Below, piece after piece: positions 1 to 56,888 of a DNA stretch of 56,888 nt. Positions within the stretch are counted from its first letter, which is position 1, and each line of letters starts with the position of its first letter. The position numbers and the translations under genes are program-made. The stretch is taken from the IMG/VR virus record IMGVR_UViG_3300023292_000011, positions 1 through 56,888 of that record; one strand, 5' to 3'. Source of the DNA: a virus. A model generated the notes under the pieces. The model ran no database searches. It saw nothing but the letters and a program-made list of their open reading frames with translations, and was not told where the DNA came from.

Positions 1-195
1 GCTTGTAAGTGGGATTCAGTTATTCCTTTTGGTAAGATGTGGCTTATATTGAATAAATTGATTAAGCCGAATGGGGCTATTGTATTGTTCGGTTCAGAGC
101 CGTTTAGTAGTGCTTTAAGAATGAGTAATATTAAGAATTATAAATATGATTGGGTATGGCAAAAAAACAAGCCAACAGGTAATTTTATGGCAAAA
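1..195. repeat. Left copy of the 195-bp terminal repeat
   Basis: Bases 1-195 recur at the right end (56694-56888). The only difference I found is G at 69 versus A at 56762. The repeat lies inside a methyltransferase gene whose frame continues across the junction. This is what an assembler yields from a circularly permuted or terminally redundant phage genome. The unique length is about 56,693 bp. It is too coding-like to be an obvious cos or DTR signal, so I read it as assembly overlap of a complete genome. Confidence 0.9.
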
Positions 196-645
196 AGGCA
201 ACCAATGAGAGCATTAGAGCAAATTAGTGTTTTTTATAAAAAACAACCGACTTATAACCCACAAAAAATAAAAAGAACACCTGAAGAATTTAAGGCTTGT
301 TATAGAAAAAATGATAGTGTTAATAATAATGGTGAGCAATTTGGAAAGGGAACAAAAGGCGTTTTAATAAGGAAAACGGAAGAAGAACAATGGTATAAAC
401 ACCCAATAAATTTAATAAAGTTTGATTTACCAGATGGTAGAAAGGGAAAACAACACCCAACACAAAAACCAGTAGCCCTAATGGAATACCTAATCAAGAC
501 ATACACAAATGAAGGTGAGACAGTTTTAGATTTCACAATGGGTTCTGGTACAACAGGAGTAGCTTGTAAAAATACTAATAGAAACTTCATAGGCATTGAA
601 AAAGATGATAAGTATTTTGAAATAGGAAAAGAGAGATTAAAATAA
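1..645 (+). CDS. DNA methyltransferase, N6-adenine/N4-cytosine type, C-terminal part (gene begins at 56583)
   Basis: The frame is open from base 1 and continues the gene that starts at 56583, giving 251 residues across the junction. The N-terminal part has the catalytic DPPYGTT motif. This part has the later AdoMet-binding motif (DFTMGSGTTG, about 538-567) followed by an FIGIE segment. Catalytic motif first and AdoMet motif second is the order of beta-class amino-methyltransferases (N6_N4_Mtase family). It probably methylates phage DNA against host restriction. The target base and recognition site cannot be read from sequence. It is the last gene of the 54772-645 operon. Confidence 0.85.
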   Translation, partial: ACKWDSVIPFGKMWLILNKLIKPNGAIVLFGSEPFSSALRMSNIKNYKYDWVWQKNKPTGNFMAKRQPMRALEQISVFYKKQPTYNPQKIKRTPEEFKACYRKNDSVNNNGEQFGKGTKGVLIRKTEEEQWYKHPINLIKFDLPDGRKGKQHPTQKPVALMEYLIKTYTNEGETVLDFTMGSGTTGVACKNTNRNFIGIEKDDKYFEIGKERLK

Positions 646-685
646 CCTATACAAATAAAATGTTGTTGACAAATGTAAACAGTCT

Positions 686-706
686 TTGTTGACAAAGTGC
701 AACAAA
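686..706. repeat. 21-bp element with dyad symmetry, first copy
   Basis: TTGTTG and CAACAA flank an 8-bp centre (ACAAAGTG). The same 21 bases occur at 17876-17896 inside the giant late gene. The copy here overlaps the late promoter -35 box, so an operator role is plausible. Confidence 0.6.
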
Positions 707-717
707 TAGAGTATTTT
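689..717 (+). promoter_or_regulatory. Putative sigma70-type late promoter
   Basis: TTGACA (689-694), a 17-bp spacer and TATTTT (712-717). The -35 box lies in a dyad (TTGTTG-N8-CAACAA, 686-705). A partial copy of the dyad lies 23 bp upstream (TTGTTGACAAA at 663-673), which suggests repressor control. Transcription would start near 724, inside the first arm of the following terminator hairpin. Confidence 0.6.
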
Positions 718-718
718 T

Positions 719-753
719 AAAGTATATGCAAGTTTTTTGTATATACTTTTTTT
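719..753 (+). terminator. Intrinsic terminator insulating the late operon
   Basis: A 13-bp stem (719-731 with 737-749, one G-U pair), a 5-nt GTTTT loop and a continuing T tract (750-753). It ends read-through from the methyltransferase gene. Transcripts from the promoter at 689-717 would begin within the first arm and so should escape it. Confidence 0.75.
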
Positions 754-769
754 GTTATAGAGGAGAATT

Positions 770-1279
770 ATGAGTGACAACATAAAAGATATTGAAATTG
801 TTCCTGTAATAGAATCTATAATTGAGTTTCTTGAAGACTATCCTGAAACCAATGTCAGTAAAGTATGTGAAACATTTGGAATAACATACTATATCTTCAA
901 TAAAAACTTAAAAAAACTCCCTGATCTTAGACTTAGATATAATGATTTCAAAGGTAATAGAGATACTTGCCTTGCTGAAAAAGGTAAAGTTGCTTTTGTC
1001 AAAATGGCAGAAGGTTATCCTTATGAAGAAGTTAAAACTACTTATGATCCAGAGGGTAAGATAAAAGAGAGAGTTGTATTTGAAAAGATAAAGCATCCTG
1101 ATTATAAGGCTGCTTGCATTATATCTGGTACTAAACCTGACGCAGATGTTGTTGAACAAAAAGAGGTTGAAGATAAGACTGTTAAGACTAAAAGACTGTC
1201 TAATGAAGATTGGCAAAAGAAACATAAAGAAGATAATATGCCTAAGAATATAAAGCCTATGAAGTTCGAAGATAAGTAA
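770..1279 (+). CDS. Terminase small subunit (TerS)
   Basis: 169 residues, directly upstream of and overlapping TerL by one base (TAATG), the usual TerS position. The N-terminal third looks helix-turn-helix-like (residues ~17-45: EFLEDYPETNVSKVCETFG and following). The lysine-rich acidic C-terminus would contact TerL. Known role: recognises the packaging site on phage DNA and loads TerL. The assignment rests mainly on position, size and the HTH-like start, since TerS sequences diverge quickly. RBS GAGGAG lies 5-6 nt upstream. Confidence 0.7.
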   Translation: MSDNIKDIEIVPVIESIIEFLEDYPETNVSKVCETFGITYYIFNKNLKKLPDLRLRYNDFKGNRDTCLAEKGKVAFVKMAEGYPYEEVKTTYDPEGKIKERVVFEKIKHPDYKAACIISGTKPDADVVEQKEVEDKTVKTKRLSNEDWQKKHKEDNMPKNIKPMKFEDK

Positions 1280-3168
1280 TGGCTTTTACAGCAACTAAAC
1301 TAAAAAGACCTAAAGAAGTATTTGCTCCACAGGTAGGCCCACAGACTGCAGCAACAGAGTGTATGGCTTATGAGTTACTATATGGCGGAGCAAAATTCAC
1401 AGGTAAAGGGCAAACTTTAGACTCACTGATATCAACACCTTTCGGACTTATGGAGATGGGAAATTTACAGGTAGGTAGCATTATAACAAGCCCTACAAGC
1501 ACACAAACTGAAGTAATAGCTATACATCCTTTAGGTGTTAAAGATATTTATGATTTTAAATTTTCAGATGAAACAATAGATAGATGTACATTAGAACATT
1601 TATGGAAAATAAAATTTGAAAATGGAGATTGGTTCGTTACTGATACAGAAAAGATAATAATATTTTTAAAAAATGATTTAAAAGTATTTATACAAAAATA
1701 TAATGAAGTTAAAAAAGAATGTGACAAAATAGTTGAAATAGAATCAATATCATTTTCAGGCAGAGAAAAAGCACAATGTATAACTGTAAACAACAGAGAT
1801 GGATTATATGTTACTGGAAACTTTAATGTTACACATAATTCTTTTTGGTTATTGCTTGATTATCTACAAGATGTTGATGAATTTGGCGAAGAATGGAATG
1901 GAATAATATTTAGAAGAAGTATTCCTCAGCTGAATGATTTGAAAAAGAAAGCAAGAAAGATATTTCCTAAGCTTGGTGCTATATGGAATGAGTCTAAAGG
2001 TTTTTGGCTATTTCCTTCAGGTTCAAGACTCTATATGAAGTACCTTGCAAAAGAAGAGGATGTTGAGCAATATTGGGGTCATGAATATCCTTGGATAGGG
2101 ATTGATGAAATAGGTAACTGGCCCACATACGAAATGTATGAAATCATTAGAACTTGTTGTAGAACTTCTGATCCTGAAGTTGCTAAAAGAAAAAGAGTAA
2201 GGTGTACAGGTAATCCAGGTGGTCCAGGTCACTTTTGGGTAAAAGCATATTTTGTAGATCCTGCTCCTCCATATACAATAATGACAGATGATTTAGGTAG
2301 AACAAGAGTTTTCATACAAGCAAAAATGACTGACAACCAGATAGGCATGGCAAACGATCCCACTTACGCACATGAATTGCTTTCGATAAAAGATCCAATT
2401 AAAAGAAAAGCTTTCCTTGATGGAGATTGGGATATTGTACCAGGTGGTTTTTTTACAAATGACTGGAGTGAAAAAAATATAATTCCTTCATTCCCACCTT
2501 TGACTACATGGAAAATAGTAAGGTCAATGGATTGGGGCTCTTCACATCCTTTCAGTATAGGATGGTGGGCTATTGCAGATGGCAGTATGGCTCCTGATGG
2601 GGTTTGTTATCCTTCTGGAAGTGTAATAAGACTTGCTGAATGGTATGGTTGTGAAAAAGATAAGAATGGTGTATCAATTCCTGATAAAGGTATAAGGATG
2701 CACATTGAAGAAGTTACAAAAGGAATATTATATAGAGAAAAGAATTGGAATGTTTCTTATGGTGTTTCGGATTGGAACATTTTTGTAGAAGATGGTGGTT
2801 ACTCTTTATATAGCAGAATGATAAAAGAAGGTAAAGGTAAAGTAAGATTTAGAAAAGCAGATAAGAAAAGGAAGCCCGGCTGGGATTTAATGAGACAATA
2901 CATGACAGGGAAAAATGGCGTTCCTGACTTATATGTAATGGATAATTGCAGAGATTTTATTAGAACTATTCCTGCATTGCAACATGATAAAAGAGACCTT
3001 GACGATATAGACACTAAGTCTGAAGATCATATAGCTGATGAAGCAAGATATTTTCTTAACAGTAGAGCAAAAGACAGAAGATATCAAGCTCCAAGTCAAA
3101 ATATACACAGAAAAAGATATGATGATTATAAAAATCATTACAAGAGGGTATTAGGATATGGCAAATAA
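1279..3168 (+). CDS. terL: Terminase large subunit (TerL) interrupted by an intein
   Basis: 629-residue precursor, about 485 residues after splicing. The ATPase Walker A motif is split: GGAKFTGK (residues 36-43) is separated from its Ser (188) by a 144-residue intein. Walker B is in YPWIGIDEIG (~270-278). The nuclease domain begins near RSMDWGSS (~415), with another acidic cluster in VSDWNIFVEDGG. TerL pumps DNA into the prohead and cuts the concatemer. The precursor cannot form a normal P-loop, so activity should depend on protein splicing. Start ATG overlaps the TerS stop and the end overlaps the portal start. Confidence 0.93.
   Translation: MAFTATKLKRPKEVFAPQVGPQTAATECMAYELLYGGAKFTGKGQTLDSLISTPFGLMEMGNLQVGSIITSPTSTQTEVIAIHPLGVKDIYDFKFSDETIDRCTLEHLWKIKFENGDWFVTDTEKIIIFLKNDLKVFIQKYNEVKKECDKIVEIESISFSGREKAQCITVNNRDGLYVTGNFNVTHNSFWLLLDYLQDVDEFGEEWNGIIFRRSIPQLNDLKKKARKIFPKLGAIWNESKGFWLFPSGSRLYMKYLAKEEDVEQYWGHEYPWIGIDEIGNWPTYEMYEIIRTCCRTSDPEVAKRKRVRCTGNPGGPGHFWVKAYFVDPAPPYTIMTDDLGRTRVFIQAKMTDNQIGMANDPTYAHELLSIKDPIKRKAFLDGDWDIVPGGFFTNDWSEKNIIPSFPPLTTWKIVRSMDWGSSHPFSIGWWAIADGSMAPDGVCYPSGSVIRLAEWYGCEKDKNGVSIPDKGIRMHIEEVTKGILYREKNWNVSYGVSDWNIFVEDGGYSLYSRMIKEGKGKVRFRKADKKRKPGWDLMRQYMTGKNGVPDLYVMDNCRDFIRTIPALQHDKRDLDDIDTKSEDHIADEARYFLNSRAKDRRYQAPSQNIHRKRYDDYKNHYKRVLGYGK
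1408..1839 (+). other. Mini-intein (class 3 type) inside TerL Walker A
   Basis: Residues 44-187 of the TerL precursor. N-terminal block: GQTLDSLISTPFG, so residue 1 is Gly, not Cys or Ser. Block B: TLEHLW, with His107 and Trp109. Block F carries Cys167 (QCITV) where most inteins have Asp. The end is NVTHN followed by Ser188. Missing nucleophile at position 1 together with the Trp/Cys/Thr set is the known signature of class 3 inteins, which start from the block-F Cys. No homing endonuclease domain fits in 144 residues. Removing it restores GxxxxGKS exactly. Confidence 0.88.
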
Positions 3169-5083
3169 AGAAAAAATAGATTCAGATGTATTATCATCTT
3201 ATGTATTAGGATTATATTCAGACTTCTCTACTTTTAGAAAAGATAAAGAAAATGATATGCACCTTAACATTTACCAATGGGAAGGTCGATTTAATGTAAA
3301 GTGGAAAGGCGGAGAAGGTTCTGATTGGAGATCTAAAATATTTGTTAATATGACAAAGAGAAAATGTAGATCTGCACAAGCAATAATTAGAACTACACTC
3401 TTTCCTGGTTCAAGAATACCAATGAAGATAGAGCCTACTCCTGTAATGGAGGGCCCTTGGGCTAAAATGCTTGATAAGGATGAACTTCAATCAAGAGCAG
3501 ATAAACAAGAACAAGTATATAAAGATTGGGCTACTGAAAGTGATATAGAGTCTGAATTTGATAAACTTTCTTTTGATTTAATAGTACATGGCAGTGGTGC
3601 TTGGCGTTCAAAGAAATTTAAAACATCTAAATTAGAAACATGGTTACCTGTAGAAGAAACATTTGTTAAATCTGAAGATGGCACTATTGATATGGAAAAT
3701 CTCAGATATGAAAAGACTTGTATTAAAAAACAGATACCAACAGGTGAACACATTGATATATGGGATGTATTTATGGACCCTGAAGGTAATGATGCTCAAG
3801 ACGGTATAGGTGTTATACACAGACCTTCTATTAGACCTGACGAACTTTTACAAATGGCAAATGACGATCCTACTGAAAGTTACGATATGGACGCAATAAT
3901 AGAAGTTGTAAAAAACTCAAGTAAAGCAAACAGTTCATCAGGCAGTAATGAAGAAAATCCTAACAAAGATAAAAACGCCACAAGAAGAGAAACAATTACA
4001 CTCTATGATTTTTGGGGTAAATGCCCTGTTAAAAAACTATTAGAATATGATGAAGAGGTTTTCGGAGAACTTATAGCAGATCTTTTTGATGAAGAAGATG
4101 ATGATGTTTCTACAGTAGAAGTAAATATTGTTATTGCTGACAGTAAAACTATATCAGTAAAGATAAACATTTGTGGTAAAAGGCCTATCAATGTTGTTAC
4201 ATGGCTTAAACAGAATGGTACTCCTTATGGTATCGGCGTTCCTGAATGTATGAGAGATATGCAAGAAGTACAAAATGGTACTGCAAGAGCTTATATGGAC
4301 GCAAAGAAGTTTGATGGTGTTCCAATAGGTGCTGTTAAAAGATCATTGCTTGCGGATGGTGAAACTCCTGACATATATCCAGGTAAAATGTTTGAACTTC
4401 TTGATGAAGTAGAAAACCTTAGTCAGATAATTCAATTCACTACTGTTCCTTCTGGCAGTCAAAATCTTATAGATGGCCTTCAGTGGTCTTCTAAAGAAGC
4501 AGATGATGATTCAGGTATTCCTAAATTACTTGAAGGTGAAATGGCAGATGTAGAAAAAACAAGATATGAAGTAGAACAATCAATGAGTGGTAGTCATGCT
4601 TTCATTCTTTATATAATGAAAAAAATAGACAGACACATTTTAGCTCCTCAGTGGTATGAGTATTATGATTTCTTTATGAGAAGTGAAGAATATATTCCTT
4701 TTTATGCCGATATGAGTGTAAAGGCTTACGGTTATGAAACATACTCAAGAAGAGTTAAATTAGCAAACTCACTTATGTTCATGCTTCAATCTATAAACAA
4801 TATGAATAATCCTGAAGTAAATATGGAGACTAATTTTAAAGCAATACTTAAAGATTTATATGATTCTCAAAATCTTGATGGTTTCAAATATACTTATTCA
4901 AAAGAAGAAGTGGAACAAAAACAAAGACAGCAAATGCAGATGCAAGCTGAAGAACAAATGAAAGCACAACAGCAAATGCAGATGCAAGAACAACAAAAAC
5001 AACTTCAAAAAGAAGTAAGTAATTTACCTCCTGAAATGCAACAAGCAGTAATAGCAGGTAAAGAACAAGGATTGATTCAATGA
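3158..5083 (+). CDS. Portal protein
   Basis: 641 residues immediately after TerL, overlapping its 3' end. Length, position and the long Gln/Met-rich coiled tail (~585-620) fit the large portal proteins of podoviruses. It forms the dodecameric ring at the capsid vertex through which DNA passes, and docks TerL and the tail. An acidic Glu/Asp run (about residues 310-320) lies in the middle. Identified by context and overall character rather than a single motif. Confidence 0.8.
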   Translation: MANKEKIDSDVLSSYVLGLYSDFSTFRKDKENDMHLNIYQWEGRFNVKWKGGEGSDWRSKIFVNMTKRKCRSAQAIIRTTLFPGSRIPMKIEPTPVMEGPWAKMLDKDELQSRADKQEQVYKDWATESDIESEFDKLSFDLIVHGSGAWRSKKFKTSKLETWLPVEETFVKSEDGTIDMENLRYEKTCIKKQIPTGEHIDIWDVFMDPEGNDAQDGIGVIHRPSIRPDELLQMANDDPTESYDMDAIIEVVKNSSKANSSSGSNEENPNKDKNATRRETITLYDFWGKCPVKKLLEYDEEVFGELIADLFDEEDDDVSTVEVNIVIADSKTISVKINICGKRPINVVTWLKQNGTPYGIGVPECMRDMQEVQNGTARAYMDAKKFDGVPIGAVKRSLLADGETPDIYPGKMFELLDEVENLSQIIQFTTVPSGSQNLIDGLQWSSKEADDDSGIPKLLEGEMADVEKTRYEVEQSMSGSHAFILYIMKKIDRHILAPQWYEYYDFFMRSEEYIPFYADMSVKAYGYETYSRRVKLANSLMFMLQSINNMNNPEVNMETNFKAILKDLYDSQNLDGFKYTYSKEEVEQKQRQQMQMQAEEQMKAQQQMQMQEQQKQLQKEVSNLPPEMQQAVIAGKEQGLIQ

Positions 5084-5328
5084 AGTTATTTGAAAAAGAA
5101 AATTATAAAGATGCGGAAACTGTAAAAGACTATTATAATAATACAAGTACAGCTTCTGCTATAAAGAATATACTTATTAGAATGAAAGATCATGAAGTTA
5201 AATTTCTTATTTCTCCTAAATGCTCAGTCGATAAGATCAGAGATTCACAGGGTGCTATAAGAATATTGGATAAGCTTCTTCATTTAGAAGAAAGTGCTAC
5301 CGAATTTTTAGTTCATTATAAAAAATAG
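5080..5328 (+). CDS. Small unknown protein after portal
   Basis: 82 residues, starting in an ATGA overlap with the portal stop, so translationally coupled to it. Predicted largely helical, with hydrophobic KFLISP and RILDKLLHL stretches and no Cys motif. Function unknown. Position suggests a capsid assembly accessory. Confidence 0.7.
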   Translation: MKLFEKENYKDAETVKDYYNNTSTASAIKNILIRMKDHEVKFLISPKCSVDKIRDSQGAIRILDKLLHLEESATEFLVHYKK

Positions 5329-5341
5329 GAGGATTATTATT

Positions 5342-6019
5342 ATGGGTGAAATTAAGTTACCACCAATTAAAACAAATGGTATTGAAGTAGGATCAACAAA
5401 AAACAAACTTGTTGTAGGGGCTGATGGAATACTAAGGCTCACAAAAATAACAATTGGAACAAGTTCGGTTCCTCTCACTTCTGCTACAGCAGATAACAAG
5501 TTTATGGAACTTAGATGTAAAACAACTGCTACATCAGGCGATAACAGGCTTGCATATCTTAGATTCGAACAGAACGGTGCAGGTGGTGGTGGTGAGTGTA
5601 TTAGAGCATTTACAAAAGCAACAGCAGCACTTGGTACAGCAAGAGGGGCTCATATTTCTCTTGATCTATCTACAGCAGGTACTTGTTCAGGTTTTGGAGC
5701 AGGTGTTGATGCACAGGTTCTTATCGGTGATGCCGCACAGGCAAGTTTACTTACAGCACTCAATGCAGAAATTTATGCAGGTGGTGCAAGTACAGCTATT
5801 ACAGCAGGTAAAACAAGTTTCCTTAGATGTGTTATCGGTGGCAATGCAACTGGCATAGCTGATATTGAAAGTAATGCTTCATTCTTGAGTTTTGCTAATG
5901 CAGCAGCTTCAGGCAACATGGTTGATTCTGATATTACTGTTCTTACAGGTAAAGCAGGACTCAGAGTTTATGTAAACAATGCTCTGTATGGTTATATTCC
6001 AATCGTAACAGGAACATAA
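5342..6019 (+). CDS. Putative capsid decoration / head-fibre-like protein
   Basis: 225 residues, rich in Gly, Ala, Thr and Ser with alternating hydrophobic strands and almost no long helices. It ends GLRVYVNNALYGYIPIVTGT, resembling the C-terminus (GLRVYVNG...) of decoration-like proteins found near phage capsid genes. RBS GGAGG 7-8 nt upstream. Likely on the capsid surface. The family is recalled, not searched. Confidence 0.55.
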   Translation: MGEIKLPPIKTNGIEVGSTKNKLVVGADGILRLTKITIGTSSVPLTSATADNKFMELRCKTTATSGDNRLAYLRFEQNGAGGGGECIRAFTKATAALGTARGAHISLDLSTAGTCSGFGAGVDAQVLIGDAAQASLLTALNAEIYAGGASTAITAGKTSFLRCVIGGNATGIADIESNASFLSFANAAASGNMVDSDITVLTGKAGLRVYVNNALYGYIPIVTGT

Positions 6020-6027
6020 GGATAACA

Positions 6028-6348
6028 ATGAAACTTAATATAAAAGAAAGATTAATGACACTGGGCTTGATTCCTGAAAAAGGAAATATAATTACTCTAA
6101 GAGTAGTAAGAGAACTTTCTAATAAAGTTTCGTTTACAAGTAAAGAAATAAAAGACTTCGACATAAGTTCTGATGAAACAGGTATGGTCAGATGGGATTC
6201 AGAAAAGACGAAAGATTTAGAGTTTGATATAGATATAACAGAAGCTGAATTAGGTATCATAAAATCTGAATTAATCAAACTTAATGATTCATCAGAACTT
6301 ACTCTCGAACATGAAAGTATCTACAAGAAATTTGTAGAAAGTGTATAG
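6028..6348 (+). CDS. Conserved-type phage protein of unknown function
   Basis: 106 residues with the pattern FTSKEIKDFDI...MVRWDSEKTKDLEFDID and an acidic C-terminus. Similar short proteins with a 'V.F...E..E..I' then 'W..EK..E.EFDF..E' pattern occur in structural regions of other phages. No function is known to me. Encoded between two presumptive head proteins. Confidence 0.65.
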   Translation: MKLNIKERLMTLGLIPEKGNIITLRVVRELSNKVSFTSKEIKDFDISSDETGMVRWDSEKTKDLEFDIDITEAELGIIKSELIKLNDSSELTLEHESIYKKFVESV

Positions 6349-6358
6349 GAGGTTTATT

Positions 6359-6772
6359 GTGAAAAAGATATTTCTAAGTTTTATTCTAATATCTATTATC
6401 GCAATACCATTATTTGCATTTAAAACTGTTTATGAAGAAGATGCAAGCATTAATGCAGCAGCTTTAAGTAAAACAATAAAAGTATATAAGCCAAAAGACC
6501 TTATGTCAGTTGCAATAAAATTCACTAATGTTCTTGGTGTGACTCTTGAAACCTCTATTATGGTTCTTGATCCAAACGGAGCAACAAAAGAATTAGACTC
6601 AACTGACTGGATAGCAGGAGAACAGGAAATGATTTATACTCCTCCTGAAAGTGGTTTGTATCCTTTAGTAAAGCATAATGCACAGAATAATGGTATTGAT
6701 CGTCTGTTAATAACAACAGACAAAGCAGACACTGGTAACGGTGTTTCAATAGAAGTTATTTGCGTTGAATAA
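6359..6772 (+). CDS. Secreted-type structural protein with Sec signal peptide
   Basis: GTG start at 6359, chosen because TAGGAGG lies 6-8 nt upstream; an ATG further upstream has no RBS. 137 residues. The N-terminus is a classic signal peptide (KK, then about 15 hydrophobic residues, then PLFA before FK). The mature part looks like a beta domain (DPNGATKELDSTDW, YTPPESGLYPL). First of four virion-region genes with an export signal. Function unknown. Confidence 0.7.
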   Translation: MKKIFLSFILISIIAIPLFAFKTVYEEDASINAAALSKTIKVYKPKDLMSVAIKFTNVLGVTLETSIMVLDPNGATKELDSTDWIAGEQEMIYTPPESGLYPLVKHNAQNNGIDRLLITTDKADTGNGVSIEVICVE

Positions 6773-6800
6773 CTTTTATTATATACATATAGTGGCTTCT

Positions 6801-6849
6801 ATAACATAAAAAGAGCCCCTGCAAAGGCTTCACTCTTATAAAATGTTAT
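6801..6849. terminator. Nested hairpin between head genes (possible terminator or processing site)
   Basis: ATAACAT (6801-6807) pairs with ATGTTAT (6843-6849). Inside, AAGAG pairs with CTCTT, and a GC-rich centre (GCC with GGC) follows. There is no T tract on either strand, so a processing or stabilising hairpin before the scaffold gene is as likely as termination. Confidence 0.45.
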
Positions 6850-6868
6850 ACCCACAAAGGAGGGTTTG

Positions 6869-7834
6869 ATGAAACAGCAAGGTTTTGAACATGATGATGA
6901 TTTTGGTGCAGGATGGGATTCAGATGGTAAGGAAGAGGTAAAGACACCCGAACTTGATTCGGCTTCTGTTGATACTGAAAATAAATCTGATGAACGAGAT
7001 GACAACATTATATCTGATGATGATTTGTTTGATGATAATGATTCAAGTGATGATAATGATGTTGATGTTGACGGTAAAGAACAGGATGAAGATTCTTCAA
7101 ATGAAGATAAATTAATTGATGATATTTTGAATAAAGAAGAAGAAGAAAGTTATAAGAAGCGTTATGCTGATACAAGAGCTTGGGCTGAAAAGAGCAAGTT
7201 GGAAGCAGATGCTGAAAAAGCTGAAATGAGATCAAAACTTGATGAAGCAACTAAACAGCTTTTAGAACTTAAAAAAACACATTCTTCTAAAGAACTTCAA
7301 AAAATGGATTTCGATGATTTGTTTGATGAAGATGTATCAGAATTATTTGAAACTTATCCTGGTCTTAAAAATGCAATGATTGGTATGGCAGAAAGGGTTT
7401 CTGATAAGAAGTCTAAAGAATCTTTTCAAGAACTTTATCCTAATGCCAGAAAACAAGCCGAAGCAGAAAGAAATAATATTAAAACTGCTGAAGATAAGTA
7501 TTGGTCTGAAATCACAAATGAAGAATTTGGACATGAAAACGGCAAGGAAATTATACAAGGGAATACCTTCAAACGATGGTGGGATCTTCCTATAAATAAT
7601 AGACTTGCAGCACAGGTTAATTCAGACCCTCAAAATACTACTCTTGTAATTCATGCAATAGATAAGTTTAATGCGTGGAAAGCAAAGAAAACGGCTGAAA
7701 GAATTGATGCCAAAAACAAGACAATAAATAAATCCAAAATTGATTCAGCGGCAAGCCAAGTAAAAGCAAAGAAAACATCTGAAAGAAAACCCACATCTGG
7801 TGGAAGCTTTGATGATGGATGGAATTCGGTTTAA
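6869..7834 (+). CDS. Capsid scaffolding protein
   Basis: 321 residues from ATG 6869 (GGAGGG 4 nt upstream; the TTG just before it is unlikely). Extremely acidic first 95 residues with Asp/Glu/Ser runs, a helical charged middle (coiled coil ~95-140) and a Lys/Ser-rich C-terminus. These are typical scaffold features, and the gene sits directly before the capsid gene. It would shape the prohead and then leave. N- and C-termini carry similar short motifs (DDDFGAGW and GSFDDGW), perhaps two capsid-contact points. Confidence 0.78.
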   Translation: MKQQGFEHDDDFGAGWDSDGKEEVKTPELDSASVDTENKSDERDDNIISDDDLFDDNDSSDDNDVDVDGKEQDEDSSNEDKLIDDILNKEEEESYKKRYADTRAWAEKSKLEADAEKAEMRSKLDEATKQLLELKKTHSSKELQKMDFDDLFDEDVSELFETYPGLKNAMIGMAERVSDKKSKESFQELYPNARKQAEAERNNIKTAEDKYWSEITNEEFGHENGKEIIQGNTFKRWWDLPINNRLAAQVNSDPQNTTLVIHAIDKFNAWKAKKTAERIDAKNKTINKSKIDSAASQVKAKKTSERKPTSGGSFDDGWNSV

Positions 7835-7870
7835 TAACAAACATTTTTTTAACTATGAAAGGAAATAACA

Positions 7871-8899
7871 ATGGCTGATTTTAATAAATATGGCGACTTG
7901 CCTCCCATGAGCGCAGGTAAAGCTGCAAAAGAAATACTTACACAGACAAACCCAAAACTTAACATTCAGAGATATGCTAAGAAATTTATTAAGGCACAGA
8001 ATACAACTGATCACGATTATTTCAGAAGATATTCAAGACTCACTTATGCTGATGTTCCTCTTGCTGAAGGCGAAAACCCTGATGGTCAGAAACCAAGCAC
8101 AAGTGATGTAAACCTTAACATGAAAGAATTTGGTGATTACATCAGACTTTCTTCTAAAATATTTGACATGGATGCTAATAATGTGCCTGCAAATATTATC
8201 GAACTGCTTTCTGAACAGGCTCCTGGTTCAATCGAAAGATTTGACTTTGCAGCACTTAAAGAAGCTACAAATGTTAGATACAGCGGTTCTGCTGATAATA
8301 TTACCGCCGGTCATACAGATGCCGTTGTTGATGTAGTAGATGATTCTCTCTTTGAAGAAGTTGTTGCACTTCTTGAGTCTGATGATGCAGAAAAATTTAC
8401 AAAGATTCAAACTGCAAGTGCTAACTTTGGTACTCAGGCAATTACTGCTGCTTATATCGGTCTTTTACATAACAACCTTAAACCTGATCTTCGTGCTTGC
8501 TCTTCATGGGTTGATGTAAAAGATTATGGCGCAGGTCCTGCTGACAGTATTAGTGAAAATGAAATTGGTTCAGTAAATGAAATCAGATTTGCAACCTCTA
8601 ACCATTACCTTCCAACATTAAGCAGCGGTGGAGCGGTTGATTCAGATGTTATTAGATCAACTGACACAACTAACGCTGATGTGTATCCAATCGTTGTTCT
8701 TGCAAAAAATGCTATCGGTTGTGCAATGCTTAAAGGTAGAGATTCAATGAATGTCTTCCTCATTAAGCCTAAACCTGGTGCAAGTGATGCTCTCGGTCGT
8801 AGAGGTCATGCAGGTTGGTTGTGTATTCACGATATCGTTATTCTTAATCAAAACCGGATGTGCCTTGTATGGGCTGCTGCTTCAAAGAGAAGGGCATAA
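7871..8899 (+). CDS. Major capsid protein, N4-gp56-like
   Basis: 342 residues, RBS AAAGGAAA. Early segment YADVPLAEGENPDGQK and later EIGSVNEIRFATS match the pattern I know for the N4-gp56 family of HK97-fold capsid proteins. Immediately follows the scaffold gene. Forms the icosahedral shell. The C-terminal part (GRRGHAGWLCIHDIVILNQNRMCLVWAA) is a strand-rich domain as expected. Confidence 0.88.
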   Translation: MADFNKYGDLPPMSAGKAAKEILTQTNPKLNIQRYAKKFIKAQNTTDHDYFRRYSRLTYADVPLAEGENPDGQKPSTSDVNLNMKEFGDYIRLSSKIFDMDANNVPANIIELLSEQAPGSIERFDFAALKEATNVRYSGSADNITAGHTDAVVDVVDDSLFEEVVALLESDDAEKFTKIQTASANFGTQAITAAYIGLLHNNLKPDLRACSSWVDVKDYGAGPADSISENEIGSVNEIRFATSNHYLPTLSSGGAVDSDVIRSTDTTNADVYPIVVLAKNAIGCAMLKGRDSMNVFLIKPKPGASDALGRRGHAGWLCIHDIVILNQNRMCLVWAAASKRRA

Positions 8900-8911
8900 G
8901 GAGGATATATA

Positions 8912-9400
8912 ATGGATAACATGAATAAAACTTTTTCTATCACTGGCGCTACTCTTGACACTCACGCTTTTGGTCTTTTTATAGCTTGTGGGTACACTCC
9001 TTCACAGGTTAATGTTCTTATGCCTGGAGCTGCAAAAACAGCTGTTATGGCTTTGATTCCTACAGATGGAACTACTGCTATTTCTGAAATGTCTATCATT
9101 TTAGCTGCTGCGGTAGCAACTAATGTAGAAAGATATCTTGGCGCAAAATCTATTGCTGCCAGTACGGATCATCCTGCTTATTTCAAACAGGTTGCTGGTG
9201 TAACAAGATTTTATAATTCAGTAGGAACAATCCTTAATGCTAATTATATTCATTGTGTTGTTGATGCTGAAGGCAATGAAATTGCTTATAGTTCAACTAA
9301 TCCTTCATTTCCAAAAGAAGGCAGAATTTCGAAGGGTGTTCTCATTGGAACTGGTCTTTTTGAAGATGGTATTGTAACTGTAATAACACTTCTACCATAG
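8912..9400 (+). CDS. Probable head-associated protein after the capsid gene
   Basis: 162 residues, GGAGG RBS, 12 bp after the capsid gene and before a terminator. Small residues and beta-type periodicity (FSITGATLDTHAFGLFIACG). No recognised motif. By position it may be a decoration or capsid-stabilising protein. Confidence 0.6.
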   Translation: MDNMNKTFSITGATLDTHAFGLFIACGYTPSQVNVLMPGAAKTAVMALIPTDGTTAISEMSIILAAAVATNVERYLGAKSIAASTDHPAYFKQVAGVTRFYNSVGTILNANYIHCVVDAEGNEIAYSSTNPSFPKEGRISKGVLIGTGLFEDGIVTVITLLP

Positions 9401-9417
9401 TAGAGGTTACAAATAAC

Positions 9418-9456
9418 AAAGAGGTTGAGTGCTGCTTCGGCAGCCCTCCCCTCTTT
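9418..9456 (+). terminator. Intrinsic terminator after the capsid genes
   Basis: AAAGAGG...CCTCTTT outer stem with inner GCTGC-TTCG-GCAGC, a very stable UUCG tetraloop, and TTTT at the end. Placed after the capsid pair, it would lower expression of the tail genes relative to capsid, as in many phages. Confidence 0.8.
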
Positions 9457-9497
9457 TCATTTAAAACAAATATATAAAAATAATGGAGGGCTCCAAA

Positions 9498-10016
9498 ATG
9501 GTATTTAAGAAAAAAGAAGTTAAAAGCGGTGGATTAGATAGCGTATTTGAAAAAGCTGTAGAACCTGAAGAAGTGAAAAGAGCACTTAATAAAGATGATA
9601 TTAAAGCTGCACTTGATGAAGTTATTAGAAATGCTGTTGTAGATGAAGCAGGCATCAAAGCAAAGTCTAAGAGAAAAAAAGAAAATATGAAAAAACTTAT
9701 TGTAGTTCTTGGTCCTGCTCCTAATGATAGATTTGAAAATCCAAAAGTTGGTTCTGTAAATGGACTCAAATATGAAGTATATCGTGGTGTTAAAACAGAA
9801 CTTCATAGAATAGTAGTTAGACACATAGAAGATCATTTTATTACTTCGTGGGTGCAAATAGAAAATGCTGACGGCATCGTAGCAAAGCTTTGTCCAAGAA
9901 AAGTATATGAACAGATAGAAATACTTAACCCTGAAACTGTTGATCTTAAGCGTAAAGCTGAACTTATTGAAAAGAAAACAAGAGAAGTTTCAGAAACAAT
10001 GAAGGATTATAAATAA
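9498..10016 (+). CDS. Unknown virion-region protein
   Basis: 172 residues. ATG 9498 is preferred because GGAGG lies 8 nt upstream; the ATG at 9483 sits on top of that RBS. Very Lys/Glu-rich. The first 65 residues look helical (KRALNKDDIKAALDEVIRN). A compact middle follows (YRGVKTELHRIVVRHIEDHFI). Lies between capsid and connector genes. Possibly a head-tail joining or head-completion protein, but nothing diagnostic is visible. Confidence 0.65.
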   Translation: MVFKKKEVKSGGLDSVFEKAVEPEEVKRALNKDDIKAALDEVIRNAVVDEAGIKAKSKRKKENMKKLIVVLGPAPNDRFENPKVGSVNGLKYEVYRGVKTELHRIVVRHIEDHFITSWVQIENADGIVAKLCPRKVYEQIEILNPETVDLKRKAELIEKKTREVSETMKDYK

Positions 10017-10017
10017 A

Positions 10018-11628
10018 ATGTATAGAACTTTTAGAGAATTTGGCGGTATGATCCCTGTAAAAGACGGTTATACAAGTTTTGGATATGCTGATAATGCAGA
10101 AAATATAGACCTTAGAAGTGGTATAATAAAGTCTGTTAAGTCTCCATTGCAAATAGCAACTGGATATTCAACTACTGCCGATTCTCTATTTAAGTTCAAC
10201 GATCAGTGGATTGCTGATAACGAATATCATATAGATTGGCTTAGAGACAATATTAATCTTCATATATACACTGATAAAGCATCATCTGGAAAACTTCAAT
10301 TACAGATAGGTGCTTTATCAGATGTATTGGGATTAGATCAACCTGCTAACCCTACTACAAGTACCGCTGTTGGAACTGTATCAGGAGCATATTCTTATGT
10401 TGTTGTATGGGAAAGAGAGATGGGAGACTACACAGATGTGTCACAACCTAATCAAACTCCTGTTACATTAGAACTTGCTTCACAACAAACAACTATAAAT
10501 AGACCTGCATTGCCAACGAGTGCTTATGTGGTAAACTGGAAAATATATAGAACTGCTAACCTTGGAAGTAATTATTATCTTCTTGCCACTGTGCCTGTAG
10601 GAACAACAACTTATCTTGATGATGGCACTATTACAGATGATAATTTGATTATAACAGCAAACTTACTTCCTTCATATTACACTTCTACAAGAGTGAATGA
10701 ACTTGGAATAGATATATTTTGGCAACCACCTATTGAAGATTTAGATGGTATTGCAGGTCCTATGAATGGAAGTCTGTATGCTTGGAAAGATGATAAAATA
10801 CTAATATCAGAACCAGGATATCCTCAAGCATGGCCTTCTCAATATGTTGTGTCTGTTGGCGCAAAAGTAAAAAGAATAATTGTATCAGAATTATATGCAA
10901 CTGTGTTACTTGAAAACGGTTCAGCAAGATTAGACTTCACAGAACCTGAAATAGCACTACCAAATAGAACAACAGGTAATGAGGGCAATGTAAATCCAAG
11001 AGCAGCAGTATTAACTCCAATAGGAACTATGTACCTTGCAGATAGCGGCATTGCTCTTGATAATGGTTCTACAAATGAAATAATATCCAATGATGGTTTT
11101 GATGAAAAATGGTTTAAAGAAAATGTTGATAACAATTCAGCATCTATGAACTTTATGGATGATTACTTATATATATTTCATTCAACCAAAACTATCTTAA
11201 TTGATAACTCAGTAGTTAAAAAAAATAAAATAACAATGCTTGATATAATCGTACAAGGTTCTTATCAAGATCATGTTACTGGCGATCTGTATGTTTTATC
11301 AAATGGAACTGTTTACAAACTATATGGTTCTACTGAAATAACAGAGACTTCAACATGGAAATGGAAGAGTGGAAAGATAATATCTCCTGGCGGTAATAGA
11401 ATATGGGATCCAAACATTGATGTAAAAGGTTCTGGAACTATCATAGGGAGACTATTTTTTGATGGCGTACAAGTAGGAACTGACTTTACATTTGATTGGT
11501 CTACTGAGTTTGGTAGATACTTGCAATGCCCTGACGGTACAGATGGTAGAGAATTTCAGTTTGAACTTGAAGGTTCATTAAATGCTGAAGTTTCTAATAT
11601 AAGATTCGAGGTTGCAGGGTGGCAATAG
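10018..11628 (+). CDS. Tail/connector structural protein (nozzle- or stabilisation-protein-like)
   Basis: 536 residues with no export signal. Begins MYRTFREFGGMIPVKDGY...AENIDLRSGIIKS, the layout of podovirus connector/nozzle proteins in which an early 'N-x-x-L/D-x-R-x-G' strand region precedes a beta-propeller. A beta-sandwich insertion (GAYSYVVVWEREMGDYTDVSQPN, ~120-160) resembles fibronectin-type folds. A Trp-rich C-terminus ends AGWQ. It probably extends the portal into the short tail tube. Assignment by architecture and position. Confidence 0.55.
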   Translation: MYRTFREFGGMIPVKDGYTSFGYADNAENIDLRSGIIKSVKSPLQIATGYSTTADSLFKFNDQWIADNEYHIDWLRDNINLHIYTDKASSGKLQLQIGALSDVLGLDQPANPTTSTAVGTVSGAYSYVVVWEREMGDYTDVSQPNQTPVTLELASQQTTINRPALPTSAYVVNWKIYRTANLGSNYYLLATVPVGTTTYLDDGTITDDNLIITANLLPSYYTSTRVNELGIDIFWQPPIEDLDGIAGPMNGSLYAWKDDKILISEPGYPQAWPSQYVVSVGAKVKRIIVSELYATVLLENGSARLDFTEPEIALPNRTTGNEGNVNPRAAVLTPIGTMYLADSGIALDNGSTNEIISNDGFDEKWFKENVDNNSASMNFMDDYLYIFHSTKTILIDNSVVKKNKITMLDIIVQGSYQDHVTGDLYVLSNGTVYKLYGSTEITETSTWKWKSGKIISPGGNRIWDPNIDVKGSGTIIGRLFFDGVQVGTDFTFDWSTEFGRYLQCPDGTDGREFQFELEGSLNAEVSNIRFEVAGWQ

Positions 11629-12056
11629 GAGAAACAATAAATAGGAATATAAACACTTCTCTTAGAATATTAACGAGAAGACTTGAAATATTAGAGGGTA
11701 AACTTGCTTCACCTCAGTTTGGTGGTAAATCTCTTAGAAACATAGGAGCAAACGCCAACACTAAAAGAGCATTAAGGAATAATGAAGAAGAAGCATTAAA
11801 CTTTAAAACATATAAAGTTGTATCTGCTGATTACACAATACTTTCAGATGATAGTTATATAGAGTGTACAAGTCCAATAAATATAACTCTATTGGCTTCA
11901 ACATTAATGGAGAGACAAGAACTTAATATTTTAAATACCTCATTAGGTAATGTAACTATAATTGGAACAGTAAACGCAAGTACAGATAACAAAGTATATA
12001 GAAATAATAATGTAAAATTATTTGCATCACCGAGTTCTGGATGGAGAGCAGTATAA
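11619..12056 (+). CDS. Small fibre-like virion protein
   Basis: GTG start overlapping the preceding gene by 10 bp. 145 residues: an N-terminal helix with heptad character (residues ~3-30, likely trimeric coiled coil), then a Gly/Asn linker, then a beta-rich C-terminal half (ITLLASTLMERQELNILNTSLGNVTI). This resembles a short fibre or its adaptor. Stop overlaps the next start (TAATG), so translation is coupled. Confidence 0.55.
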   Translation: MAIGETINRNINTSLRILTRRLEILEGKLASPQFGGKSLRNIGANANTKRALRNNEEEALNFKTYKVVSADYTILSDDSYIECTSPINITLLASTLMERQELNILNTSLGNVTIIGTVNASTDNKVYRNNNVKLFASPSSGWRAV

Positions 12057-13609
12057 TGAAAAAACTATTTTTACTTTTATTAGTAATATCACTTTTTGCA
12101 ACACCGATACAAGCATCTTATATAAACAGATTTATACTTCAAGATGAAAGTGAAAACCTTGTAGGTGTAACAAGTAATGCTCTTGATGTGAATATAGCAG
12201 GATCAACAGGAACATCAGATGTCACTATTGTTGATTCACTTGGAAATGCAATAGATTCTCAGCCTGATGCAGATGGTGATTATCATCTCGGAGTAGCTTT
12301 AATTCAATCGATCATTTCTTCAACTAATAATTATACAGATACAAACCTTGCAAGCGGAGCAACCTTTACGGGCACAGCAGATGAAACATTTGGAATTAAT
12401 GGAATCCAGGTTTATCACTTTGCAGATCGTGATTGTATAATTTATATAGACCAGAGTTTAGATGCCACAAATTGGGATATATGCGATACTTTTGAATGTT
12501 TAGCTAATAATGCTTGCAGTAGAACTTTTGCAAGCGTAGCTCCTTATTATAGAGCTAGAGTAACTAATACTGACTTATCAGCAACAACGGCTTTAAGATT
12601 TGCAACAGGCATGGCACCTGTTATATCTACACTCCCAAGATCTTTGACAGACGATGACAGAGTAAAGGTAGAATCAACCATAACAGGTAAAATAAATTCA
12701 GACAGGCACGCTTGGATTTCTCCAACAAACACATTGAATGTAAATGAAAATTCTGGAATAGTAGGCACAAACTTTGATGGAACTTTGAAAGATCCTAATT
12801 TTTGGACTGAAACAGTAACAGGTTCAGGTGCCGTAACACAAACAGGAGAAATTAAACTTACAACCGGAGTAACTGCGAATTCAACAGCTAAATATAATTC
12901 TGTCAGAAGTGGTAGATTTGTTGTAGGTTCCGCTTTAATTTTCACAGGTGCTTATAAATTTAATGATGCCCTGGTCGCTGACAACATTAGAAGATGTGGA
13001 GCCTATGATGTAGATGAAGGCTTTTTCTTTGAATTAGATGGTTTAACCCTCAATGTAGGTTCAAGAAAAGTTACAGTAGACACATTAATTAGCAGTGGTG
13101 ATTTCAATGGTATATATGGACCAAATTTTATTATAGATCCTGCTGTTTATTATAAACTTGATATTGAGTGGACTCCAATAGGTGCATTTTATTATATAAA
13201 TAATAAGCTTTTACATAAATCTGTCGGTGGTCATTTGACAAAAAGATTAACTCAGCCAATAACTTTTGAAAACATTAACAGTAATGGAAACATAATAGAT
13301 GTAACTTTTGACTGTTTAGGTGTTGTTATATCTAGGGAAGGAAAACTTAGAACGGCATCAACATATAAATATATCAGCGGAGCAGCAAACACTCTTTGTA
13401 AGGTTGGGGCAGGAGATTTACATTCAATTAATGTTACTAACAATTCAGGAAGTGTAACCGTTTATGATGGCACAAGCGCAGCAGGAATAATAATAACAAC
13501 CATAGATTCATTGAAAGTTCAAGGTAGTTTTCTGTTTGATGCTCCTTTTAGCACAGGATTATTTATTGTGACAACGGGATCTGCAATAATAACTGTAACT
13601 TATGAATAA
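12056..13609 (+). CDS. Large secreted-type virion/adhesin-like protein
   Basis: 517 residues from ATG 12056. The upstream in-frame ATG at 12041 would destroy the signal peptide start. Signal peptide: MKKLFLLLLVISLFATPIQA, predicted cut before SY. The mature protein is beta-rich with two Trp/Tyr-containing domains (~170-400), including a lectin- or concanavalin-like stretch (AVYYKLDIEWTPIGAFYYINNKLL). Probable receptor-binding or tail-surface protein. Why a virion protein would carry an export signal is discussed in the findings. Confidence 0.6.
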   Translation: MKKLFLLLLVISLFATPIQASYINRFILQDESENLVGVTSNALDVNIAGSTGTSDVTIVDSLGNAIDSQPDADGDYHLGVALIQSIISSTNNYTDTNLASGATFTGTADETFGINGIQVYHFADRDCIIYIDQSLDATNWDICDTFECLANNACSRTFASVAPYYRARVTNTDLSATTALRFATGMAPVISTLPRSLTDDDRVKVESTITGKINSDRHAWISPTNTLNVNENSGIVGTNFDGTLKDPNFWTETVTGSGAVTQTGEIKLTTGVTANSTAKYNSVRSGRFVVGSALIFTGAYKFNDALVADNIRRCGAYDVDEGFFFELDGLTLNVGSRKVTVDTLISSGDFNGIYGPNFIIDPAVYYKLDIEWTPIGAFYYINNKLLHKSVGGHLTKRLTQPITFENINSNGNIIDVTFDCLGVVISREGKLRTASTYKYISGAANTLCKVGAGDLHSINVTNNSGSVTVYDGTSAAGIIITTIDSLKVQGSFLFDAPFSTGLFIVTTGSAIITVTYE

Positions 13610-13661
13610 TATTTAAAATAATCACAAATAAATACCAACGAAGAAATGAAAGGAGCTTAAT

Positions 13662-14471
13662 ATGTCAGTATTGGGAATAATAAGTATGGGAATAGATGCT
13701 GTTAATGCTTGGAACGCAGGAAAAGATGCAAGAAAAATGGCAGGAGCATCCGCTGATGCCGCTATTACATCACAAGCAATGGCGGATCTTCAATATAGCA
13801 CTACAAAAGAATTATGGACTAACTATAAAAAGAATATTGAACCTGTAGATAATTATTTAGTTCAAAAGAAAAAAGAACTTGTAGAAGCAGGATTTGAAGC
13901 AAAAGATACAACATTTAAACCTGACTATCCAGATGATCTTCCAGGACTCAGAGAACAAGAGGAAGCTATTAACAAAGGTTATGACTCTACACTTGCTAAT
14001 CTCAGAAGAGATATGGCTACAAGGAATCAGTATGAACCTACATCTTCTGCACTTGGAAAGTCTCTTGAATCTTCAGCAGGATTTAGAAGAGCATCGGATA
14101 TAGGGCAAGCAAGAAAAGATGATATCAACAAACAAGCTCTTTGGGATATAGAAAGACAAGATAAAGAAATTCAGAATGTATCTAACTGGTTACAGCTTAT
14201 GCAAGGCATACCTTCATCTGGTCAATCTGCTCCTGTATCTGCTATAAGTTCTGCATCGAACAGTTTGAACAGTAGATCTAATTCATTAAGAAATGCTGCT
14301 AACACCGCTCAAAGTAATGCTAATAGTTCTTTTGAAGGTATAGGCAGTTTTCTCAGTAACATGACTCGGAAAAATTCGGGATCATCAAGTTCATCAGGAT
14401 CTTCAGATTTTGATTTTGGTGCTTATAATAATTTTGACTCAAGTCTTGGTACAAGAAATATTTCTTATTAA
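13662..14471 (+). CDS. Internal virion protein (probable ejection protein 1)
   Basis: 269 residues. The N-terminus (GIISMGIDAVNAWNAGKDARKMA) is an amphipathic helix with small residues, the middle is helical and charged, and the C-terminus is a long Ser/Asn/Gly-rich tail (SGSSSSSGSSDFDFG). Together with the next two genes and the 3000-residue protein this matches the cluster of internal proteins that podoviruses eject ahead of DNA. RBS AAAGGAG. Confidence 0.55.
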   Translation: MSVLGIISMGIDAVNAWNAGKDARKMAGASADAAITSQAMADLQYSTTKELWTNYKKNIEPVDNYLVQKKKELVEAGFEAKDTTFKPDYPDDLPGLREQEEAINKGYDSTLANLRRDMATRNQYEPTSSALGKSLESSAGFRRASDIGQARKDDINKQALWDIERQDKEIQNVSNWLQLMQGIPSSGQSAPVSAISSASNSLNSRSNSLRNAANTAQSNANSSFEGIGSFLSNMTRKNSGSSSSSGSSDFDFGAYNNFDSSLGTRNISY

Positions 14472-14481
14472 GGAGTTTGAT

Positions 14482-15489
14482 ATGAGTTTTGCAAAAGGGC
14501 TTGCAGGTATTGCAAGAGGATATATGAACGCTGAAAATCAGCGCATGACAGAAGATAGAAAAAGAAAACAATTTGAATCTGATAGAGCTTATAACGAAGA
14601 AAAATATCAAGGCAGATTAGCAGATCAGAGACGATACAATGAAGAAAAACAAAAAGAAGATCGCACTTATAGAGAAGGTCAGCAACAGTCACAAAGAAAA
14701 TATCAAGAAGGTAAAACTAAAAGTTCAAGAGAATATGAACAAGAAAAGTTTGAACGAAAAGTATTAATCGATGTTGCAACTAAATTACCTCAAGTGTATA
14801 AAGATGCTTTTAATCAAACTGGAAGTTATGAAGCTGCTCAAAAAGAAGTAGATAATGTTGTTGCCATGTATAAAAAAAATGGTGTTAATGTTCCTGAAAG
14901 TGACTTTTCACAATTTCAGAGTGACGGTAAAGTATATATGAACACTCCAAAAGGTAGACTTTCATTTATTCCAAAAGAAGTTATTGAAAAAGGAATGAAT
15001 GAAGATATAGACAAATTGTTTACAAAAGAAGTTGCTTCTACTGTAGAGGGTGCAATGAGTTCTGTCATGGGTATAGATCCAAGCACAAGTAAAGCAACAG
15101 GCAGTATGCTTTCAAATGTAGATAGACCTCAAACTAAACTTGACGGTTACCAAAAGACTCTTAAATATGAGGGTTCTGGTACAGAGGGTATGCCTAAAAG
15201 CACAAGAGAAAAGATCAATGATGTTAAGCTTCAAATTGAAGAATTAAGATTATCCAAAGCTAAAGGTGAACTTAGTCAAGTCGTTGAAAACAGAATGATT
15301 GAAATATCTAAAAGATTGAATGTACTCTACAAAAGGATGATTGATCTCAAAGAAGGTTCTCCTGGTAACATAAAAATTCAAGAAGAAATAGAAGGTTTAA
15401 AAGCTGAACTTGAAAATATATCAGCAGGATCTTCAGAAAAAACTCCTGTTGTAGGAACTTTAGCAGGGGGAGTAAAAAACTTCCTATGA
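14482..15489 (+). CDS. Internal virion protein (probable ejection protein 2)
   Basis: 335 residues from ATG 14482, with AAGGAG 7 nt upstream (an earlier in-frame ATG overlaps the previous gene). Residues ~20-90 are a continuous charged coiled coil with Gln/Arg/Glu repeats (RYNEEKQKEDRTYREGQQQ). The end is KTPVVGTLAGGVKNFL; the PxxGTLxG motif recurs in two other late proteins. Likely an internal or injected component. Confidence 0.55.
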   Translation: MSFAKGLAGIARGYMNAENQRMTEDRKRKQFESDRAYNEEKYQGRLADQRRYNEEKQKEDRTYREGQQQSQRKYQEGKTKSSREYEQEKFERKVLIDVATKLPQVYKDAFNQTGSYEAAQKEVDNVVAMYKKNGVNVPESDFSQFQSDGKVYMNTPKGRLSFIPKEVIEKGMNEDIDKLFTKEVASTVEGAMSSVMGIDPSTSKATGSMLSNVDRPQTKLDGYQKTLKYEGSGTEGMPKSTREKINDVKLQIEELRLSKAKGELSQVVENRMIEISKRLNVLYKRMIDLKEGSPGNIKIQEEIEGLKAELENISAGSSEKTPVVGTLAGGVKNFL

Positions 15490-15611
15490 GTGGTTCTAAC
15501 GCCCCTATATCAAGACAACCGTCGACAGGAACGCTTGATGGTGGTAGAATTGAAACAACACCTTCTACTTCTGAACAGCAAAGTAAAAGAAGAAAATCTT
15601 TCTTTCAATAA
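15486..15611 (+). CDS. 41-residue late protein with GTLDGG motif
   Basis: Starts in an ATGA overlap with the preceding stop. 41 residues, Ser/Thr/Arg-rich and disordered (MSGSNAPISRQPSTGTLDGG, ending KRRKSFFQ). Shares PxxGTL[A/D]G with the end of the previous gene and with the gene at 29999. Too short for a fold. Perhaps a tether or cargo peptide. Confidence 0.5.
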   Translation: MSGSNAPISRQPSTGTLDGGRIETTPSTSEQQSKRRKSFFQ

Positions 15612-15645
15612 TTTTCATTCAATAAAACGGATTAGGACTTAAAAC

Positions 15646-18600
15646 ATGGCTTCATCAAGATATGTATATGATAAATTAATGGCTAATGAACCTGCATTTA
15701 AAGCATTAACAGAACAGGAAAGACAGACTGCTGCTGATGATATAGCAAACCAAAGAACTACACAAGAAGAGTCTCCTGAACCTGTACAGGGTGGTTTAAG
15801 TAGTATTCAAAGAAATCAATCTTTGCCTTCTTTAAGTGAATCTATATCTTTACCAGAGTTATCACAACCTCAACAGCCACAACAACAGCAAGTACAACCT
15901 GATAATGAAACAAACTCTATATTTATGAATGGTCAGAAGACTGTATTTGGCGGTGATGAAACTGCTGTAAAGAATGTTATTGATTACGATGATACAATAG
16001 ACTTTGTGGATAAGTTCAATCCATTAAAAGAGAAAGGTATAGCTCCTGAAAAGGCCGCTGTATCTGCTTTTGCTTATGGAGCAATAAAGAATAAGATACA
16101 GAATGTTTCTCTCAAAAAACTTTTACAGACAGGTAGAGAAACTTTCAAACAGAGACTTAAAACATTAGTTCCAACTGCAACAGATAATGTAGTTGATAAT
16201 ATGACCAACAATGCTTTTAGAAGAGTTGCAAAGGGTGATGTGACATTGAATGATTTTTTTGTAGAAGCAGGACAGACTAACTCTGTAAATGCTCCTACAA
16301 TGGAATCAGTACAAGTAGATGCTTCACAAGGCCCTTCTGCATCAACAGCAAGAGAAGGTAAAGATATTGCTGAGTTCATATATAAGAATGTAAAAGCAGA
16401 TGAAAGTGATAGAAAGTTTGCTTCTAAAAACTATTATGAATACTTGATGTTCCAAGATGAAAACAATCTTATTAATGAAAATGAAAAAGTAAAGCTTGAT
16501 TACATAAATACTAAAATGGATATGTCACTTGATATAGCAGATGATAATGAATATGAAATATCAAAGAAGAGTTTGATGAATGATATATTCAATATTATAC
16601 CTGAGAAGTCTATGCAATCTTTTGAATATCGTGGTGATGTAAGAGAGAGTAAAATTGAACAAGTTTCTGATAATGTTGAAGTTAAGGATGAAGAATCGTT
16701 AGATACTGACCAATATTTTGATGTCAATAATATGGATCAATATGATGATGCTACAATAGCACAAGCAATGTCAGTTCTTGGCAAGAGAGCATCTTCTATA
16801 CTTGGGGATTTTCTTCCTGCTAAAATAGGTTCTACGATAAAAGGTAAAGATGTAAAACTTGAAGATGTTGGAGCGATAGATAAATTTATTGCCCGTAATA
16901 TGAAAGAGGGAGCTACAACAAGAACTCTTACACCTGAAGAAAGAAAGAAAGTAGTTATACCATTACCTTATGTAGATGATATAACTCTTGGAACAGTAGA
17001 AGATGCTGCTGAAAGTCTTGCTTTTTCTTTATCTAATTTACTTGTAACAGGTAGTGCAGCTTTAGTTGGTTCAGCAATAGGAGCAGGAGAAGGTTCTCTT
17101 GTGAGTCCTGGTGTTGGAACTGCTATTGGAGCAGGTCTTGGCCTTGTAGGTGGTATTGCTTCTACTAAGAGACAAATAGAAAATGATTTTCTTAGAGATA
17201 TGAGAGCAAGATTTTTAGAAGCAAATCCTGGTCCTATAACTCCTGAGTTAAAAGAAAAATGGAATAAAACTAAAAAACTTTTAGATAAACACGCTGAGTT
17301 TAGAGGTTGGTGGGAAGCAGGGCCTGAAACAGTTGGAAATCTTTTAACAATGGGAATGTTCAGACTTCCTGTTGGAAAAGCCATAGGAGCGATTCCTGGA
17401 CTTAAAAGTGATACAGCTAAACTTATAGGCAGTGCATTAATAAAAACAAGCTTTGCACAGAGTACAGAATTACTTGGAGAAACAGTAACAGAAGTAAAGC
17501 AATCTGAAGATGATGCAAAACTTGGATTAATAAAGAAGCCTCTTACATATAATGAAGCTTTCAAAAGAGTTGCACCAGGAACTATAATTCAAGGATTACT
17601 TTCAGCAAGCGGCGGTAAGGTTACTACAGAATTAGAATCTAAAATAAAAAAATACTTTCCTAAAAAAGATAAAAATAAAACTAATCAAACTGATAATGAA
17701 AAACTTGACAAACTACAAGCACAAGAAGCTGACAGAGGTGTAGAAGTAGACCTTACTGAACAAACTAAGCCAGAAGTAATAGCAGAAGATATTGATAATC
17801 TTGATGCTTTATTTGCAGAAGCAGAAGCAACATTTGAGCCTGCTGAAACAGAAACTAAACCTGAAGTAGAACCTGTTGTTGACAAAGTGCAACAAAAACC
17901 TGTAATTGAACCTATACAAGAAAAAATACAATCAGAAACAAAAATAGAATCTGTTAAAGAAGATATTAATGTAAAAGAAAAACCTCTTGTTGAAACAGTT
18001 AAAGACAAAGTTGAACCTAAGAAAAAAGAAATTATAAAACCTAATGAAAAACAAATAAAAATTATTAATATATTGAAGAAAACAACATCATTATTTAAAC
18101 AAAATTTTTTATCCTCAACACCAGAAGCTATAAAAAAATATATTGATAGTTTAAAAGATTCATTAATGGTTGGCGAAGAATTAAATATTAAAAATGTTGG
18201 AGTAAATACTGATAAATTAAAAACTTTTATGAGTAATCATATTAAAAAAATTATTAAAAAAACTGGTGTAAGTGATGGCGATATTAATATTATATATAAA
18301 AGACTTACAGATGAAATAAATAAAGCAGGAAATGAACTTGTTCCTATAAAAAATTTATTAGATAATGTTATAAAAAAAGCGTCTAATGAAATAAGAACTG
18401 GAACAGTACAAGAAAACATAAATAGAGAAGCAAGTTTAAGTTTAAAACAAAATAAAAAAAAATTAAAATATTACCAAGGAGAAATTGACGCTAATTTAAA
18501 TAGAACTAAAGAATATAAAAAAGAAATAAAAGAATATAAAAAAAGAAAAGAAAATTATAAAGGGCAATGGGATAGTTCAATAAAATTAAGAGAAAGATTT

Positions 18601-21600
18601 ATAAAAGAAAACAAAAATAGATTAGTTGAATATAAAGAAAAAATAGAAACATTTAATAAAAAAATTAAAGAATTAAATATTGAAACAGGTAAAATTATAG
18701 GGAAAACTAATTTTGATATAGAATCTAAAAAAGAAGTAGAACCAGTACATGAAACAGCGATTTCAAGAGCAATGAAGTTAGCAAAAGAAAAGAAAGCTAA
18801 CAAGAAACCTCTCGTTGAAGCTGTGAAGACTAAAGTAGAAGCTAAAAAACAAAAGACTATAATCACACCACAAAAACAAGAAGTACAGCCAGAAGCTAAA
18901 ATAGAGCCTGTTAAAGTTAAACCTACACTCAAAGAAACAGTTAAGCAGAAAGTGGCAGTAAAGAAAGCTGATAAATATACTTTTGATATTCCAAAAGATA
19001 AGTTTTCAATATATAAAGTAAACACTCCTAAAGGTGTTAAGTATGCTGTGAAATTGCCAAAAGAATTATCACAAAGTTTCAGTGATCCGTTTTATGATAC
19101 TATTGAAATTGCTGAAAAAGAACAAACATTTGAAATAGAAAAAGAAAAGCGTAATATTGCTTTTAATAAAAAACAAGAAATAATTAAAACAGAAGAAACA
19201 ATAAAGAAAAAAGAACAAGAAAATGTAGATGGCTTTGATAAAGATATGCCTAAAATGCGCAGAGGTCAAGTTATAAAAGCATTAAATAAAATGTTTAATT
19301 TTGATGGCAAACTAATGACAAGAAAAGAAAAGGTTAGAGAACTTGTAAATGACAATGCTAAAATAAGCGTAGAAGAGGTTGATAAAATTCAGCCTATGAC
19401 AAGGTTGGCATCTAACAGAGCGAATCAAAGAGAGCAAGACGCTCATGAACAGAGAATAAAAGATTCAGGTAAGAAAAAAATATATTATGTAGGTGGATAT
19501 GATTTAGGTAAGACTGCTTATGACTATGCTAATCATCTGATGGAGAAAAAAACATCTGTTGGTGATATGAGTGAAAAAAACGTTACATCAAAAGGTAATT
19601 TAATAGCAGGTGAATACTATGGTAAGAACTTTCCTGAAAGTTTTATATCTAAATTAAAAGAACTGTTATCAGGTGTTCTTCCTAAAACTCCAAAGAAAAA
19701 AGAAGATAAAATAATAATTCCAGGACTTGCTAAAGTTATTGATATAGATGTTACTCCAATAAAGAAAAAAATTAAAAAGTCAAATAATCCTATTGAAGAA
19801 ATAATAATTCCTTTTGCAGATAAAACAAGAGAAAAAATTCAATATTCAGGAGTGTTCTTCGATAAAAAGAATCAAAGAATACAAGCAACCAATGGTGGCA
19901 TTTTCATTACTGTAGAAGCAGATGTAAAAGAAGGTGGCATTTTTGAAATAGATAAAAATAATAAAAAACTAACAGGTAAAAAATTAAATGCTGAGTTCCC
20001 TTATGCATCAGAAATAATTGACAATTCAAGCAATCAAAAATATAAACAAATGAAAACAGACGATCTTTTAGATAAAGCAAGAGGTATGTCTGCTGTTGAA
20101 AAACTTTTACAAAATAAAGACGATGTGTTAGCTAAAATAAAACAAGGTGATTTAGAACTTCGTATAAATCCAAATAATTTGCAAAAGGCATTAGAAACTT
20201 TTAAAAAGTTAGGAATAGATGAAATAGAAGTTTCAATTAAAGAAGCCTATGAACCTATGAGAATAAGAGACGCTAACAATAAAAAAAATATAGCTTTTAT
20301 AATGCCTATTAGAAATTCATTCGCTAAGGTTACTACTTCATTTGACTTGAATAATCCTACTGGTAAACAAGACACTAAGCTACAAGCAGTTGACAAAGAT
20401 ATAGATGATACTTGGAATAAGTTAAATAAAGAAAATAATAAAAGATTAGGTATGAACCCTTTGCCTTCATTAAAAGCAACAGTGCTTACAACAAAACTTG
20501 TTTATAATTATGCTAAAAAAGGAATGTATATATTTGAAGATATAATTAATGATTTAAAAAATAAATTTGGAGTTGTGTCAGAAAAAATAAAAAATAATAT
20601 CAAAAATATTTTAAGTAAAAGTCCTATAAAAACTAAAAGTGGAACTAAAATAAAAAGATATAAAAATATAGTAGGAAAAGAAATTGGTGGTAAAATTTAT
20701 GTTCATAAAAAATATGCAGATAAAGTAATTCCAAAACAATTATTAAATAATGCTAAAAAAATATTAAATGAATCAAATCCAGAATTTAAATATAACGCTA
20801 TATCTTATGATAAAAAAACTGATACAGTAAGATTTGATGAAGCCCCTGATTTTAACTCTGCAACTGAACCAACTATAGGTAATTATATTTCAATTACACA
20901 AAATAAAGAAGTTTCAAAAGGAAGCAGTAATTCTATATGGCATCATAAGTGGTTATGGGTAACTGATGATTATAACGGATTTAATGTTTATGACAGTAAA
21001 AATAGAAGCAGATATTGGCTTTCTAAAATAAATGGAAAAGCAAGTGGTTCTAAAACAATATTTGAACAACAATTAAAAGCTAATGACGAAAATAAAGAAA
21101 ATGAAATTTTTACAGATACTTTTTCAGAACAAGCAGGAAAAACAGCGAGACCATGGAAAGTAACAAAAACATACAAAGCGGCTTTAGAAATAATAAAAGA
21201 TGGAGATAATGTTCTTGATTATGGTTCAGGACCATTTCAAAAAGTTAAATCCTCTGTAAAGTCTAAAGGTGGAAAATATTTTGCATTTGATAGATATGGG
21301 AATATAGGAGATATTTCTTTTTTAAAAAACAAAGATGTTGTAATGGGAAGTAATGTTTTAAATACTGCTGTATATGCAGATAATCCAACAAAAGCATATC
21401 ATGAAGCACTTAACGAAATGGCAAGTGCATTAAAACCAAATGGAACATTAGTTGTAAATATGCCTTCGTCTGGCCCACAGGCAACATGGATGAATTCTAT
21501 AGGTCTTGAAAATGATTTAAAAAATATTTTTAAAAATGTAAAAAGAAAAGGTGAAGTTGTTTTTGCATCTGGATTAAAAGAAAAATCAATAAGAAATATT

Positions 21601-24600
21601 AATATTGACAAAGAAATAGAAAATGCTTGGAAAGAAGTTAAGAGGGCACAAGGTAAAATACTTGGCGGTTTAGTACCAATGAACGCACCGCTTGTTAAAG
21701 CTTCTGTTAAGCTCATTAAAGCTTGCTTTAAAAAAGGTATATATAAACTACAAGACATAACTAAAAGTGTTCTCAGTAGAGTTACAGCAGATAAAAGAAA
21801 CGATTATATAAAAGGATTAAAGCAAGCAATGAATCAGCTCATAGATGATCCTAACACTGATACATCTAAAGTTGGTATGACTAAGGATGAAGTTAATGCT
21901 TATGATCCTGATAAAGTTGTAGAGCCTATTAAGATTGATACAAAAGAAATAAAGAAATCTGAAGTTAAGAAAACTGAAAAGATTGAAACTAAACCTACTG
22001 GAAATATAGAAGATAACAGAGTGTTTAAGTCTCTTGAAAACTCAAGACAGCTTTCTAAAATAAAAAGAAAAATAACTGCAAAGAAAATTTTTAAATCATT
22101 AAAAAGAAACTTAATTGATGAATCAGGCAATTTAAAAGATAAACTACTTGAAACTCCATTAGGTAAAAAAGCAGTAAAATATCAAGAGTTAATGGCAGGT
22201 GCTACTTCAAAGGCTGAACTTCAAATAGATAAAGCTCACAACGATATATATAAAGATCTTACGAAAAAAGAAAAGACAAATTATTTAGATACTTATGTTT
22301 TTGCTAAAAGGTCTATTGAAATATTGAAAAGAAAACCTAATTTTACAGTACAAGCAAATGCTTCCATAGCAGAACTTGAAGCTTTAATAGATGAAATACC
22401 AGATAATGTTATGAAGAAAATAGAGTCTAAGGCAAGTATTTATTGGAAGACACTTGATAGTCAATTAAATCAATTAAAAGAAGCAGGACTTATTACAGAA
22501 AAAGGAATTAAAAGATTAAAAGAAACAGGTGAATATTATTCTCCAAGAGAAGTTCTTGATTATATAGATCCTGACGGAACTTTTTATGATGGCAATGGAA
22601 AAATAACTATTCCTGATAGTGGTATAAAAAAACTTACTGATGAAGGTAGTTTAAGACTTGTAGAAACTGACACAGCATATTTGCTCACATCTGTAATATC
22701 AAGAACTCAAGCAAGAATATCTAAAAATAAAGCAAATGTAGCATTATATGAAATGGCAAAATCTAATCCTGATAACGAAATAGTTACTATTGCTAAAAAA
22801 GATGAAGACCTTCAACCTGGATTTGAAAAGATAAGTGTTATGATAGATGGTAATAAAGAACAATTAATTATGCCATCTGACTTAGCTGTTGAGTGGGTTA
22901 AAAGTAATCCTATATTAAATTCTTTTCAAGCCGAAGTATTAAGTTTAGCAACAGGAACTAAAATTTTAAAAACAATGGCTACTGGTATAAATCCTGAATT
23001 TGTAATTACAAACATGCCAAGAGATATTGCACATATATTTTTATCCACAAATGAATTTTCTCCAACATCTCCTATTGCCGCTGCTCAAATGGCAAAAAGA
23101 CTTTCAGAAGTATTTTCAGATGCAATAAAAAGAAAAGGTCGCTATATTGATTTTATAAACGAAGGTGGTGGAATGGGTTTTCTTACACATCAAGGTAGAA
23201 TTTTTGAAAGAAATATAAACTCAGAAATATCTAAAATCCAAGATGTATTAGGCTATTCAGGAGAAACTTCAGAAATACTTACAAGATTAGCATTAAGAGA
23301 ACAAGCACTTATAAATATTGCAAAAGAAAAAGGTGTTAAAATTTCAGAGCTTTCATTAGAAGATAGAGAAGAAGCAACATGGATAGCAAGAGGCTATCTT
23401 GATTTCTCTCAAGGTGGTAGAATGGCGAAAGCTTTAAACAGTGGCCTTCCATATATAAATGCAAGGATTCAAGGCACAAGAGGTATTTTTAGGGCTTTTA
23501 AAGAAAGACCTGTTCAAACTACTTATAAAGCGGTACAGATTGGAATTGTAAGTTCTCTTCTTTATATGTTGAATTTAGGAATAGATGAAGATGAATATGA
23601 TAAAATATCTCCTTCTGATAAAAGAAATTATTTCAATATATTAGTACCTAACAGCGATTATAAAGATAAAGAAGGAAACAGTAGAAAAGTTTATGTAAAA
23701 ATAGCAAAAGACCAAGGACAAAGAACTATAAGTTATATATTTGAAGCATTGACCGCGAAAGCGTTAGGAAAAGAAATTGATGTAAACCAAATAGTTGAAA
23801 CAATTAAAGACCTTTCACCATATATACCTTCTCAAGATTTACCTCCATTCGTAGATGCTTTTATTTCTTATGGTTCAAATATAGATTTTTGGAGAGGTCA
23901 ACCTATTTGGAAAAAAGAAAAAGTAGAAGCAGGTGCAGAACAAACTTCTTATACACATCCTTTTTTCAGAGCTATAGGAGATAAAACAAACTTGTCTCCT
24001 AATAGATTAAAAGTTGCTCTTGAACAAGTTTTCACATCAGGAAATATTTATACATCAGCAGCAGATTTAGCTTGGAATAAACTTTTCGGGAAAGACAAAA
24101 TAGATGATACTGTAATTCAGAATAAAATATTAAACTTTCCTTTTATACGCAAATTTATGAAAAAGACTGATTCTTATAATAAATATCAAAAGAAAATAGA
24201 TGAAGCTAAAATTAAAGCTAATACAAAAAAATATAGAAACACACTTAAATTAGATGATATGATTCAAGATTATTTCAATGAAAGAAAAACTAAAGAAGAG
24301 GTAAATACTTTTATAGAAAACCAAGAGACTCCTTTAGAAACAAAAAGATTGAAAAGAAGGTTTTCTGATAGTGAAAAGTTAAAAGATATTCCTGATAGAA
24401 GATGGTGGTTTGGAATTAAAGAACTCTCTCCTGAAATAAAAGCACAACAGTTTTGGTTAAGATGGTCTCAATCAAATGATGCTGAAAAGAAACAGTTAAA
24501 AGAAACATTAGATAAATTTCCTGGAATGAAGTCTAAAAGGTTTCTTAAAGCTTTAAACGCAAGAACTGAAAGAGATGAAAAATTTGAACAGGCTTCTAAA

Positions 24601-24648
24601 AAATCTGGTAGAATTAGAACAACAAGGCGAAGAGTGAAAAGAAGATAA
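15646..24648 (+). CDS. Giant (3000-residue) polyvalent, probably ejected, virion protein
   Basis: Modular. Gln/Pro-rich start (~35-90). Gly-rich hydrophobic segment (~455-506, GSAIGAG...GTAIGAGLGLVGG) that could insert in membranes. Lys/Glu/Pro linker repeats (KPLVExVKxKVExKK). An AT-rich helical insertion (~795-1035). A segment with a clamp-like look (GVFFDKKNQRIQATNGGIFI, ~1405). A second AT-rich insertion containing a Rossmann methyltransferase-like unit (VLDYGSGP from 1856, then VMGSNVLNT and LKPNGTLVVNMP). The C-terminal ~2440-2800 resembles LPD38 of podoviral large polyvalent proteins (NPEFVITNMPRDI). Very basic tail. Large polyvalent proteins are known to enter the host with the DNA. 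Only the C-terminal domain and methyltransferase fold are suggested with any confidence. Confidence 0.8.
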   Translation: MASSRYVYDKLMANEPAFKALTEQERQTAADDIANQRTTQEESPEPVQGGLSSIQRNQSLPSLSESISLPELSQPQQPQQQQVQPDNETNSIFMNGQKTVFGGDETAVKNVIDYDDTIDFVDKFNPLKEKGIAPEKAAVSAFAYGAIKNKIQNVSLKKLLQTGRETFKQRLKTLVPTATDNVVDNMTNNAFRRVAKGDVTLNDFFVEAGQTNSVNAPTMESVQVDASQGPSASTAREGKDIAEFIYKNVKADESDRKFASKNYYEYLMFQDENNLINENEKVKLDYINTKMDMSLDIADDNEYEISKKSLMNDIFNIIPEKSMQSFEYRGDVRESKIEQVSDNVEVKDEESLDTDQYFDVNNMDQYDDATIAQAMSVLGKRASSILGDFLPAKIGSTIKGKDVKLEDVGAIDKFIARNMKEGATTRTLTPEERKKVVIPLPYVDDITLGTVEDAAESLAFSLSNLLVTGSAALVGSAIGAGEGSLVSPGVGTAIGAGLGLVGGIASTKRQIENDFLRDMRARFLEANPGPITPELKEKWNKTKKLLDKHAEFRGWWEAGPETVGNLLTMGMFRLPVGKAIGAIPGLKSDTAKLIGSALIKTSFAQSTELLGETVTEVKQSEDDAKLGLIKKPLTYNEAFKRVAPGTIIQGLLSASGGKVTTELESKIKKYFPKKDKNKTNQTDNEKLDKLQAQEADRGVEVDLTEQTKPEVIAEDIDNLDALFAEAEATFEPAETETKPEVEPVVDKVQQKPVIEPIQEKIQSETKIESVKEDINVKEKPLVETVKDKVEPKKKEIIKPNEKQIKIINILKKTTSLFKQNFLSSTPEAIKKYIDSLKDSLMVGEELNIKNVGVNTDKLKTFMSNHIKKIIKKTGVSDGDINIIYKRLTDEINKAGNELVPIKNLLDNVIKKASNEIRTGTVQENINREASLSLKQNKKKLKYYQGEIDANLNRTKEYKKEIKEYKKRKENYKGQWDSSIKLRERFIKENKNRLVEYKEKIETFNKKIKELNIETGKIIGKTNFDIESKKEVEPVHETAISRAMKLAKEKKANKKPLVEAVKTKVEAKKQKTIITPQKQEVQPEAKIEPVKVKPTLKETVKQKVAVKKADKYTFDIPKDKFSIYKVNTPKGVKYAVKLPKELSQSFSDPFYDTIEIAEKEQTFEIEKEKRNIAFNKKQEIIKTEETIKKKEQENVDGFDKDMPKMRRGQVIKALNKMFNFDGKLMTRKEKVRELVNDNAKISVEEVDKIQPMTRLASNRANQREQDAHEQRIKDSGKKKIYYVGGYDLGKTAYDYANHLMEKKTSVGDMSEKNVTSKGNLIAGEYYGKNFPESFISKLKELLSGVLPKTPKKKEDKIIIPGLAKVIDIDVTPIKKKIKKSNNPIEEIIIPFADKTREKIQYSGVFFDKKNQRIQATNGGIFITVEADVKEGGIFEIDKNNKKLTGKKLNAEFPYASEIIDNSSNQKYKQMKTDDLLDKARGMSAVEKLLQNKDDVLAKIKQGDLELRINPNNLQKALETFKKLGIDEIEVSIKEAYEPMRIRDANNKKNIAFIMPIRNSFAKVTTSFDLNNPTGKQDTKLQAVDKDIDDTWNKLNKENNKRLGMNPLPSLKATVLTTKLVYNYAKKGMYIFEDIINDLKNKFGVVSEKIKNNIKNILSKSPIKTKSGTKIKRYKNIVGKEIGGKIYVHKKYADKVIPKQLLNNAKKILNESNPEFKYNAISYDKKTDTVRFDEAPDFNSATEPTIGNYISITQNKEVSKGSSNSIWHHKWLWVTDDYNGFNVYDSKNRSRYWLSKINGKASGSKTIFEQQLKANDENKENEIFTDTFSEQAGKTARPWKVTKTYKAALEIIKDGDNVLDYGSGPFQKVKSSVKSKGGKYFAFDRYGNIGDISFLKNKDVVMGSNVLNTAVYADNPTKAYHEALNEMASALKPNGTLVVNMPSSGPQATWMNSIGLENDLKNIFKNVKRKGEVVFASGLKEKSIRNINIDKEIENAWKEVKRAQGKILGGLVPMNAPLVKASVKLIKACFKKGIYKLQDITKSVLSRVTADKRNDYIKGLKQAMNQLIDDPNTDTSKVGMTKDEVNAYDPDKVVEPIKIDTKEIKKSEVKKTEKIETKPTGNIEDNRVFKSLENSRQLSKIKRKITAKKIFKSLKRNLIDESGNLKDKLLETPLGKKAVKYQELMAGATSKAELQIDKAHNDIYKDLTKKEKTNYLDTYVFAKRSIEILKRKPNFTVQANASIAELEALIDEIPDNVMKKIESKASIYWKTLDSQLNQLKEAGLITEKGIKRLKETGEYYSPREVLDYIDPDGTFYDGNGKITIPDSGIKKLTDEGSLRLVETDTAYLLTSVISRTQARISKNKANVALYEMAKSNPDNEIVTIAKKDEDLQPGFEKISVMIDGNKEQLIMPSDLAVEWVKSNPILNSFQAEVLSLATGTKILKTMATGINPEFVITNMPRDIAHIFLSTNEFSPTSPIAAAQMAKRLSEVFSDAIKRKGRYIDFINEGGGMGFLTHQGRIFERNINSEISKIQDVLGYSGETSEILTRLALREQALINIAKEKGVKISELSLEDREEATWIARGYLDFSQGGRMAKALNSGLPYINARIQGTRGIFRAFKERPVQTTYKAVQIGIVSSLLYMLNLGIDEDEYDKISPSDKRNYFNILVPNSDYKDKEGNSRKVYVKIAKDQGQRTISYIFEALTAKALGKEIDVNQIVETIKDLSPYIPSQDLPPFVDAFISYGSNIDFWRGQPIWKKEKVEAGAEQTSYTHPFFRAIGDKTNLSPNRLKVALEQVFTSGNIYTSAADLAWNKLFGKDKIDDTVIQNKILNFPFIRKFMKKTDSYNKYQKKIDEAKIKANTKKYRNTLKLDDMIQDYFNERKTKEEVNTFIENQETPLETKRLKRRFSDSEKLKDIPDRRWWFGIKELSPEIKAQQFWLRWSQSNDAEKKQLKETLDKFPGMKSKRFLKALNARTERDEKFEQASKKSGRIRTTRRRVKRR
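17876..17896. repeat. 21-bp element with dyad symmetry, second copy
   Basis: Identical over 21 bases to 686-706 (TTGTTG-N8-CAACAA). Here it encodes part of a VVDKVQQK linker in the giant protein, so it may be coincidental codon use in a repeat or a second binding site for the same DNA-binding protein. Confidence 0.45.
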
Positions 24649-24671
24649 TATAATAAAGTAAAGGAATAAAC

Positions 24672-25574
24672 ATGGCTACAATGACTTTAGCAGACATGAT
24701 TGAAAAAGTTGCCTACGCTATCCATGATCCGAATCATCAACGATTTACAAAGAAGCAAATAAGAAATGCTATTGCTGATGAAATGACATGGTACTGTAAA
24801 GATCTTGGAATCTTAAAGAAGATATCAAAGTTGATTATCTTTACTAAGGGTGTTGCTATTTACAAGATAGCTTCTGACTGTATGGAAATAATCAGAATGA
24901 AGATGGTTGGATATAGTGGACAAGTTATAAGACCAACTACACAAGAAATTATTGATATAAACCAAAGTAACGGTAATGCTTATGGCTATGACTTTGAAAA
25001 CAATTATGACGAAAGCAACCAGGGAACTCCCTCATACTTTCTAAAAGACACAGTGGAGTATGGATATATAAAACTGTTTCCTATACCAAATTTAAGTGGT
25101 GGTGCTACTGTTGATGGAGATTATGGTGCAGCAAGTGTTATTACAGTAGGTGGAGAAGTGGTAGACACAGAAGGTGAATATGGTATTCCAAGATACCTCA
25201 CTGATGATTCAGGTACATTCATAGAAGCTGATACAGGTGCTATGTCAACAGATGGCGATGTAGGGGCTCCTGTATTGTTTGCTGCTGATAATGGTGGAGC
25301 ATTGTATGATTATTACAAAACAGCAAGTGTACCTGCATGGGCTACAACAGCTGATGATGCTAACCTTACTGAAGTTGTAGTAGATACTGTACCAGACTTT
25401 ATGTTAAAAGATTTTGAATTACTTGCTGCAAGTAGCATACTCAGAACTTCAAGAAAGAAAGAAGATAAAGAAGAAGCTGCTTATTATGCAATGGAATTTA
25501 AAAGAGAAAAACAACAAACAAAAAGAGTTAAAAGCAGCTTAGCTTCATTACATAATAATTGTACTCCTATGTAG
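24672..25574 (+). CDS. Phage adaptor-type protein
   Basis: 300 residues. The N-terminal helical part (TLADMIEKVAYAIHDPNHQRFTKKQIRNAIADEM, ~5-40) has the 'D..........R...I...L/I..A..E' layout of head-tail adaptor proteins. The middle is a Gly/Asp-rich beta insertion with repeated DGDYGA/DTEGEYGIP/DGDVGAP motifs (~150-195), and a helical basic C-terminus follows. It would join portal and tail. Separated from the other connector genes by the giant gene, which is unusual. Confidence 0.55.
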   Translation: MATMTLADMIEKVAYAIHDPNHQRFTKKQIRNAIADEMTWYCKDLGILKKISKLIIFTKGVAIYKIASDCMEIIRMKMVGYSGQVIRPTTQEIIDINQSNGNAYGYDFENNYDESNQGTPSYFLKDTVEYGYIKLFPIPNLSGGATVDGDYGAASVITVGGEVVDTEGEYGIPRYLTDDSGTFIEADTGAMSTDGDVGAPVLFAADNGGALYDYYKTASVPAWATTADDANLTEVVVDTVPDFMLKDFELLAASSILRTSRKKEDKEEAAYYAMEFKREKQQTKRVKSSLASLHNNCTPM

Positions 25575-25593
25575 GGAGTTGAAAGGGTTTAAA

Positions 25594-26454
25594 ATGAAAA
25601 AGAAAATACTATCATTTATTTTGATTACTTTTATGATTGCAAGCATTTCAAATGCTGCAGTAGTAAAAGACGGTAAGAGAGAAGAAACTTTTAATAACAT
25701 AGTTACTTCTGTATTAGCTGTAACTGGCAACGGAACTATCGGTGGTAGTCTTGCAGTGACAGGCGCAGCAAGTGCAGGTTCTATGCTTGTTGAAACATCA
25801 GGTGCAGCAAAGTTAGATCTCAATGATACAGCAGGTCTAAGATTTAGAATATACTCTGAAAATGGTATAGGACTTAGTTTTTTAGATGTTACAAATGCTG
25901 CGTTAAGAATGTTAATAGGACCAACAGGCGATGTCAATATATATGAAAAATTAACAGTAGCAAAGAAGCTGACAGTATCTTCTGGTGGTGCTGATATTAG
26001 TGGCACTCTCACAACAGGTGGAAGTGTTGATACCACTGGTCAACTAATTGTAGGATCAAGAGGTGGTTTGGATGAAGATGTTATAACAGAACGATTTGAT
26101 ATTGCGACAGGCGGAGTTAAGGGACTTTTAACAGTAAATGATATAGTTGGTCCTTCTGATATTTTTAGACAAGATTTATTATTTGATGGAACTACTATGA
26201 GTCTATCTTTTAATAGTCTTTATAACACTACTGATGGATATAACTCTTTTGAGATTCTGAAGTTGAGTGGCGATAAGTCCGCTACATTCGGTGGCACTCT
26301 CACAACTGCCGACAAGCTGACAGTATCTTCTGGTGGACTCGATGTAACAGGCACTATAACGACATCAACAGGTGCAACAGGTTCATTCACCACGGTAGAC
26401 GGCAAAACAGTAACAGTAATATCTGGCATAATAACAGCTATTGTAACACCATAA
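25594..26454 (+). CDS. Secreted-type tail fibre protein with beta repeats
   Basis: 286 residues from ATG 25594 (GAAAGGG upstream; the in-frame TTG at 25579 is rejected). Signal peptide MKKKILSFILITFMIASISNA. The mature part has repeated Gly/Thr/Val strands (LTVSSGGADISGTLTTGG and LTVSSGGLDVTGTITTSTG) and ends in a compact strand pair (GKTVTVISGIITAIVTP), the look of a trimeric fibre shaft. Likely a tail fibre. Confidence 0.6.
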   Translation: MKKKILSFILITFMIASISNAAVVKDGKREETFNNIVTSVLAVTGNGTIGGSLAVTGAASAGSMLVETSGAAKLDLNDTAGLRFRIYSENGIGLSFLDVTNAALRMLIGPTGDVNIYEKLTVAKKLTVSSGGADISGTLTTGGSVDTTGQLIVGSRGGLDEDVITERFDIATGGVKGLLTVNDIVGPSDIFRQDLLFDGTTMSLSFNSLYNTTDGYNSFEILKLSGDKSATFGGTLTTADKLTVSSGGLDVTGTITTSTGATGSFTTVDGKTVTVISGIITAIVTP

Positions 26455-26477
26455 TTAATACGAGGAGAATAAATAAA

Positions 26478-28388
26478 ATGATTAAAAAAAACTGGATAAT
26501 ACTTTTTATATTTTTATCAATAATAGGATTATCTTCTGCTAAATCTATAACTGCATATTTTACACAACTTGCACTTGAAGATTTGTATGTAACATCTGGT
26601 TCAACAGTTTCTGCTACAGATAGTCATGGACGAGCATTTAAGAGTCCATCAGGCACAGCAAGAACTATGACTCCTATTAATCTTCAAAACATTGCAGATC
26701 AAGCAGGTGAAACATATCCACCAGAAGTAGTTAATAAATATTGGCACACTGTAAAAGAAGCTCCTTATAGTGCAACAGGAGACGGAACAACTAACGATTA
26801 TATAGCCATAAATTCAGCTATAATAGCAATAGGTTCAGATAACGCTACTCTCTATTTTCCTTCTGGTAGTTATTACACAACGAATAATTTAAGTTTTGGA
26901 AATAATATAGAACTTAGATTTGACGAAGGTGCAAGTTTAAAGCCTGCTTCAGGAATTGTAATTTCTGTAGGTGGAAGTATAACAAGTACAAATACAAATA
27001 TACTTGATATATCTTTAAGCGGTTCATTTACTTTTGGAACACAAACAAGTTTAGAAATAATACCTCAATGGTTCGGTTTTTCTTCTTCTGCTACTGCAAC
27101 TGTAAATACAACAGCATTGCAAACTTCATTAGAATTAGCTCAAACTCATGGAAAACTTAAATTATTACCAGGAAACTATCTTATAAATGACACTATAACT
27201 GCATCTTTTACTGCAACAGCAACACAAGTAAATTTAATAGGTTGTGATGGTTTCATACTTACATGGTCTGGTTCTGGAAGCAAGCCTGTAATAAATTTTA
27301 AAGGTGTTACAGGTGGAGGATATTATACCACTTGTACTATTGAAAATATTAAAATAGTAAATGGAAATTTAGCTTCTGACTTAATAGGGATTCAATTAGG
27401 AACATCTGGCGTATCTAATGCAGGTGTAGGAAATGTAACAATAAATAAAAATGAAATAATTGAATGTGCTAAAGGAATAGTTAATTATTTTGAATCAGAT
27501 GAAATGTCATGCAAAGAAAATTATATTGCTAAATATACTACAACTGGCATTGAAAGTTACAGTAACGCTTTAGTTATAGAAAAAAATCATTTACAAGCAG
27601 GAGCTACTTCGAGCATAGGAATAAATGTAGAAGGAGCATCTGTATATATAAAATCTAATATTATTCAAAGCTCAGAAGGAATAACTGGAATACAATTAAC
27701 TGATGTATATGTTTTTTCTGTTAATGAAAATTATATTGAAGCACTTGCTTCTTGTTTAGGTAAAGAGGCTATAAGTCTTATTAATTGTAATTCAGGAAAT
27801 ATTTCAGAAAACAAAACAAATGGCATGGTTGGTGGAACAATGTTGAAAATAGATGCTACTTGTGAAAATATAACAATAGGGGCAAATAGACACACCATCA
27901 GTGGAGGTTCTGTAACTTTAACAGATATAGATTCAAGTGCTATTCAAATATCCTTTATAGGAACATTTTCAAGTTCTGCTGGATGTGACTTTCCAGATAA
28001 TGTAAATGTTAGATTTAAAGCTGATATTCCTGAAAATTTTACAACAGGCACAGGCTCAAGAACTGTATCTAAAATTTTTAATTCTATAGGTGGAGATAAA
28101 TCTGCAGCTTGTTATGGCTCTTTTGTAAATATTTCTGGCATAAGTACGAAAACTATTTTTACAGCGGTTGCAGGTTCTTGTTATATAGTGCATGCATCTC
28201 AAGGTGTAGAGGATTATGCAGTTTCAGGAATAGTTCATGTTCCTTTAACTGGTTCTACTGCTGAATATACTGAGCTTCAAAAAACTAACGCAAACTTAAT
28301 TATTTCAACAACTGGTTTAGAAGTTCAAGCAGAAAACGGAATAAGTGCAACCAGAACAATACAATATGGAGCAATAAGAATATATTAG
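26478..28388 (+). CDS. Tailspike, right-handed beta-helix, with signal peptide
   Basis: 636 residues. Signal peptide IKKNWIILFIFLSIIGLSSA. Then the typical entry to a pectate-lyase-like spike (SATGDGTTNDYIAINSAIIAIG...LYFPSGSYYT, ~95-135). About 300 residues of short strands follow with Asn/Gly turns (INKNEIIECAKGI, IEKNHLQAG, ISENKTNG), and a C-terminal beta domain caps it. Such spikes bind and often cleave surface polysaccharide. Catalytic residues cannot be assigned. The export signal on a spike is unusual. Confidence 0.75.
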   Translation: MIKKNWIILFIFLSIIGLSSAKSITAYFTQLALEDLYVTSGSTVSATDSHGRAFKSPSGTARTMTPINLQNIADQAGETYPPEVVNKYWHTVKEAPYSATGDGTTNDYIAINSAIIAIGSDNATLYFPSGSYYTTNNLSFGNNIELRFDEGASLKPASGIVISVGGSITSTNTNILDISLSGSFTFGTQTSLEIIPQWFGFSSSATATVNTTALQTSLELAQTHGKLKLLPGNYLINDTITASFTATATQVNLIGCDGFILTWSGSGSKPVINFKGVTGGGYYTTCTIENIKIVNGNLASDLIGIQLGTSGVSNAGVGNVTINKNEIIECAKGIVNYFESDEMSCKENYIAKYTTTGIESYSNALVIEKNHLQAGATSSIGINVEGASVYIKSNIIQSSEGITGIQLTDVYVFSVNENYIEALASCLGKEAISLINCNSGNISENKTNGMVGGTMLKIDATCENITIGANRHTISGGSVTLTDIDSSAIQISFIGTFSSSAGCDFPDNVNVRFKADIPENFTTGTGSRTVSKIFNSIGGDKSAACYGSFVNISGISTKTIFTAVAGSCYIVHASQGVEDYAVSGIVHVPLTGSTAEYTELQKTNANLIISTTGLEVQAENGISATRTIQYGAIRIY

Positions 28389-28414
28389 TAAACAAAACAT
28401 AGAAAGATTTAACA

Positions 28415-28813
28415 ATGACAAAACTAACGATAATACTTAAAACAATACAAGAAATGATTAAATCAGGCATACCTTGGTATGTATGGTTGTTCATATTTGT
28501 AATAGCTTCAGTATTCTCTATTCCTGCAATTATATCCTTTTACACAGCATATAAGATTAAAAACGCTCCATGTATGAATAGTAAGATGTCTTGTGCAGAT
28601 GCAGTTATGACTTCAGATATATTCATTTCAATAAATAAAATTGCTCCTGCTATATCTGAAATGCAAAGAGATGTTAATATTTGTAAGGATAAACTAAAAG
28701 AAATGAGAAACGATAATAATAGTTTTAATTCTCATGTACAGGATTTAGCTCTCTTAATGGCAAGGTTACAAGGCAGTCTTGATACCATACTAAGTCAGGG
28801 AGGTCGTAAATGA
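28415..28813 (+). CDS. Single-pass membrane protein (lysis region)
   Basis: 132 residues. One strong transmembrane helix (~21-45, WYVWLFIFVIASVFSIPAIISF) followed by a helical, Met/Asn-rich periplasm-sized region that looks like a coiled coil (~80-130). The layout fits an inner-membrane spanin (Rz-like), but it could instead be a holin partner. Stop overlaps the next start (ATGA). Confidence 0.5.
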   Translation: MTKLTIILKTIQEMIKSGIPWYVWLFIFVIASVFSIPAIISFYTAYKIKNAPCMNSKMSCADAVMTSDIFISINKIAPAISEMQRDVNICKDKLKEMRNDNNSFNSHVQDLALLMARLQGSLDTILSQGGRK

Positions 28814-28992
28814 TTGACTACGAAGCTGCTCAGTTAGGTGTCAGGAGCATGGATAAGCTTATAGAACATTATAAAAAGAAACATCCTGATAAGAATATGA
28901 CTACTGTAATAATAAATGTTATTGCAAAACATCAAGATGAATGTGGTTTTGGAAGGAATGTTCATGAACAGTTACAGTCCAGAATGGTTTAA
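28810..28992 (+). CDS. Small helical unknown protein, lysis region
   Basis: 60 residues, coupled by ATGA to the membrane protein upstream and overlapping the endolysin start. Basic helical N-terminus (MDKLIEHYKKKHPDKN). No motif recognised. Confidence 0.55.
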   Translation: MIDYEAAQLGVRSMDKLIEHYKKKHPDKNMTTVIINVIAKHQDECGFGRNVHEQLQSRMV

Positions 28993-29401
28993 AATATTTG
29001 AATTAGTAGATAAAAAAACTTATGAAAAATATAAAAATAGACCTGATTATTTATTAAGATTTTTTGATCCAAGAATACTATGGACTATGGATTCTATCAG
29101 AAATCACTTTAAACGCTCTGTAACAGTAAATGATTGGTATTGGGGTGGTAATTATCAATATAGAGGATTAAGGCCTTTTAATTGCAAAATAGGAGCAATA
29201 TTAAGTATGCACAAATATGGCAGGGCTATTGATTCTAAAATGGAGGATATGTCTGCTGAAGAAATAAGACAAGATATATTTAATAACCAAGATGCAGATA
29301 GATATAAATATATAACCAGGGTAGAAATGAAAGTTTCATGGCTTCATCTGGATACAAGTAATGTAGATATAAGTAAAGGTATAATAAAAATATTTCCTTA
29401 G
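28964..29401 (+). CDS. Endolysin, peptidase M15-type (D,D-carboxypeptidase/endopeptidase fold)
   Basis: 145 residues from ATG 28964, chosen for GGAAGG 6 nt upstream. Zinc-site residues are visible: SMHKYGRAID (H...D at ~85-92) and SWLHLD (W-x-H-x-D, ~126-131), the signature of M15 peptidases that cut peptidoglycan cross-links. No separate wall-binding domain and no signal peptide, so it needs a holin to reach the wall. Neighbouring membrane proteins support a lysis cassette. Confidence 0.85.
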   Translation: MNSYSPEWFKIFELVDKKTYEKYKNRPDYLLRFFDPRILWTMDSIRNHFKRSVTVNDWYWGGNYQYRGLRPFNCKIGAILSMHKYGRAIDSKMEDMSAEEIRQDIFNNQDADRYKYITRVEMKVSWLHLDTSNVDISKGIIKIFP

Positions 29402-29411
29402 GAGGAACAAA

Positions 29412-29786
29412 ATGGGTTTATTTAGTTTTAATAATTTAAAGAATGGTGTAGCAAAGAAGGCAGTTGATTATCTTTTGAATAAGAAGGATGCTCTTAAAAC
29501 ATTGGGAGCTATGGCAATAGGATTAGTCAAAGAAGAGGTAATATCTTTCCTAAGAGATCCTAAGAGACTTCAGGATGCAAGAATAGCTGTTGTTGATTTT
29601 CTTAATGATTTCATAGACACCGAAAGTGAAAGACAGAACTATGTTGACGGACTTAAAAAGGTTCTTCCTTTTATTGATCCAAAAGATATAGACACTTACA
29701 TGGGAATTGAAAAGATATCTCAGCTTAATGACTTCCTTCAGAAACTTGAATTTAATCTCAGAGAAGAAAGAAAAGAGTTGAAATGA
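29412..29786 (+). CDS. Helical unknown protein in the lysis cassette
   Basis: 124 residues, RBS AGGAGG. Mostly amphipathic helix (KKAVDYLLNKKDALKTLGAMAIGLVKEEVISFL) with a weak hydrophobic patch at ~33-43. Overlaps the holin candidate by ATGA. Could be a lysis regulator. No homologous family recognised. Confidence 0.6.
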   Translation: MGLFSFNNLKNGVAKKAVDYLLNKKDALKTLGAMAIGLVKEEVISFLRDPKRLQDARIAVVDFLNDFIDTESERQNYVDGLKKVLPFIDPKDIDTYMGIEKISQLNDFLQKLEFNLREERKELK

Positions 29787-29989
29787 ACAAGGAACTTTTA
29801 ACACAAGTATTTACAGAATCATCTAAAGACGGCCTGCTTGTTGTTATGACTGCTTTATTATTCTTTGCATATCAATTTAAAGATAACTTTAATCATTGTG
29901 CTTACTGCCTTACAGGAGCCTTTATAATAGCAATGATAAGAGTATTTTTGAAAACATATCTCTCTATCAAATATAAAAAGAAACTTTAA
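29783..29989 (+). CDS. Holin candidate
   Basis: 68 residues with two predicted transmembrane helices (~15-31, DGLLVVMTALLFFAYQF; ~42-58, LTGAFIIAMIRVFLKTY) joined by a short Cys/His turn, and a Lys-rich C-terminus. Size, topology and position next to the endolysin fit a class II holin. Translation is coupled to the preceding gene. Confidence 0.65.
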   Translation: MNKELLTQVFTESSKDGLLVVMTALLFFAYQFKDNFNHCAYCLTGAFIIAMIRVFLKTYLSIKYKKKL

Positions 29990-29998
29990 GGTGATATC

Positions 29999-30313
29999 AT
30001 GGCAATAAAAAGGTTTAATGAGTCAGAAGAAGATTCTAAAAAAAGAGCAAAAAAAATAAACAATAAGTACAGCAGAAAGAAAACAAAAGCCGATCTAAAA
30101 CAGATGCACAAAGAAGCATTTTATCAGAGAAAAAATAAAGCTCCTTTTTTCATAGAAGAATTGGGAACAAGATTTGATGATTTTGTTGATGGTTTTGAAA
30201 ACAAAAGAGATCTTGAAAAGAAAGTGAACAAAACTCCAATGTCAGGAACACTGGCAGGAATAGTGAGAGAGCCTATGAAAAAGAAAAATAAAAAGAAAAC
30301 AATGAAAAAATAA
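29999..30313 (+). CDS. Very basic late protein with GTLAG motif
   Basis: 104 residues, about a third Lys/Arg, disordered ends, one folded-looking patch (PFFIEELGTRFDDFVDGF). Carries KTPMSGTLAGIVRE near the C-terminus, matching the PxxGTLxG motif of two internal virion proteins, so it may be packaged with them or bind DNA. Last gene before the terminator. Confidence 0.6.
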   Translation: MAIKRFNESEEDSKKRAKKINNKYSRKKTKADLKQMHKEAFYQRKNKAPFFIEELGTRFDDFVDGFENKRDLEKKVNKTPMSGTLAGIVREPMKKKNKKKTMKK

Positions 30314-30349
30314 CACTTTCAAGTCCACCACCTTTATACTATATTATAT

Positions 30350-30387
30350 ATTGCCTGGCATATCATGTGTCAGGCAATTCTTTTTTA
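30350..30387 (+). terminator. Intrinsic terminator ending the late module
   Basis: ATTGCCTG (30350-30357) pairs with CAGGCAAT (30371-30378), with a further CAT/ATG inner pairing, followed by TTCTTTTTT. It separates late genes from the early promoter 20 bp downstream. Confidence 0.88.
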
Positions 30388-30406
30388 AATAAAAAAAAAT
30401 AAAGTG

Positions 30407-30435
30407 TTGACATAGGTTTTAATAGGTGATATAGT
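30407..30435 (+). promoter_or_regulatory. Strong sigma70-type promoter of the early/middle operon
   Basis: TTGACA (30407-30412), 17-bp spacer, TATAGT (30430-30435). Five of six -10 bases and all -35 bases match consensus. The expected start near 30442 falls on the first unit of the operator array. Confidence 0.82.
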
Positions 30436-30439
30436 TGGT

Positions 30440-30482
30440 GTACTTGAGTGGTACTCAAGTGGTACTCAGGTGGTACTTGAAC
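30440..30482. promoter_or_regulatory. Four-unit 11-bp operator array (GTAC cores)
   Basis: GTAC occurs at 30440, 30451, 30462 and 30473, exactly 11 bp apart. The bases between are TTGAGTG, TCAAGTG and TCAGGTG, and TTGA follows the last. Neighbouring units form dyads (ACTTGAGT with ACTCAAGT). Placed at the transcription start and followed by a ribbon-helix-helix gene, it is a strong candidate for autorepression by cooperative dimers, one per helical turn. Confidence 0.75.
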
Positions 30483-30505
30483 AATAAGAAAAAGGAGGTG
30501 AAATA

Positions 30506-30661
30506 GTGACCGACAAAGATGAAGACAACAAAATAAGAAAGGTTTTTCATTTAATGTCAGATACAGATGATTATGTGGAGAAACAAAGTAAAGAATTAGG
30601 TTTATCAAGAGGACAAGTAGTTGACAAGCTTGTACGAGAAAAAAAGAAAAGAGGAAAGTAA
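30506..30661 (+). CDS. Ribbon-helix-helix (Arc/CopG-like) repressor candidate
   Basis: 51 residues from GTG 30506, with AAGGAGG 7 nt upstream. A short strand (KVFHLM) is followed by helix (DDYVEKQSKELG), turn (LSRG) and helix (QVVDKLVREKKKR), the RHH layout of small dimeric repressors. First gene after the promoter and operator array, so it probably controls its own operon and may act as the phage's early transcription switch. Confidence 0.75.
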   Translation: MTDKDEDNKIRKVFHLMSDTDDYVEKQSKELGLSRGQVVDKLVREKKKRGK

Positions 30662-31024
30662 ATGAGTCATGTATTAACAATTATTGCACAGAATGGTGGA
30701 TCAGTACCTTATACAAGAAAAGAAAACAGCTTATGGCCTGGTGAAGAGTTTCAGGAACTTGACAATGGTAAAGAAGAGAAGACAGATGCAACAGGCAGAG
30801 TAGTAAAAGGAATTACAAAGTACGGTGTCATATGGGCCTCAATAGAAGGTTCAGGAAGATTCATAGGAAAATATTCAAAAATATCTCACATTAAGACTGT
30901 AGTTGAAATGATAAATGGAGCTTTTGATGATGAAGAGGAATACTTTGTTATGCCAACTCAGACAGAACTTAAACAGATAATTAAAGATACCAAGGGTGAT
31001 GTTCCTGCATATTTTAGAAACTAA
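30662..31024 (+). CDS. Unknown early protein
   Basis: 120 residues, starting one base after the repressor stop with GAGGAAA as RBS. Mixed alpha/beta (KYGVIWASIEGSGRFIGKYSKI) with an acidic segment (FDDEEEYFVM). No motif recognised. Confidence 0.65.
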   Translation: MSHVLTIIAQNGGSVPYTRKENSLWPGEEFQELDNGKEEKTDATGRVVKGITKYGVIWASIEGSGRFIGKYSKISHIKTVVEMINGAFDDEEEYFVMPTQTELKQIIKDTKGDVPAYFRN

Positions 31025-31026
31025 AA

Positions 31027-31266
31027 ATGACAAAGCCACTTAAAATTATATGTCAGAACTGCTTTTGCATATTCAGAGACTATGAAGCTACCAATGGTTG
31101 CTTATCTCCACAGATAGATGTGAAGATGTGTCCGCAAAGATTGCTCTATCACAGGATAGCAGCGAAGATGAAAAGCATTAAGACAGGCAATGAAGGTAAG
31201 AGTCTTTGGTTAAAGGAAACAAGAAACTTTAAGAGAGAGTTTTTAACAAGGGTTAGAGAGGGATAG
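31027..31266 (+). CDS. Small Cys-containing early protein
   Basis: 79 residues. A CQNCFCIF pair and two later Cys (~25, ~34) could bind one zinc. The second half is basic helical. Three bases after the preceding stop, with no clear RBS, so probably translated by coupling. Confidence 0.6.
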   Translation: MTKPLKIICQNCFCIFRDYEATNGCLSPQIDVKMCPQRLLYHRIAAKMKSIKTGNEGKSLWLKETRNFKREFLTRVREG

Positions 31267-31268
31267 AT

Positions 31269-31466
31269 ATGAAAGTACATTATTTTGAACAAGAAAAAGC
31301 AGATGAAGATGATGGTATTTTAAATATGGCTAAAGCACAAGGGTATGTGCCTTGCACTTGTTTATTAGGTGGCAACACTGTAATGGGATTAGTTCTTTCT
31401 GGTCATAACCCTTGCAGCGGTTGTAAGTGTGATAGAGCTAAATGCAAAAGCGACTTTAAATCATGA
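31269..31466 (+). CDS. Cys-rich small protein
   Basis: 65 residues with seven Cys arranged CTC, CSGC and CDRAKC, suggesting zinc or Fe-S binding. Overlaps the nuclease gene by ATGA, so it could be expressed in step with it. Function unknown. Confidence 0.6.
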   Translation: MKVHYFEQEKADEDDGILNMAKAQGYVPCTCLLGGNTVMGLVLSGHNPCSGCKCDRAKCKSDFKS

Positions 31467-32455
31467 CAGATACAAGAATGAAAACCACTTATTCACTTTG
31501 GGCTTTATTCAAGAATTGCAGAAAGAAATGTGAAATAAGGTACTTGCTTGAATATGTGTCACCTGATAAGAATGATAATTTCACATACGGTACACTCATA
31601 CATAACTGCTTAGAACACTGGTACAAGACTGACGAAAGAAACTTTGATGCTGAACTTACTGAAGCTGAATTGAAGATAGACCAAGAAATAAAATCTATTG
31701 CAATGATGGATGAATACTTAAATGTATATCCTACTGAAGATTTTAAAGTAATTGAAGTTGAATATGAGTTTGAAGATGACATTATTAATCCAGAAACAGG
31801 ACACAAGAGCAGAAGCTTTAAACTTGGCGGTAAGGTAGATGGAATAGTTCAGAAACCTGATGGCACATACTGGATACTTGAGCATAAGACAGCAAGCACT
31901 ATTGATGCAGGATATATCAGTAAGTTATGGACTGACTTTCAAATACTGCTCTATGCTTATTCCGTTGAAAGAACTCTTGACATCAAAATAGAAGGTATTA
32001 TTTATAACATACTTGGTAAGTGTGGTTTAAAGATGGGTAAGGGTGAATCAGAAGCGGAATATCAGACAAGATACGATGTTCTTGTTGCTAAATCTAAATC
32101 AGGTAAGAGTTCAGCTAAACGAAAGATGTCAGAAACAGAAGATATGTTCTTTGATAGATGCACAGAGTGGTATCAGGATAAGTCAAATCAGGTATTTCAT
32201 AGAGAGGAGATACTATTAGATAGAAATAGAATAAAAGAGCTTCAGATAGAATTATGGGATCTTACAAAGAGTTTCCTTGAAGCACAAAAGAGAGGAGTGT
32301 TTTATAAAAACAATACATTTTGTACTCAATTCAATAGTCTTTGTGAGTATTATCAATATTGTTCTTCAGGAGAGAACCCAATGATACTTGAGAACTTCTT
32401 TATAAAAAAAGAAGCACATGAAGAATTAACAACAGAAAAAGAAAAAGTATTTTAA
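31463..32455 (+). CDS. Cas4/RecB-like PD-(D/E)XK exonuclease with probable Fe-S cluster
   Basis: 330 residues. Motifs in order: N-terminal CRKKC (~18-22), FTYGTLIHNCLEH, GGKVDGI (catalytic Asp), WILEHKTA (E-x-K), and a C-terminal triple Cys (CTQFNSLCEYYQYC, ~292-305). N- plus C-terminal Cys holding a 4Fe-4S cluster around a RecB nuclease core is the Cas4/AddB-like pattern. With the Sak4-like ATPase and ssDNA-binding protein that follow, it makes a recombination module that resects DNA ends. Confidence 0.82.
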   Translation: MTDTRMKTTYSLWALFKNCRKKCEIRYLLEYVSPDKNDNFTYGTLIHNCLEHWYKTDERNFDAELTEAELKIDQEIKSIAMMDEYLNVYPTEDFKVIEVEYEFEDDIINPETGHKSRSFKLGGKVDGIVQKPDGTYWILEHKTASTIDAGYISKLWTDFQILLYAYSVERTLDIKIEGIIYNILGKCGLKMGKGESEAEYQTRYDVLVAKSKSGKSSAKRKMSETEDMFFDRCTEWYQDKSNQVFHREEILLDRNRIKELQIELWDLTKSFLEAQKRGVFYKNNTFCTQFNSLCEYYQYCSSGENPMILENFFIKKEAHEELTTEKEKVF

Positions 32456-32553
32456 TGGGAGAACATTCTAATTATTTGATAGAAGAATATTACAATAATT
32501 TATTAGACGATAATTATGGATATCCCACAGAAGAAGATTATGAAGGAGATAAA

Positions 32554-33303
32554 ATGTTACCAACAAAAAAATCAGAAATAATTACAGATTTCAGTCAGTA
32601 TAGCATATTAATGTATGGAATAGCGAAAATAGGAAAGAGTACATTCTGTTCTAACGCAGAAAAAGCATTGTTCATTGCAACGGAACAAGGACTCAACACT
32701 CTTTCAGTATATAAGATAGATACATTAAATTGGCAAGAGTTCCTTGATGCTTGTGCATTGATAGCAGAAGGTAAGCATGATTACAAAACAATAATCATTG
32801 ATACAGTAGATAATCTTTATACATTCTGTGAAGAATACATTTGTAAAAAGTATGGTGTTGATGCTCCTAATGATGGGGTTCTTAGTTTCGGTAAAGGTTC
32901 AGCACTTATACTTAATGAGTTCAGAAGAGTTTTGAATAAGCTTGCAAGTATGCCTTACGGACTCATAATGACAAGCCATGCTTATGACAAGGATGTAGAT
33001 GATCGTACAGGCAAGTACACAAAAACAGTTCCCACAATACCAGATGCAAAGAAAAGCAGCCCTTACAGGTTTATTACAGGCTTTGTTGATATGATTCTAT
33101 TCTGTTCACAGGAGAAGGCTAAAGTTGATGGAGAACTTAAAACGGTAAGAGTGATTAATACAAAACCTTCAATGAGTTTTGATGCAGGAGACAGATCAGG
33201 TAAGTTACCTGCTAAGTTACCATTGGACTTTAATAAATTCATAGCATACTTCAACACAGCAACAAAAACAAATACAATCACAACAAAGAAAGAGGTAAAA
33301 TAA
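32554..33303 (+). CDS. Sak4-like RecA-fold ATPase (single-strand annealing/recombinase)
   Basis: 249 residues from ATG 32554, chosen for GAAGGAG 6 nt upstream and because the protein then starts MLPTKKSEI like other Sak4 proteins. The frame is open back to an ATG at 32455, overlapping the nuclease stop. Walker A in YGIAKIGKST (~22-31), Walker B in KTIIIDTVD, and a sensor-like MTSHAYDK. Sak4 proteins assist phage recombination with an SSB. The next gene provides one. Confidence 0.8.
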   Translation: MLPTKKSEIITDFSQYSILMYGIAKIGKSTFCSNAEKALFIATEQGLNTLSVYKIDTLNWQEFLDACALIAEGKHDYKTIIIDTVDNLYTFCEEYICKKYGVDAPNDGVLSFGKGSALILNEFRRVLNKLASMPYGLIMTSHAYDKDVDDRTGKYTKTVPTIPDAKKSSPYRFITGFVDMILFCSQEKAKVDGELKTVRVINTKPSMSFDAGDRSGKLPAKLPLDFNKFIAYFNTATKTNTITTKKEVK

Positions 33304-33752
33304 TGTTAGATCTTACAGTTTATGATGAAATTTATGAAGCAACAGAAGTAGAAGAGCAGAAGACAGACTTTAAACCAATACCTGATGGCAATTACAATGT
33401 TATGATAATGGAAGCTGAACTTGAAGAAACCAAAGAGTCAAGAAAGCCTATGATTGTGCTTCAAATGAAAGTTATGGTAGGCAATCATACAAACAGAGTT
33501 CTTTTCAAAAACTCAGTTATCAATTCAGCAAAAAGCCTTAAATATATCAAGAAAGATTTTGCAGTATGTGGACTGAAACTTGATAAATTCTCAGATATTG
33601 AAAACAGAGTAAGTGAACTCATAGGACTTAAACTTGAAATTTATGTAAAAAATAAAGGTGAGAACCAGAATGTTTATATCAACAAGTGCATAGATGATAT
33701 GTCCATTGATGAAAGTAACAGTATTACTTCAGGTTACAGTAATCCGTTTTAG
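33303..33752 (+). CDS. Single-stranded DNA-binding protein, DUF669-like
   Basis: 149 residues. FKPIPDGNYNVMIMEAELEETKESRKPMIVLQMKV matches the opening of DUF669 proteins, which accompany Sak4/Erf-type recombinases. An OB-fold-like core (LIGLKLEIYVKNKGENQNVYINK) and a short acidic/aromatic tail ending in Phe follow, as in SSBs whose C-terminal tip recruits partners. Start overlaps the upstream stop (TAATG). Confidence 0.72.
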   Translation: MLDLTVYDEIYEATEVEEQKTDFKPIPDGNYNVMIMEAELEETKESRKPMIVLQMKVMVGNHTNRVLFKNSVINSAKSLKYIKKDFAVCGLKLDKFSDIENRVSELIGLKLEIYVKNKGENQNVYINKCIDDMSIDESNSITSGYSNPF

Positions 33753-33778
33753 CATAAACCATTGCAAGCGGTTTGACT

Positions 33779-33818
33779 TGCTATAATTAATATTTTTAGT
33801 GGCCTTTTAATATTAATT
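33779..33818 (+). promoter_or_regulatory. Extended -10 promoter overlapped by a 10-bp dyad
   Basis: TGCTATAAT (33779-33787) is an extended -10 element without a good -35. A GCAAG/CTTGC hairpin precedes it. AATTAATATT (33785-33794) and AATATTAATT (33809-33818) form a perfect inverted repeat starting inside the -10 box, as an operator would. Confidence 0.5.
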
Positions 33819-33825
33819 TAAATGT

Positions 33826-33871
33826 TCAGCTGGCAGTGGTGCTTTACTTGGTTCGATTCCAGGCGGCTGAG
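33826..33871 (+). ncRNA. Miniature tRNA-like element 1 (no anticodon arm)
   Basis: TCAGCTG (33826-33832) pairs with CGGCTGA (33864-33870) as a 7-bp acceptor. GCA-GTGG-TGC forms a tiny D-like arm. CTTGG-TTCGATT-CCAGG is a canonical T arm. The anticodon arm is absent. The acceptor differs from element 2 by compensating changes. It ends about 10 nt before a GGGAGG RBS and a nine-codon reading frame (33891-33918). Confidence 0.6.
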
Positions 33872-33939
33872 TTTGAAAGGGAGGTAAATATGGAAAAGCA
33901 ATGCCGCCGGCATTTGTAAAAAGAATATAGGAGTGTGAT

Positions 33940-34212
33940 ATGATTACAAAAACATTTATATGTGATAAGTGCGGAAAATCAGTGGGTGAGACAGATCTCA
34001 TCAATCTCAAAATCAATGCAAAACTGGTAACCAGCCGCAGTCAACAGCTTGTAGAGAAAGACATTTGTAAAGAATGTCTGAAGACCAAGGGTATCTTAAC
34101 TGAGAGAAAAGAAGGTACTTCCTCTGAAGATCTAATGGTAAACAACGCCAAAACATTTAGAGACAAGTTTATAGAGCTCTTGAATGATCTCGAAGTGGTA
34201 TTCGAGGAGTAG
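33940..34212 (+). CDS. Zinc-ribbon protein of unknown function
   Basis: 90 residues. CDKCGKSVGETD near the N-terminus and CKECLK (~43) form a CxxC...CxxC ribbon. The C-terminal half is helical. Preceded by tRNA-like element 1 and a nine-codon ORF that ends about 20 nt upstream. RBS AGGAGTG. Confidence 0.65.
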   Translation: MITKTFICDKCGKSVGETDLINLKINAKLVTSRSQQLVEKDICKECLKTKGILTERKEGTSSEDLMVNNAKTFRDKFIELLNDLEVVFEE

Positions 34213-34220
34213 CTTATATT

Positions 34221-34279
34221 TCAGTCGGCTATGGTTAGCAACATCCCGAATGTTTCAGGTTCGATTCCTGGCGACTGAG
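34221..34279 (+). ncRNA. Miniature tRNA-like element 2 (three short arms)
   Basis: Acceptor TCAGTCG/CGACTGA (7 perfect pairs); D-like arm GCT-ATGGTT-AGC; middle arm AACAT-CCCGA-ATGTT; T arm TCAGG-TTCGATT-CCTGG. 59 nt in total, lacking the 8-9 linker, variable loop and a standard 7-nt anticodon loop. It ends directly before GTTTGAAAGGAG, the RBS of the next gene. Not a normal decoding tRNA. Confidence 0.65.
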
Positions 34280-34296
34280 TTTGAAAGGAGAATGTT

Positions 34297-34593
34297 ATGA
34301 AAGAAAAAACAGAATATTTGATAATGGAACTATCTAATGTCACTTTGACTTGTCCTTTTTGCGGAAATACAGGACATATAGCTTTACTCGAAAACGAGTT
34401 TCAAAAGTTAGAACATGCTTTTGAAACAAGATTCTTTAATTTATATAACGCAATAAAATGCAATAAATGTTCAGCTAAGGGGCCAAGTATAAGCGGTGGG
34501 CGGTGTAGTTATGGCACGGTTGGGTACTATAGTGAGATAAAAGAAGCAGTTAAATTGTGGCAGCAGCAACTTAAAATTTTGTATAAAATGTAA
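34297..34593 (+). CDS. Lar-like restriction-alleviation protein
   Basis: 98 residues. CPFCGNTGHIAL near the N-terminus, CNKCSAKGPSIS in the middle and a closing EIKEAVKLWQQQ follow the Lar-family pattern (CPFCG...C..CGA.GP...A...WN). Lar-type proteins reduce host type I restriction by favouring modification. The adjacent cytosine methyltransferase supports an antirestriction role. The final W is not followed by the usual N, so the assignment is probable rather than certain. Confidence 0.62.
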   Translation: MKEKTEYLIMELSNVTLTCPFCGNTGHIALLENEFQKLEHAFETRFFNLYNAIKCNKCSAKGPSISGGRCSYGTVGYYSEIKEAVKLWQQQLKILYKM

Positions 34594-34631
34594 AAATGCT
34601 TATGTTTCTCAGTTTGAAAGGGAGGTAAGCA

Positions 34632-34730
34632 ATGAAAGTTTCTATCCTTGTTATAGTTGGCACTGTCGCGCGACGAACAGCAAGAGAAGGTAAAGATATT
34701 GCTGATAACACAAGTGCAAAAAGAGGTTAA
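34632..34730 (+). CDS. Short ORF containing a 30-bp segment copied from the giant gene
   Basis: 32 residues with a good RBS (GGGAGG). Bases 34676-34705 are identical to 16344-16373 in the 3000-residue protein gene, in a frame giving TAREGKDIA in both. The rest has a hydrophobic start (ILVIVGTVA). It could be a real microprotein or a recombination scar. Confidence 0.35.
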   Translation: MKVSILVIVGTVARRTAREGKDIADNTSAKRG

Positions 34731-34792
34731 TCCTTGACTGAGTATCTTGCAAGTCGCATGGAAAAAGTTATTGCTTTAGAGGATGATAAGTA

Positions 34793-35926
34793 ATGAATAT
34801 TTTATCACTTTTTGACGGTATGAGTTGCGGACAAATAGCACTTAATGAGCTTGGCATAGATTATGATAATTATTATGCGAGTGAAATAGACAAATATGCT
34901 ATGAAAGTTACTCAAGCTAATTATCCAAATACTATTCAATTAGGTGATGTTGTGAAAGCTTCTAATCATCTCGGGGTATTCCCTGATATGCTCGGTAAGA
35001 TAGATTTGCTTATGGCAGGAAGTCCATGTCAAGGATTCAGTTTCGCAGGTAAACAATTAAACTTTGAGGATGATAGAAGTAAGTTATTTTTTGAATTTAT
35101 TAAAATTAAAAATGCAGTTAAGCCTAAATATTGGTTGCTTGAAAATGTGAAGATGAAAAAAGAATATCAGGATGTGATTTCTAAATTGCTCGGCGTTCAG
35201 CCTATTCAGATTAATTCAGCTTTAGTGTCAGCACAAAACAGAAAAAGATTATACTGGACAAATATCCAAAATATATTACAGCCAGAAGATAAAAGTATTA
35301 TGCTAAAGGATATAGTACATGAATATCTTGATGAAATATTGGATATCAATATTGACACTTTTAATATAAATCCATCTGGAAAAGGAATGAATGGAAATGT
35401 TTATTCTATAAATAAGCCTAAAAGTAATTGTTTAACTACAAATAAAGGAGAAGGTTCAAGAATGTCAGTTGCAATAGCTGAATATATTGTTCCATTTGAT
35501 AAAACTCTTCAAATATTAGATAAAGAAGTTGAAAGAGGTAAAGTAGGTTATTTTAGAAAAGATTCTCAGGCTAATAGAGTTTATTACATACATGATAAGG
35601 CAGTAACATTATGCGGTGATGCAGGTGGTGGTGCAGCAAAGATGGGTCAGTATTTATTTGGTTGCATAACACCCGATAGGATAAACAAAAGACAGAATGG
35701 ACAACGATTTTCAGATGGAAAGAAATTTTATACTCTTACAGCACAAGACAAGCATGGAGTTTTAATTGAAGGATATATAAGGAAACTTACACCGATAGAG
35801 TGCGAGAGACTTCAAACAGTGCCAGATAATTATACTAATCATGTCAGCAACTCTCAGCGTTACAAAATGCTTGGCAACGGTTGGACAATAGCAGTAATAA
35901 AGCACATACTTAAAAATATCATTTGA
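34793..35926 (+). CDS. DNA cytosine-5 methyltransferase
   Basis: 377 residues. Motif I LSLFDGMSCG (4-13), motif IV GSPCQGFSFAG with the catalytic Cys (~79), motif VI WLLENV, motif VIII QNRKRLYWTN (~144-153), then a variable target-recognition region (~165-325). Closing motifs IX/X are RKLTPIECERLQTVPDNYT and RYKMLGNGW. The LFFEFI segment resembles compact Dnmt3-like phage and plasmid enzymes. It makes 5-methylcytosine, presumably against host restriction. Target sequence unknown. Confidence 0.92.
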   Translation: MNILSLFDGMSCGQIALNELGIDYDNYYASEIDKYAMKVTQANYPNTIQLGDVVKASNHLGVFPDMLGKIDLLMAGSPCQGFSFAGKQLNFEDDRSKLFFEFIKIKNAVKPKYWLLENVKMKKEYQDVISKLLGVQPIQINSALVSAQNRKRLYWTNIQNILQPEDKSIMLKDIVHEYLDEILDINIDTFNINPSGKGMNGNVYSINKPKSNCLTTNKGEGSRMSVAIAEYIVPFDKTLQILDKEVERGKVGYFRKDSQANRVYYIHDKAVTLCGDAGGGAAKMGQYLFGCITPDRINKRQNGQRFSDGKKFYTLTAQDKHGVLIEGYIRKLTPIECERLQTVPDNYTNHVSNSQRYKMLGNGWTIAVIKHILKNII

Positions 35927-35951
35927 CTGAAAACATTTAAAGCATTATAAT
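35923..35951 (+). promoter_or_regulatory. Strong sigma70-type promoter before the replication gene
   Basis: TTGACT (35923-35928), 17-bp spacer, TATAAT (35946-35951), overlapping the end of the methyltransferase gene. Starts a leader of about 190 nt. Confidence 0.82.
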
Positions 35952-35957
35952 ATATAT

Positions 35958-36146
35958 GTTTGGTAACAGGCAGGTGACGGCAAGCACCTTTTGCAAGGAT
36001 AGGAAACAACGACATGAACAATAAAATTAATAGCCTTTTAGGGTATAAAAATATAGAGAAGACTTACTTGCGACTTGCCAAAATCGTTTCCGAGTCTTTT
36101 CTTTTTTTTATCCCTATTAGGCTTTTTTATTATCAGGAGGTTTGTA
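35958..36146 (+). promoter_or_regulatory. Structured leader with two overlapping terminator-like helices
   Basis: AGGTG...CACCT hairpin near the start. Outer helix 36032-36049 with 36107-36123 (AGCCT, TAGGG and ATAAA pairing with TTTAT, CCCTA and AGGCT), followed by TTTTT. Inner helix AAGACT (36059-36064) with AGTCTT (36093-36098), followed by a T-rich run that is itself the outer 3' arm. The two cannot both complete cleanly. Looks like an attenuator controlling the initiator gene. Confidence 0.6.
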
Positions 36147-37286
36147 ATGAATAAACTTACAGGAATTTTTTCAAAAGGATATGGCATTATTCCAAAGGCT
36201 TTTATGAAAGATAAAGAAATATCTAAAAACGCTAAATTGATAATGGCTTATTTCTTGTCTTTTACAGGAGGAGGTAAAATAGAATGTTATCCTAAAGTGG
36301 AAACTATAACAGAAGACTTAGGCATAGCAAGAGCAACTTTCTTCAAATCAATAAAAGAATTAGAGGAGTTAAATTTACTTTCAAAAGTTAAAAAAATACC
36401 AAATAGTCCTATACAATCTAACAAATATATCATCAAAATGATTGATTTTACTCAGAGTTCACCCAGTGAATTGCCAAGGGCAACGAATGTTACCACCCAG
36501 AGTTCAGCCAGTGAACTCTCCATACTTAATAATAACATACTTAATAATAACAAGCTTAATAATAGGAAAGAGTCTAAAGACTCTTATTATGTTGAAACAA
36601 GCTCAACATCTTCTTTTACGGAAAAGAAAGTAGAAGAATCAGAATCCAAAAGTACACCGTACAAGGAAGTCTTTGAGTTCTACCAGACCCTTGGTTTAAT
36701 AAAACATAGAAAATACATTCCTGCTATGAGAAGAGCAATGGAAAAGGCTAAAAGGGATTTAGGTGTAGATGCAGAAGAAATGAAAAGAATGCTTCAAAGA
36801 CATAAAGATAGAGTAGAAACTTCTAAGGGCTTTAAGGTAAAAGGTGAATCAAGATCCGTAAAAGCAAGAACTCTAAGCACCTTCTTCGGTCAAACTAAAT
36901 GTAATAGCATAGAATTAATATGTGCTGAGTATACAGATGATGCATTTAAAACTAAAATATATTCAAATAAAGGAGCTCTCCATGTAAGAGACATCGTAAA
37001 AGAAGAAAAGGAACAGTCCTTCGCATTACACAGAGCAGAGCAAGAGAGAGAGTTCATAAAAGAACGAAACATATATGATAGAGTTGGCAGAAGATTTGAT
37101 GAAAGAGATAAAGCTAAAGAGGATGCTGAATATCAGATAGCAGCAAAAAGAGGAGACACACAGTTTCCTTCTAAGTGGAGACTTCTAATAGCAACATACG
37201 CTAAGTCACCTGAAGATTATAATGCAAAGATAGCGTATTCAGTAAAGAACCAGGGTGTACCAGAAGAGTACATGAGAGAGGGATGA
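36147..37286 (+). CDS. Replication initiator / organiser (winged-helix, lambda O-like layout)
   Basis: 379 residues from ATG 36147 (AGGAGG 5-6 nt upstream). An in-frame ATG at 36075 lies within the leader. N-terminal winged helix-turn-helix (SKNAKLIMAYFLSFTGGGK...CYPKVETITEDLGIARATFFKSIKELEEL, ~20-75) as in DnaD/replication-N proteins. Then a low-complexity linker encoded by iterons and an AT-rich repeat, then a Lys/Glu-rich helical domain (~195-379) that may recruit the helicase. Lies upstream of the primase-helicase. Confidence 0.75.
   Translation: MNKLTGIFSKGYGIIPKAFMKDKEISKNAKLIMAYFLSFTGGGKIECYPKVETITEDLGIARATFFKSIKELEELNLLSKVKKIPNSPIQSNKYIIKMIDFTQSSPSELPRATNVTTQSSASELSILNNNILNNNKLNNRKESKDSYYVETSSTSSFTEKKVEESESKSTPYKEVFEFYQTLGLIKHRKYIPAMRRAMEKAKRDLGVDAEEMKRMLQRHKDRVETSKGFKVKGESRSVKARTLSTFFGQTKCNSIELICAEYTDDAFKTKIYSNKGALHVRDIVKEEKEQSFALHRAEQEREFIKERNIYDRVGRRFDERDKAKEDAEYQIAAKRGDTQFPSKWRLLIATYAKSPEDYNAKIAYSVKNQGVPEEYMREG
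36453..36566 (+). repeat. Putative replication origin inside the initiator gene
   Basis: Two 20-bp iterons, CAGAGTTCAsCCAGTGAAyT, at 36453-36472 and 36498-36517 (18/20 identical, each with a GTTCA/TGAAC dyad). They are followed at 36524-36566 by three tandem 15-bp AT-rich units (ACTTAATAATAACAT type) that could melt. Iterons plus AT-rich tract within the linker of an initiator gene is the known lambda O arrangement. Confidence 0.7.
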
Positions 37287-37288
37287 TG

Positions 37289-37501
37289 ATGAAAAGAACA
37301 CCTATAGATTTAACTGATAAGGAAATGGAAGAAGTGTATAGAGCTTTATTTTTATCTTTGAATGAAAGAAACTCATATTGGAATATAGGCAGAACGAGAG
37401 TGTTCAATCATCTTTTGAATAAATTAAATTTTAGTTCTTGTGATAGAAAATATGGTAAAAGAATCATGAGTAATTTTTATAATTTCAAAGATGAAGATTA
37501 A
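37289..37501 (+). CDS. Small helical unknown protein
   Basis: 70 residues. Three consecutive ATGs (37283, 37286, 37289); the third is best spaced from AGAGAGGG. Helical with an aromatic/basic middle. Ends in the repeated junction sequence that starts the next gene. Confidence 0.6.
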   Translation: MKRTPIDLTDKEMEEVYRALFLSLNERNSYWNIGRTRVFNHLLNKLNFSSCDRKYGKRIMSNFYNFKDED

Positions 37502-37516
37502 AGAAAGGATTAAATA

Positions 37517-37744
37517 ATGAAAAAATCATTTAACATCGAATGGGATATTTTAGGTGCTGAGTTAGCAAATTTATCTGATTCAGAACAGGCAAACTTCTTT
37601 CATGGATTTGCTAAAGAACTTGATTCTTGGCCTTCTCATTATGTAAGAGAAATGCAAATGGTATCTATCAATCTTAAATTGGACGATAAGGTTAGAGATA
37701 CTTTAGAAAAATATTTATCAACTATATTTTTAAGAAAGGATTAA
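37517..37744 (+). CDS. Unknown small early protein
   Basis: 75 residues (WDILGAELANLSDSEQANFFHGFAKELDSWPS...). The first half resembles small phage proteins with an 'L...L.ddEQa.Ff..f' pattern, function unknown. Starts at a GAAAGGATTAAATAATG junction shared by four genes and ends LRKD. Confidence 0.65.
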   Translation: MKKSFNIEWDILGAELANLSDSEQANFFHGFAKELDSWPSHYVREMQMVSINLKLDDKVRDTLEKYLSTIFLRKD

Positions 37745-37747
37745 ATA

Positions 37748-37999
37748 ATGCCAACAGAAATTAAAGCTTATAAGTGTCAATATTGCAAAGGTAAGTTTCT
37801 TAGAGTCTCAAAGAAAGCAGTTGAGAGACATGAAGAGAGAGCATGTTTATTGAATCCAGATAGAAAAACTTGCTTAACTTGTGAACATTTAAAAGAGGGG
37901 GATGCAGGTAAATATTGTGATATTGAAAAAACAGAAGGTATGGGATATTATTTAAAACTTAAAGTTAAGTGTCCATATTACTGTAAAAGAAAGGATTAA
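37748..37999 (+). CDS. Zinc-finger protein
   Basis: 83 residues. CQYCKGKFLRVSKKAVERHEERAC forms a C2H(C)-type finger (C11, C14, H30, C35). A second Cys group (CLTCEH, CDIEK, CPYYCK) follows. Could bind nucleic acid. Same repeated RBS junction as its neighbours. Confidence 0.7.
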   Translation: MPTEIKAYKCQYCKGKFLRVSKKAVERHEERACLLNPDRKTCLTCEHLKEGDAGKYCDIEKTEGMGYYLKLKVKCPYYCKRKD

Positions 38000-38002
38000 A
38001 TA

Positions 38003-38431
38003 ATGACAGCTGTAAGATTTTTTGAACTTGAAGCTAAGAAGATAGCAAAGGCAATCAATGGCAAGGTTATATTCGACGAAACTTATAAAGTGTGGCTGAT
38101 TTCATCTCCGTTGGTAGTGGTTGCAATCAAAGGAGAGGACTCTGAATGGTTGAAGTTTCCAAACCTTGACTGTGATGTAATATGTGCCGAGAGCGCAACA
38201 ACTTTTGATATGTGCAAAGGAACATTCTTTGCGACCGATCTTCCATTTGCGGAGAATTGTATTGATAACATTATCAAAATTATTAATATGCTTCACGAAG
38301 AACCGTTTGTCAGTCTGTCGGATACAGATATCTCCGAGTTGAATGTTAAAAATATTGAACTTATCGAAGATATGGTGCATGAGACAGAGTTTTATGAGAA
38401 TGTGTTGAATGTAATTAAAAGGAATATGTGA
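38003..38431 (+). CDS. Unknown protein with distinct base composition
   Basis: 142 residues, alpha/beta. The DNA is noticeably richer in G+C than its neighbours (many gag, gcg, ttg and cgat codons), suggesting recent acquisition. Cys in CDVICAES and DMCKGTF. No family recognised. Confidence 0.65.
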   Translation: MTAVRFFELEAKKIAKAINGKVIFDETYKVWLISSPLVVVAIKGEDSEWLKFPNLDCDVICAESATTFDMCKGTFFATDLPFAENCIDNIIKIINMLHEEPFVSLSDTDISELNVKNIELIEDMVHETEFYENVLNVIKRNM

Positions 38432-38435
38432 AACA

Positions 38436-38693
38436 ATGTTCAAAGTAATTATTGAAGTTGAAACAAGATTAGAAGCGTGTGATATTTTTAGTGAAAATAT
38501 GGCTTCAGGTAGAAAGATGCAAATTAAAGATGAAAATGATTTTTGTATAGTGGCTTCAGGTGAATGTGACAAATTTATAGAAGCAATGTCTAAAACTGAA
38601 AATTTATCACATAATCATTGTGATATACCTATTTTTCCTACAACAGCAACAAAGAACTGGATAAGACCCTTTTACGATAAATTAAGAAAGTGA
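38436..38693 (+). CDS. Unknown small protein
   Basis: 85 residues beginning MFKVIIEVETRLEACDIFSENMASGRKMQI. The strand-helix-strand order resembles small ferredoxin-like folds. AAAAGGA RBS upstream overlaps the previous gene's last codons. Function unknown. Confidence 0.65.
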   Translation: MFKVIIEVETRLEACDIFSENMASGRKMQIKDENDFCIVASGECDKFIEAMSKTENLSHNHCDIPIFPTTATKNWIRPFYDKLRK

Positions 38694-38704
38694 GGTAGAT
38701 TAAT

Positions 38705-38857
38705 ATGAAATGTCCTGTGTGTAAAGGTTGGGGATTTTTGATACTGTGTGATGGTGGCCCAATTAATCATGTCGATTGTACAGAATGTAAAAACTCTGGG
38801 AAAGTTAGTTTCAAACAATGGATTATCTACCAAATGAGAGATAAAGAGGTGAAATAA
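38705..38857 (+). CDS. Small zinc-binding protein (DnaJ-type CxxCxGxG)
   Basis: 50 residues. CPVCKGWG and CTECKNSGKV are a DnaJ/LSU-type zinc-binding pair, as found in many small phage proteins. RBS GAGGTAG upstream. Role unknown. Confidence 0.6.
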   Translation: MKCPVCKGWGFLILCDGGPINHVDCTECKNSGKVSFKQWIIYQMRDKEVK

Positions 38858-38858
38858 A

Positions 38859-39044
38859 ATTTGGAAACTCAAACTCAGCAAGACTACTGACAGTGATTGG
38901 TGTACTGCTTATTTTCAAACTCAAGCATTACAGAGACAAAGAAACAAAGATGCAAGGGCGTGTATTGACAATGCTTGTAAACTCAAATATGTAAATGGCT
39001 TCACCGATGATCGTAAAAATGAATTACCAGATTATTTACTTTAG
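38859..39044 (+). CDS. ORF with apparent AUU start
   Basis: 61 codons from ATT 38859, with AGAGGTG 7-8 nt upstream and no ATG, GTG or TTG usable in frame at the 5' end. The protein would begin (I/M)WKLKLSKTTDSDWCTAYFQTQ, with a Cys pair later. Ends 9 bp before the primase-helicase start. AUU starts are rare but known (infC). The alternative is a decayed gene that lost its ATG. Confidence 0.4.
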   Translation: MWKLKLSKTTDSDWCTAYFQTQALQRQRNKDARACIDNACKLKYVNGFTDDRKNELPDYLL

Positions 39045-39053
39045 GAACTAACA

Positions 39054-40862
39054 ATGAAACCTTCTGAACTAAAAGAACAAATAGGATATCAAGCAAAGGA
39101 TATCATTCTACAAGGCTTATCTAAGAAAGAAAAGTCCGGAAAGATACTTTGCCCTTACCATGATGATAAGAATCCCTCTATGTCATGGGATAAAGAACAT
39201 AACTGCTTTAAATGTTTTGCTTGTGATGAAAACATGGATATATACAGATACTACATGGACTTCAAAGGTATGGACTTTGCAGAATCTATGGAAAAGGCAG
39301 CAAAAATAATAAATGTTAAAATTGAAGTTCACAAAAAGAGTATTGAAACAAAGAAAACATTTAAATCAGCAAGAATAGGCTATGATGAACTTACTCCTGA
39401 TGCAATAATCTTTGCAATAAACAGGCACATATCAGAAGATACTTTAAGAGCATGGAATGTTAAGAGTTCTGTTAAGCCTTCAAATGAATGGCTTGTATTT
39501 CATCATTATGATGAAAATAATAAACTTGTATTCAACACTTTTAGAAGTATAAAGTCTAAAGATTTTTTGAGACAGCCTGGTACAAAATCTATTTTATGGG
39601 GTATTAATCATATTGATGTTGAAAAGCCTGTTTTGATTGTAGAAGGTCATTGTGATTGCCTTGCTGTATGGCAGAGTGGCTTTAAGAATGTCGTAAGCAT
39701 ACCGTCAGGAGCAAAAGAACTTTCATGGATAGAGAATTGTCACGATTGGTTAAAAGTGCTTGTAAGGGTGGTTGTGTGGGCTGATAACGATACACCTGGT
39801 TTAAAGTGTGCTGAAACCATAAGATCAAGAATTGGTAGAGAAAAGTGTACAATAGAAGTTAATCCTGATTTTAAGGATGCAAATGAGTTCTTAAAATGTA
39901 GAGGTGAACATGATCTTTATAAATTCATAGAAGAAATAATGAGAGAAAAAGTATCTGGCTTAATAAATATGTCCAGAAGGAAAGATAAGACAAGGGCAAG
40001 TACATCATTCTATTCTGGCTTTTACGAAGTGGATAAACACTTTAGAAAGTTCTCTGGTGGTGATCTTACAATACTCTTTGGTAGAGATAATGAAGGTAAG
40101 TCTACATTCATGTCACAGATGCTTGCTACAGTCTTAAAGACACAAAGAGTATTCTTATATTCAGGTGAGCTTACAGAAAATAGAATAGAAGAATGGCTTA
40201 TGAGACAGCTTGTAGGCAGCGATTCAAGTATGTTCTACACTCTTGCAGATGAATTTCAGAATATAGATTATTTCATTAAACCAGAAGCTAAGAATAAGAT
40301 TAAAAAATGGTATGAAGATAAGTTTTATGTATATGAAACTAAAGTTGAAATGTCAGATACAAATAAATTATTTAATGTAATGACAAGAGGATTTAAAAAG
40401 TTTGGTATAAAGTTTTTTGTAATAGATAACTTAATGACTGCATTAGATGAAAGTTCTTCAGATGAAAATAAAAATCAAACAGCATTTGTAAAACAATGTA
40501 AACAGTTTTGTCTTGCTTTTGACACTCATATAATTGTTGTAGCACATCCAAATAAAACAGGCAGTGCAGAACAAACACCATTGTTTAAGTATCACATATC
40601 AGGAAGTAAGAATATTAGTAACATTGCTGACAATATACTTGCAGTAGAGAGAATCTGGAAACAGGACGAAGAGGCAAATGATTGTTATAAGAAAAAAGAC
40701 CTTAGTGGAATATACTATTCTGCATTGATAAGAAGTTTAAAGGATAGAGTGGGAGCAGGTAGAAAAGAATTTTATTATCACTTTGATCCTGTAAGTAATA
40801 GGTTTTATAATGAACTTACTTTTCAGAATGAAGATTATGGAATATTTAAGGGAGGAAAATGA
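39054..40862 (+). CDS. Primase-helicase (T7 gp4-like)
   Basis: 602 residues. N-terminal zinc-binding domain (CPYHDDKNPSMSWD...CFKCFAC, ~33-60), TOPRIM domain (VLIVEGHCDCLAVW ~197-210; later VVWADNDTPG with the DxD), then a DnaB-like helicase: GGDLTILFGRDNEGKSTF (Walker A, ~340-357), FFVIDNLMTA (Walker B) and AHPNKTG (arginine/sensor region). It primes and unwinds DNA at the fork. No phage polymerase is visible, so host polymerase is probably used. Confidence 0.92.
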   Translation: MKPSELKEQIGYQAKDIILQGLSKKEKSGKILCPYHDDKNPSMSWDKEHNCFKCFACDENMDIYRYYMDFKGMDFAESMEKAAKIINVKIEVHKKSIETKKTFKSARIGYDELTPDAIIFAINRHISEDTLRAWNVKSSVKPSNEWLVFHHYDENNKLVFNTFRSIKSKDFLRQPGTKSILWGINHIDVEKPVLIVEGHCDCLAVWQSGFKNVVSIPSGAKELSWIENCHDWLKVLVRVVVWADNDTPGLKCAETIRSRIGREKCTIEVNPDFKDANEFLKCRGEHDLYKFIEEIMREKVSGLINMSRRKDKTRASTSFYSGFYEVDKHFRKFSGGDLTILFGRDNEGKSTFMSQMLATVLKTQRVFLYSGELTENRIEEWLMRQLVGSDSSMFYTLADEFQNIDYFIKPEAKNKIKKWYEDKFYVYETKVEMSDTNKLFNVMTRGFKKFGIKFFVIDNLMTALDESSSDENKNQTAFVKQCKQFCLAFDTHIIVVAHPNKTGSAEQTPLFKYHISGSKNISNIADNILAVERIWKQDEEANDCYKKKDLSGIYYSALIRSLKDRVGAGRKEFYYHFDPVSNRFYNELTFQNEDYGIFKGGK

Positions 40863-40978
40863 TAAGATGCCAATTCTGCCAGGTAAACAAGGCTACTACT
40901 AAAATTGAAATATTAAAGTATTCTACTGAAGACTGTGCAAAGCTTGCAGTATCTTATTTGAGTGGAGAAAGGAAATAA
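40859..40978 (+). CDS. 39-residue Cys-containing protein
   Basis: Starts in an ATGA overlap with the primase-helicase stop; GGGAGG RBS. MIRCQFCQVNKA gives one CxxC, and the rest is helical. Probably a real microprotein. Confidence 0.5.
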   Translation: MIRCQFCQVNKATTKIEILKYSTEDCAKLAVSYLSGERK

Positions 40979-40991
40979 ATAAACTTAATAC

Positions 40992-41020
40992 TTGCACTAA
41001 ATGTCAGACTGAGATATAAT
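40992..41020 (+). promoter_or_regulatory. Promoter for the tRNA cluster
   Basis: TTGCAC (40992-40997), 17-bp spacer, TATAAT (41015-41020). The predicted start at about 41027 coincides with the first base of the tRNA-like gene. Confidence 0.8.
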
Positions 41021-41026
41021 GTAAAT

Positions 41027-41243
41027 AAGCAAGTGGTGAAATGGTAAACACTATTACTGGTAAGAGAGATTGATTATTGTTGTTGTTCGGTTCTTAGTAA
41101 TAAGAATGAAACTTATACGGAACAACGTGTTAGGCATAAGGGGCCACCTACTAAACACATTTTGCAATATACCAGACTGAAAGAATCCCGGTTACATCTT
41201 TCAGGTGACTAATCTCATGCAGGTTCGAATCCTGCCTTGCTTT
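41027..41243 (+). tRNA. Interrupted tRNA-like gene (~217 nt)
   Basis: Perfect 7-bp acceptor AAGCAAG (41027-41033) / CTTGCTT (41236-41242). Leu-like D arm (GTG-AAATGGTAAA-CAC, 41036-41051) and canonical T arm (GCAGG-TTCGAAT-CCTGC, 41219-41235). Between D and T arms there are ~167 nt instead of ~35-40. If 41058-41197 is removed, ATTAC-CTTTCAG-GTGAC makes an anticodon arm (UUC) with one mismatch. The insert is structured (TTCTTA-GTAA-TAAGAA, GTTGTTC/GGAACAAC, CTGAAAG/CTTTCAG). Identity and splicing are undecided. Confidence 0.6.
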
Positions 41244-41252
41244 TAAGATTAT

Positions 41253-41325
41253 GCAGGATTAGCTCAACTGGTAGAGCGTCGCCCTTTGACGGCGAATGTT
41301 AAAGGTTCAAATCCTTTATCCTGTG
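41253..41325 (+). tRNA. tRNA-Gln (UUG)
   Basis: 73 nt, complete cloverleaf. Acceptor GCAGGAT/ATCCTGT (one G-U), D arm GCTC-AACTGGTA-GAGC, anticodon arm TCGCC-CTTTGAC-GGCGA with anticodon TTG at 41286-41288, variable loop ATGTT, T arm AAAGG-TTCAAAT-CCTTT. No encoded CCA. Nine bases after the interrupted tRNA-like gene. Confidence 0.93.
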
Positions 41326-41340
41326 AAACAAACAAAGCTA

Positions 41341-41438
41341 CGCCAAGAGCTTAACAGTGTACAACGATGGTATATTATAGCAGATCTTTTCGGAGGAGCT
41401 TGGCGGCTTGTACACACTCTGATAAGGTCTGCTTTTTT
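41341..41438 (+). promoter_or_regulatory. Leader with H-type pseudoknot and competing terminator
   Basis: CGCCAAG (41341-41347) pairs with CTTGGCG (41399-41405). GTGTACAA (41357-41364) pairs with TTGTACAC (41408-41415). The two helices interleave, forming a pseudoknot. AGCAGATC (41379-41386) can also pair with GGTCTGCT (41426-41433), followed by TTTTT: a terminator whose stem crosses the pseudoknot. The RBS AAGGGAGG of the next gene follows at once. Riboswitch- or attenuator-like; ligand unknown. Confidence 0.55.
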
Positions 41439-41453
41439 ATTAAGGGAGGTATA

Positions 41454-41720
41454 ATGTTCACAATATTCATTAACAAGGTAGAGTACAGATGTGAAACTAC
41501 AATTGGTGTAGCTAACATCATTAAAGCAAACTACAAGGACGGTATGGAAGCTGAAGTTATCAATAATGAAGGTATAGTTCTTATGAAGTATGGTAAGCAC
41601 AAAGATGTGTATATCTATGATGATGTTAAGAAGGAACTTGTTGTTGCTAAAAGAATACCAACTGTTAATCCAGATAAGAAGAAACAAAAAGCACAGAAGT
41701 TTAAAAAGAAGATGCTGTAA
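41454..41720 (+). CDS. Unknown small protein behind the pseudoknot leader
   Basis: 88 residues from ATG 41454 (GGGAGG 4 nt upstream; the in-frame upstream ATG lies in the structured leader). Beta-rich front (MFTIFINKVEYRC), basic Lys/Gln-rich tail. Overlaps the next gene by one base (TAATG). Confidence 0.65.
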   Translation: MFTIFINKVEYRCETTIGVANIIKANYKDGMEAEVINNEGIVLMKYGKHKDVYIYDDVKKELVVAKRIPTVNPDKKKQKAQKFKKKML

Positions 41721-42157
41721 TGGTAAGTTATAAGATTGCAAGGTTGCTTAAAGAAAGTGGCTGGACAAAGAAAACAGTTCAAACATTTCCTTTAGAAACA
41801 CCTGGAGTTTGGGAATTTAAACATTTCTTTTATGCCCCTTCACTTGAAGAGTTGCTTGAAGAGTTGCCTGATGGTGTAAGTATTACACCTGTTCGGAAAG
41901 AATTTGGTGTTTGGTGTGTAAGTGGAATGTTTTTTGAACATCATGGCAAACAACAATGTTTTAGTGATAATAACCCTTGTGATGCTGCTGCAAGATTGTG
42001 GATTGAATTAAAAGGAGTTAGGAGTGTTAAACAATGTGATGAATGTACTAATGAGGATAGAGTTCTTATTTGGAAACACAAGAATCTTTTCAAGTTCTGT
42101 CCTTATTGTGGTGAATCTTTAAAGAAGGGTGTGAACAATGAAACCAAGCCAGTTTAA
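41720..42157 (+). CDS. Unknown protein with C-terminal zinc ribbon
   Basis: 145 residues. The C-terminal CDECTN...FCPYCGESL is a rubredoxin-like zinc ribbon (~101-135). The upstream part (SLEELLEELPDGV..., DAAARLWIELKG) resembles small phage proteins that end in 'A.A..WI.L'. Function unknown. Confidence 0.65.
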   Translation: MVSYKIARLLKESGWTKKTVQTFPLETPGVWEFKHFFYAPSLEELLEELPDGVSITPVRKEFGVWCVSGMFFEHHGKQQCFSDNNPCDAAARLWIELKGVRSVKQCDECTNEDRVLIWKHKNLFKFCPYCGESLKKGVNNETKPV

Positions 42158-42431
42158 AAAGAAAGTAAGGTATCTTGATAATCTTATTGCAAGGTATAAG
42201 AATCTTGGTGCAATAGAATTTATTAAGTTTAAAAGAAATGAATTGCTTAATACTAATCGTGGGTTTAACTTTATGAGACAAGATTATAATGTTAAACTTA
42301 GAAAAGATAGAAAGACTGTTGAAGAGGTTCATGAAATTATACAAAATATAAATAATCATACTGATAATCCTAAAGTTTCAGCTAATATACCTACTGCGGT
42401 GAATCAGCATAAGACTATTTGTAAACCATAA
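42138..42431 (+). CDS. Basic helical unknown protein
   Basis: 97 residues overlapping the previous gene by 20 bp; RBS AAGAAGG. Lys/Arg-rich helices (KKVRYLDNLIARYKNLG). Could bind nucleic acid. Confidence 0.6.
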   Translation: MKPSQFKKKVRYLDNLIARYKNLGAIEFIKFKRNELLNTNRGFNFMRQDYNVKLRKDRKTVEEVHEIIQNINNHTDNPKVSANIPTAVNQHKTICKP

Positions 42432-42452
42432 GAGACAAACAAAGGAAATATT

Positions 42453-42626
42453 ATGAAAGAAATAAGTAAAATAATTATTGATTATATCGGAATCGAATCA
42501 TTAAAATCTGAAACTGAAATTAAAATTAAAAACCGGGCTAAAAATGTTAAAGCAGAAGAAATAAAATTAAATGTTCCTCAATATATTATAAATAGATTAA
42601 ATCTAACAAAGGGGAGTGAACAATGA
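42453..42626 (+). CDS. 57-residue unknown protein
   Basis: RBS AAAGGAAA, ends in an ATGA overlap with the next gene. Begins MKEISKIIIDYIGIESLKSETEI, amphipathic helices, basic. No recognised family. Confidence 0.55.
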   Translation: MKEISKIIIDYIGIESLKSETEIKIKNRAKNVKAEEIKLNVPQYIINRLNLTKGSEQ

Positions 42627-42949
42627 GTGAAGTAAAGTGTCCATATTGTGACGCAAAAACAGAAATTAATCATGATGATGGTTATGGTTATGAAGAAAAC
42701 CAAATCCACGAACAGCAGTGTTGGAATTGTGATAGAAATTTTGGTTTTAAAACTGAAGTAAGTTTTTATTATGAAACTTTAAAAGTGCCCTGTTTTAATG
42801 GTGGCGAACATGATCTTAAGGAAATACATGGTTATCCAAAGGCATTTTTTGTAGGAAAAAAAAGGTGCCAAAGTTGTGGCGAAACAATAACGGTTGATGA
42901 AGATGCTCACGATAGGGCTATGTTAGATTATGTTAGTGAGAAAAAATGA
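42623..42949 (+). CDS. Double zinc-ribbon protein
   Basis: 108 residues. CPYCDAK...CWNCDRNFGF is one ribbon, and CFNGGEHD...CQSCGETI the second. The 'HDLKEI.GYP..FF.GKKRC..CGE' segment resembles small phage zinc proteins. Likely a nucleic-acid or protein adaptor. Confidence 0.65.
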   Translation: MSEVKCPYCDAKTEINHDDGYGYEENQIHEQQCWNCDRNFGFKTEVSFYYETLKVPCFNGGEHDLKEIHGYPKAFFVGKKRCQSCGETITVDEDAHDRAMLDYVSEKK

Positions 42950-43125
42950 AGAATGATCAGATAAGAAGACTAAAAAAATTAGATGCAATGATTTCTAATT
43001 TCGAGAAAAATGGACTGTTTCAAATGCAGTGTCATTTTGAAAAAGAAAGAAGAAAACTGCTCAACAACATTAGAGGCATTAGCATTGATAGGAGAAGCAA
43101 TGAAACAAATACCATTTCCGAATAA
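42946..43125 (+). CDS. 59-residue helical protein overlapping the MT-A70 gene
   Basis: ATGA overlap with the previous gene. Highly charged helix (RRLKKLDAMISNFEKNG, FEKERRKLLNNIRG). The last 26 bp overlap the methyltransferase start. Its 3' end lies in a 56-bp segment repeated at 43656-43711. Confidence 0.5.
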   Translation: MKNDQIRRLKKLDAMISNFEKNGLFQMQCHFEKERRKLLNNIRGISIDRRSNETNTISE

Positions 43126-43642
43126 AAAATATCAGATAATTTATGCTGACCCACCGTGGTCATATAGAGATAAAGCCCTTGCAGGGAATAGAGGGGCTGG
43201 TTGTAAATATCCAACTCAAGAAAAGGATTGGATAGACAATCTGCCAGTGTCGGAAATAGCAGATAAAAATTGTATTCTGTTTTTGTGGGTAACAATGCCA
43301 AAATTAAATGAGTGTTGGCAACTCATAGAAAAATGGGGGTTTGAGTATAAAACAGTTGGATTTACTTGGGTTAAAAAAAACAAAAAAGCACCCTCTTGGT
43401 TTTGGGGTATGGGGAGGTGGACAAGAGCCAATGCGGAATTGTGTTTAATTGCCACAAAAGGGAAGCCAAAGAGAATAGATGCAGGAGTTCATTCTGTTAT
43501 TGACACTCCTATTCAAGCACACAGTCAAAAACCAAATGAAGCAAGGGAACGAATTATTAAACTTATGGGTGATTTGCCTCGCATAGAACTATTTGCCAGA
43601 GAGAAAACAGATGGGTGGGATGTTTGGGGCAATGAAGTATGA
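43100..43642 (+). CDS. MT-A70-family adenine methyltransferase
   Basis: 180 residues from ATG 43100 (TAGGAGA upstream). The catalytic DPPW motif (~16-19: YADPPWSYRD), then KYPTQ, CILFLWVTMPKL and WVKKNKKAPSWFWGMGRWTRANAELCLIATKG, are all typical of phage MT-A70 enzymes. Near the C-terminus HSQKPNEARERI and LFARE are typical too. It methylates adenine N6, most likely in phage DNA. Third methyltransferase of a third class in this genome. Confidence 0.9.
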   Translation: MKQIPFPNKKYQIIYADPPWSYRDKALAGNRGAGCKYPTQEKDWIDNLPVSEIADKNCILFLWVTMPKLNECWQLIEKWGFEYKTVGFTWVKKNKKAPSWFWGMGRWTRANAELCLIATKGKPKRIDAGVHSVIDTPIQAHSQKPNEARERIIKLMGDLPRIELFAREKTDGWDVWGNEV

Positions 43643-43655
43643 AAATATATAAAAT

Positions 43656-43711
43656 AACTGCTCAACAACATTAGAGGCATTAGCCTTGATAGGAGAAACA
43701 ATGAAACAAAT
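43656..43711 (+). repeat. 56-bp direct repeat (second copy; first at 43055-43110)
   Basis: 54 of 56 bases match 43055-43110. Both copies end with the RBS and first codons of a gene (AATGAAACAAAT), so the segment behaves as a mobile start cassette: the first serves the MT-A70 gene, the second the next gene. Confidence 0.8.
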
Positions 43712-44237
43712 ATTTGATAATATACATAAACTGTTAATAAGTTTGGAAGAGTCGTTTATAGAGCTTAAAATTAAAGTTGAAGAACAAATAGAGCTTAAAA
43801 TTAAAGTTGAAGAACAAACGGAAGATAAAAAGATTGACACTCACAAATACATTACATCAGCCTCAGATGTTGCTCCATGGCAATATTATATTGATGAACA
43901 CAATAGAATCCTTAAATTTTATAAAATTTATATGAACGAAAACTTTATGAGATTATGCACGGATTCGGGTGAAGCAATAGAAATATATAGAACATCAGTT
44001 TTAGATGAAAATAAATTCAGGGTTGCTAAGATACATGAGATTCCTGAGCATTGTCTTATTGGCAAGAAAGTCAGAGCGTGGGATACAGATTATTCCAAAT
44101 CTGAAAATGTGTGTGGGATATTGGTTAATGTATATAGAGATGACGCATACCCTTATACGATTTGTGATGTTGACGACAGAGGCACCCGTTATCATTATAA
44201 AAACATCGAGTTGATAGATGATTCAATTAACTATTAG
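43701..44237 (+). CDS. Unknown protein with internal tandem repeat
   Basis: 178 residues from ATG 43701 (RBS and first codons copied from the MT-A70 gene). Residues ~20-39 are two identical EQ-containing units (ELKIKVEEQ), encoded by a 30-bp tandem repeat (43759-43818). The C-terminal part (LIGKKVRAWDTDYSKSENVCGILVNVYRDDAYPYTI) looks like a small beta domain of the kind seen in phage accessory proteins. Function unknown. Confidence 0.6.
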   Translation: MKQIFDNIHKLLISLEESFIELKIKVEEQIELKIKVEEQTEDKKIDTHKYITSASDVAPWQYYIDEHNRILKFYKIYMNENFMRLCTDSGEAIEIYRTSVLDENKFRVAKIHEIPEHCLIGKKVRAWDTDYSKSENVCGILVNVYRDDAYPYTICDVDDRGTRYHYKNIELIDDSINY

Positions 44238-44245
44238 GAGGTTTT

Positions 44246-44422
44246 ATGTTTGGAATATACACAACTGACACATTTTTAGGCAGAGATAGAACAAATTATA
44301 GAGGCACTGACAATGTAGAAACTTGTACCGTATGCAATGGCACTGGATACATTACAAGTGGTGGAACTGAAGTGTTGGAGTGCGAGTATTGTAAAGTAAA
44401 GGAGATGCCTTTAACGAAATGA
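44246..44422 (+). CDS. Small CxxCxGxG zinc protein
   Basis: 58 residues, TAGGAGG RBS. CTVCNGTGYI and CEYCK form a DnaJ-like zinc site near the C-terminus. Function unknown. Confidence 0.6.
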   Translation: MFGIYTTDTFLGRDRTNYRGTDNVETCTVCNGTGYITSGGTEVLECEYCKVKEMPLTK

Positions 44423-44461
44423 TTGGGTGTGAGGGAATAAAATTAGAAAAGGAAAGGAACC

Positions 44462-44638
44462 ATGAAAACAGAAATAACGATTCAAGCAGTATGTGACAAT
44501 GGAGAAGAATGTGAGGGGTGTATGCTTAATTTCCCAGGTGAGCCTTGTTTAGATTGTGCAGCACTAATGGAGAGAATAGGACTGCCGGCTTGTGACTCCG
44601 GTTACATATACCAAATTAAAGAAAGTGATACAAAATGA
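44462..44638 (+). CDS. Cys-rich 58-residue protein
   Basis: RBS AAGGAA, ATGA overlap with the next gene. Six Cys in CDNGEECEGC, CLDC and ACDSG, consistent with a metal site. Function unknown. Confidence 0.55.
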   Translation: MKTEITIQAVCDNGEECEGCMLNFPGEPCLDCAALMERIGLPACDSGYIYQIKESDTK

Positions 44639-44844
44639 ACTTAATAATAAATGATTGCACAGAATATTCTATGTGCTGTTTGTGTAAGAAGAGAGCGGAG
44701 CCCTTGCACGAGATTAAGCCAGATATATCTGGCATAAGAAACTGTATTATTCTATGCAATTATTGCATAGAAGAGATTGCCCTTAAAACGGTGGGCTCTA
44801 AAAATGAGAGAAACAACTTTTTAAAAGTATTGGAGAGAATATGA
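44635..44844 (+). CDS. Small zinc protein, HNH-like look
   Basis: 69 residues. CCLCKKRAEPLHEI followed by ILCNYCIEEI resembles a minimal CxxC...H...CxxC treble clef. No catalytic HNH pair can be confirmed. ATGA coupling on both sides. Confidence 0.55.
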   Translation: MNLIINDCTEYSMCCLCKKRAEPLHEIKPDISGIRNCIILCNYCIEEIALKTVGSKNERNNFLKVLERI

Positions 44845-45047
44845 AAATAACAGCAGAAACTAATGCAATACCTAAAAAAGAAACATATCCTGTAATTAAA
44901 GAGAATCATAATGGGGTTATTGTCCTGTTTACAAAACAATGCACAGGAGTATGTTTAAGCCCTAATAATATTGGTGATTTTTCTGAAACATGGTGGGAAA
45001 GAGATTTTACAATAATTCCAGATAGTATAACATTGTATCAAGAATAG
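44841..45047 (+). CDS. Paralogue A of a small duplicated protein
   Basis: 68 residues, clearly related to 45788-46006: both contain NAIPKKETYPVIKEN, then [VI][VI]LFT[KE]Q.TGVCLS and FTIIPDS[IV]TLYQ. Beta-rich. A common phage accessory type. Function unknown. Confidence 0.65.
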   Translation: MKITAETNAIPKKETYPVIKENHNGVIVLFTKQCTGVCLSPNNIGDFSETWWERDFTIIPDSITLYQE

Positions 45048-45054
45048 GAGAGTG

Positions 45055-45120
45055 ATGAATGTTAAGATGTTCAGGGAAAGATATTCTGAGCCAAAAGGAG
45101 TGATTAAAAATGCAGAGTAG
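45055..45120 (+). CDS. Possible 21-residue leader ORF
   Basis: AGGAG RBS, MNVKMFRERYSEPKGVIKNA; overlaps the start of the next gene. May only serve translational coupling. Confidence 0.3.
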   Translation: MNVKMFRERYSEPKGVIKNAE

Positions 45121-45319
45121 AAAGCAATTGGGAATTAGCAGACTAGGTTATATATTTTATTGTTTAGGAATGGTCAATACCACCAAGATGAAAGTTCGTT
45201 TAGCGCATCCTTTGGGGTTGTTGTGGTATGTGCCCATAATGTTAATAGCCGTCTTCCTGATGATCTTTATTGATGAGAATATAGTAGAGTTTCATCGAGA
45301 TACCTGGTGCCTTTGGTAA
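45110..45319 (+). CDS. Small membrane protein
   Basis: 69 residues with one strong transmembrane helix (~35-54, PLGLLWYVPIMLIAVFLMIF) and a basic N-terminus, probably inside-facing. RBS AAAGGAG. DNA from here to 45440 is richer in G+C than its surroundings. Confidence 0.5.
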   Translation: MQSRKQLGISRLGYIFYCLGMVNTTKMKVRLAHPLGLLWYVPIMLIAVFLMIFIDENIVEFHRDTWCLW

Positions 45320-45356
45320 TGTGATCTTCGGGCAATAAGAGGGGCTCGGGGAAAGC

Positions 45357-45440
45357 ATGCTGAAAAAGGGCGAAAGGAAGGGCGGTAACTGGTATTGTGA
45401 AAATTGTGGGTATTGGAGGGATGAAAGCGATGAAGAATGA
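45357..45440 (+). CDS. Possible 27-residue CxxC protein
   Basis: MLKKGERKGGNWYCENCGYW followed by an acidic tail. No clear RBS. G+C-rich patch; may be a fragment of a larger zinc protein. Confidence 0.3.
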   Translation: MLKKGERKGGNWYCENCGYWRDESDEE

Positions 45441-45487
45441 GGTAACTATAATAGCAATACATAATCCTAAATTGGGAGGTATAAAAA

Positions 45488-45757
45488 ATGATGTTAGAAA
45501 ATAGTATATACATAGTGTTTCTGTGCGATATTTGGAGAACAAGAAGTTCTATGGAGTTAATAGGCGGGACAATGGATGGACATAAGTTAGCTGATATGGT
45601 TGAAGAATTATATAATAATAAGGAGATCCGCTTTGCTGATGATAATGTAAAAAAGATACCTAAATTAAAATGCCCTGAGGATATAGCAAAAGAAGTAAAT
45701 GATACTTTTAATTACATATTTGTAGATGTAATTAAAAATGGAGAAATAAATCTTTAA
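45488..45757 (+). CDS. Unknown phage accessory protein
   Basis: 89 residues. YIVFLCDIWRTRSSMELIG matches an opening I recall from small phage proteins ('CD.WRS.SSM.LIG'). Then charged helices and an acidic end. GGGAGG RBS 8 nt before ATG 45488. Confidence 0.6.
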   Translation: MMLENSIYIVFLCDIWRTRSSMELIGGTMDGHKLADMVEELYNNKEIRFADDNVKKIPKLKCPEDIAKEVNDTFNYIFVDVIKNGEINL

Positions 45758-45787
45758 TTTAATATACGAAAAAAAAAGGAGAAAATA

Positions 45788-46006
45788 ATGAAAATAACAT
45801 TTAAATGCAATGCAATACCTAAAAAAGAAACATATCCTGTAATTAAAGAGAATAGTAAAGGGACTATCATACTGTTTACAGAACAATATACAGGAGTATG
45901 TTTATCTTCTAAGGATGACTTCTATAAAATAGGACACAGTTCAGGAGAGTGGAATGAAAAAGTTTTCACAATAATTCCTGATAGCGTAACACTGTATCAA
46001 AAATAG
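45788..46006 (+). CDS. Paralogue B of a small duplicated protein
   Basis: 72 residues, sister of 44841-45047. The DNA is also nearly identical over the AATGCAATACCTAAAAAAG part, so the duplication is fairly recent. RBS AAGGAG. Confidence 0.65.
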   Translation: MKITFKCNAIPKKETYPVIKENSKGTIILFTEQYTGVCLSSKDDFYKIGHSSGEWNEKVFTIIPDSVTLYQK

Positions 46007-46016
46007 AGGAATAAAT

Positions 46017-46334
46017 ATGAATAACTGCAAAATATGTGGGGTCGAAATAAATTCCATAACATCGTCAAAGAAAAGACCGAGTTTAGTTTTGTATTGTGAT
46101 CCTTGCTTTAAAAAACATAACTTAGAGTACATGAAAAAGTATTTAAAAGGTTATAAATCTCCATGCTCACATAAATCGTCGCCAACAAATTTCAAGTTTT
46201 TAGAATCTTCAGTTGACCATAAAAAGGTATTGAGGTATCTTGAAAAAGAGTATATCAAGAAATTTGGAGTGCCTTACAAGGGCAAGTTAAGATATATCCC
46301 TTATGTACCACCGATTAAGGGTATGTTGGCATGA
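46017..46334 (+). CDS. Zinc-ribbon / basic protein
   Basis: 105 residues. CKICGVEIN and CDPCFKKHN (CxxC...CxxC) in the first half. Very basic second half (KYLKGYKSPCSHKSS...KKVLRYLEKEYIKKFG), suggesting DNA or RNA contact. Resembles small HNH-like proteins, but no catalytic residues are clear. Confidence 0.6.
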   Translation: MNNCKICGVEINSITSSKKRPSLVLYCDPCFKKHNLEYMKKYLKGYKSPCSHKSSPTNFKFLESSVDHKKVLRYLEKEYIKKFGVPYKGKLRYIPYVPPIKGMLA

Positions 46335-46372
46335 ATGAAATATGCAACTTCCATTAATTTAGCGTGTTCAGG

Positions 46373-46398
46373 TGGTGCTTGCACCATAACAAGGTTAT
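46373..46398 (+). promoter_or_regulatory. Two adjacent hairpins in the leader of the next gene
   Basis: TGGTG-CTTG-CACCA then ATAAC-AAG-GTTAT, sharing the base at 46386. They end just before AGGGG, the likely RBS of the gene at 46411. May modulate translation. No T tract. Confidence 0.4.
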
Positions 46399-46410
46399 AG
46401 GGGAAATAAT

Positions 46411-47001
46411 ATGAGTAATATTGAAGTTTTTAATATTGAAACAAGTTTTATTCAGCAAGCTATTACAGGCATGAGGTTTGCTTTAAAATCTGCTAAGCAT
46501 AGTGATAGCAAAGTTTATAATAATGGTTTTGAAATAGGCGATAAGGATAAGGCATTAGCTTTAAAACTGATAAAAGCAGGTACAAGTCATTCTAAGTTTA
46601 TGAGGTTTATTCAGGTTAATTTTACTGTAAAAGCTCCATTGTACTGGTGGAAACATTTTGCAACATATCACTTTGCAGACTCTTTATCTGAATCTACCAT
46701 GCATACACTTATGAAAAGACAGTTAGATAAAAATGATTTTGCGAAAGATACAGATGAAGATATTATCGCTATAGTGAATGAAAATATTTATCTTGGAAAG
46801 TTTGAAGAAGCTGTTAATAATCTTCCTTGTTCGTTTTTGCAGTCCAGGATGATAAGCACTAATTATGCTTGTTTGAGAAATATGTATTTTCAAAGAAGGA
46901 ATCATAAATTGCAGGAATGGCATGATTTTTTTGAGGAATTGCTACCTCATTTGCCAGAAAATATTTTTATTATTGCTGAAAAAGGAAAGAGTGATGAATA
47001 A
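46411..47001 (+). CDS. Unknown conserved-type phage protein
   Basis: 196 residues. Features: SHSKFMRFIQVNFTVKAPLYWWKHFATYHF (~58-87), STMHTLM, and LRNMYFQRRNHKLQEWHDFFEELLPHLPE near the end. I recall the same order in proteins of Firmicutes phages, where a distant likeness to ThyX has seemed possible, but I cannot show a flavin or nucleotide site here. Confidence 0.6.
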   Translation: MSNIEVFNIETSFIQQAITGMRFALKSAKHSDSKVYNNGFEIGDKDKALALKLIKAGTSHSKFMRFIQVNFTVKAPLYWWKHFATYHFADSLSESTMHTLMKRQLDKNDFAKDTDEDIIAIVNENIYLGKFEEAVNNLPCSFLQSRMISTNYACLRNMYFQRRNHKLQEWHDFFEELLPHLPENIFIIAEKGKSDE

Positions 47002-47179
47002 GAAAATATTAGTAGTAACAGGCTTTAAAAAAAGTGTTGAATTAATTAGTCAAAATAAATGCCCTATATGTTTAACAGATATAAATAAAGAATCTTTTGA
47101 AAATGATGTTTCATATAAAGAAAGTTTAATATCTGGATTATGTCAAAAATGTCAAGATGAAGTATTTGGAAAGGATTAA
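46994..47179 (+). CDS. Small zinc-ribbon protein
   Basis: 61 residues from ATG 46994 (AAAGGAAAG upstream), overlapping the previous stop. CPICLTDIN and CQKCQDE form a CxxC pair set. Ends GKD at the shared GAAAGGATTAAATAATG junction. Confidence 0.6.
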   Translation: MNKKILVVTGFKKSVELISQNKCPICLTDINKESFENDVSYKESLISGLCQKCQDEVFGKD

Positions 47180-47182
47180 ATA

Positions 47183-47410
47183 ATGTCTAACATATCAAAA
47201 AACTATTCTCTATGCCTGTATAAGCATAAATTAAAAGACAAGTGTCCTTTTGTATATGCAGGTAATAAGTGTATTAAGACTAAGAAAACAGAGCGTGTAT
47301 TCAAGTCAGGATGGACAGAAGAAGATAAATATATATTTTGTCCAGTAGAGAAGGATTATAAACTTAGGCGTGAAGCTGAAGTAAAGGAAAACCAAGGGAG
47401 GTTGTTTTAA
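47183..47410 (+). CDS. Small Cys/Lys-rich unknown protein
   Basis: 75 residues with spaced Cys (C11, C21, C30, C53) that may bind metal; Lys-rich. Starts at the repeated junction. Stop and next start overlap (TAATG). Confidence 0.6.
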   Translation: MSNISKNYSLCLYKHKLKDKCPFVYAGNKCIKTKKTERVFKSGWTEEDKYIFCPVEKDYKLRREAEVKENQGRLF

Positions 47411-47595
47411 TGATTAAATTTGATAGTCTTATAAGTATTTTAGAAAGGGTTTGCAATTCTGATTGTGATGATATTCAGAGTGAAATGTGTGTGTATTGTG
47501 AATCTCTTATTAAGTGTGAATATTGTCCGTTTCATTCAGAAAATAATGCAATGAGAGCAGCTGAAATGTTGAGAGGATTGATAAAACATGATTGA
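47410..47595 (+). CDS. Cys-rich protein, tandem paralogue 1
   Basis: 61 residues: CNSDCDD, CVYCESLIKCEYCPFHSENNAMRAAEML. Related to the next gene (both have C.YC/CVNC then CPF[HY]S..NA...A..L..LI). Probably a metal-binding tandem duplicate. Confidence 0.6.
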   Translation: MIKFDSLISILERVCNSDCDDIQSEMCVYCESLIKCEYCPFHSENNAMRAAEMLRGLIKHD

Positions 47596-47758
47596 AAAAT
47601 TGATTGATCTTTTAGGATCTTGTTCCCAATATGAAGTAGAAGAGGTTTGCAATAGTTTTGACCACAGTTGTGATGATAATTGTGTAAATTGTCCGTTCTA
47701 TTCAGCTGACAATGCTAAGAAAACGGCAAAGTCATTAAAGGAGTTGATAGAGCAATGA
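47588..47758 (+). CDS. Cys-rich protein, tandem paralogue 2
   Basis: 56 residues starting 8 bp inside gene 47410. CSQYEVEEVC, CDDNCVNCPFYSADNAKKTA. ATGA overlap with the next gene. Sister of the preceding gene. Confidence 0.6.
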   Translation: MIEKLIDLLGSCSQYEVEEVCNSFDHSCDDNCVNCPFYSADNAKKTAKSLKELIEQ

Positions 47759-47979
47759 GTGAATTTTACAAAGATAGAATAGAACTCGGCGTGTGTTGTT
47801 CTAACGCTGCTGATGAAATGTATGATGCAAGGATTCAATTCAAGCATAATAACTTCGGTGAGTGTTCATGTGCATTAGCAAGAGCATTAGATAATCTTAA
47901 TAAGGCAATGAAAATGGCAAATGGTAAGTTGAAGTCTGGTGTAGAGGATAAAACAGATGGTAAAAGTAAAGACTGTTAA
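47755..47979 (+). CDS. Small helical Cys-containing protein
   Basis: 74 residues (LGVCCSNAADEMYDARIQFKHNNFGECSCALARALDNL). Two helices with a Cys-rich turn, then a Lys/Gly tail overlapping the nuclease gene. Function unknown. Confidence 0.6.
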   Translation: MSEFYKDRIELGVCCSNAADEMYDARIQFKHNNFGECSCALARALDNLNKAMKMANGKLKSGVEDKTDGKSKDC

Positions 47980-48562
47980 GAAGGAAAACATATATAATGG
48001 CGTAGAGTTTGATTCACAAGAAGAGATTATGTTTTATATATGGCTTGTAGAAGCTGAGTTGAATGGCTTTATATTTCCTAAGAGTGTTGTGTATCATCCT
48101 GATCCTTTTCTATTGCAAGATAAGATTTCCGCTCCTTCCCTTAAAAGAATGAAAATTAAAAATAAGATAGTAATGAAACATTTATTGCATCCCATTACTT
48201 ATCAGGCTGATTTTAAAGTTACCTTTACTAAAAAGTTTCAAGATACTTTTATAAATCATGGATTATATTTTCCTGCTAAAAAAAATAAAGGAAAGATAGT
48301 TGAGGATCTTTGTGTATATTTTGATGTAAAGGGTGGTGTTGGTGCTAATTTGAACAGAAATAATTCTTCTGCTTATACTTTTATGCCTAAAATTAAGTGG
48401 CTATGGAACAAATACAATATATATATAAATAAACTTGTTCCAAAAAAATATTTTTCTAAGACTTTCTGTCCTGAACTGCTTTATTATTGCAAAAATAGAA
48501 AAGTGGCAACAGTAAGGTCTGCATTTAAACGGTGTAAGCTACTTAAAGACATTATTAAGTAA
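47957..48562 (+). CDS. DUF1064-like PD-(D/E)XK nuclease (junction-resolvase candidate)
   Basis: 201 residues. FDSQEEIMFYIWLVEAE (~18-34), YQADFKVTF (catalytic Asp, ~83) and VYFDVKGG (D-x-K, ~122) follow the DUF1064/endonuclease I order E...D...E/D-x-K, with Asp as the second acid. Such proteins resolve branched DNA. GAGGA RBS upstream. Last gene of the plus-strand module, followed by a terminator. Confidence 0.68.
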   Translation: MVKVKTVKKENIYNGVEFDSQEEIMFYIWLVEAELNGFIFPKSVVYHPDPFLLQDKISAPSLKRMKIKNKIVMKHLLHPITYQADFKVTFTKKFQDTFINHGLYFPAKKNKGKIVEDLCVYFDVKGGVGANLNRNNSSAYTFMPKIKWLWNKYNIYINKLVPKKYFSKTFCPELLYYCKNRKVATVRSAFKRCKLLKDIIK

Positions 48563-48563
48563 A

Positions 48564-48602
48564 GAAATAGCCCTCTGAAGCGTATCAGGGGGCTATTTTT
48601 AT
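48564..48602. terminator. Bidirectional terminator between convergent modules
   Basis: AAATAGCCCTCTGA pairs with TCAGGGGGCTATTT (one G-U), with AGCGTA/T loop and a T tract on the plus strand. The minus strand has AATAG then TT only, so termination is best for the plus operon ending at 48562. Confidence 0.85.
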
Positions 48603-48630
48603 GTTTACGATGATTCTTGTTAGTTATAAT

Positions 48631-48870
48631 TTACTTTCTCCTTGAAAAGTATAAGCGTCTCTCTACTGGCTTAGTTTTAGGTTTCCACTTACCAGGTATC
48701 CATCTACCGAACTGACACTTAGTACATCTTAGGTCTGTAAAACTCTTGCTTGTTATAAAAGTATGCCCACAGTGAGCACAATGGTATTTTCTGCGTTCCA
48801 CTACCTCTAAAAGCGTAAAATTCTTATTCATCAACACCATATCATCATCAGTCAATTTTGATCCATCCAT
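48631..48870 (-). CDS. Zinc-ribbon protein
   Basis: 79 residues from ATG 48870 (AAAGGA 9 nt upstream). YHCAHCGHTF...RCTKCQFGRWIPG is a CxxC...CxxC ribbon (~29-56), and the end is basic (KPKTKPVERRLYFSRRK). Last gene of the minus-strand operon. Confidence 0.65.
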   Translation of the reverse strand: MDGSKLTDDDMVLMNKNFTLLEVVERRKYHCAHCGHTFITSKSFTDLRCTKCQFGRWIPGKWKPKTKPVERRLYFSRRK

Positions 48871-48871
48871 T

Positions 48872-49144
48872 TTAATTATTCCTTTCAAATTTTCGTCTCT
48901 TATCTTTTTCGTAATAGTAATCGTTTCTTATGCACGCCCTGATATATTCGGAGTTTGTAAGTTTCTTTACCTTAACAAGATACTTCAGCATTTCAATCTC
49001 TTCTCTGTACAGATTGAAACCTTTTACTTTTACTTTCAGCTTCGGGTCTTTGGCAGGTCTGCCTTTTGTCTGTGTACCTTTGTATAAAGGATTATCCTTT
49101 GGCATAACTGGTTCTTTTATGTGTGATCTCTTTATGTAGCCTAT
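48872..49144 (-). CDS. RHH/MobC-like small basic protein, unusual start
   Basis: 90 residues if begun at ATA 49144, which lies 8 nt after a perfect GGGAGG. Alternatives are GTG 49153 (on the Shine-Dalgarno sequence) and ATG 49105 (no RBS). Features: GRPAKDPKLKVKVKGFNLYREEIEMLKYLVKVKKLTNSEYIRACI, where strand (VKVKGF), helix, turn and helix look like a ribbon-helix-helix DNA-binding unit. Charged tail. Confidence 0.55.
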   Translation of the reverse strand: MGYIKRSHIKEPVMPKDNPLYKGTQTKGRPAKDPKLKVKVKGFNLYREEIEMLKYLVKVKKLTNSEYIRACIRNDYYYEKDKRRKFERNN

Positions 49145-49145
49145 T

Positions 49146-49289
49146 TTAATCACCTCCCTTGTTATCGTCTGGCGTGTCTTCTTTGTCGTCTCCTGTGTAG
49201 GCTTCTTCTGGTTCTTCAATGAATGATTTGAAAAAACTATCCTTCAGGGTTTCAGACACTAAACAATTTTTGATAATACAATCTTTCAT
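49146..49289 (-). CDS. 47-residue acidic protein
   Basis: GAAAGGAAAG RBS. MKDCIIKNCLVSETLKDSFF, then an acidic tail (EEPEEAYTGDDKEDTPDD). Start overlaps the previous stop (ATGA). Function unknown. Confidence 0.55.
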   Translation of the reverse strand: MKDCIIKNCLVSETLKDSFFKSFIEEPEEAYTGDDKEDTPDDNKGGD

Positions 49290-49453
49290 TTTTTATCTTT
49301 CCTTTCATTTGCATCATAGGCAATATCAATTTCCATTTTCTTCCGGCAGGTTTTACACATACCATGAGAAAAAATATTGTCCTTGGACGGTTTCATAATG
49401 AATCCACAGTAAGAACATTTAAAGCCTATTTCTTGACCTTTATTATTCAGCAT
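49286..49453 (-). CDS. 55-residue zinc-ribbon protein downstream of ribozyme A
   Basis: AAGAAGG RBS 6 nt before ATG 49453. FKCSYCGFIMKPS and CKTCRKK give a CxxC...CxxC site. It is the first gene after the twister-like RNA at 49473-49533, so ribozyme cleavage would give it a new mRNA 5' end about 50 nt upstream. Confidence 0.6.
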   Translation of the reverse strand: MLNNKGQEIGFKCSYCGFIMKPSKDNIFSHGMCKTCRKKMEIDIAYDANERKDKK

Positions 49454-49472
49454 GGTTTGCCTTCTTTCTTTA

Positions 49473-49533
49473 TCCAGGACTTGAGACCTGAACTGTCCTT
49501 TAATATCGGATGTATAGTCCGATACCTCTCAGG
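49473..49533 (-). ncRNA. Twister-like self-cleaving ribozyme A
   Basis: Minus strand, 5' to 3': P2' CCU, then GAGAG, P1 hairpin GUAUCGG/CCGAUAU (7 bp), U-A-A, P2 AGG, a 4-nt joiner, P4 UUCAGG/CCUGGA with loop UCUCAAGU. Loop CUC can pair with GAG of GAGAG (pseudoknot T2). Order and conserved bases (UAA, CAAG, GA-GNG) match the twister core in its circularly permuted form. Expected cut is between U (49502) and A (49501). It begins 2 bases past a stop codon. Confidence 0.7.
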
Positions 49534-49535
49534 GA

Positions 49536-49751
49536 TTAATCAAATATTCTCATTTCCCATGATTCTTTATTTGGATATATCAATTTAAAAGCTTTATTTG
49601 TTTTAAACTCTGCAATCATGTTATTTGCTATTTGCTTTAACTCTTCGTCTGTCTTTGCTGAAAAACTTTTACCTTGTTGCCTACCTTCATAAACTAAAAT
49701 AGCATCCTTTGTTATATCTCCTATTACGACTCCTCTTACTGATTCAATCAT
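49536..49751 (-). CDS. Unknown small protein upstream of ribozyme A
   Basis: 71 residues from ATG 49751 (AGAGGAAA upstream; the in-frame ATG at 49787 is rejected). Starts MIESVRGVVIGDITKDAILVYEG, a small beta opening, then a helix. Its stop codon abuts the ribozyme. ATGA overlap with the preceding small membrane ORF. Confidence 0.6.
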   Translation of the reverse strand: MIESVRGVVIGDITKDAILVYEGRQQGKSFSAKTDEELKQIANNMIAEFKTNKAFKLIYPNKESWEMRIFD

Positions 49752-49846
49752 TTTTTTCCTCTTTCGTTCCTTAATATTAAATACCATGTTATGCAGCTTG
49801 TAACGCTGTAAACTATTGCACCAAGTATAATGTATTTATCTGACAT
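49748..49846 (-). CDS. 32-residue membrane microprotein
   Basis: MSDKYIILGAIVYSVTSCITWYLILRNERGKK in outline: one transmembrane helix (~6-25) with a basic end. Starts within the last codons of the previous gene and ends in an ATGA overlap with the next. RBS weak, so translation is probably coupled. Confidence 0.45.
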   Translation of the reverse strand: MSDKYIILGAIVYSVTSCITWYLILRNERGKK

Positions 49847-49985
49847 ACTCAAACTCGCTTCTGGTTCGGATTACAAGCTTTCCAGTATGTTTAAGTGCTA
49901 TGGTGTAAATAGTTCCTCTCTGGCTTATGATTGTGCCTTGTGTGCAGTCTTTTAAATAAACTTGTTTCCCTATGTTGAATCGCAT
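49836..49985 (-). CDS. 49-residue unknown protein
   Basis: RBS GGAAAGGA. MRFNIGKQVYLKDCTQGTIIS, followed by TIYTIALKHTGKLVIRTRSEF: a small beta barrel-like pattern as in short SH3-type proteins. Function unknown. Confidence 0.55.
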   Translation of the reverse strand: MRFNIGKQVYLKDCTQGTIISQRGTIYTIALKHTGKLVIRTRSEFEYVR

Positions 49986-50056
49986 TGTTATTAATTCCTT
50001 TCCATTATTTCAAGAGCCCAACTGTTTCAAGTGTTGCCATGATATCCCCTCTCAGT

Positions 50057-50275
50057 CTAATAAAAACAACTGTGATAATCGTCAATTCCGAAGTCGACTA
50101 TTTCAGCACATATTATGTCTGTGTGGTCTGTTGCTTCGTCTGTGATTGCATATCCGTAAGTTTCTTTGATAATGCAAAATTCCTCTATGTCATAATTTTC
50201 TTTTGCTTCCGCATCGTTTGCCATTTCAGAAAGCTTTTTTAGTGCTTTGTTGTAATCTTCAAATTTTAACATCAT
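50057..50275 (-). CDS. Unknown acidic small protein
   Basis: 72 residues, AAGGGAG RBS 10 nt before ATG 50275 (7 before the second ATG at 50272). Helical start (FEDYNKALKKLSEMANDAEA), strand-rich end (YGYAITDEATDHTDIICAEIVDFG). Follows a terminator, so expression needs read-through or its own promoter. Confidence 0.6.
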   Translation of the reverse strand: MMLKFEDYNKALKKLSEMANDAEAKENYDIEEFCIIKETYGYAITDEATDHTDIICAEIVDFGIDDYHSCFY

Positions 50276-50311
50276 GTTTTATACTCTCCCTTATATTTAT
50301 TTGGTTGTAAT

Positions 50312-50352
50312 AAAAAAACCCGATATAACATCAATTAAGACATTATATCGGG
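50312..50352 (-). terminator. Intrinsic terminator on the minus strand
   Basis: CCCGATATAA (50319-50328) and TTATATCGGG (50343-50352) form a perfect 10-bp stem. On the minus strand it is followed by seven T. It ends transcripts from gene 50408-50977. Confidence 0.88.
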
Positions 50353-50407
50353 CTAACCGAATAATTTGATTTAAGGTTCAAATTAGCAAAAACCTTTTAA
50401 TTGTTTT

Positions 50408-50977
50408 TTAGAAACTTGCAAGCTTAATTTCTTGCCAGTCTCCATTTTCAGTCCAGTCTTCCAGAACTATCCAGCCGACGTTAGAAAGTTTGACGGCTTT
50501 AAAAAACCATGAATCACCATCACCACACTGGTTTTCACCAAGCTCCAAGGTTGCTCCTTTTTTTGCTTGTGTTAAGGCCTCAAAGAAGGCCTGAAATCCC
50601 TCTTTTACTTCTTCTTCGGTTGGGATGTCATCCTCTATGTGATTAGACCCATCGGTATTAGCGGAAGGGATATAAGAAACACCATCCAAAATATTCCAAG
50701 CACAACCACCACCTGCACTTGTTTCGTGATTCCAAGGTGCTGGGGCAGTTTGTATCCTTGAAATAAGTTTTTTTTCTGAAAGGATCTGAATATCTCCAAG
50801 ATTGAACTGTGGGTTGAAATCTTTGTGAGAGGATTTAAATGTTTCCACAAAGAAGTTTTTTAACTCCTTGTGGATTTTCACGGTCGTTAAACCGCTTTTG
50901 TAAACTATCTTTGTTAAAAAATCATTTACTTGCCTGGTCTCTTGGTTTCTTCTTGCTTTTAATGTTGTAAAGTTCAT
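50408..50977 (-). CDS. Unknown minus-strand protein
   Basis: 189 residues. Basic N-terminal half, acidic middle (HIEDDIPTEEEVKEGFQAFFEAL), Gly-rich turns (SAGGGCAWN, GENQCGDGDSWFFKAV) and a Trp-rich beta end. No family recognised. AGGGAG RBS after a hairpin leader. Confidence 0.62.
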   Translation of the reverse strand: MNFTTLKARRNQETRQVNDFLTKIVYKSGLTTVKIHKELKNFFVETFKSSHKDFNPQFNLGDIQILSEKKLISRIQTAPAPWNHETSAGGGCAWNILDGVSYIPSANTDGSNHIEDDIPTEEEVKEGFQAFFEALTQAKKGATLELGENQCGDGDSWFFKAVKLSNVGWIVLEDWTENGDWQEIKLASF

Positions 50978-51057
50978 ATTAATTCTCCCTTTTTCGATTC
51001 TTATCCAGAACCGCCCACAAGAATTTAAGAGCTTGTTTTCTCTTTGGTTTCCTATTA

Positions 51058-51093
51058 GCCCAATTAAGGGCTTTCGACCGATTACCGTTCGGC
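51058..51093 (-). promoter_or_regulatory. Double-hairpin leader of gene 50408-50977
   Basis: On the minus strand GCCGA-ACGGTAA-TCGGT is followed by CGAAA and then GCCC-TTAATT-GGGC. Sits in the 130-nt gap between two genes. Resembles part of a small ribozyme (the CGAAA after a stem), but the hammerhead CUGANGA is absent. Confidence 0.4.
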
Positions 51094-51107
51094 TCTCTTC
51101 AAACAGG

Positions 51108-51509
51108 TTAGTTAATTAAGAAGTCAACACCATGATTTTTAGCGGTTTGGATTATTTTATGCGCCATAAAAGCAAACCAAGAATTTACCATATTATCTTT
51201 TTGTTTTTCGGTATAGCTTTTATCGTCTGTGAAGTTATGGAGCTTTTTGCAGGTTTCGAAAATCTGGTAATAAGTATAATCAAGATTAAAAGCTGTAGGA
51301 AGGCCGGAAAGCCATTCCTTTAAAACATTTTCAATGCTGCCATATCTTTTAAGATGTGCTGGAAAAACATATTCAGTGCAAAAGCGATCTTTTAAAGTTT
51401 GAAGTTTTTCGGTTTCTGTCATGTTTTTTGGATATGTTTCTATATCGTCCATACACTCAAAAATATATGTTTCCATTCTGCCATTAAATTCTTTTGTATT
51501 TGTTTTCAT
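51108..51509 (-). CDS. Unknown helical protein
   Basis: 133 residues, GGGAGG RBS. Mostly helical with many Tyr/Phe/Lys (ETEKLQTLKDRFCTEYVFPAHLKRYG, NVLKEWLSGLPTAFNLDYTYYQIFETC). No motif recognised. Confidence 0.62.
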   Translation of the reverse strand: MKTNTKEFNGRMETYIFECMDDIETYPKNMTETEKLQTLKDRFCTEYVFPAHLKRYGSIENVLKEWLSGLPTAFNLDYTYYQIFETCKKLHNFTDDKSYTEKQKDNMVNSWFAFMAHKIIQTAKNHGVDFLIN

Positions 51510-51540
51510 AATTAATACCTCCCAGTATTGTTATTATTGT

Positions 51541-51648
51541 TTAACCTGTCTCATCAGTGCCAAGCAGTAGTTTAATTTCGTCAATATGCGCTATTTCTAC
51601 AATAAAATTGTAGATGTATAATCCTATTCTGCTTTTAAAAGTTTTCAT
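51541..51648 (-). CDS. 35-residue possible microprotein
   Basis: MKTFKSRIGLYIYNFIVEIA plus a polar tail. Begins 14 bp inside the end of the preceding gene, so could be translated by coupling; no independent RBS. Amphipathic or membrane-associated helix. Confidence 0.4.
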   Translation of the reverse strand: MKTFKSRIGLYIYNFIVEIAHIDEIKLLLGTDETG

Positions 51649-52006
51649 AATTTGCGACTGTATGTATAATATTTGATATCATTTCTGTTGTGAAAATAAA
51701 TTGATATTTCTTTGTCCCACATTGATATCTTTCAATTTTGGATATATCCCAGCTCGATTTTTTTCTAATAAGAGTGAATTGTGTACTTTCAGGAGTACCT
51801 TTATATCTCCCCGAAAATTTTTGTGCTTCAGGATCTACATTTACTTTTGTATCAACCCAGTACTTTTTCGGTGAATACTGGGAAAGATATTTCTCGATTT
51901 TTTTGATTTCTGTTAAAATATCTTGATAATTAATATTTCTCGATCTGGATCTGCTTTGGCATTTTGCCAATTCTGCTGTTATTTTCTTTTCATTGTTAAT
52001 ATTCAT
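51635..52006 (-). CDS. Unknown protein downstream of ribozyme B
   Basis: 123 residues from ATG 52006 (GGGAGG 8 nt upstream). Basic (AKCQSRSRSRNINYQDILTEIKKIEKYL), strand-rich second half. Its mRNA 5' end would be created by cleavage of the twister-like RNA at 52043-52105. Confidence 0.62.
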   Translation of the reverse strand: MNINNEKKITAELAKCQSRSRSRNINYQDILTEIKKIEKYLSQYSPKKYWVDTKVNVDPEAQKFSGRYKGTPESTQFTLIRKKSSWDISKIERYQCGTKKYQFIFTTEMISNIIHTVANYENF

Positions 52007-52042
52007 TGTCAATACCTCCCAGTATTACTTTAAGAATGTTAC

Positions 52043-52105
52043 GCAGGGCTTGAGACCTGCTAAGCCCTTTAATAAGAGAGCAATTAAACCCTCTTATCTC
52101 TCAGG
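52043..52105 (-). ncRNA. Twister-like self-cleaving ribozyme B
   Basis: Minus strand: P2' CCU, GAGAG, P1 AUAAGAG/CUCUUAU (7 bp), U-A-A, P2 AGG, joiner, P4 GCAGG/CCUGC with loop UCUCAAGC. Same unpaired bases as ribozyme A, but P1 differs at most positions with compensating changes and P4 also covaries, so structure is conserved. Expected cut between U (52071) and A (52070). Begins just after the stop of gene 52108-52677. Confidence 0.72.
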
Positions 52106-52107
52106 AT

Positions 52108-52677
52108 TTAAGCAGCTTCCCAGAGTTCTTCTATTTGCCAACCTTCAAGCGTTCCACCTGTTTTTATTTTATCGTCCTTTGTGTAAACATCATAATAAAT
52201 ATTATTTAAGCTATAATCTTTTACTATATCTTCAATAATATTTAATTGATTTCGTTTAATATTATCGTTTATTCTTACTGTTAAATCTCCATCTGATATG
52301 TGAACTGTAATTATTTGTTCGTTGTACCAAGTATCAATATCTATTATTCTGTGATCATCACCAGGTATTGACACCATAGAACCATCGGAAAATATAAATC
52401 CATGATCGCCAGCATGACCAGTAAAACAATTATAATCTTCTTTTCTTTTTTCAAGGTATTCGTTAAAATTTGAATCTTCTATAAATGCAGAATCTGATAA
52501 AGGGCTTTCTTCTTCTTCTTTATACCATGTACAAAACTCTTCAAAATTACAACATACGATTTCAAAAGCTTTTTGTTCTGCTATTGTTTCAAAACTTTCT
52601 GACCATGTTATAAATTCTTGTTCTAAGTTTTCGTATCTCTCAGTTATATCTTTTATTTCTTCTTGTAAAAAACTCAT
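52108..52677 (-). CDS. Unknown acidic protein upstream of ribozyme B
   Basis: 189 residues, very acidic. N-terminal coiled-coil-like helix (LQEEIKDITERYENLEQEFITW). A central segment (HAGDHGFIFSDGSMVSIPGDDHRIIDI) recalls small phage domains with a 'H..G.fi..DG....d..Hr.i' pattern. Function unknown. AGGAGG RBS. Confidence 0.62.
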   Translation of the reverse strand: MSFLQEEIKDITERYENLEQEFITWSESFETIAEQKAFEIVCCNFEEFCTWYKEEEESPLSDSAFIEDSNFNEYLEKRKEDYNCFTGHAGDHGFIFSDGSMVSIPGDDHRIIDIDTWYNEQIITVHISDGDLTVRINDNIKRNQLNIIEDIVKDYSLNNIYYDVYTKDDKIKTGGTLEGWQIEELWEAA

Positions 52678-52689
52678 GTTAATACCTCC

Positions 52690-52893
52690 TTATATTTTTG
52701 ATACTAATTCTTTTAATTCTTTTAATGTTTTAGCTTTAATTTCACCGTCGAAAGCTGTGTATATATCATCTCTAACTTTTATTATTTTATTTGTTTTATA
52801 ATCAAAGTCTTTTTCAAAATTGTATAATGCTATGCACTTAAATTCACATCCATTTGAATCTTTAGTTATAAATGTTTTTGTTGTCATATTCAT
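52690..52893 (-). CDS. First gene of the minus-strand operon, unknown
   Basis: 67 residues, GAAAGGA RBS. Small beta protein (TFITKDSNGCEFKCIALYN...DIYTAFDGEIKAKTLKELKELV). Directly behind a consensus promoter, so likely expressed very early and strongly; small host-takeover proteins often occupy such places (inference). Confidence 0.62.
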   Translation of the reverse strand: MNMTTKTFITKDSNGCEFKCIALYNFEKDFDYKTNKIIKVRDDIYTAFDGEIKAKTLKELKELVSKI

Positions 52894-52943
52894 TTTGTTA
52901 TTCCTTTCATTTATTTGTCTTACATTAAACCCCGATTTCCTTA

Positions 52944-52971
52944 ATTATACTCCTATATCGTATCATGTCAA
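52944..52971 (-). promoter_or_regulatory. Consensus sigma70 promoter of the minus-strand operon
   Basis: On the minus strand: TTGACA (52966-52971), 16-bp spacer, TATAAT (52944-52949). Both hexamers are perfect. TGTAAGACA, also found at the 54724 promoter, follows at 52916-52924 in the untranslated leader. Confidence 0.88.
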
Positions 52972-53089
52972 TGGGTTATTTAATTATTTTTCATTTTATT
53001 TATATTTAATTTGTACTTGCCAGTAATACCAGTACATCCAAGCGTTATATATATACATCTATATTATATATAACTCATAGGTAACGGTA

Positions 53090-53129
53090 AGTAACGGTGG
53101 GTAACGATTGGTAACGGTAGTGGTCATGT
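53090..53129. repeat. Four 10-bp iterons (GTAACGGTRR type)
   Basis: gtaacggtaa, gtaacggtgg, gtaacgattg and gtaacggtag follow each other without gaps from 53091. One helical turn apart, ~120 bp upstream of the minus-strand promoter and beside an AT-rich tract. Candidate protein-binding array: operator, second origin or packaging signal. Confidence 0.7.
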
Positions 53130-53907
53130 GTATATTGTCACTTTTATAGCCATATTGCCAATAAATTCTCATAATGATACACTTTGTTTATATATATCTC
53201 CATATCTCATATATCCCCTGAACCAGTTCAATATAATATATATCGTCTGCAATATATCATCATATCCCTACATCATCACACAGTAGCTTTACAGGCTCTT
53301 ATATATAGTATTATATATATATCTATATATAGGAAGATATCGGCATCATGCTTCAATCACGATTCATTGTGTTGCTATATGCTGTCATCATTATTATATA
53401 TATCATTATTCAATCATTGCAGAAATATATCAGCATATCCACATATAGAGCTATATCATACAGGAGAATAGCATATACCACCCCGATATATATTATCATC
53501 ATGATCATTATATATAGAGATAGATGTTTATATTATGTTGTTTGCCTGGTCATTATGTTAGATCATGTTTTTTCAAGGATTTATTCCTGGCCATGGTAGG
53601 GTAGGGGATGGATTTCAGAATTTATTTATTAGATACTATATACATCCCTATGATTATATATGGGGTAAATTACTCGTAGGAATAGGCCCCTATGATTATA
53701 TATTACCTTATATTTTCTGTAGAATGATGTTTCATAAATCATTATCCGCCATGTTAGTTGTCATATTAATCATTATTCATAAAAAATATAAAAAAATTAA
53801 AAAAAATAAAGCATTGAAAACCGTTGATATCACTTAGATATAAAAATTATTTTAAAAAATTAAAAAAAAAATTAAAATAAAATGAATGGAATGAATGTAA
53901 AAACAGT
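53130..53907. other. Long AT-rich, low-complexity non-coding region
   Basis: Rich in TATATA steps and CATATC/ATATCC words. Open frames on the plus strand here (53184-53471, 53348-53599, 53565-53837) lack RBSs and encode only Ile/Tyr/Ser-rich repeats, so I do not call them genes. CCCTATGATTATATAT occurs at 53646 and 53688, exactly 42 bp (four turns) apart. Possibly a DNA-unwinding or packaging region. Confidence 0.6.
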
Positions 53908-53982
53908 CTAACAAGTAAAGCTTGGCACAAGCTTGAGAATGTTCACAGGCTCACGCTCTCAGCTTGCTGAAGCACTTGTTAG
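53908..53982 (+). ncRNA. 75-nt rod-like hairpin
   Basis: CTAACAAGT (53908-53916) pairs with ACTTGTTAG (53974-53982). Inside, GCTT pairs with AAGC, and CAAGCT(T)GAG with CTCAGCTTG. The apical loop is about 20 nt. No T tract follows. The strand is unknown. Could be a small RNA or a structured DNA site. Confidence 0.5.
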
Positions 53983-54000
53983 TTTTAGAAATAATCTCAC

Positions 54001-54036
54001 TTAGTTAGTTAATAACTTACTTAGTTAGTTAGTTAG
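54001..54036. repeat. TTAG tandem repeats
   Basis: TTAGTTAGTT, AATAACTTAC, TTAGTTAGTTAGTTAG: a 4-bp repeat in two blocks. It is followed at 54039 by TGTAAGACAAATAAA, a word also present on the minus strand at 52910-52924. Confidence 0.6.
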
Positions 54037-54179
54037 CGTGTAAGACAAATAAACAAATAGTATATATAAACAAAATAATAGTTGTATGAAATTAAAAAAG
54101 TAAGTATAATTAAATAGACATTAAAAATCTCCAATCGAATATTGCTAACTCTCTCAGGTTACGGTGTTCTATCTCCCTT

Positions 54180-54212
54180 AAAGGTATGTGTTTAGCGGCA
54201 CATGCCTTTTTT
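54180..54212 (+). terminator. Intrinsic terminator before the Tad2-like gene
   Basis: AAAGGTATGTG, 8-nt loop TTTAGCGG, CACATGCCTTT (one G-U) and TTT. It would stop transcripts coming out of the intergenic region, implying that something upstream on the plus strand is transcribed. Confidence 0.8.
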
Positions 54213-54282
54213 ATTTGCAAAAGATAGATATTAGTGTATAATGAAAGTGTAATACAAATAGATAATAAGGGAGATTAACATT

Positions 54283-54612
54283 ATGATGATTTGTGGTTTA
54301 ACAAATGAAGAAAGAGCAAATGGAACATTATGCAGATCAATGGATTGTAAAGCTTGTACAGAATTTAGGAGTAAAGGGTTAGCACCAAGACTTTTTGGAT
54401 TTGGAGAAGCTATACATGTTTTACAAAGGAATGGCAAGATTACTCGTGATGGATGGAATGACAAGGGTCAATATGTATGTTTGCAATGCCCTGATGAAAA
54501 TTCAAAAATGACACAACCTTATATGTATCTTAAAAATGCACAAGGTGGCTTAATTCCTTGGATTCCTTCCCAGGGCGATGTCTTAACTTATGATTGGAAA
54601 GAAATGGATTAA
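54283..54612 (+). CDS. Tad2-like anti-Thoeris protein with Cys-rich N-terminal extension
   Basis: 109 residues. Residues ~42-109 (FGEAIHVLQRNGKITRDGWNDKGQYVCLQCPDENSKMT...MYLKNAQGGLIPWIPSQGDVLTYDWKEMD) match the DUF2829/Tad2 pattern ('F.eAl..L..GkkvaR.gWN', 'tlPyiymk', 'PW..Sq.DmLa.DW'). Tad2 proteins sequester the cyclic ADP-ribose isomer signal of Thoeris defence. The first ~40 residues add CGLTNEERANGTLCRSMDCKAC, four Cys not part of Tad2. Stands alone between two terminators. Confidence 0.85.
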   Translation: MMICGLTNEERANGTLCRSMDCKACTEFRSKGLAPRLFGFGEAIHVLQRNGKITRDGWNDKGQYVCLQCPDENSKMTQPYMYLKNAQGGLIPWIPSQGDVLTYDWKEMD

Positions 54613-54645
54613 CAAAGCATAACTTCACTCAATAATAAGATTATC

Positions 54646-54687
54646 AATCCTCAGTATGGTAACAATATTACTTACTGAGGATTTTTT
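54646..54687 (+). terminator. Intrinsic terminator after the Tad2-like gene
   Basis: AATCCTCAGTA (54646-54656) and TACTGAGGATT (54673-54683), a perfect 11-bp stem, followed by TTTT. Confidence 0.9.
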
Positions 54688-54723
54688 ATATATAAAAATA
54701 ATAATATATATTGATAATAACAC

Positions 54724-54760
54724 TTGTCTTACAATTAATATTGAAGTATAATGTAAGACA
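54724..54760 (+). promoter_or_regulatory. Promoter flanked by a TGTCTTACA/TGTAAGACA dyad
   Basis: TTGTCT (54724-54729), 17-bp spacer, TATAAT (54747-54752). TGTCTTACA (54725-54733) lies on the -35 and its inverted copy TGTAAGACA (54752-54760) starts at the last base of the -10. A repressor bound to both would block the promoter. The same word occurs in the minus-strand leader (52916-52924) and at 54039. Confidence 0.72.
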
Positions 54761-54771
54761 GGAGGTGAATA

Positions 54772-55491
54772 ATGATTGAAATTTTAAAGTCTATGGTTAA
54801 TTTTAAAGAAGTTAAGAAAGGTGATTTTGTTTTATTATTAGAATTTAATAATGAAGGAATGAATAAAATTCAAACTCTTGAAGGTAAGGTTTATTTTATT
54901 AATTATAGTCCTGTTTGTAGTTTTAAAAACACAAGAATTGTAGAAAAACTTAAAAATAAAGTTTTACAAGCAAGAGATCTTAATAATATTTTAAAACCAC
55001 GAATTTTATTTTTAGACAAATCTGAATTTACTTTTTTGAGTTCAGGTATTAGCATATTTTCTATTTCAGGATTAACAGAAATGATGAATTATACTCAAGA
55101 AGTCATTAAACAAATTTATGAAAATATAGATTCAATATCTTTTGAAAAAAATGAAGATACTGACTCTGAACCTTTTGATTATTTTTGTAGAAGATCACCG
55201 GATTATTTAAAAGGTTTTCTTGTTAAAGATTGTAAAAAATATATTAAAGGAATATGTATAATGAAAAAACTTAAAGATTTTTTTGAAAGAATTATATTTA
55301 ATGGTAAAACAACTATTACATACGCAAGTAATAAAAAAGTTATAGTTACTTGTTCAAAGGACGATGAACACGATCCTACTGTAGCTATGGCGTTATCTTT
55401 TGCCTATCATTCGTTTGGTGGTAAGAGAAAGTTTAAAGAACTTGTACAGAGAGAATTTAATAAACAAGCAAAGCAACATCTTAAAAAATAA
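54772..55491 (+). CDS. Two-part unknown protein, possible fusion
   Basis: 239 residues, AGGAGG RBS. Residues 1-160 are unknown (DFVLLLEFNNEG...KTRIVEKL-type segments). Residues ~164-239 form a separate unit I recall from short phage proteins: 'V...C..DDE.D...A.ALA.A...GGK..f...V'. That unit has its own ATG (55261) preceded by AAAGGA, so either a fusion or an internal start produces it alone. Function unknown. Confidence 0.6.
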   Translation: MIEILKSMVNFKEVKKGDFVLLLEFNNEGMNKIQTLEGKVYFINYSPVCSFKNTRIVEKLKNKVLQARDLNNILKPRILFLDKSEFTFLSSGISIFSISGLTEMMNYTQEVIKQIYENIDSISFEKNEDTDSEPFDYFCRRSPDYLKGFLVKDCKKYIKGICIMKKLKDFFERIIFNGKTTITYASNKKVIVTCSKDDEHDPTVAMALSFAYHSFGGKRKFKELVQREFNKQAKQHLKK

Positions 55492-55505
55492 ACAGGAGAG
55501 TAACA

Positions 55506-55673
55506 ATGACAATTAAAAAAAGAGCAACTAAAAAAGAAGTATTAACAGAGAAGATGGATCTTAGATTAAAGAAACATCATAAGGAAAAGATACTTAAAGT
55601 TGCCTGTTCAGAAAACATCAGTCCTTCAGCAGCAGTAAGATTCATGATAAAGGAACATAAGGTTAATGTATGA
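55506..55673 (+). CDS. 55-residue RHH-like DNA-binding protein
   Basis: AGGAGAG RBS, ATGA overlap with the next gene. KMDLRLKKHHKEKILKVACSENISPSAAVRFMIKEH: strand, helix, turn, helix, typical of CopG/Arc-type proteins. Candidate binder of the TGTAAGACA operator of its own operon. Confidence 0.6.
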   Translation: MTIKKRATKKEVLTEKMDLRLKKHHKEKILKVACSENISPSAAVRFMIKEHKVNV

Positions 55674-55855
55674 GCAGTACAAGATGTAATTTTTGTGGTA
55701 GATTGATTGGTAACAAAGAGCAGATTAAACAGATTCAGATAGCGTATGGAGATAATCAGAAGGTGTGTCAACTATGCTATAAGAAACTTAATAAGTATGC
55801 CAAGAAGATTAATCCAGTAGTGGATAAGATAATTAATAGGGGGATTAAAAAATGA
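55670..55855 (+). CDS. Small zinc-ribbon protein
   Basis: 61 residues: CNFCGRLIGNKEQIKQIQIAYGDNQKVCQLCYKKL forms a CxxC...CxxC site. Basic helical tail. Coupled to both neighbours by 4-bp overlaps. Confidence 0.65.
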   Translation: MSSTRCNFCGRLIGNKEQIKQIQIAYGDNQKVCQLCYKKLNKYAKKINPVVDKIINRGIKK

Positions 55856-56283
55856 ATAAAGGAATAACCATAACTGAGAGTGATTATGATGATAGAACAC
55901 TTCTTATAAGTGGTAAGATTGATTTTAACTATAATATGAGAGTTGCTAAAAGACTTATTCATGACGCACATTTCAATGTAATAAAAGAATCTCACGAAAG
56001 AATTGTTTGTGAAATAAGTCATCTTATAATTAAAAGAGCAAATGAAGTATCAACTGGTAACAAGATGGATTGTAATAAATATAATGAATTAGTAAAAGAC
56101 TTATTTGATAGATTTATTAATCCTATACTTCCTATATATTGCCATGATAGGGTAACTTGTCCTGTATGTGGATGTGTTATGGATAATAATATTAAAGAGG
56201 GTGATAAGTGGATGCACGATAAAGACTGTGTAGTTAAAAGAACATTAGATGTTCTTGGATTAAGTGAACGGAGATTAAAATGA
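55852..56283 (+). CDS. Unknown protein with a CPVCGC motif
   Basis: 143 residues. Helical N-terminal two-thirds. The C-terminal CHDRVTCPVCGCVMDNNIKEGDKWMHDKDC (~113-142) can bind zinc through Cys/His. Coupled to the gene before and after. Confidence 0.62.
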   Translation: MNKGITITESDYDDRTLLISGKIDFNYNMRVAKRLIHDAHFNVIKESHERIVCEISHLIIKRANEVSTGNKMDCNKYNELVKDLFDRFINPILPIYCHDRVTCPVCGCVMDNNIKEGDKWMHDKDCVVKRTLDVLGLSERRLK

Positions 56284-56573
56284 ATAATAAAGTAATAAAT
56301 CTATGTGACCCTGCAACTGAGAAAGCAGTATTTGAGGAACGATGCAGACAGATAGCTGCTGATAACTTGAAGAAGGAAATGAAGCTTGCTTGTCATAATA
56401 TGATGTGCCCTTATTTCAAGAAAAGTGCTAAGTGTTACATAGAAAAAGCAATATCTAATTGTACTGAGAAGAAGGATTATGTTGATGATGTAACAGGATG
56501 CTACGGCTATAAGCTTTGGGATAAGCTTGATGATGAAACTAAGAAAGCAATATTTATAGATTTAAAAAAGTGA
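56280..56573 (+). CDS. Unknown Cys-containing protein
   Basis: 97 residues. CHNMMCPYF, CYIEKAISNC and CYGYKLW give five Cys in the second half, with the 'CPYF....C' look of small phage proteins. Ten bases before the methyltransferase start. Confidence 0.6.
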   Translation: MNNKVINLCDPATEKAVFEERCRQIAADNLKKEMKLACHNMMCPYFKKSAKCYIEKAISNCTEKKDYVDDVTGCYGYKLWDKLDDETKKAIFIDLKK

Positions 56574-56582
56574 TGGAGTGAT

Positions 56583-56888
56583 ATGAACAATATACGATTG
56601 ATTAATGGAGAATGTTTAGAGGAGATGGATAAACTGATAGCAGAAGGTGTTGTTGTAGACGCTATAATTACAGACCCTCCTTATGGCACAACTGCTTGTA
56701 AGTGGGATTCAGTTATTCCTTTTGGTAAGATGTGGCTTATATTGAATAAATTGATTAAGCCAAATGGGGCTATTGTATTGTTCGGTTCAGAGCCGTTTAG
56801 TAGTGCTTTAAGAATGAGTAATATTAAGAATTATAAATATGATTGGGTATGGCAAAAAAACAAGCCAACAGGTAATTTTATGGCAAAA
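56583..56888 (+). CDS. DNA methyltransferase, N6-adenine/N4-cytosine type, N-terminal part (continues at 1-645)
   Basis: ATG 56583 (TGGAGTG upstream). 102 codons to the window end. MNNIRLINGECLEEMDKLIAEG leads into VVDAIITDPPYGTT, the catalytic motif of beta-class amino-methyltransferases. Bases from 56694 on repeat 1-195 in the same frame, so the gene is intact across the circular junction (251 residues). Confidence 0.88.
   Translation, partial: MNNIRLINGECLEEMDKLIAEGVVVDAIITDPPYGTTACKWDSVIPFGKMWLILNKLIKPNGAIVLFGSEPFSSALRMSNIKNYKYDWVWQKNKPTGNFMAK
56694..56888. repeat. Right copy of the 195-bp terminal repeat
   Basis: Matches 1-195 except for A at 56762 (G at 69). The change is CCG to CCA, both Pro, so it is a silent variant within the methyltransferase. 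Confidence 0.9.

Follow-up and report, generated by a model that had tools for sequence, protein, structure and literature searches.

A type-P5 twister ribozyme between two cistrons of a tailed phage, and a recurrent stop-ribozyme-RBS cassette that may divide operon mRNA

In a gap between two small genes of a tailed phage, we identified a type-P5 twister ribozyme (ribozyme A; minus strand, 49533-49475) that probably cuts its own transcript at U49502/A49501, between the cistrons, as one instance of a widespread phage cassette that divides operon mRNA. The fold is observed, as is its position, locked between a stop codon and an RBS; cleavage and division of the message are inferred, without cleavage, RNA-end or expression data. 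Coordinates refer to the window, that is, the whole 56,888-nt stretch of DNA that was analyzed (IMG/VR record IMGVR_UViG_3300023292_000011), which encodes a terminase, a portal/head-tail adaptor, an internal virion protein and a primase-helicase.

Ribozyme A reads CCTGAGAGGTATCGGACTATACATCCGATATTAAAGGACAGTTCAGGTCTCAAGTCCTG. When the whole window was compared with 4227 Rfam families, RF02684 (Twister-P5) matched 49475-49533 on the minus strand at 45.8 bits, where the gathering score is 37.6 (E = 2.2e-6). The preliminary description of this DNA, which had called the element twister-like and proposed a search with the twister models as a check, is supported by this match. It had also claimed that all twister core parts occur in order on the minus strand, and they do: the 5' strand of P2 (CCU, 49533-49531); GA (49530-49529) followed by GAG (49528-49526), a strand of the T1 pseudoknot; the closed P1 (arms 49525-49518 and 49510-49503); U49502-A49501-A49500, which sits between P1 and the 3' strand of P2 (AGG, 49499-49497); and P4 (CAGG, 49490-49487, with CCUG, 49478-49475), whose loop is UCUCAAGU. 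This is the Twister-P5 order of P2 5' strand, GA-xyz, closed P1, U-A-A, P2 3' strand and P4 with a CAAG loop, and the circular permutation with P1 closed that had been recognized earlier is Rfam type P5 according to the RF02684 alignment. The proposed loop pairing was likewise found, with GAG 49528-49526 facing CUC 49485-49483 in the P4 loop to form T1; T2 joins AC (49496-49495) to GU (49480-49479). One detail needed correction: P1 has 8 bp, one of them G-U, and not 7 bp. Folding alone recovered P1, P2 and P4 with a modest z of -1.8 relative to shuffled sequences, so the identity of ribozyme A rests on the covariance model and on the covariation of T1, T2 and P2 in its relatives, not on stability.

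Both catalytic positions are intact, with G49530 aligned to the active-site guanine and A49501 to the cleavage-site adenine of RF02684; the mapping of residues to G45/G48 and A7/A6 of solved twisters (PMC5408937) is our own. The same review gives U-A as the twister scissile step, with which the cut site named in the preliminary description, U49502/A49501 on the minus strand, agrees by alignment. Cleavage there would leave a leader of 48 nt from A49501 to the ATG at 49453. Judged by its sequence, ribozyme A is a genuine type-P5 twister motif; its self-cleavage is an inference for which there are no RNA-end or in vitro data.

The window holds a second copy, ribozyme B (minus strand, 52105-52044), which also exceeds the RF02684 gathering score (42.6 bits). 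Its predicted cut, U52071/A52070, would give a leader of 64 nt to the ATG at 52006. The two copies share T1 (GAG/CUC) and P2 (CCU/AGG), and T2 is AC/GU in A and GC/GC in B, a compensatory A-U versus G-C difference. Their P1 arms are wholly different in sequence, and the stems pair in both. Besides A and B, no ribozyme in the window reached an Rfam gathering score. Scanned with permissive settings, 48550-53300 yielded no further ribozyme, and no other ribozyme class was over the cut-off in the window operons.

In both copies the ribozyme fills the stop-to-RBS gap on the coding strand. The intercistronic placement claimed for A holds: it begins 2 nt past the TAA (49538-49536) of a 70-aa cistron (MIESVRG...; minus strand, 49748-49536) that has no confident family in PHROGs or Pfam, and it ends 21 nt before the ATG at 49453 of a 55-aa cistron (minus strand, 49453-49286; SD AAGG at 49463-49460). 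The latter encodes a small CxxC...CxxC zinc-ribbon-like protein with a weak match to PHROGs 11273 (E 0.002) and zinc-ribbon matches under the Pfam cut-offs. Ribozyme B follows, by 2 nt, the TAA of a 189-aa cistron of unknown function (minus strand, 52677-52108), for which no homologues were found in IMG/VR, and ends 37 nt ahead of the ATG at 52006 of a 123-aa cistron, also of unknown function (minus strand, 52006-51635; SD GGGAGG at 52020-52015). A consensus scan, which is not proof of function, placed a sigma-70-like promoter (TTGACA-16-TATAAT, 12/12; minus strand, 52971-52944) ahead of the operon with B. Between B and A lies a strong terminator-like hairpin of 16 pairs followed by a T run (minus strand, 50354-50317). 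The two copies therefore probably serve separate operons and lie on two predicted transcripts, barring read-through by RNA polymerase, and any serial use of the ribozyme within the window is limited, with only two copies that are probably not on the same transcript.

Three other features of the window deserve mention. In the B operon, one pair of cistrons is separated by a 130-nt gap (minus strand, 51107-50978) that folds with a z of -2.3 against shuffled sequences, matches no Rfam family and is possibly another RNA element. Several B-operon cistrons are preceded by RBS stretches that resemble each other (AATACTGGGAGGTATT or a variant of it, minus strand), at 52679-52699, 52009-52029 and 51512-51532; these belong to repeat families D4 and D10. 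On the plus strand, 15646-24648 is a single ORF of 3000 aa, which is exceptionally long given the size of the phage.

We looked for relatives by scanning IMG/VR with two DNA patterns taken from the ribozyme alone and rescoring about 100 contigs in full with RF02684. Matches were present in 38/50 records of a first set and 49/50 of a second, and absent from 14 control genomes. Since the contigs were picked by ribozyme patterns, these figures are not an unbiased estimate of prevalence; sites within one contig or array are related, and two contigs (G004 and G039) carry the same loci.

The position of these matches relative to genes was highly regular. We defined a strict layout as a match on the coding strand with a stop codon within about 8 nt upstream and an SD-preceded start codon 10-45 nt after it. 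This layout was met by 108/155 RF02684 matches (70%) from 37 contigs, compared with 1.0% of random positions, and 30 of the 37 contigs had at least one such match. Across the first set (n=90), the upstream stop codon was offset from the ribozyme 5' end by a median of 0 nt (IQR -2 to +2), with the following start codon 29 nt past the 3' end (IQR 27-31); 78/90 lay between two such genes, compared with 12.5% at random and with 6/90 for the opposite strand. A separate set (n=65) behaved similarly, with 53/65 between genes (15% at random, and 13/65 for the opposite strand) and medians of 0 and 26 nt. Genes in the relatives were called with a simple caller, which accounts for some of the 30% of matches that fail the strict layout, others having a truly different context; closeness to stop codons and RBSs is also partly expected from dense phage genomes. 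In three Desulfosporosinus loci (L125, L130, L132) a type-P5 twister immediately follows a hairpin that resembles an intrinsic terminator and precedes an RBS; this is a 5'-leader setting, unlike the stop-RBS cassette.

Several contigs carried twisters in long series, with 20 matches in one (G034), 15 in G073, 14 in G025, 10 in G006, nine in G049, and seven each in G013, G074 and G080. Consecutive twisters in arrays were a median of 558 nt apart, or about one to two small genes. The richest contig (loci L086 and L087) runs gene after gene, each followed by one twister, such that nearly every gene of the run is separated from the next; in G025 (L088), the genes come in groups of about one to five, each closed by a single twister. 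Ten array loci contained no other ribozyme class at the Rfam gathering score. Most genes are of unknown function. We noted genes of PHROG 421 and PHROG 1221 in or beside the arrays of both G034 (L086/L087) and G025 (L088), so that some arrays may mark one phage lineage.

The preliminary description had raised the idea that ribozymes act as mRNA scissors inside a phage operon. The comparative data, with 155 matches, their strict layout and arrays of up to 20, lend this strong support, with three qualifications: cleavage is an inference, the two window copies probably belong to two operons instead of one, and the ribozyme class was already known.

Related twister copies were also seen in genome contigs of Clostridia, Desulfosporosinus and Ruminococcus among them, and of other bacterial assemblies, which does not imply a prophage location. 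Among cultured phages, blastn with a twister consensus returned short matches only, all with E of at least 0.04; the top two, in Acidovorax ACP17 and Noxifer, lie within protein genes and were not taken as twisters. Array regions had no match in INPHARED at the sensitivity of that search.

Covariation among the relatives was extensive. T1 was complementary in 90/90 sequences (first set plus window copies), whereas shuffled partners reached at most 57 of 86 unique sequences, and eight pair combinations occurred (GGG/CCC, GAG/CUC, GUG/CAC, GGA/UCC, AGG/CCU, UGG/CCA, CGG/CCG and one G-U version). In the second set 59/63 were complementary, with shuffles at 40 or fewer. T2 was complementary in 149/151 (shuffle maximum 115) and P2 in 135/140 (shuffle maximum 100), and 127 distinct 5' arms of P1 form stems. 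In six contigs (G063, G098, G090, G061, G100 and G075) CAAC replaces CAAG in the L4 loop, in most cases with GG in L2 to match it and the T2 pair swapped. To our knowledge the RF02684 model carries no pseudoknots, and its structure line for the window matches displays none, so complementarity in T1 and T2 is not imposed by the scoring. Some of these bases were fixed by the search patterns, though only in the copies that recruited each contig. Covariation of P2 and of both pseudoknots is, as far as alignments can tell, the mark of selection on the RNA fold.

The cassette, consisting of a stop codon, a twister, about 29 nt and a start codon, occupies selected gaps of phage operons and, in some phages, nearly every gap over several kilobases. 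We infer that cleavage soon after transcription splits the operon mRNA into cistron-sized messages. In the 5' piece the stop codon would be retained and the P1 hairpin, bearing a 2',3'-cyclic phosphate, would form the end; the 3' piece would begin with a 5'-OH, followed by the P4 hairpin, and have a leader of about 55 nt (median over all loci; A 48 nt, B 64 nt). Each cistron would thus acquire uniform ends, and its decay and translation would be uncoupled from those of its neighbors. RNA with a 5'-OH end withstands decay of the kind that begins at a 5' monophosphate, and 3' exonucleases are impeded where an RNA ends in a hairpin with a cyclic phosphate; both 5'-monophosphate-dependent and 3' exonuclease decay would probably be reduced. 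Since the ribozyme directly follows or overlaps the stop codon, its folding should be blocked briefly by a ribosome that terminates there, but not by one that initiates on the next gene. Extending this to the arrays, we lean toward the view that diverse tailed phages dice whole operons into single-gene messages with standard, ribozyme-made ends, with no enzyme and with about 20 twisters at most, and that in some hosts the pieces might circularize.

The same layout could serve a stand-alone regulator, in which the cut exposes ends to decay and lowers one neighbor, perhaps only when upstream translation stops and the 5' half is no longer covered by a terminating ribosome. A stop codon at the very 5' end of the ribozyme (median offset 0) means that translation could in principle gate folding; against it, one ribozyme per gene with a strong RBS after each would be a strange design for shutting down an entire operon, and the new ends, with their P1 and P4 hairpins, seem shielded, which is itself an inference. 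Given the protective effect of 5'-OH ends and of hairpin and cyclic-phosphate ends, we favor insulation over down-regulation, which we consider unlikely without dismissing it. A switch in which cleavage unmasks the downstream RBS is suggested by the distance of 20-40 nt from ribozyme to start codon, and it finds very little support: with pseudoknots left out, predicted SD accessibility rose by a median of only +0.014 over 143 loci, and from 0.528 to 0.531 for A and from 0.603 to 0.607 for B. As predicted accessibility is barely altered, RBS exposure by cutting is disfavored.

Cleavage, if it occurs, would produce 5'-OH and 2',3'-cyclic-phosphate ends, and pieces between successive ribozymes could then be joined into circular mRNAs, either through host RtcB or through a hybrid twister assembled from neighboring halves. 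T1-compatible halves were present in 80/106 adjacent pairs; chance order gives a mean of 76.7, and no selection for or against cross-compatible neighbors was detectable in these 106 pairs. In the window a terminator separates A from B. A search of 24 records detected no phage-encoded RtcB (9/14 controls were positive), and the phages thus seem to lack a rejoining enzyme of the RtcB family. A parallel scan for single-subunit RNA polymerase (0/24 phage records) was uninformative as its control was silent too. With no phage RtcB and half compatibility at chance level, circular products are possible but not indicated, and as a general account we give them only a slim chance. That the element is a degenerate or accidental twister look-alike without activity seems the least credible reading of all; single-sequence folding only modestly better than shuffled (z -1.8, -2.3) would permit it, while the E of 2.2e-6, the second copy, the intact core positions and the covariation over about 150 matches argue otherwise. 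We also rejected a retrozyme-like mobile element, since copies are single between different genes, their P1 arms differ and the stop/RBS spacing is fixed; this rejection rests on layout, without a targeted search for a reverse transcriptase or for duplicated target sites.

Division of operon mRNA by the cassette thus remains our preferred reading, and the repeated stop-ribozyme-RBS arrangement gives twister a concrete, testable function, the cutting of polycistronic phage mRNA. If this holds, phage messages would carry 5'-OH and cyclic-phosphate termini, and these can escape standard RNA-seq preparation.

The type-P5 twister ribozyme is reportedly due to Roth et al. in 2014. The window copies share with RF02684 the core sequence and secondary structure, T1 and T2, the U-A cut step and the P1-closed permutation, and differ in P2, which is CCU/AGG as opposed to the Rfam consensus GCA/UGC. 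In synthetic biology, RiboJ insulators and ribozyme-assisted polycistronic vectors place engineered ribozymes between cistrons or before an RBS. Like the proposed cassettes, such parts set a self-cleaving ribozyme before an RBS to give a uniform, separate message per gene; they are man-made, whereas the phage cassettes, if they work as proposed, would be a natural equivalent occupying nearly all of the gap, and a natural parallel to ribozyme insulators.

Thousands of twister ribozymes are known; what they do in biology is described as largely speculative in a 2016 review (PMC5408937), and according to a 2023 paper it is still not understood why twister is associated with phage genes (PMC10085705). 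The passages on twister consulted in these two papers do not mention serial stop-to-RBS placement. The ribozyme itself is a member of a known family, and the apparently undescribed part is its serial intercistronic use: no description of twisters in consecutive intercistronic gaps was found in the literature searched, from which the 2014/2015 discovery papers were missing, so earlier notice cannot be ruled out.

The best-documented phage ribozymes that we found are the HDV-like theta ribozymes of gut phages, which sit at tRNA 3' ends (PMC10879173). They too are small, self-cleaving, found in Caudoviricetes and positioned so that a phage transcript is processed at a specific gene boundary, but they have another fold and act at tRNA 3' ends rather than between protein cistrons. 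Bacterial hammerhead and twister ribozymes associated with Mu-like phages, summarized in PMC10085705, are reported to be enriched near certain genes for reasons unknown; these also lie close to phage genes and are often clustered near other self-cleaving ribozymes. The Mu-like case is thus reported as an enrichment by gene association, whereas the phages described here carry twister as a fixed cassette in successive gaps.
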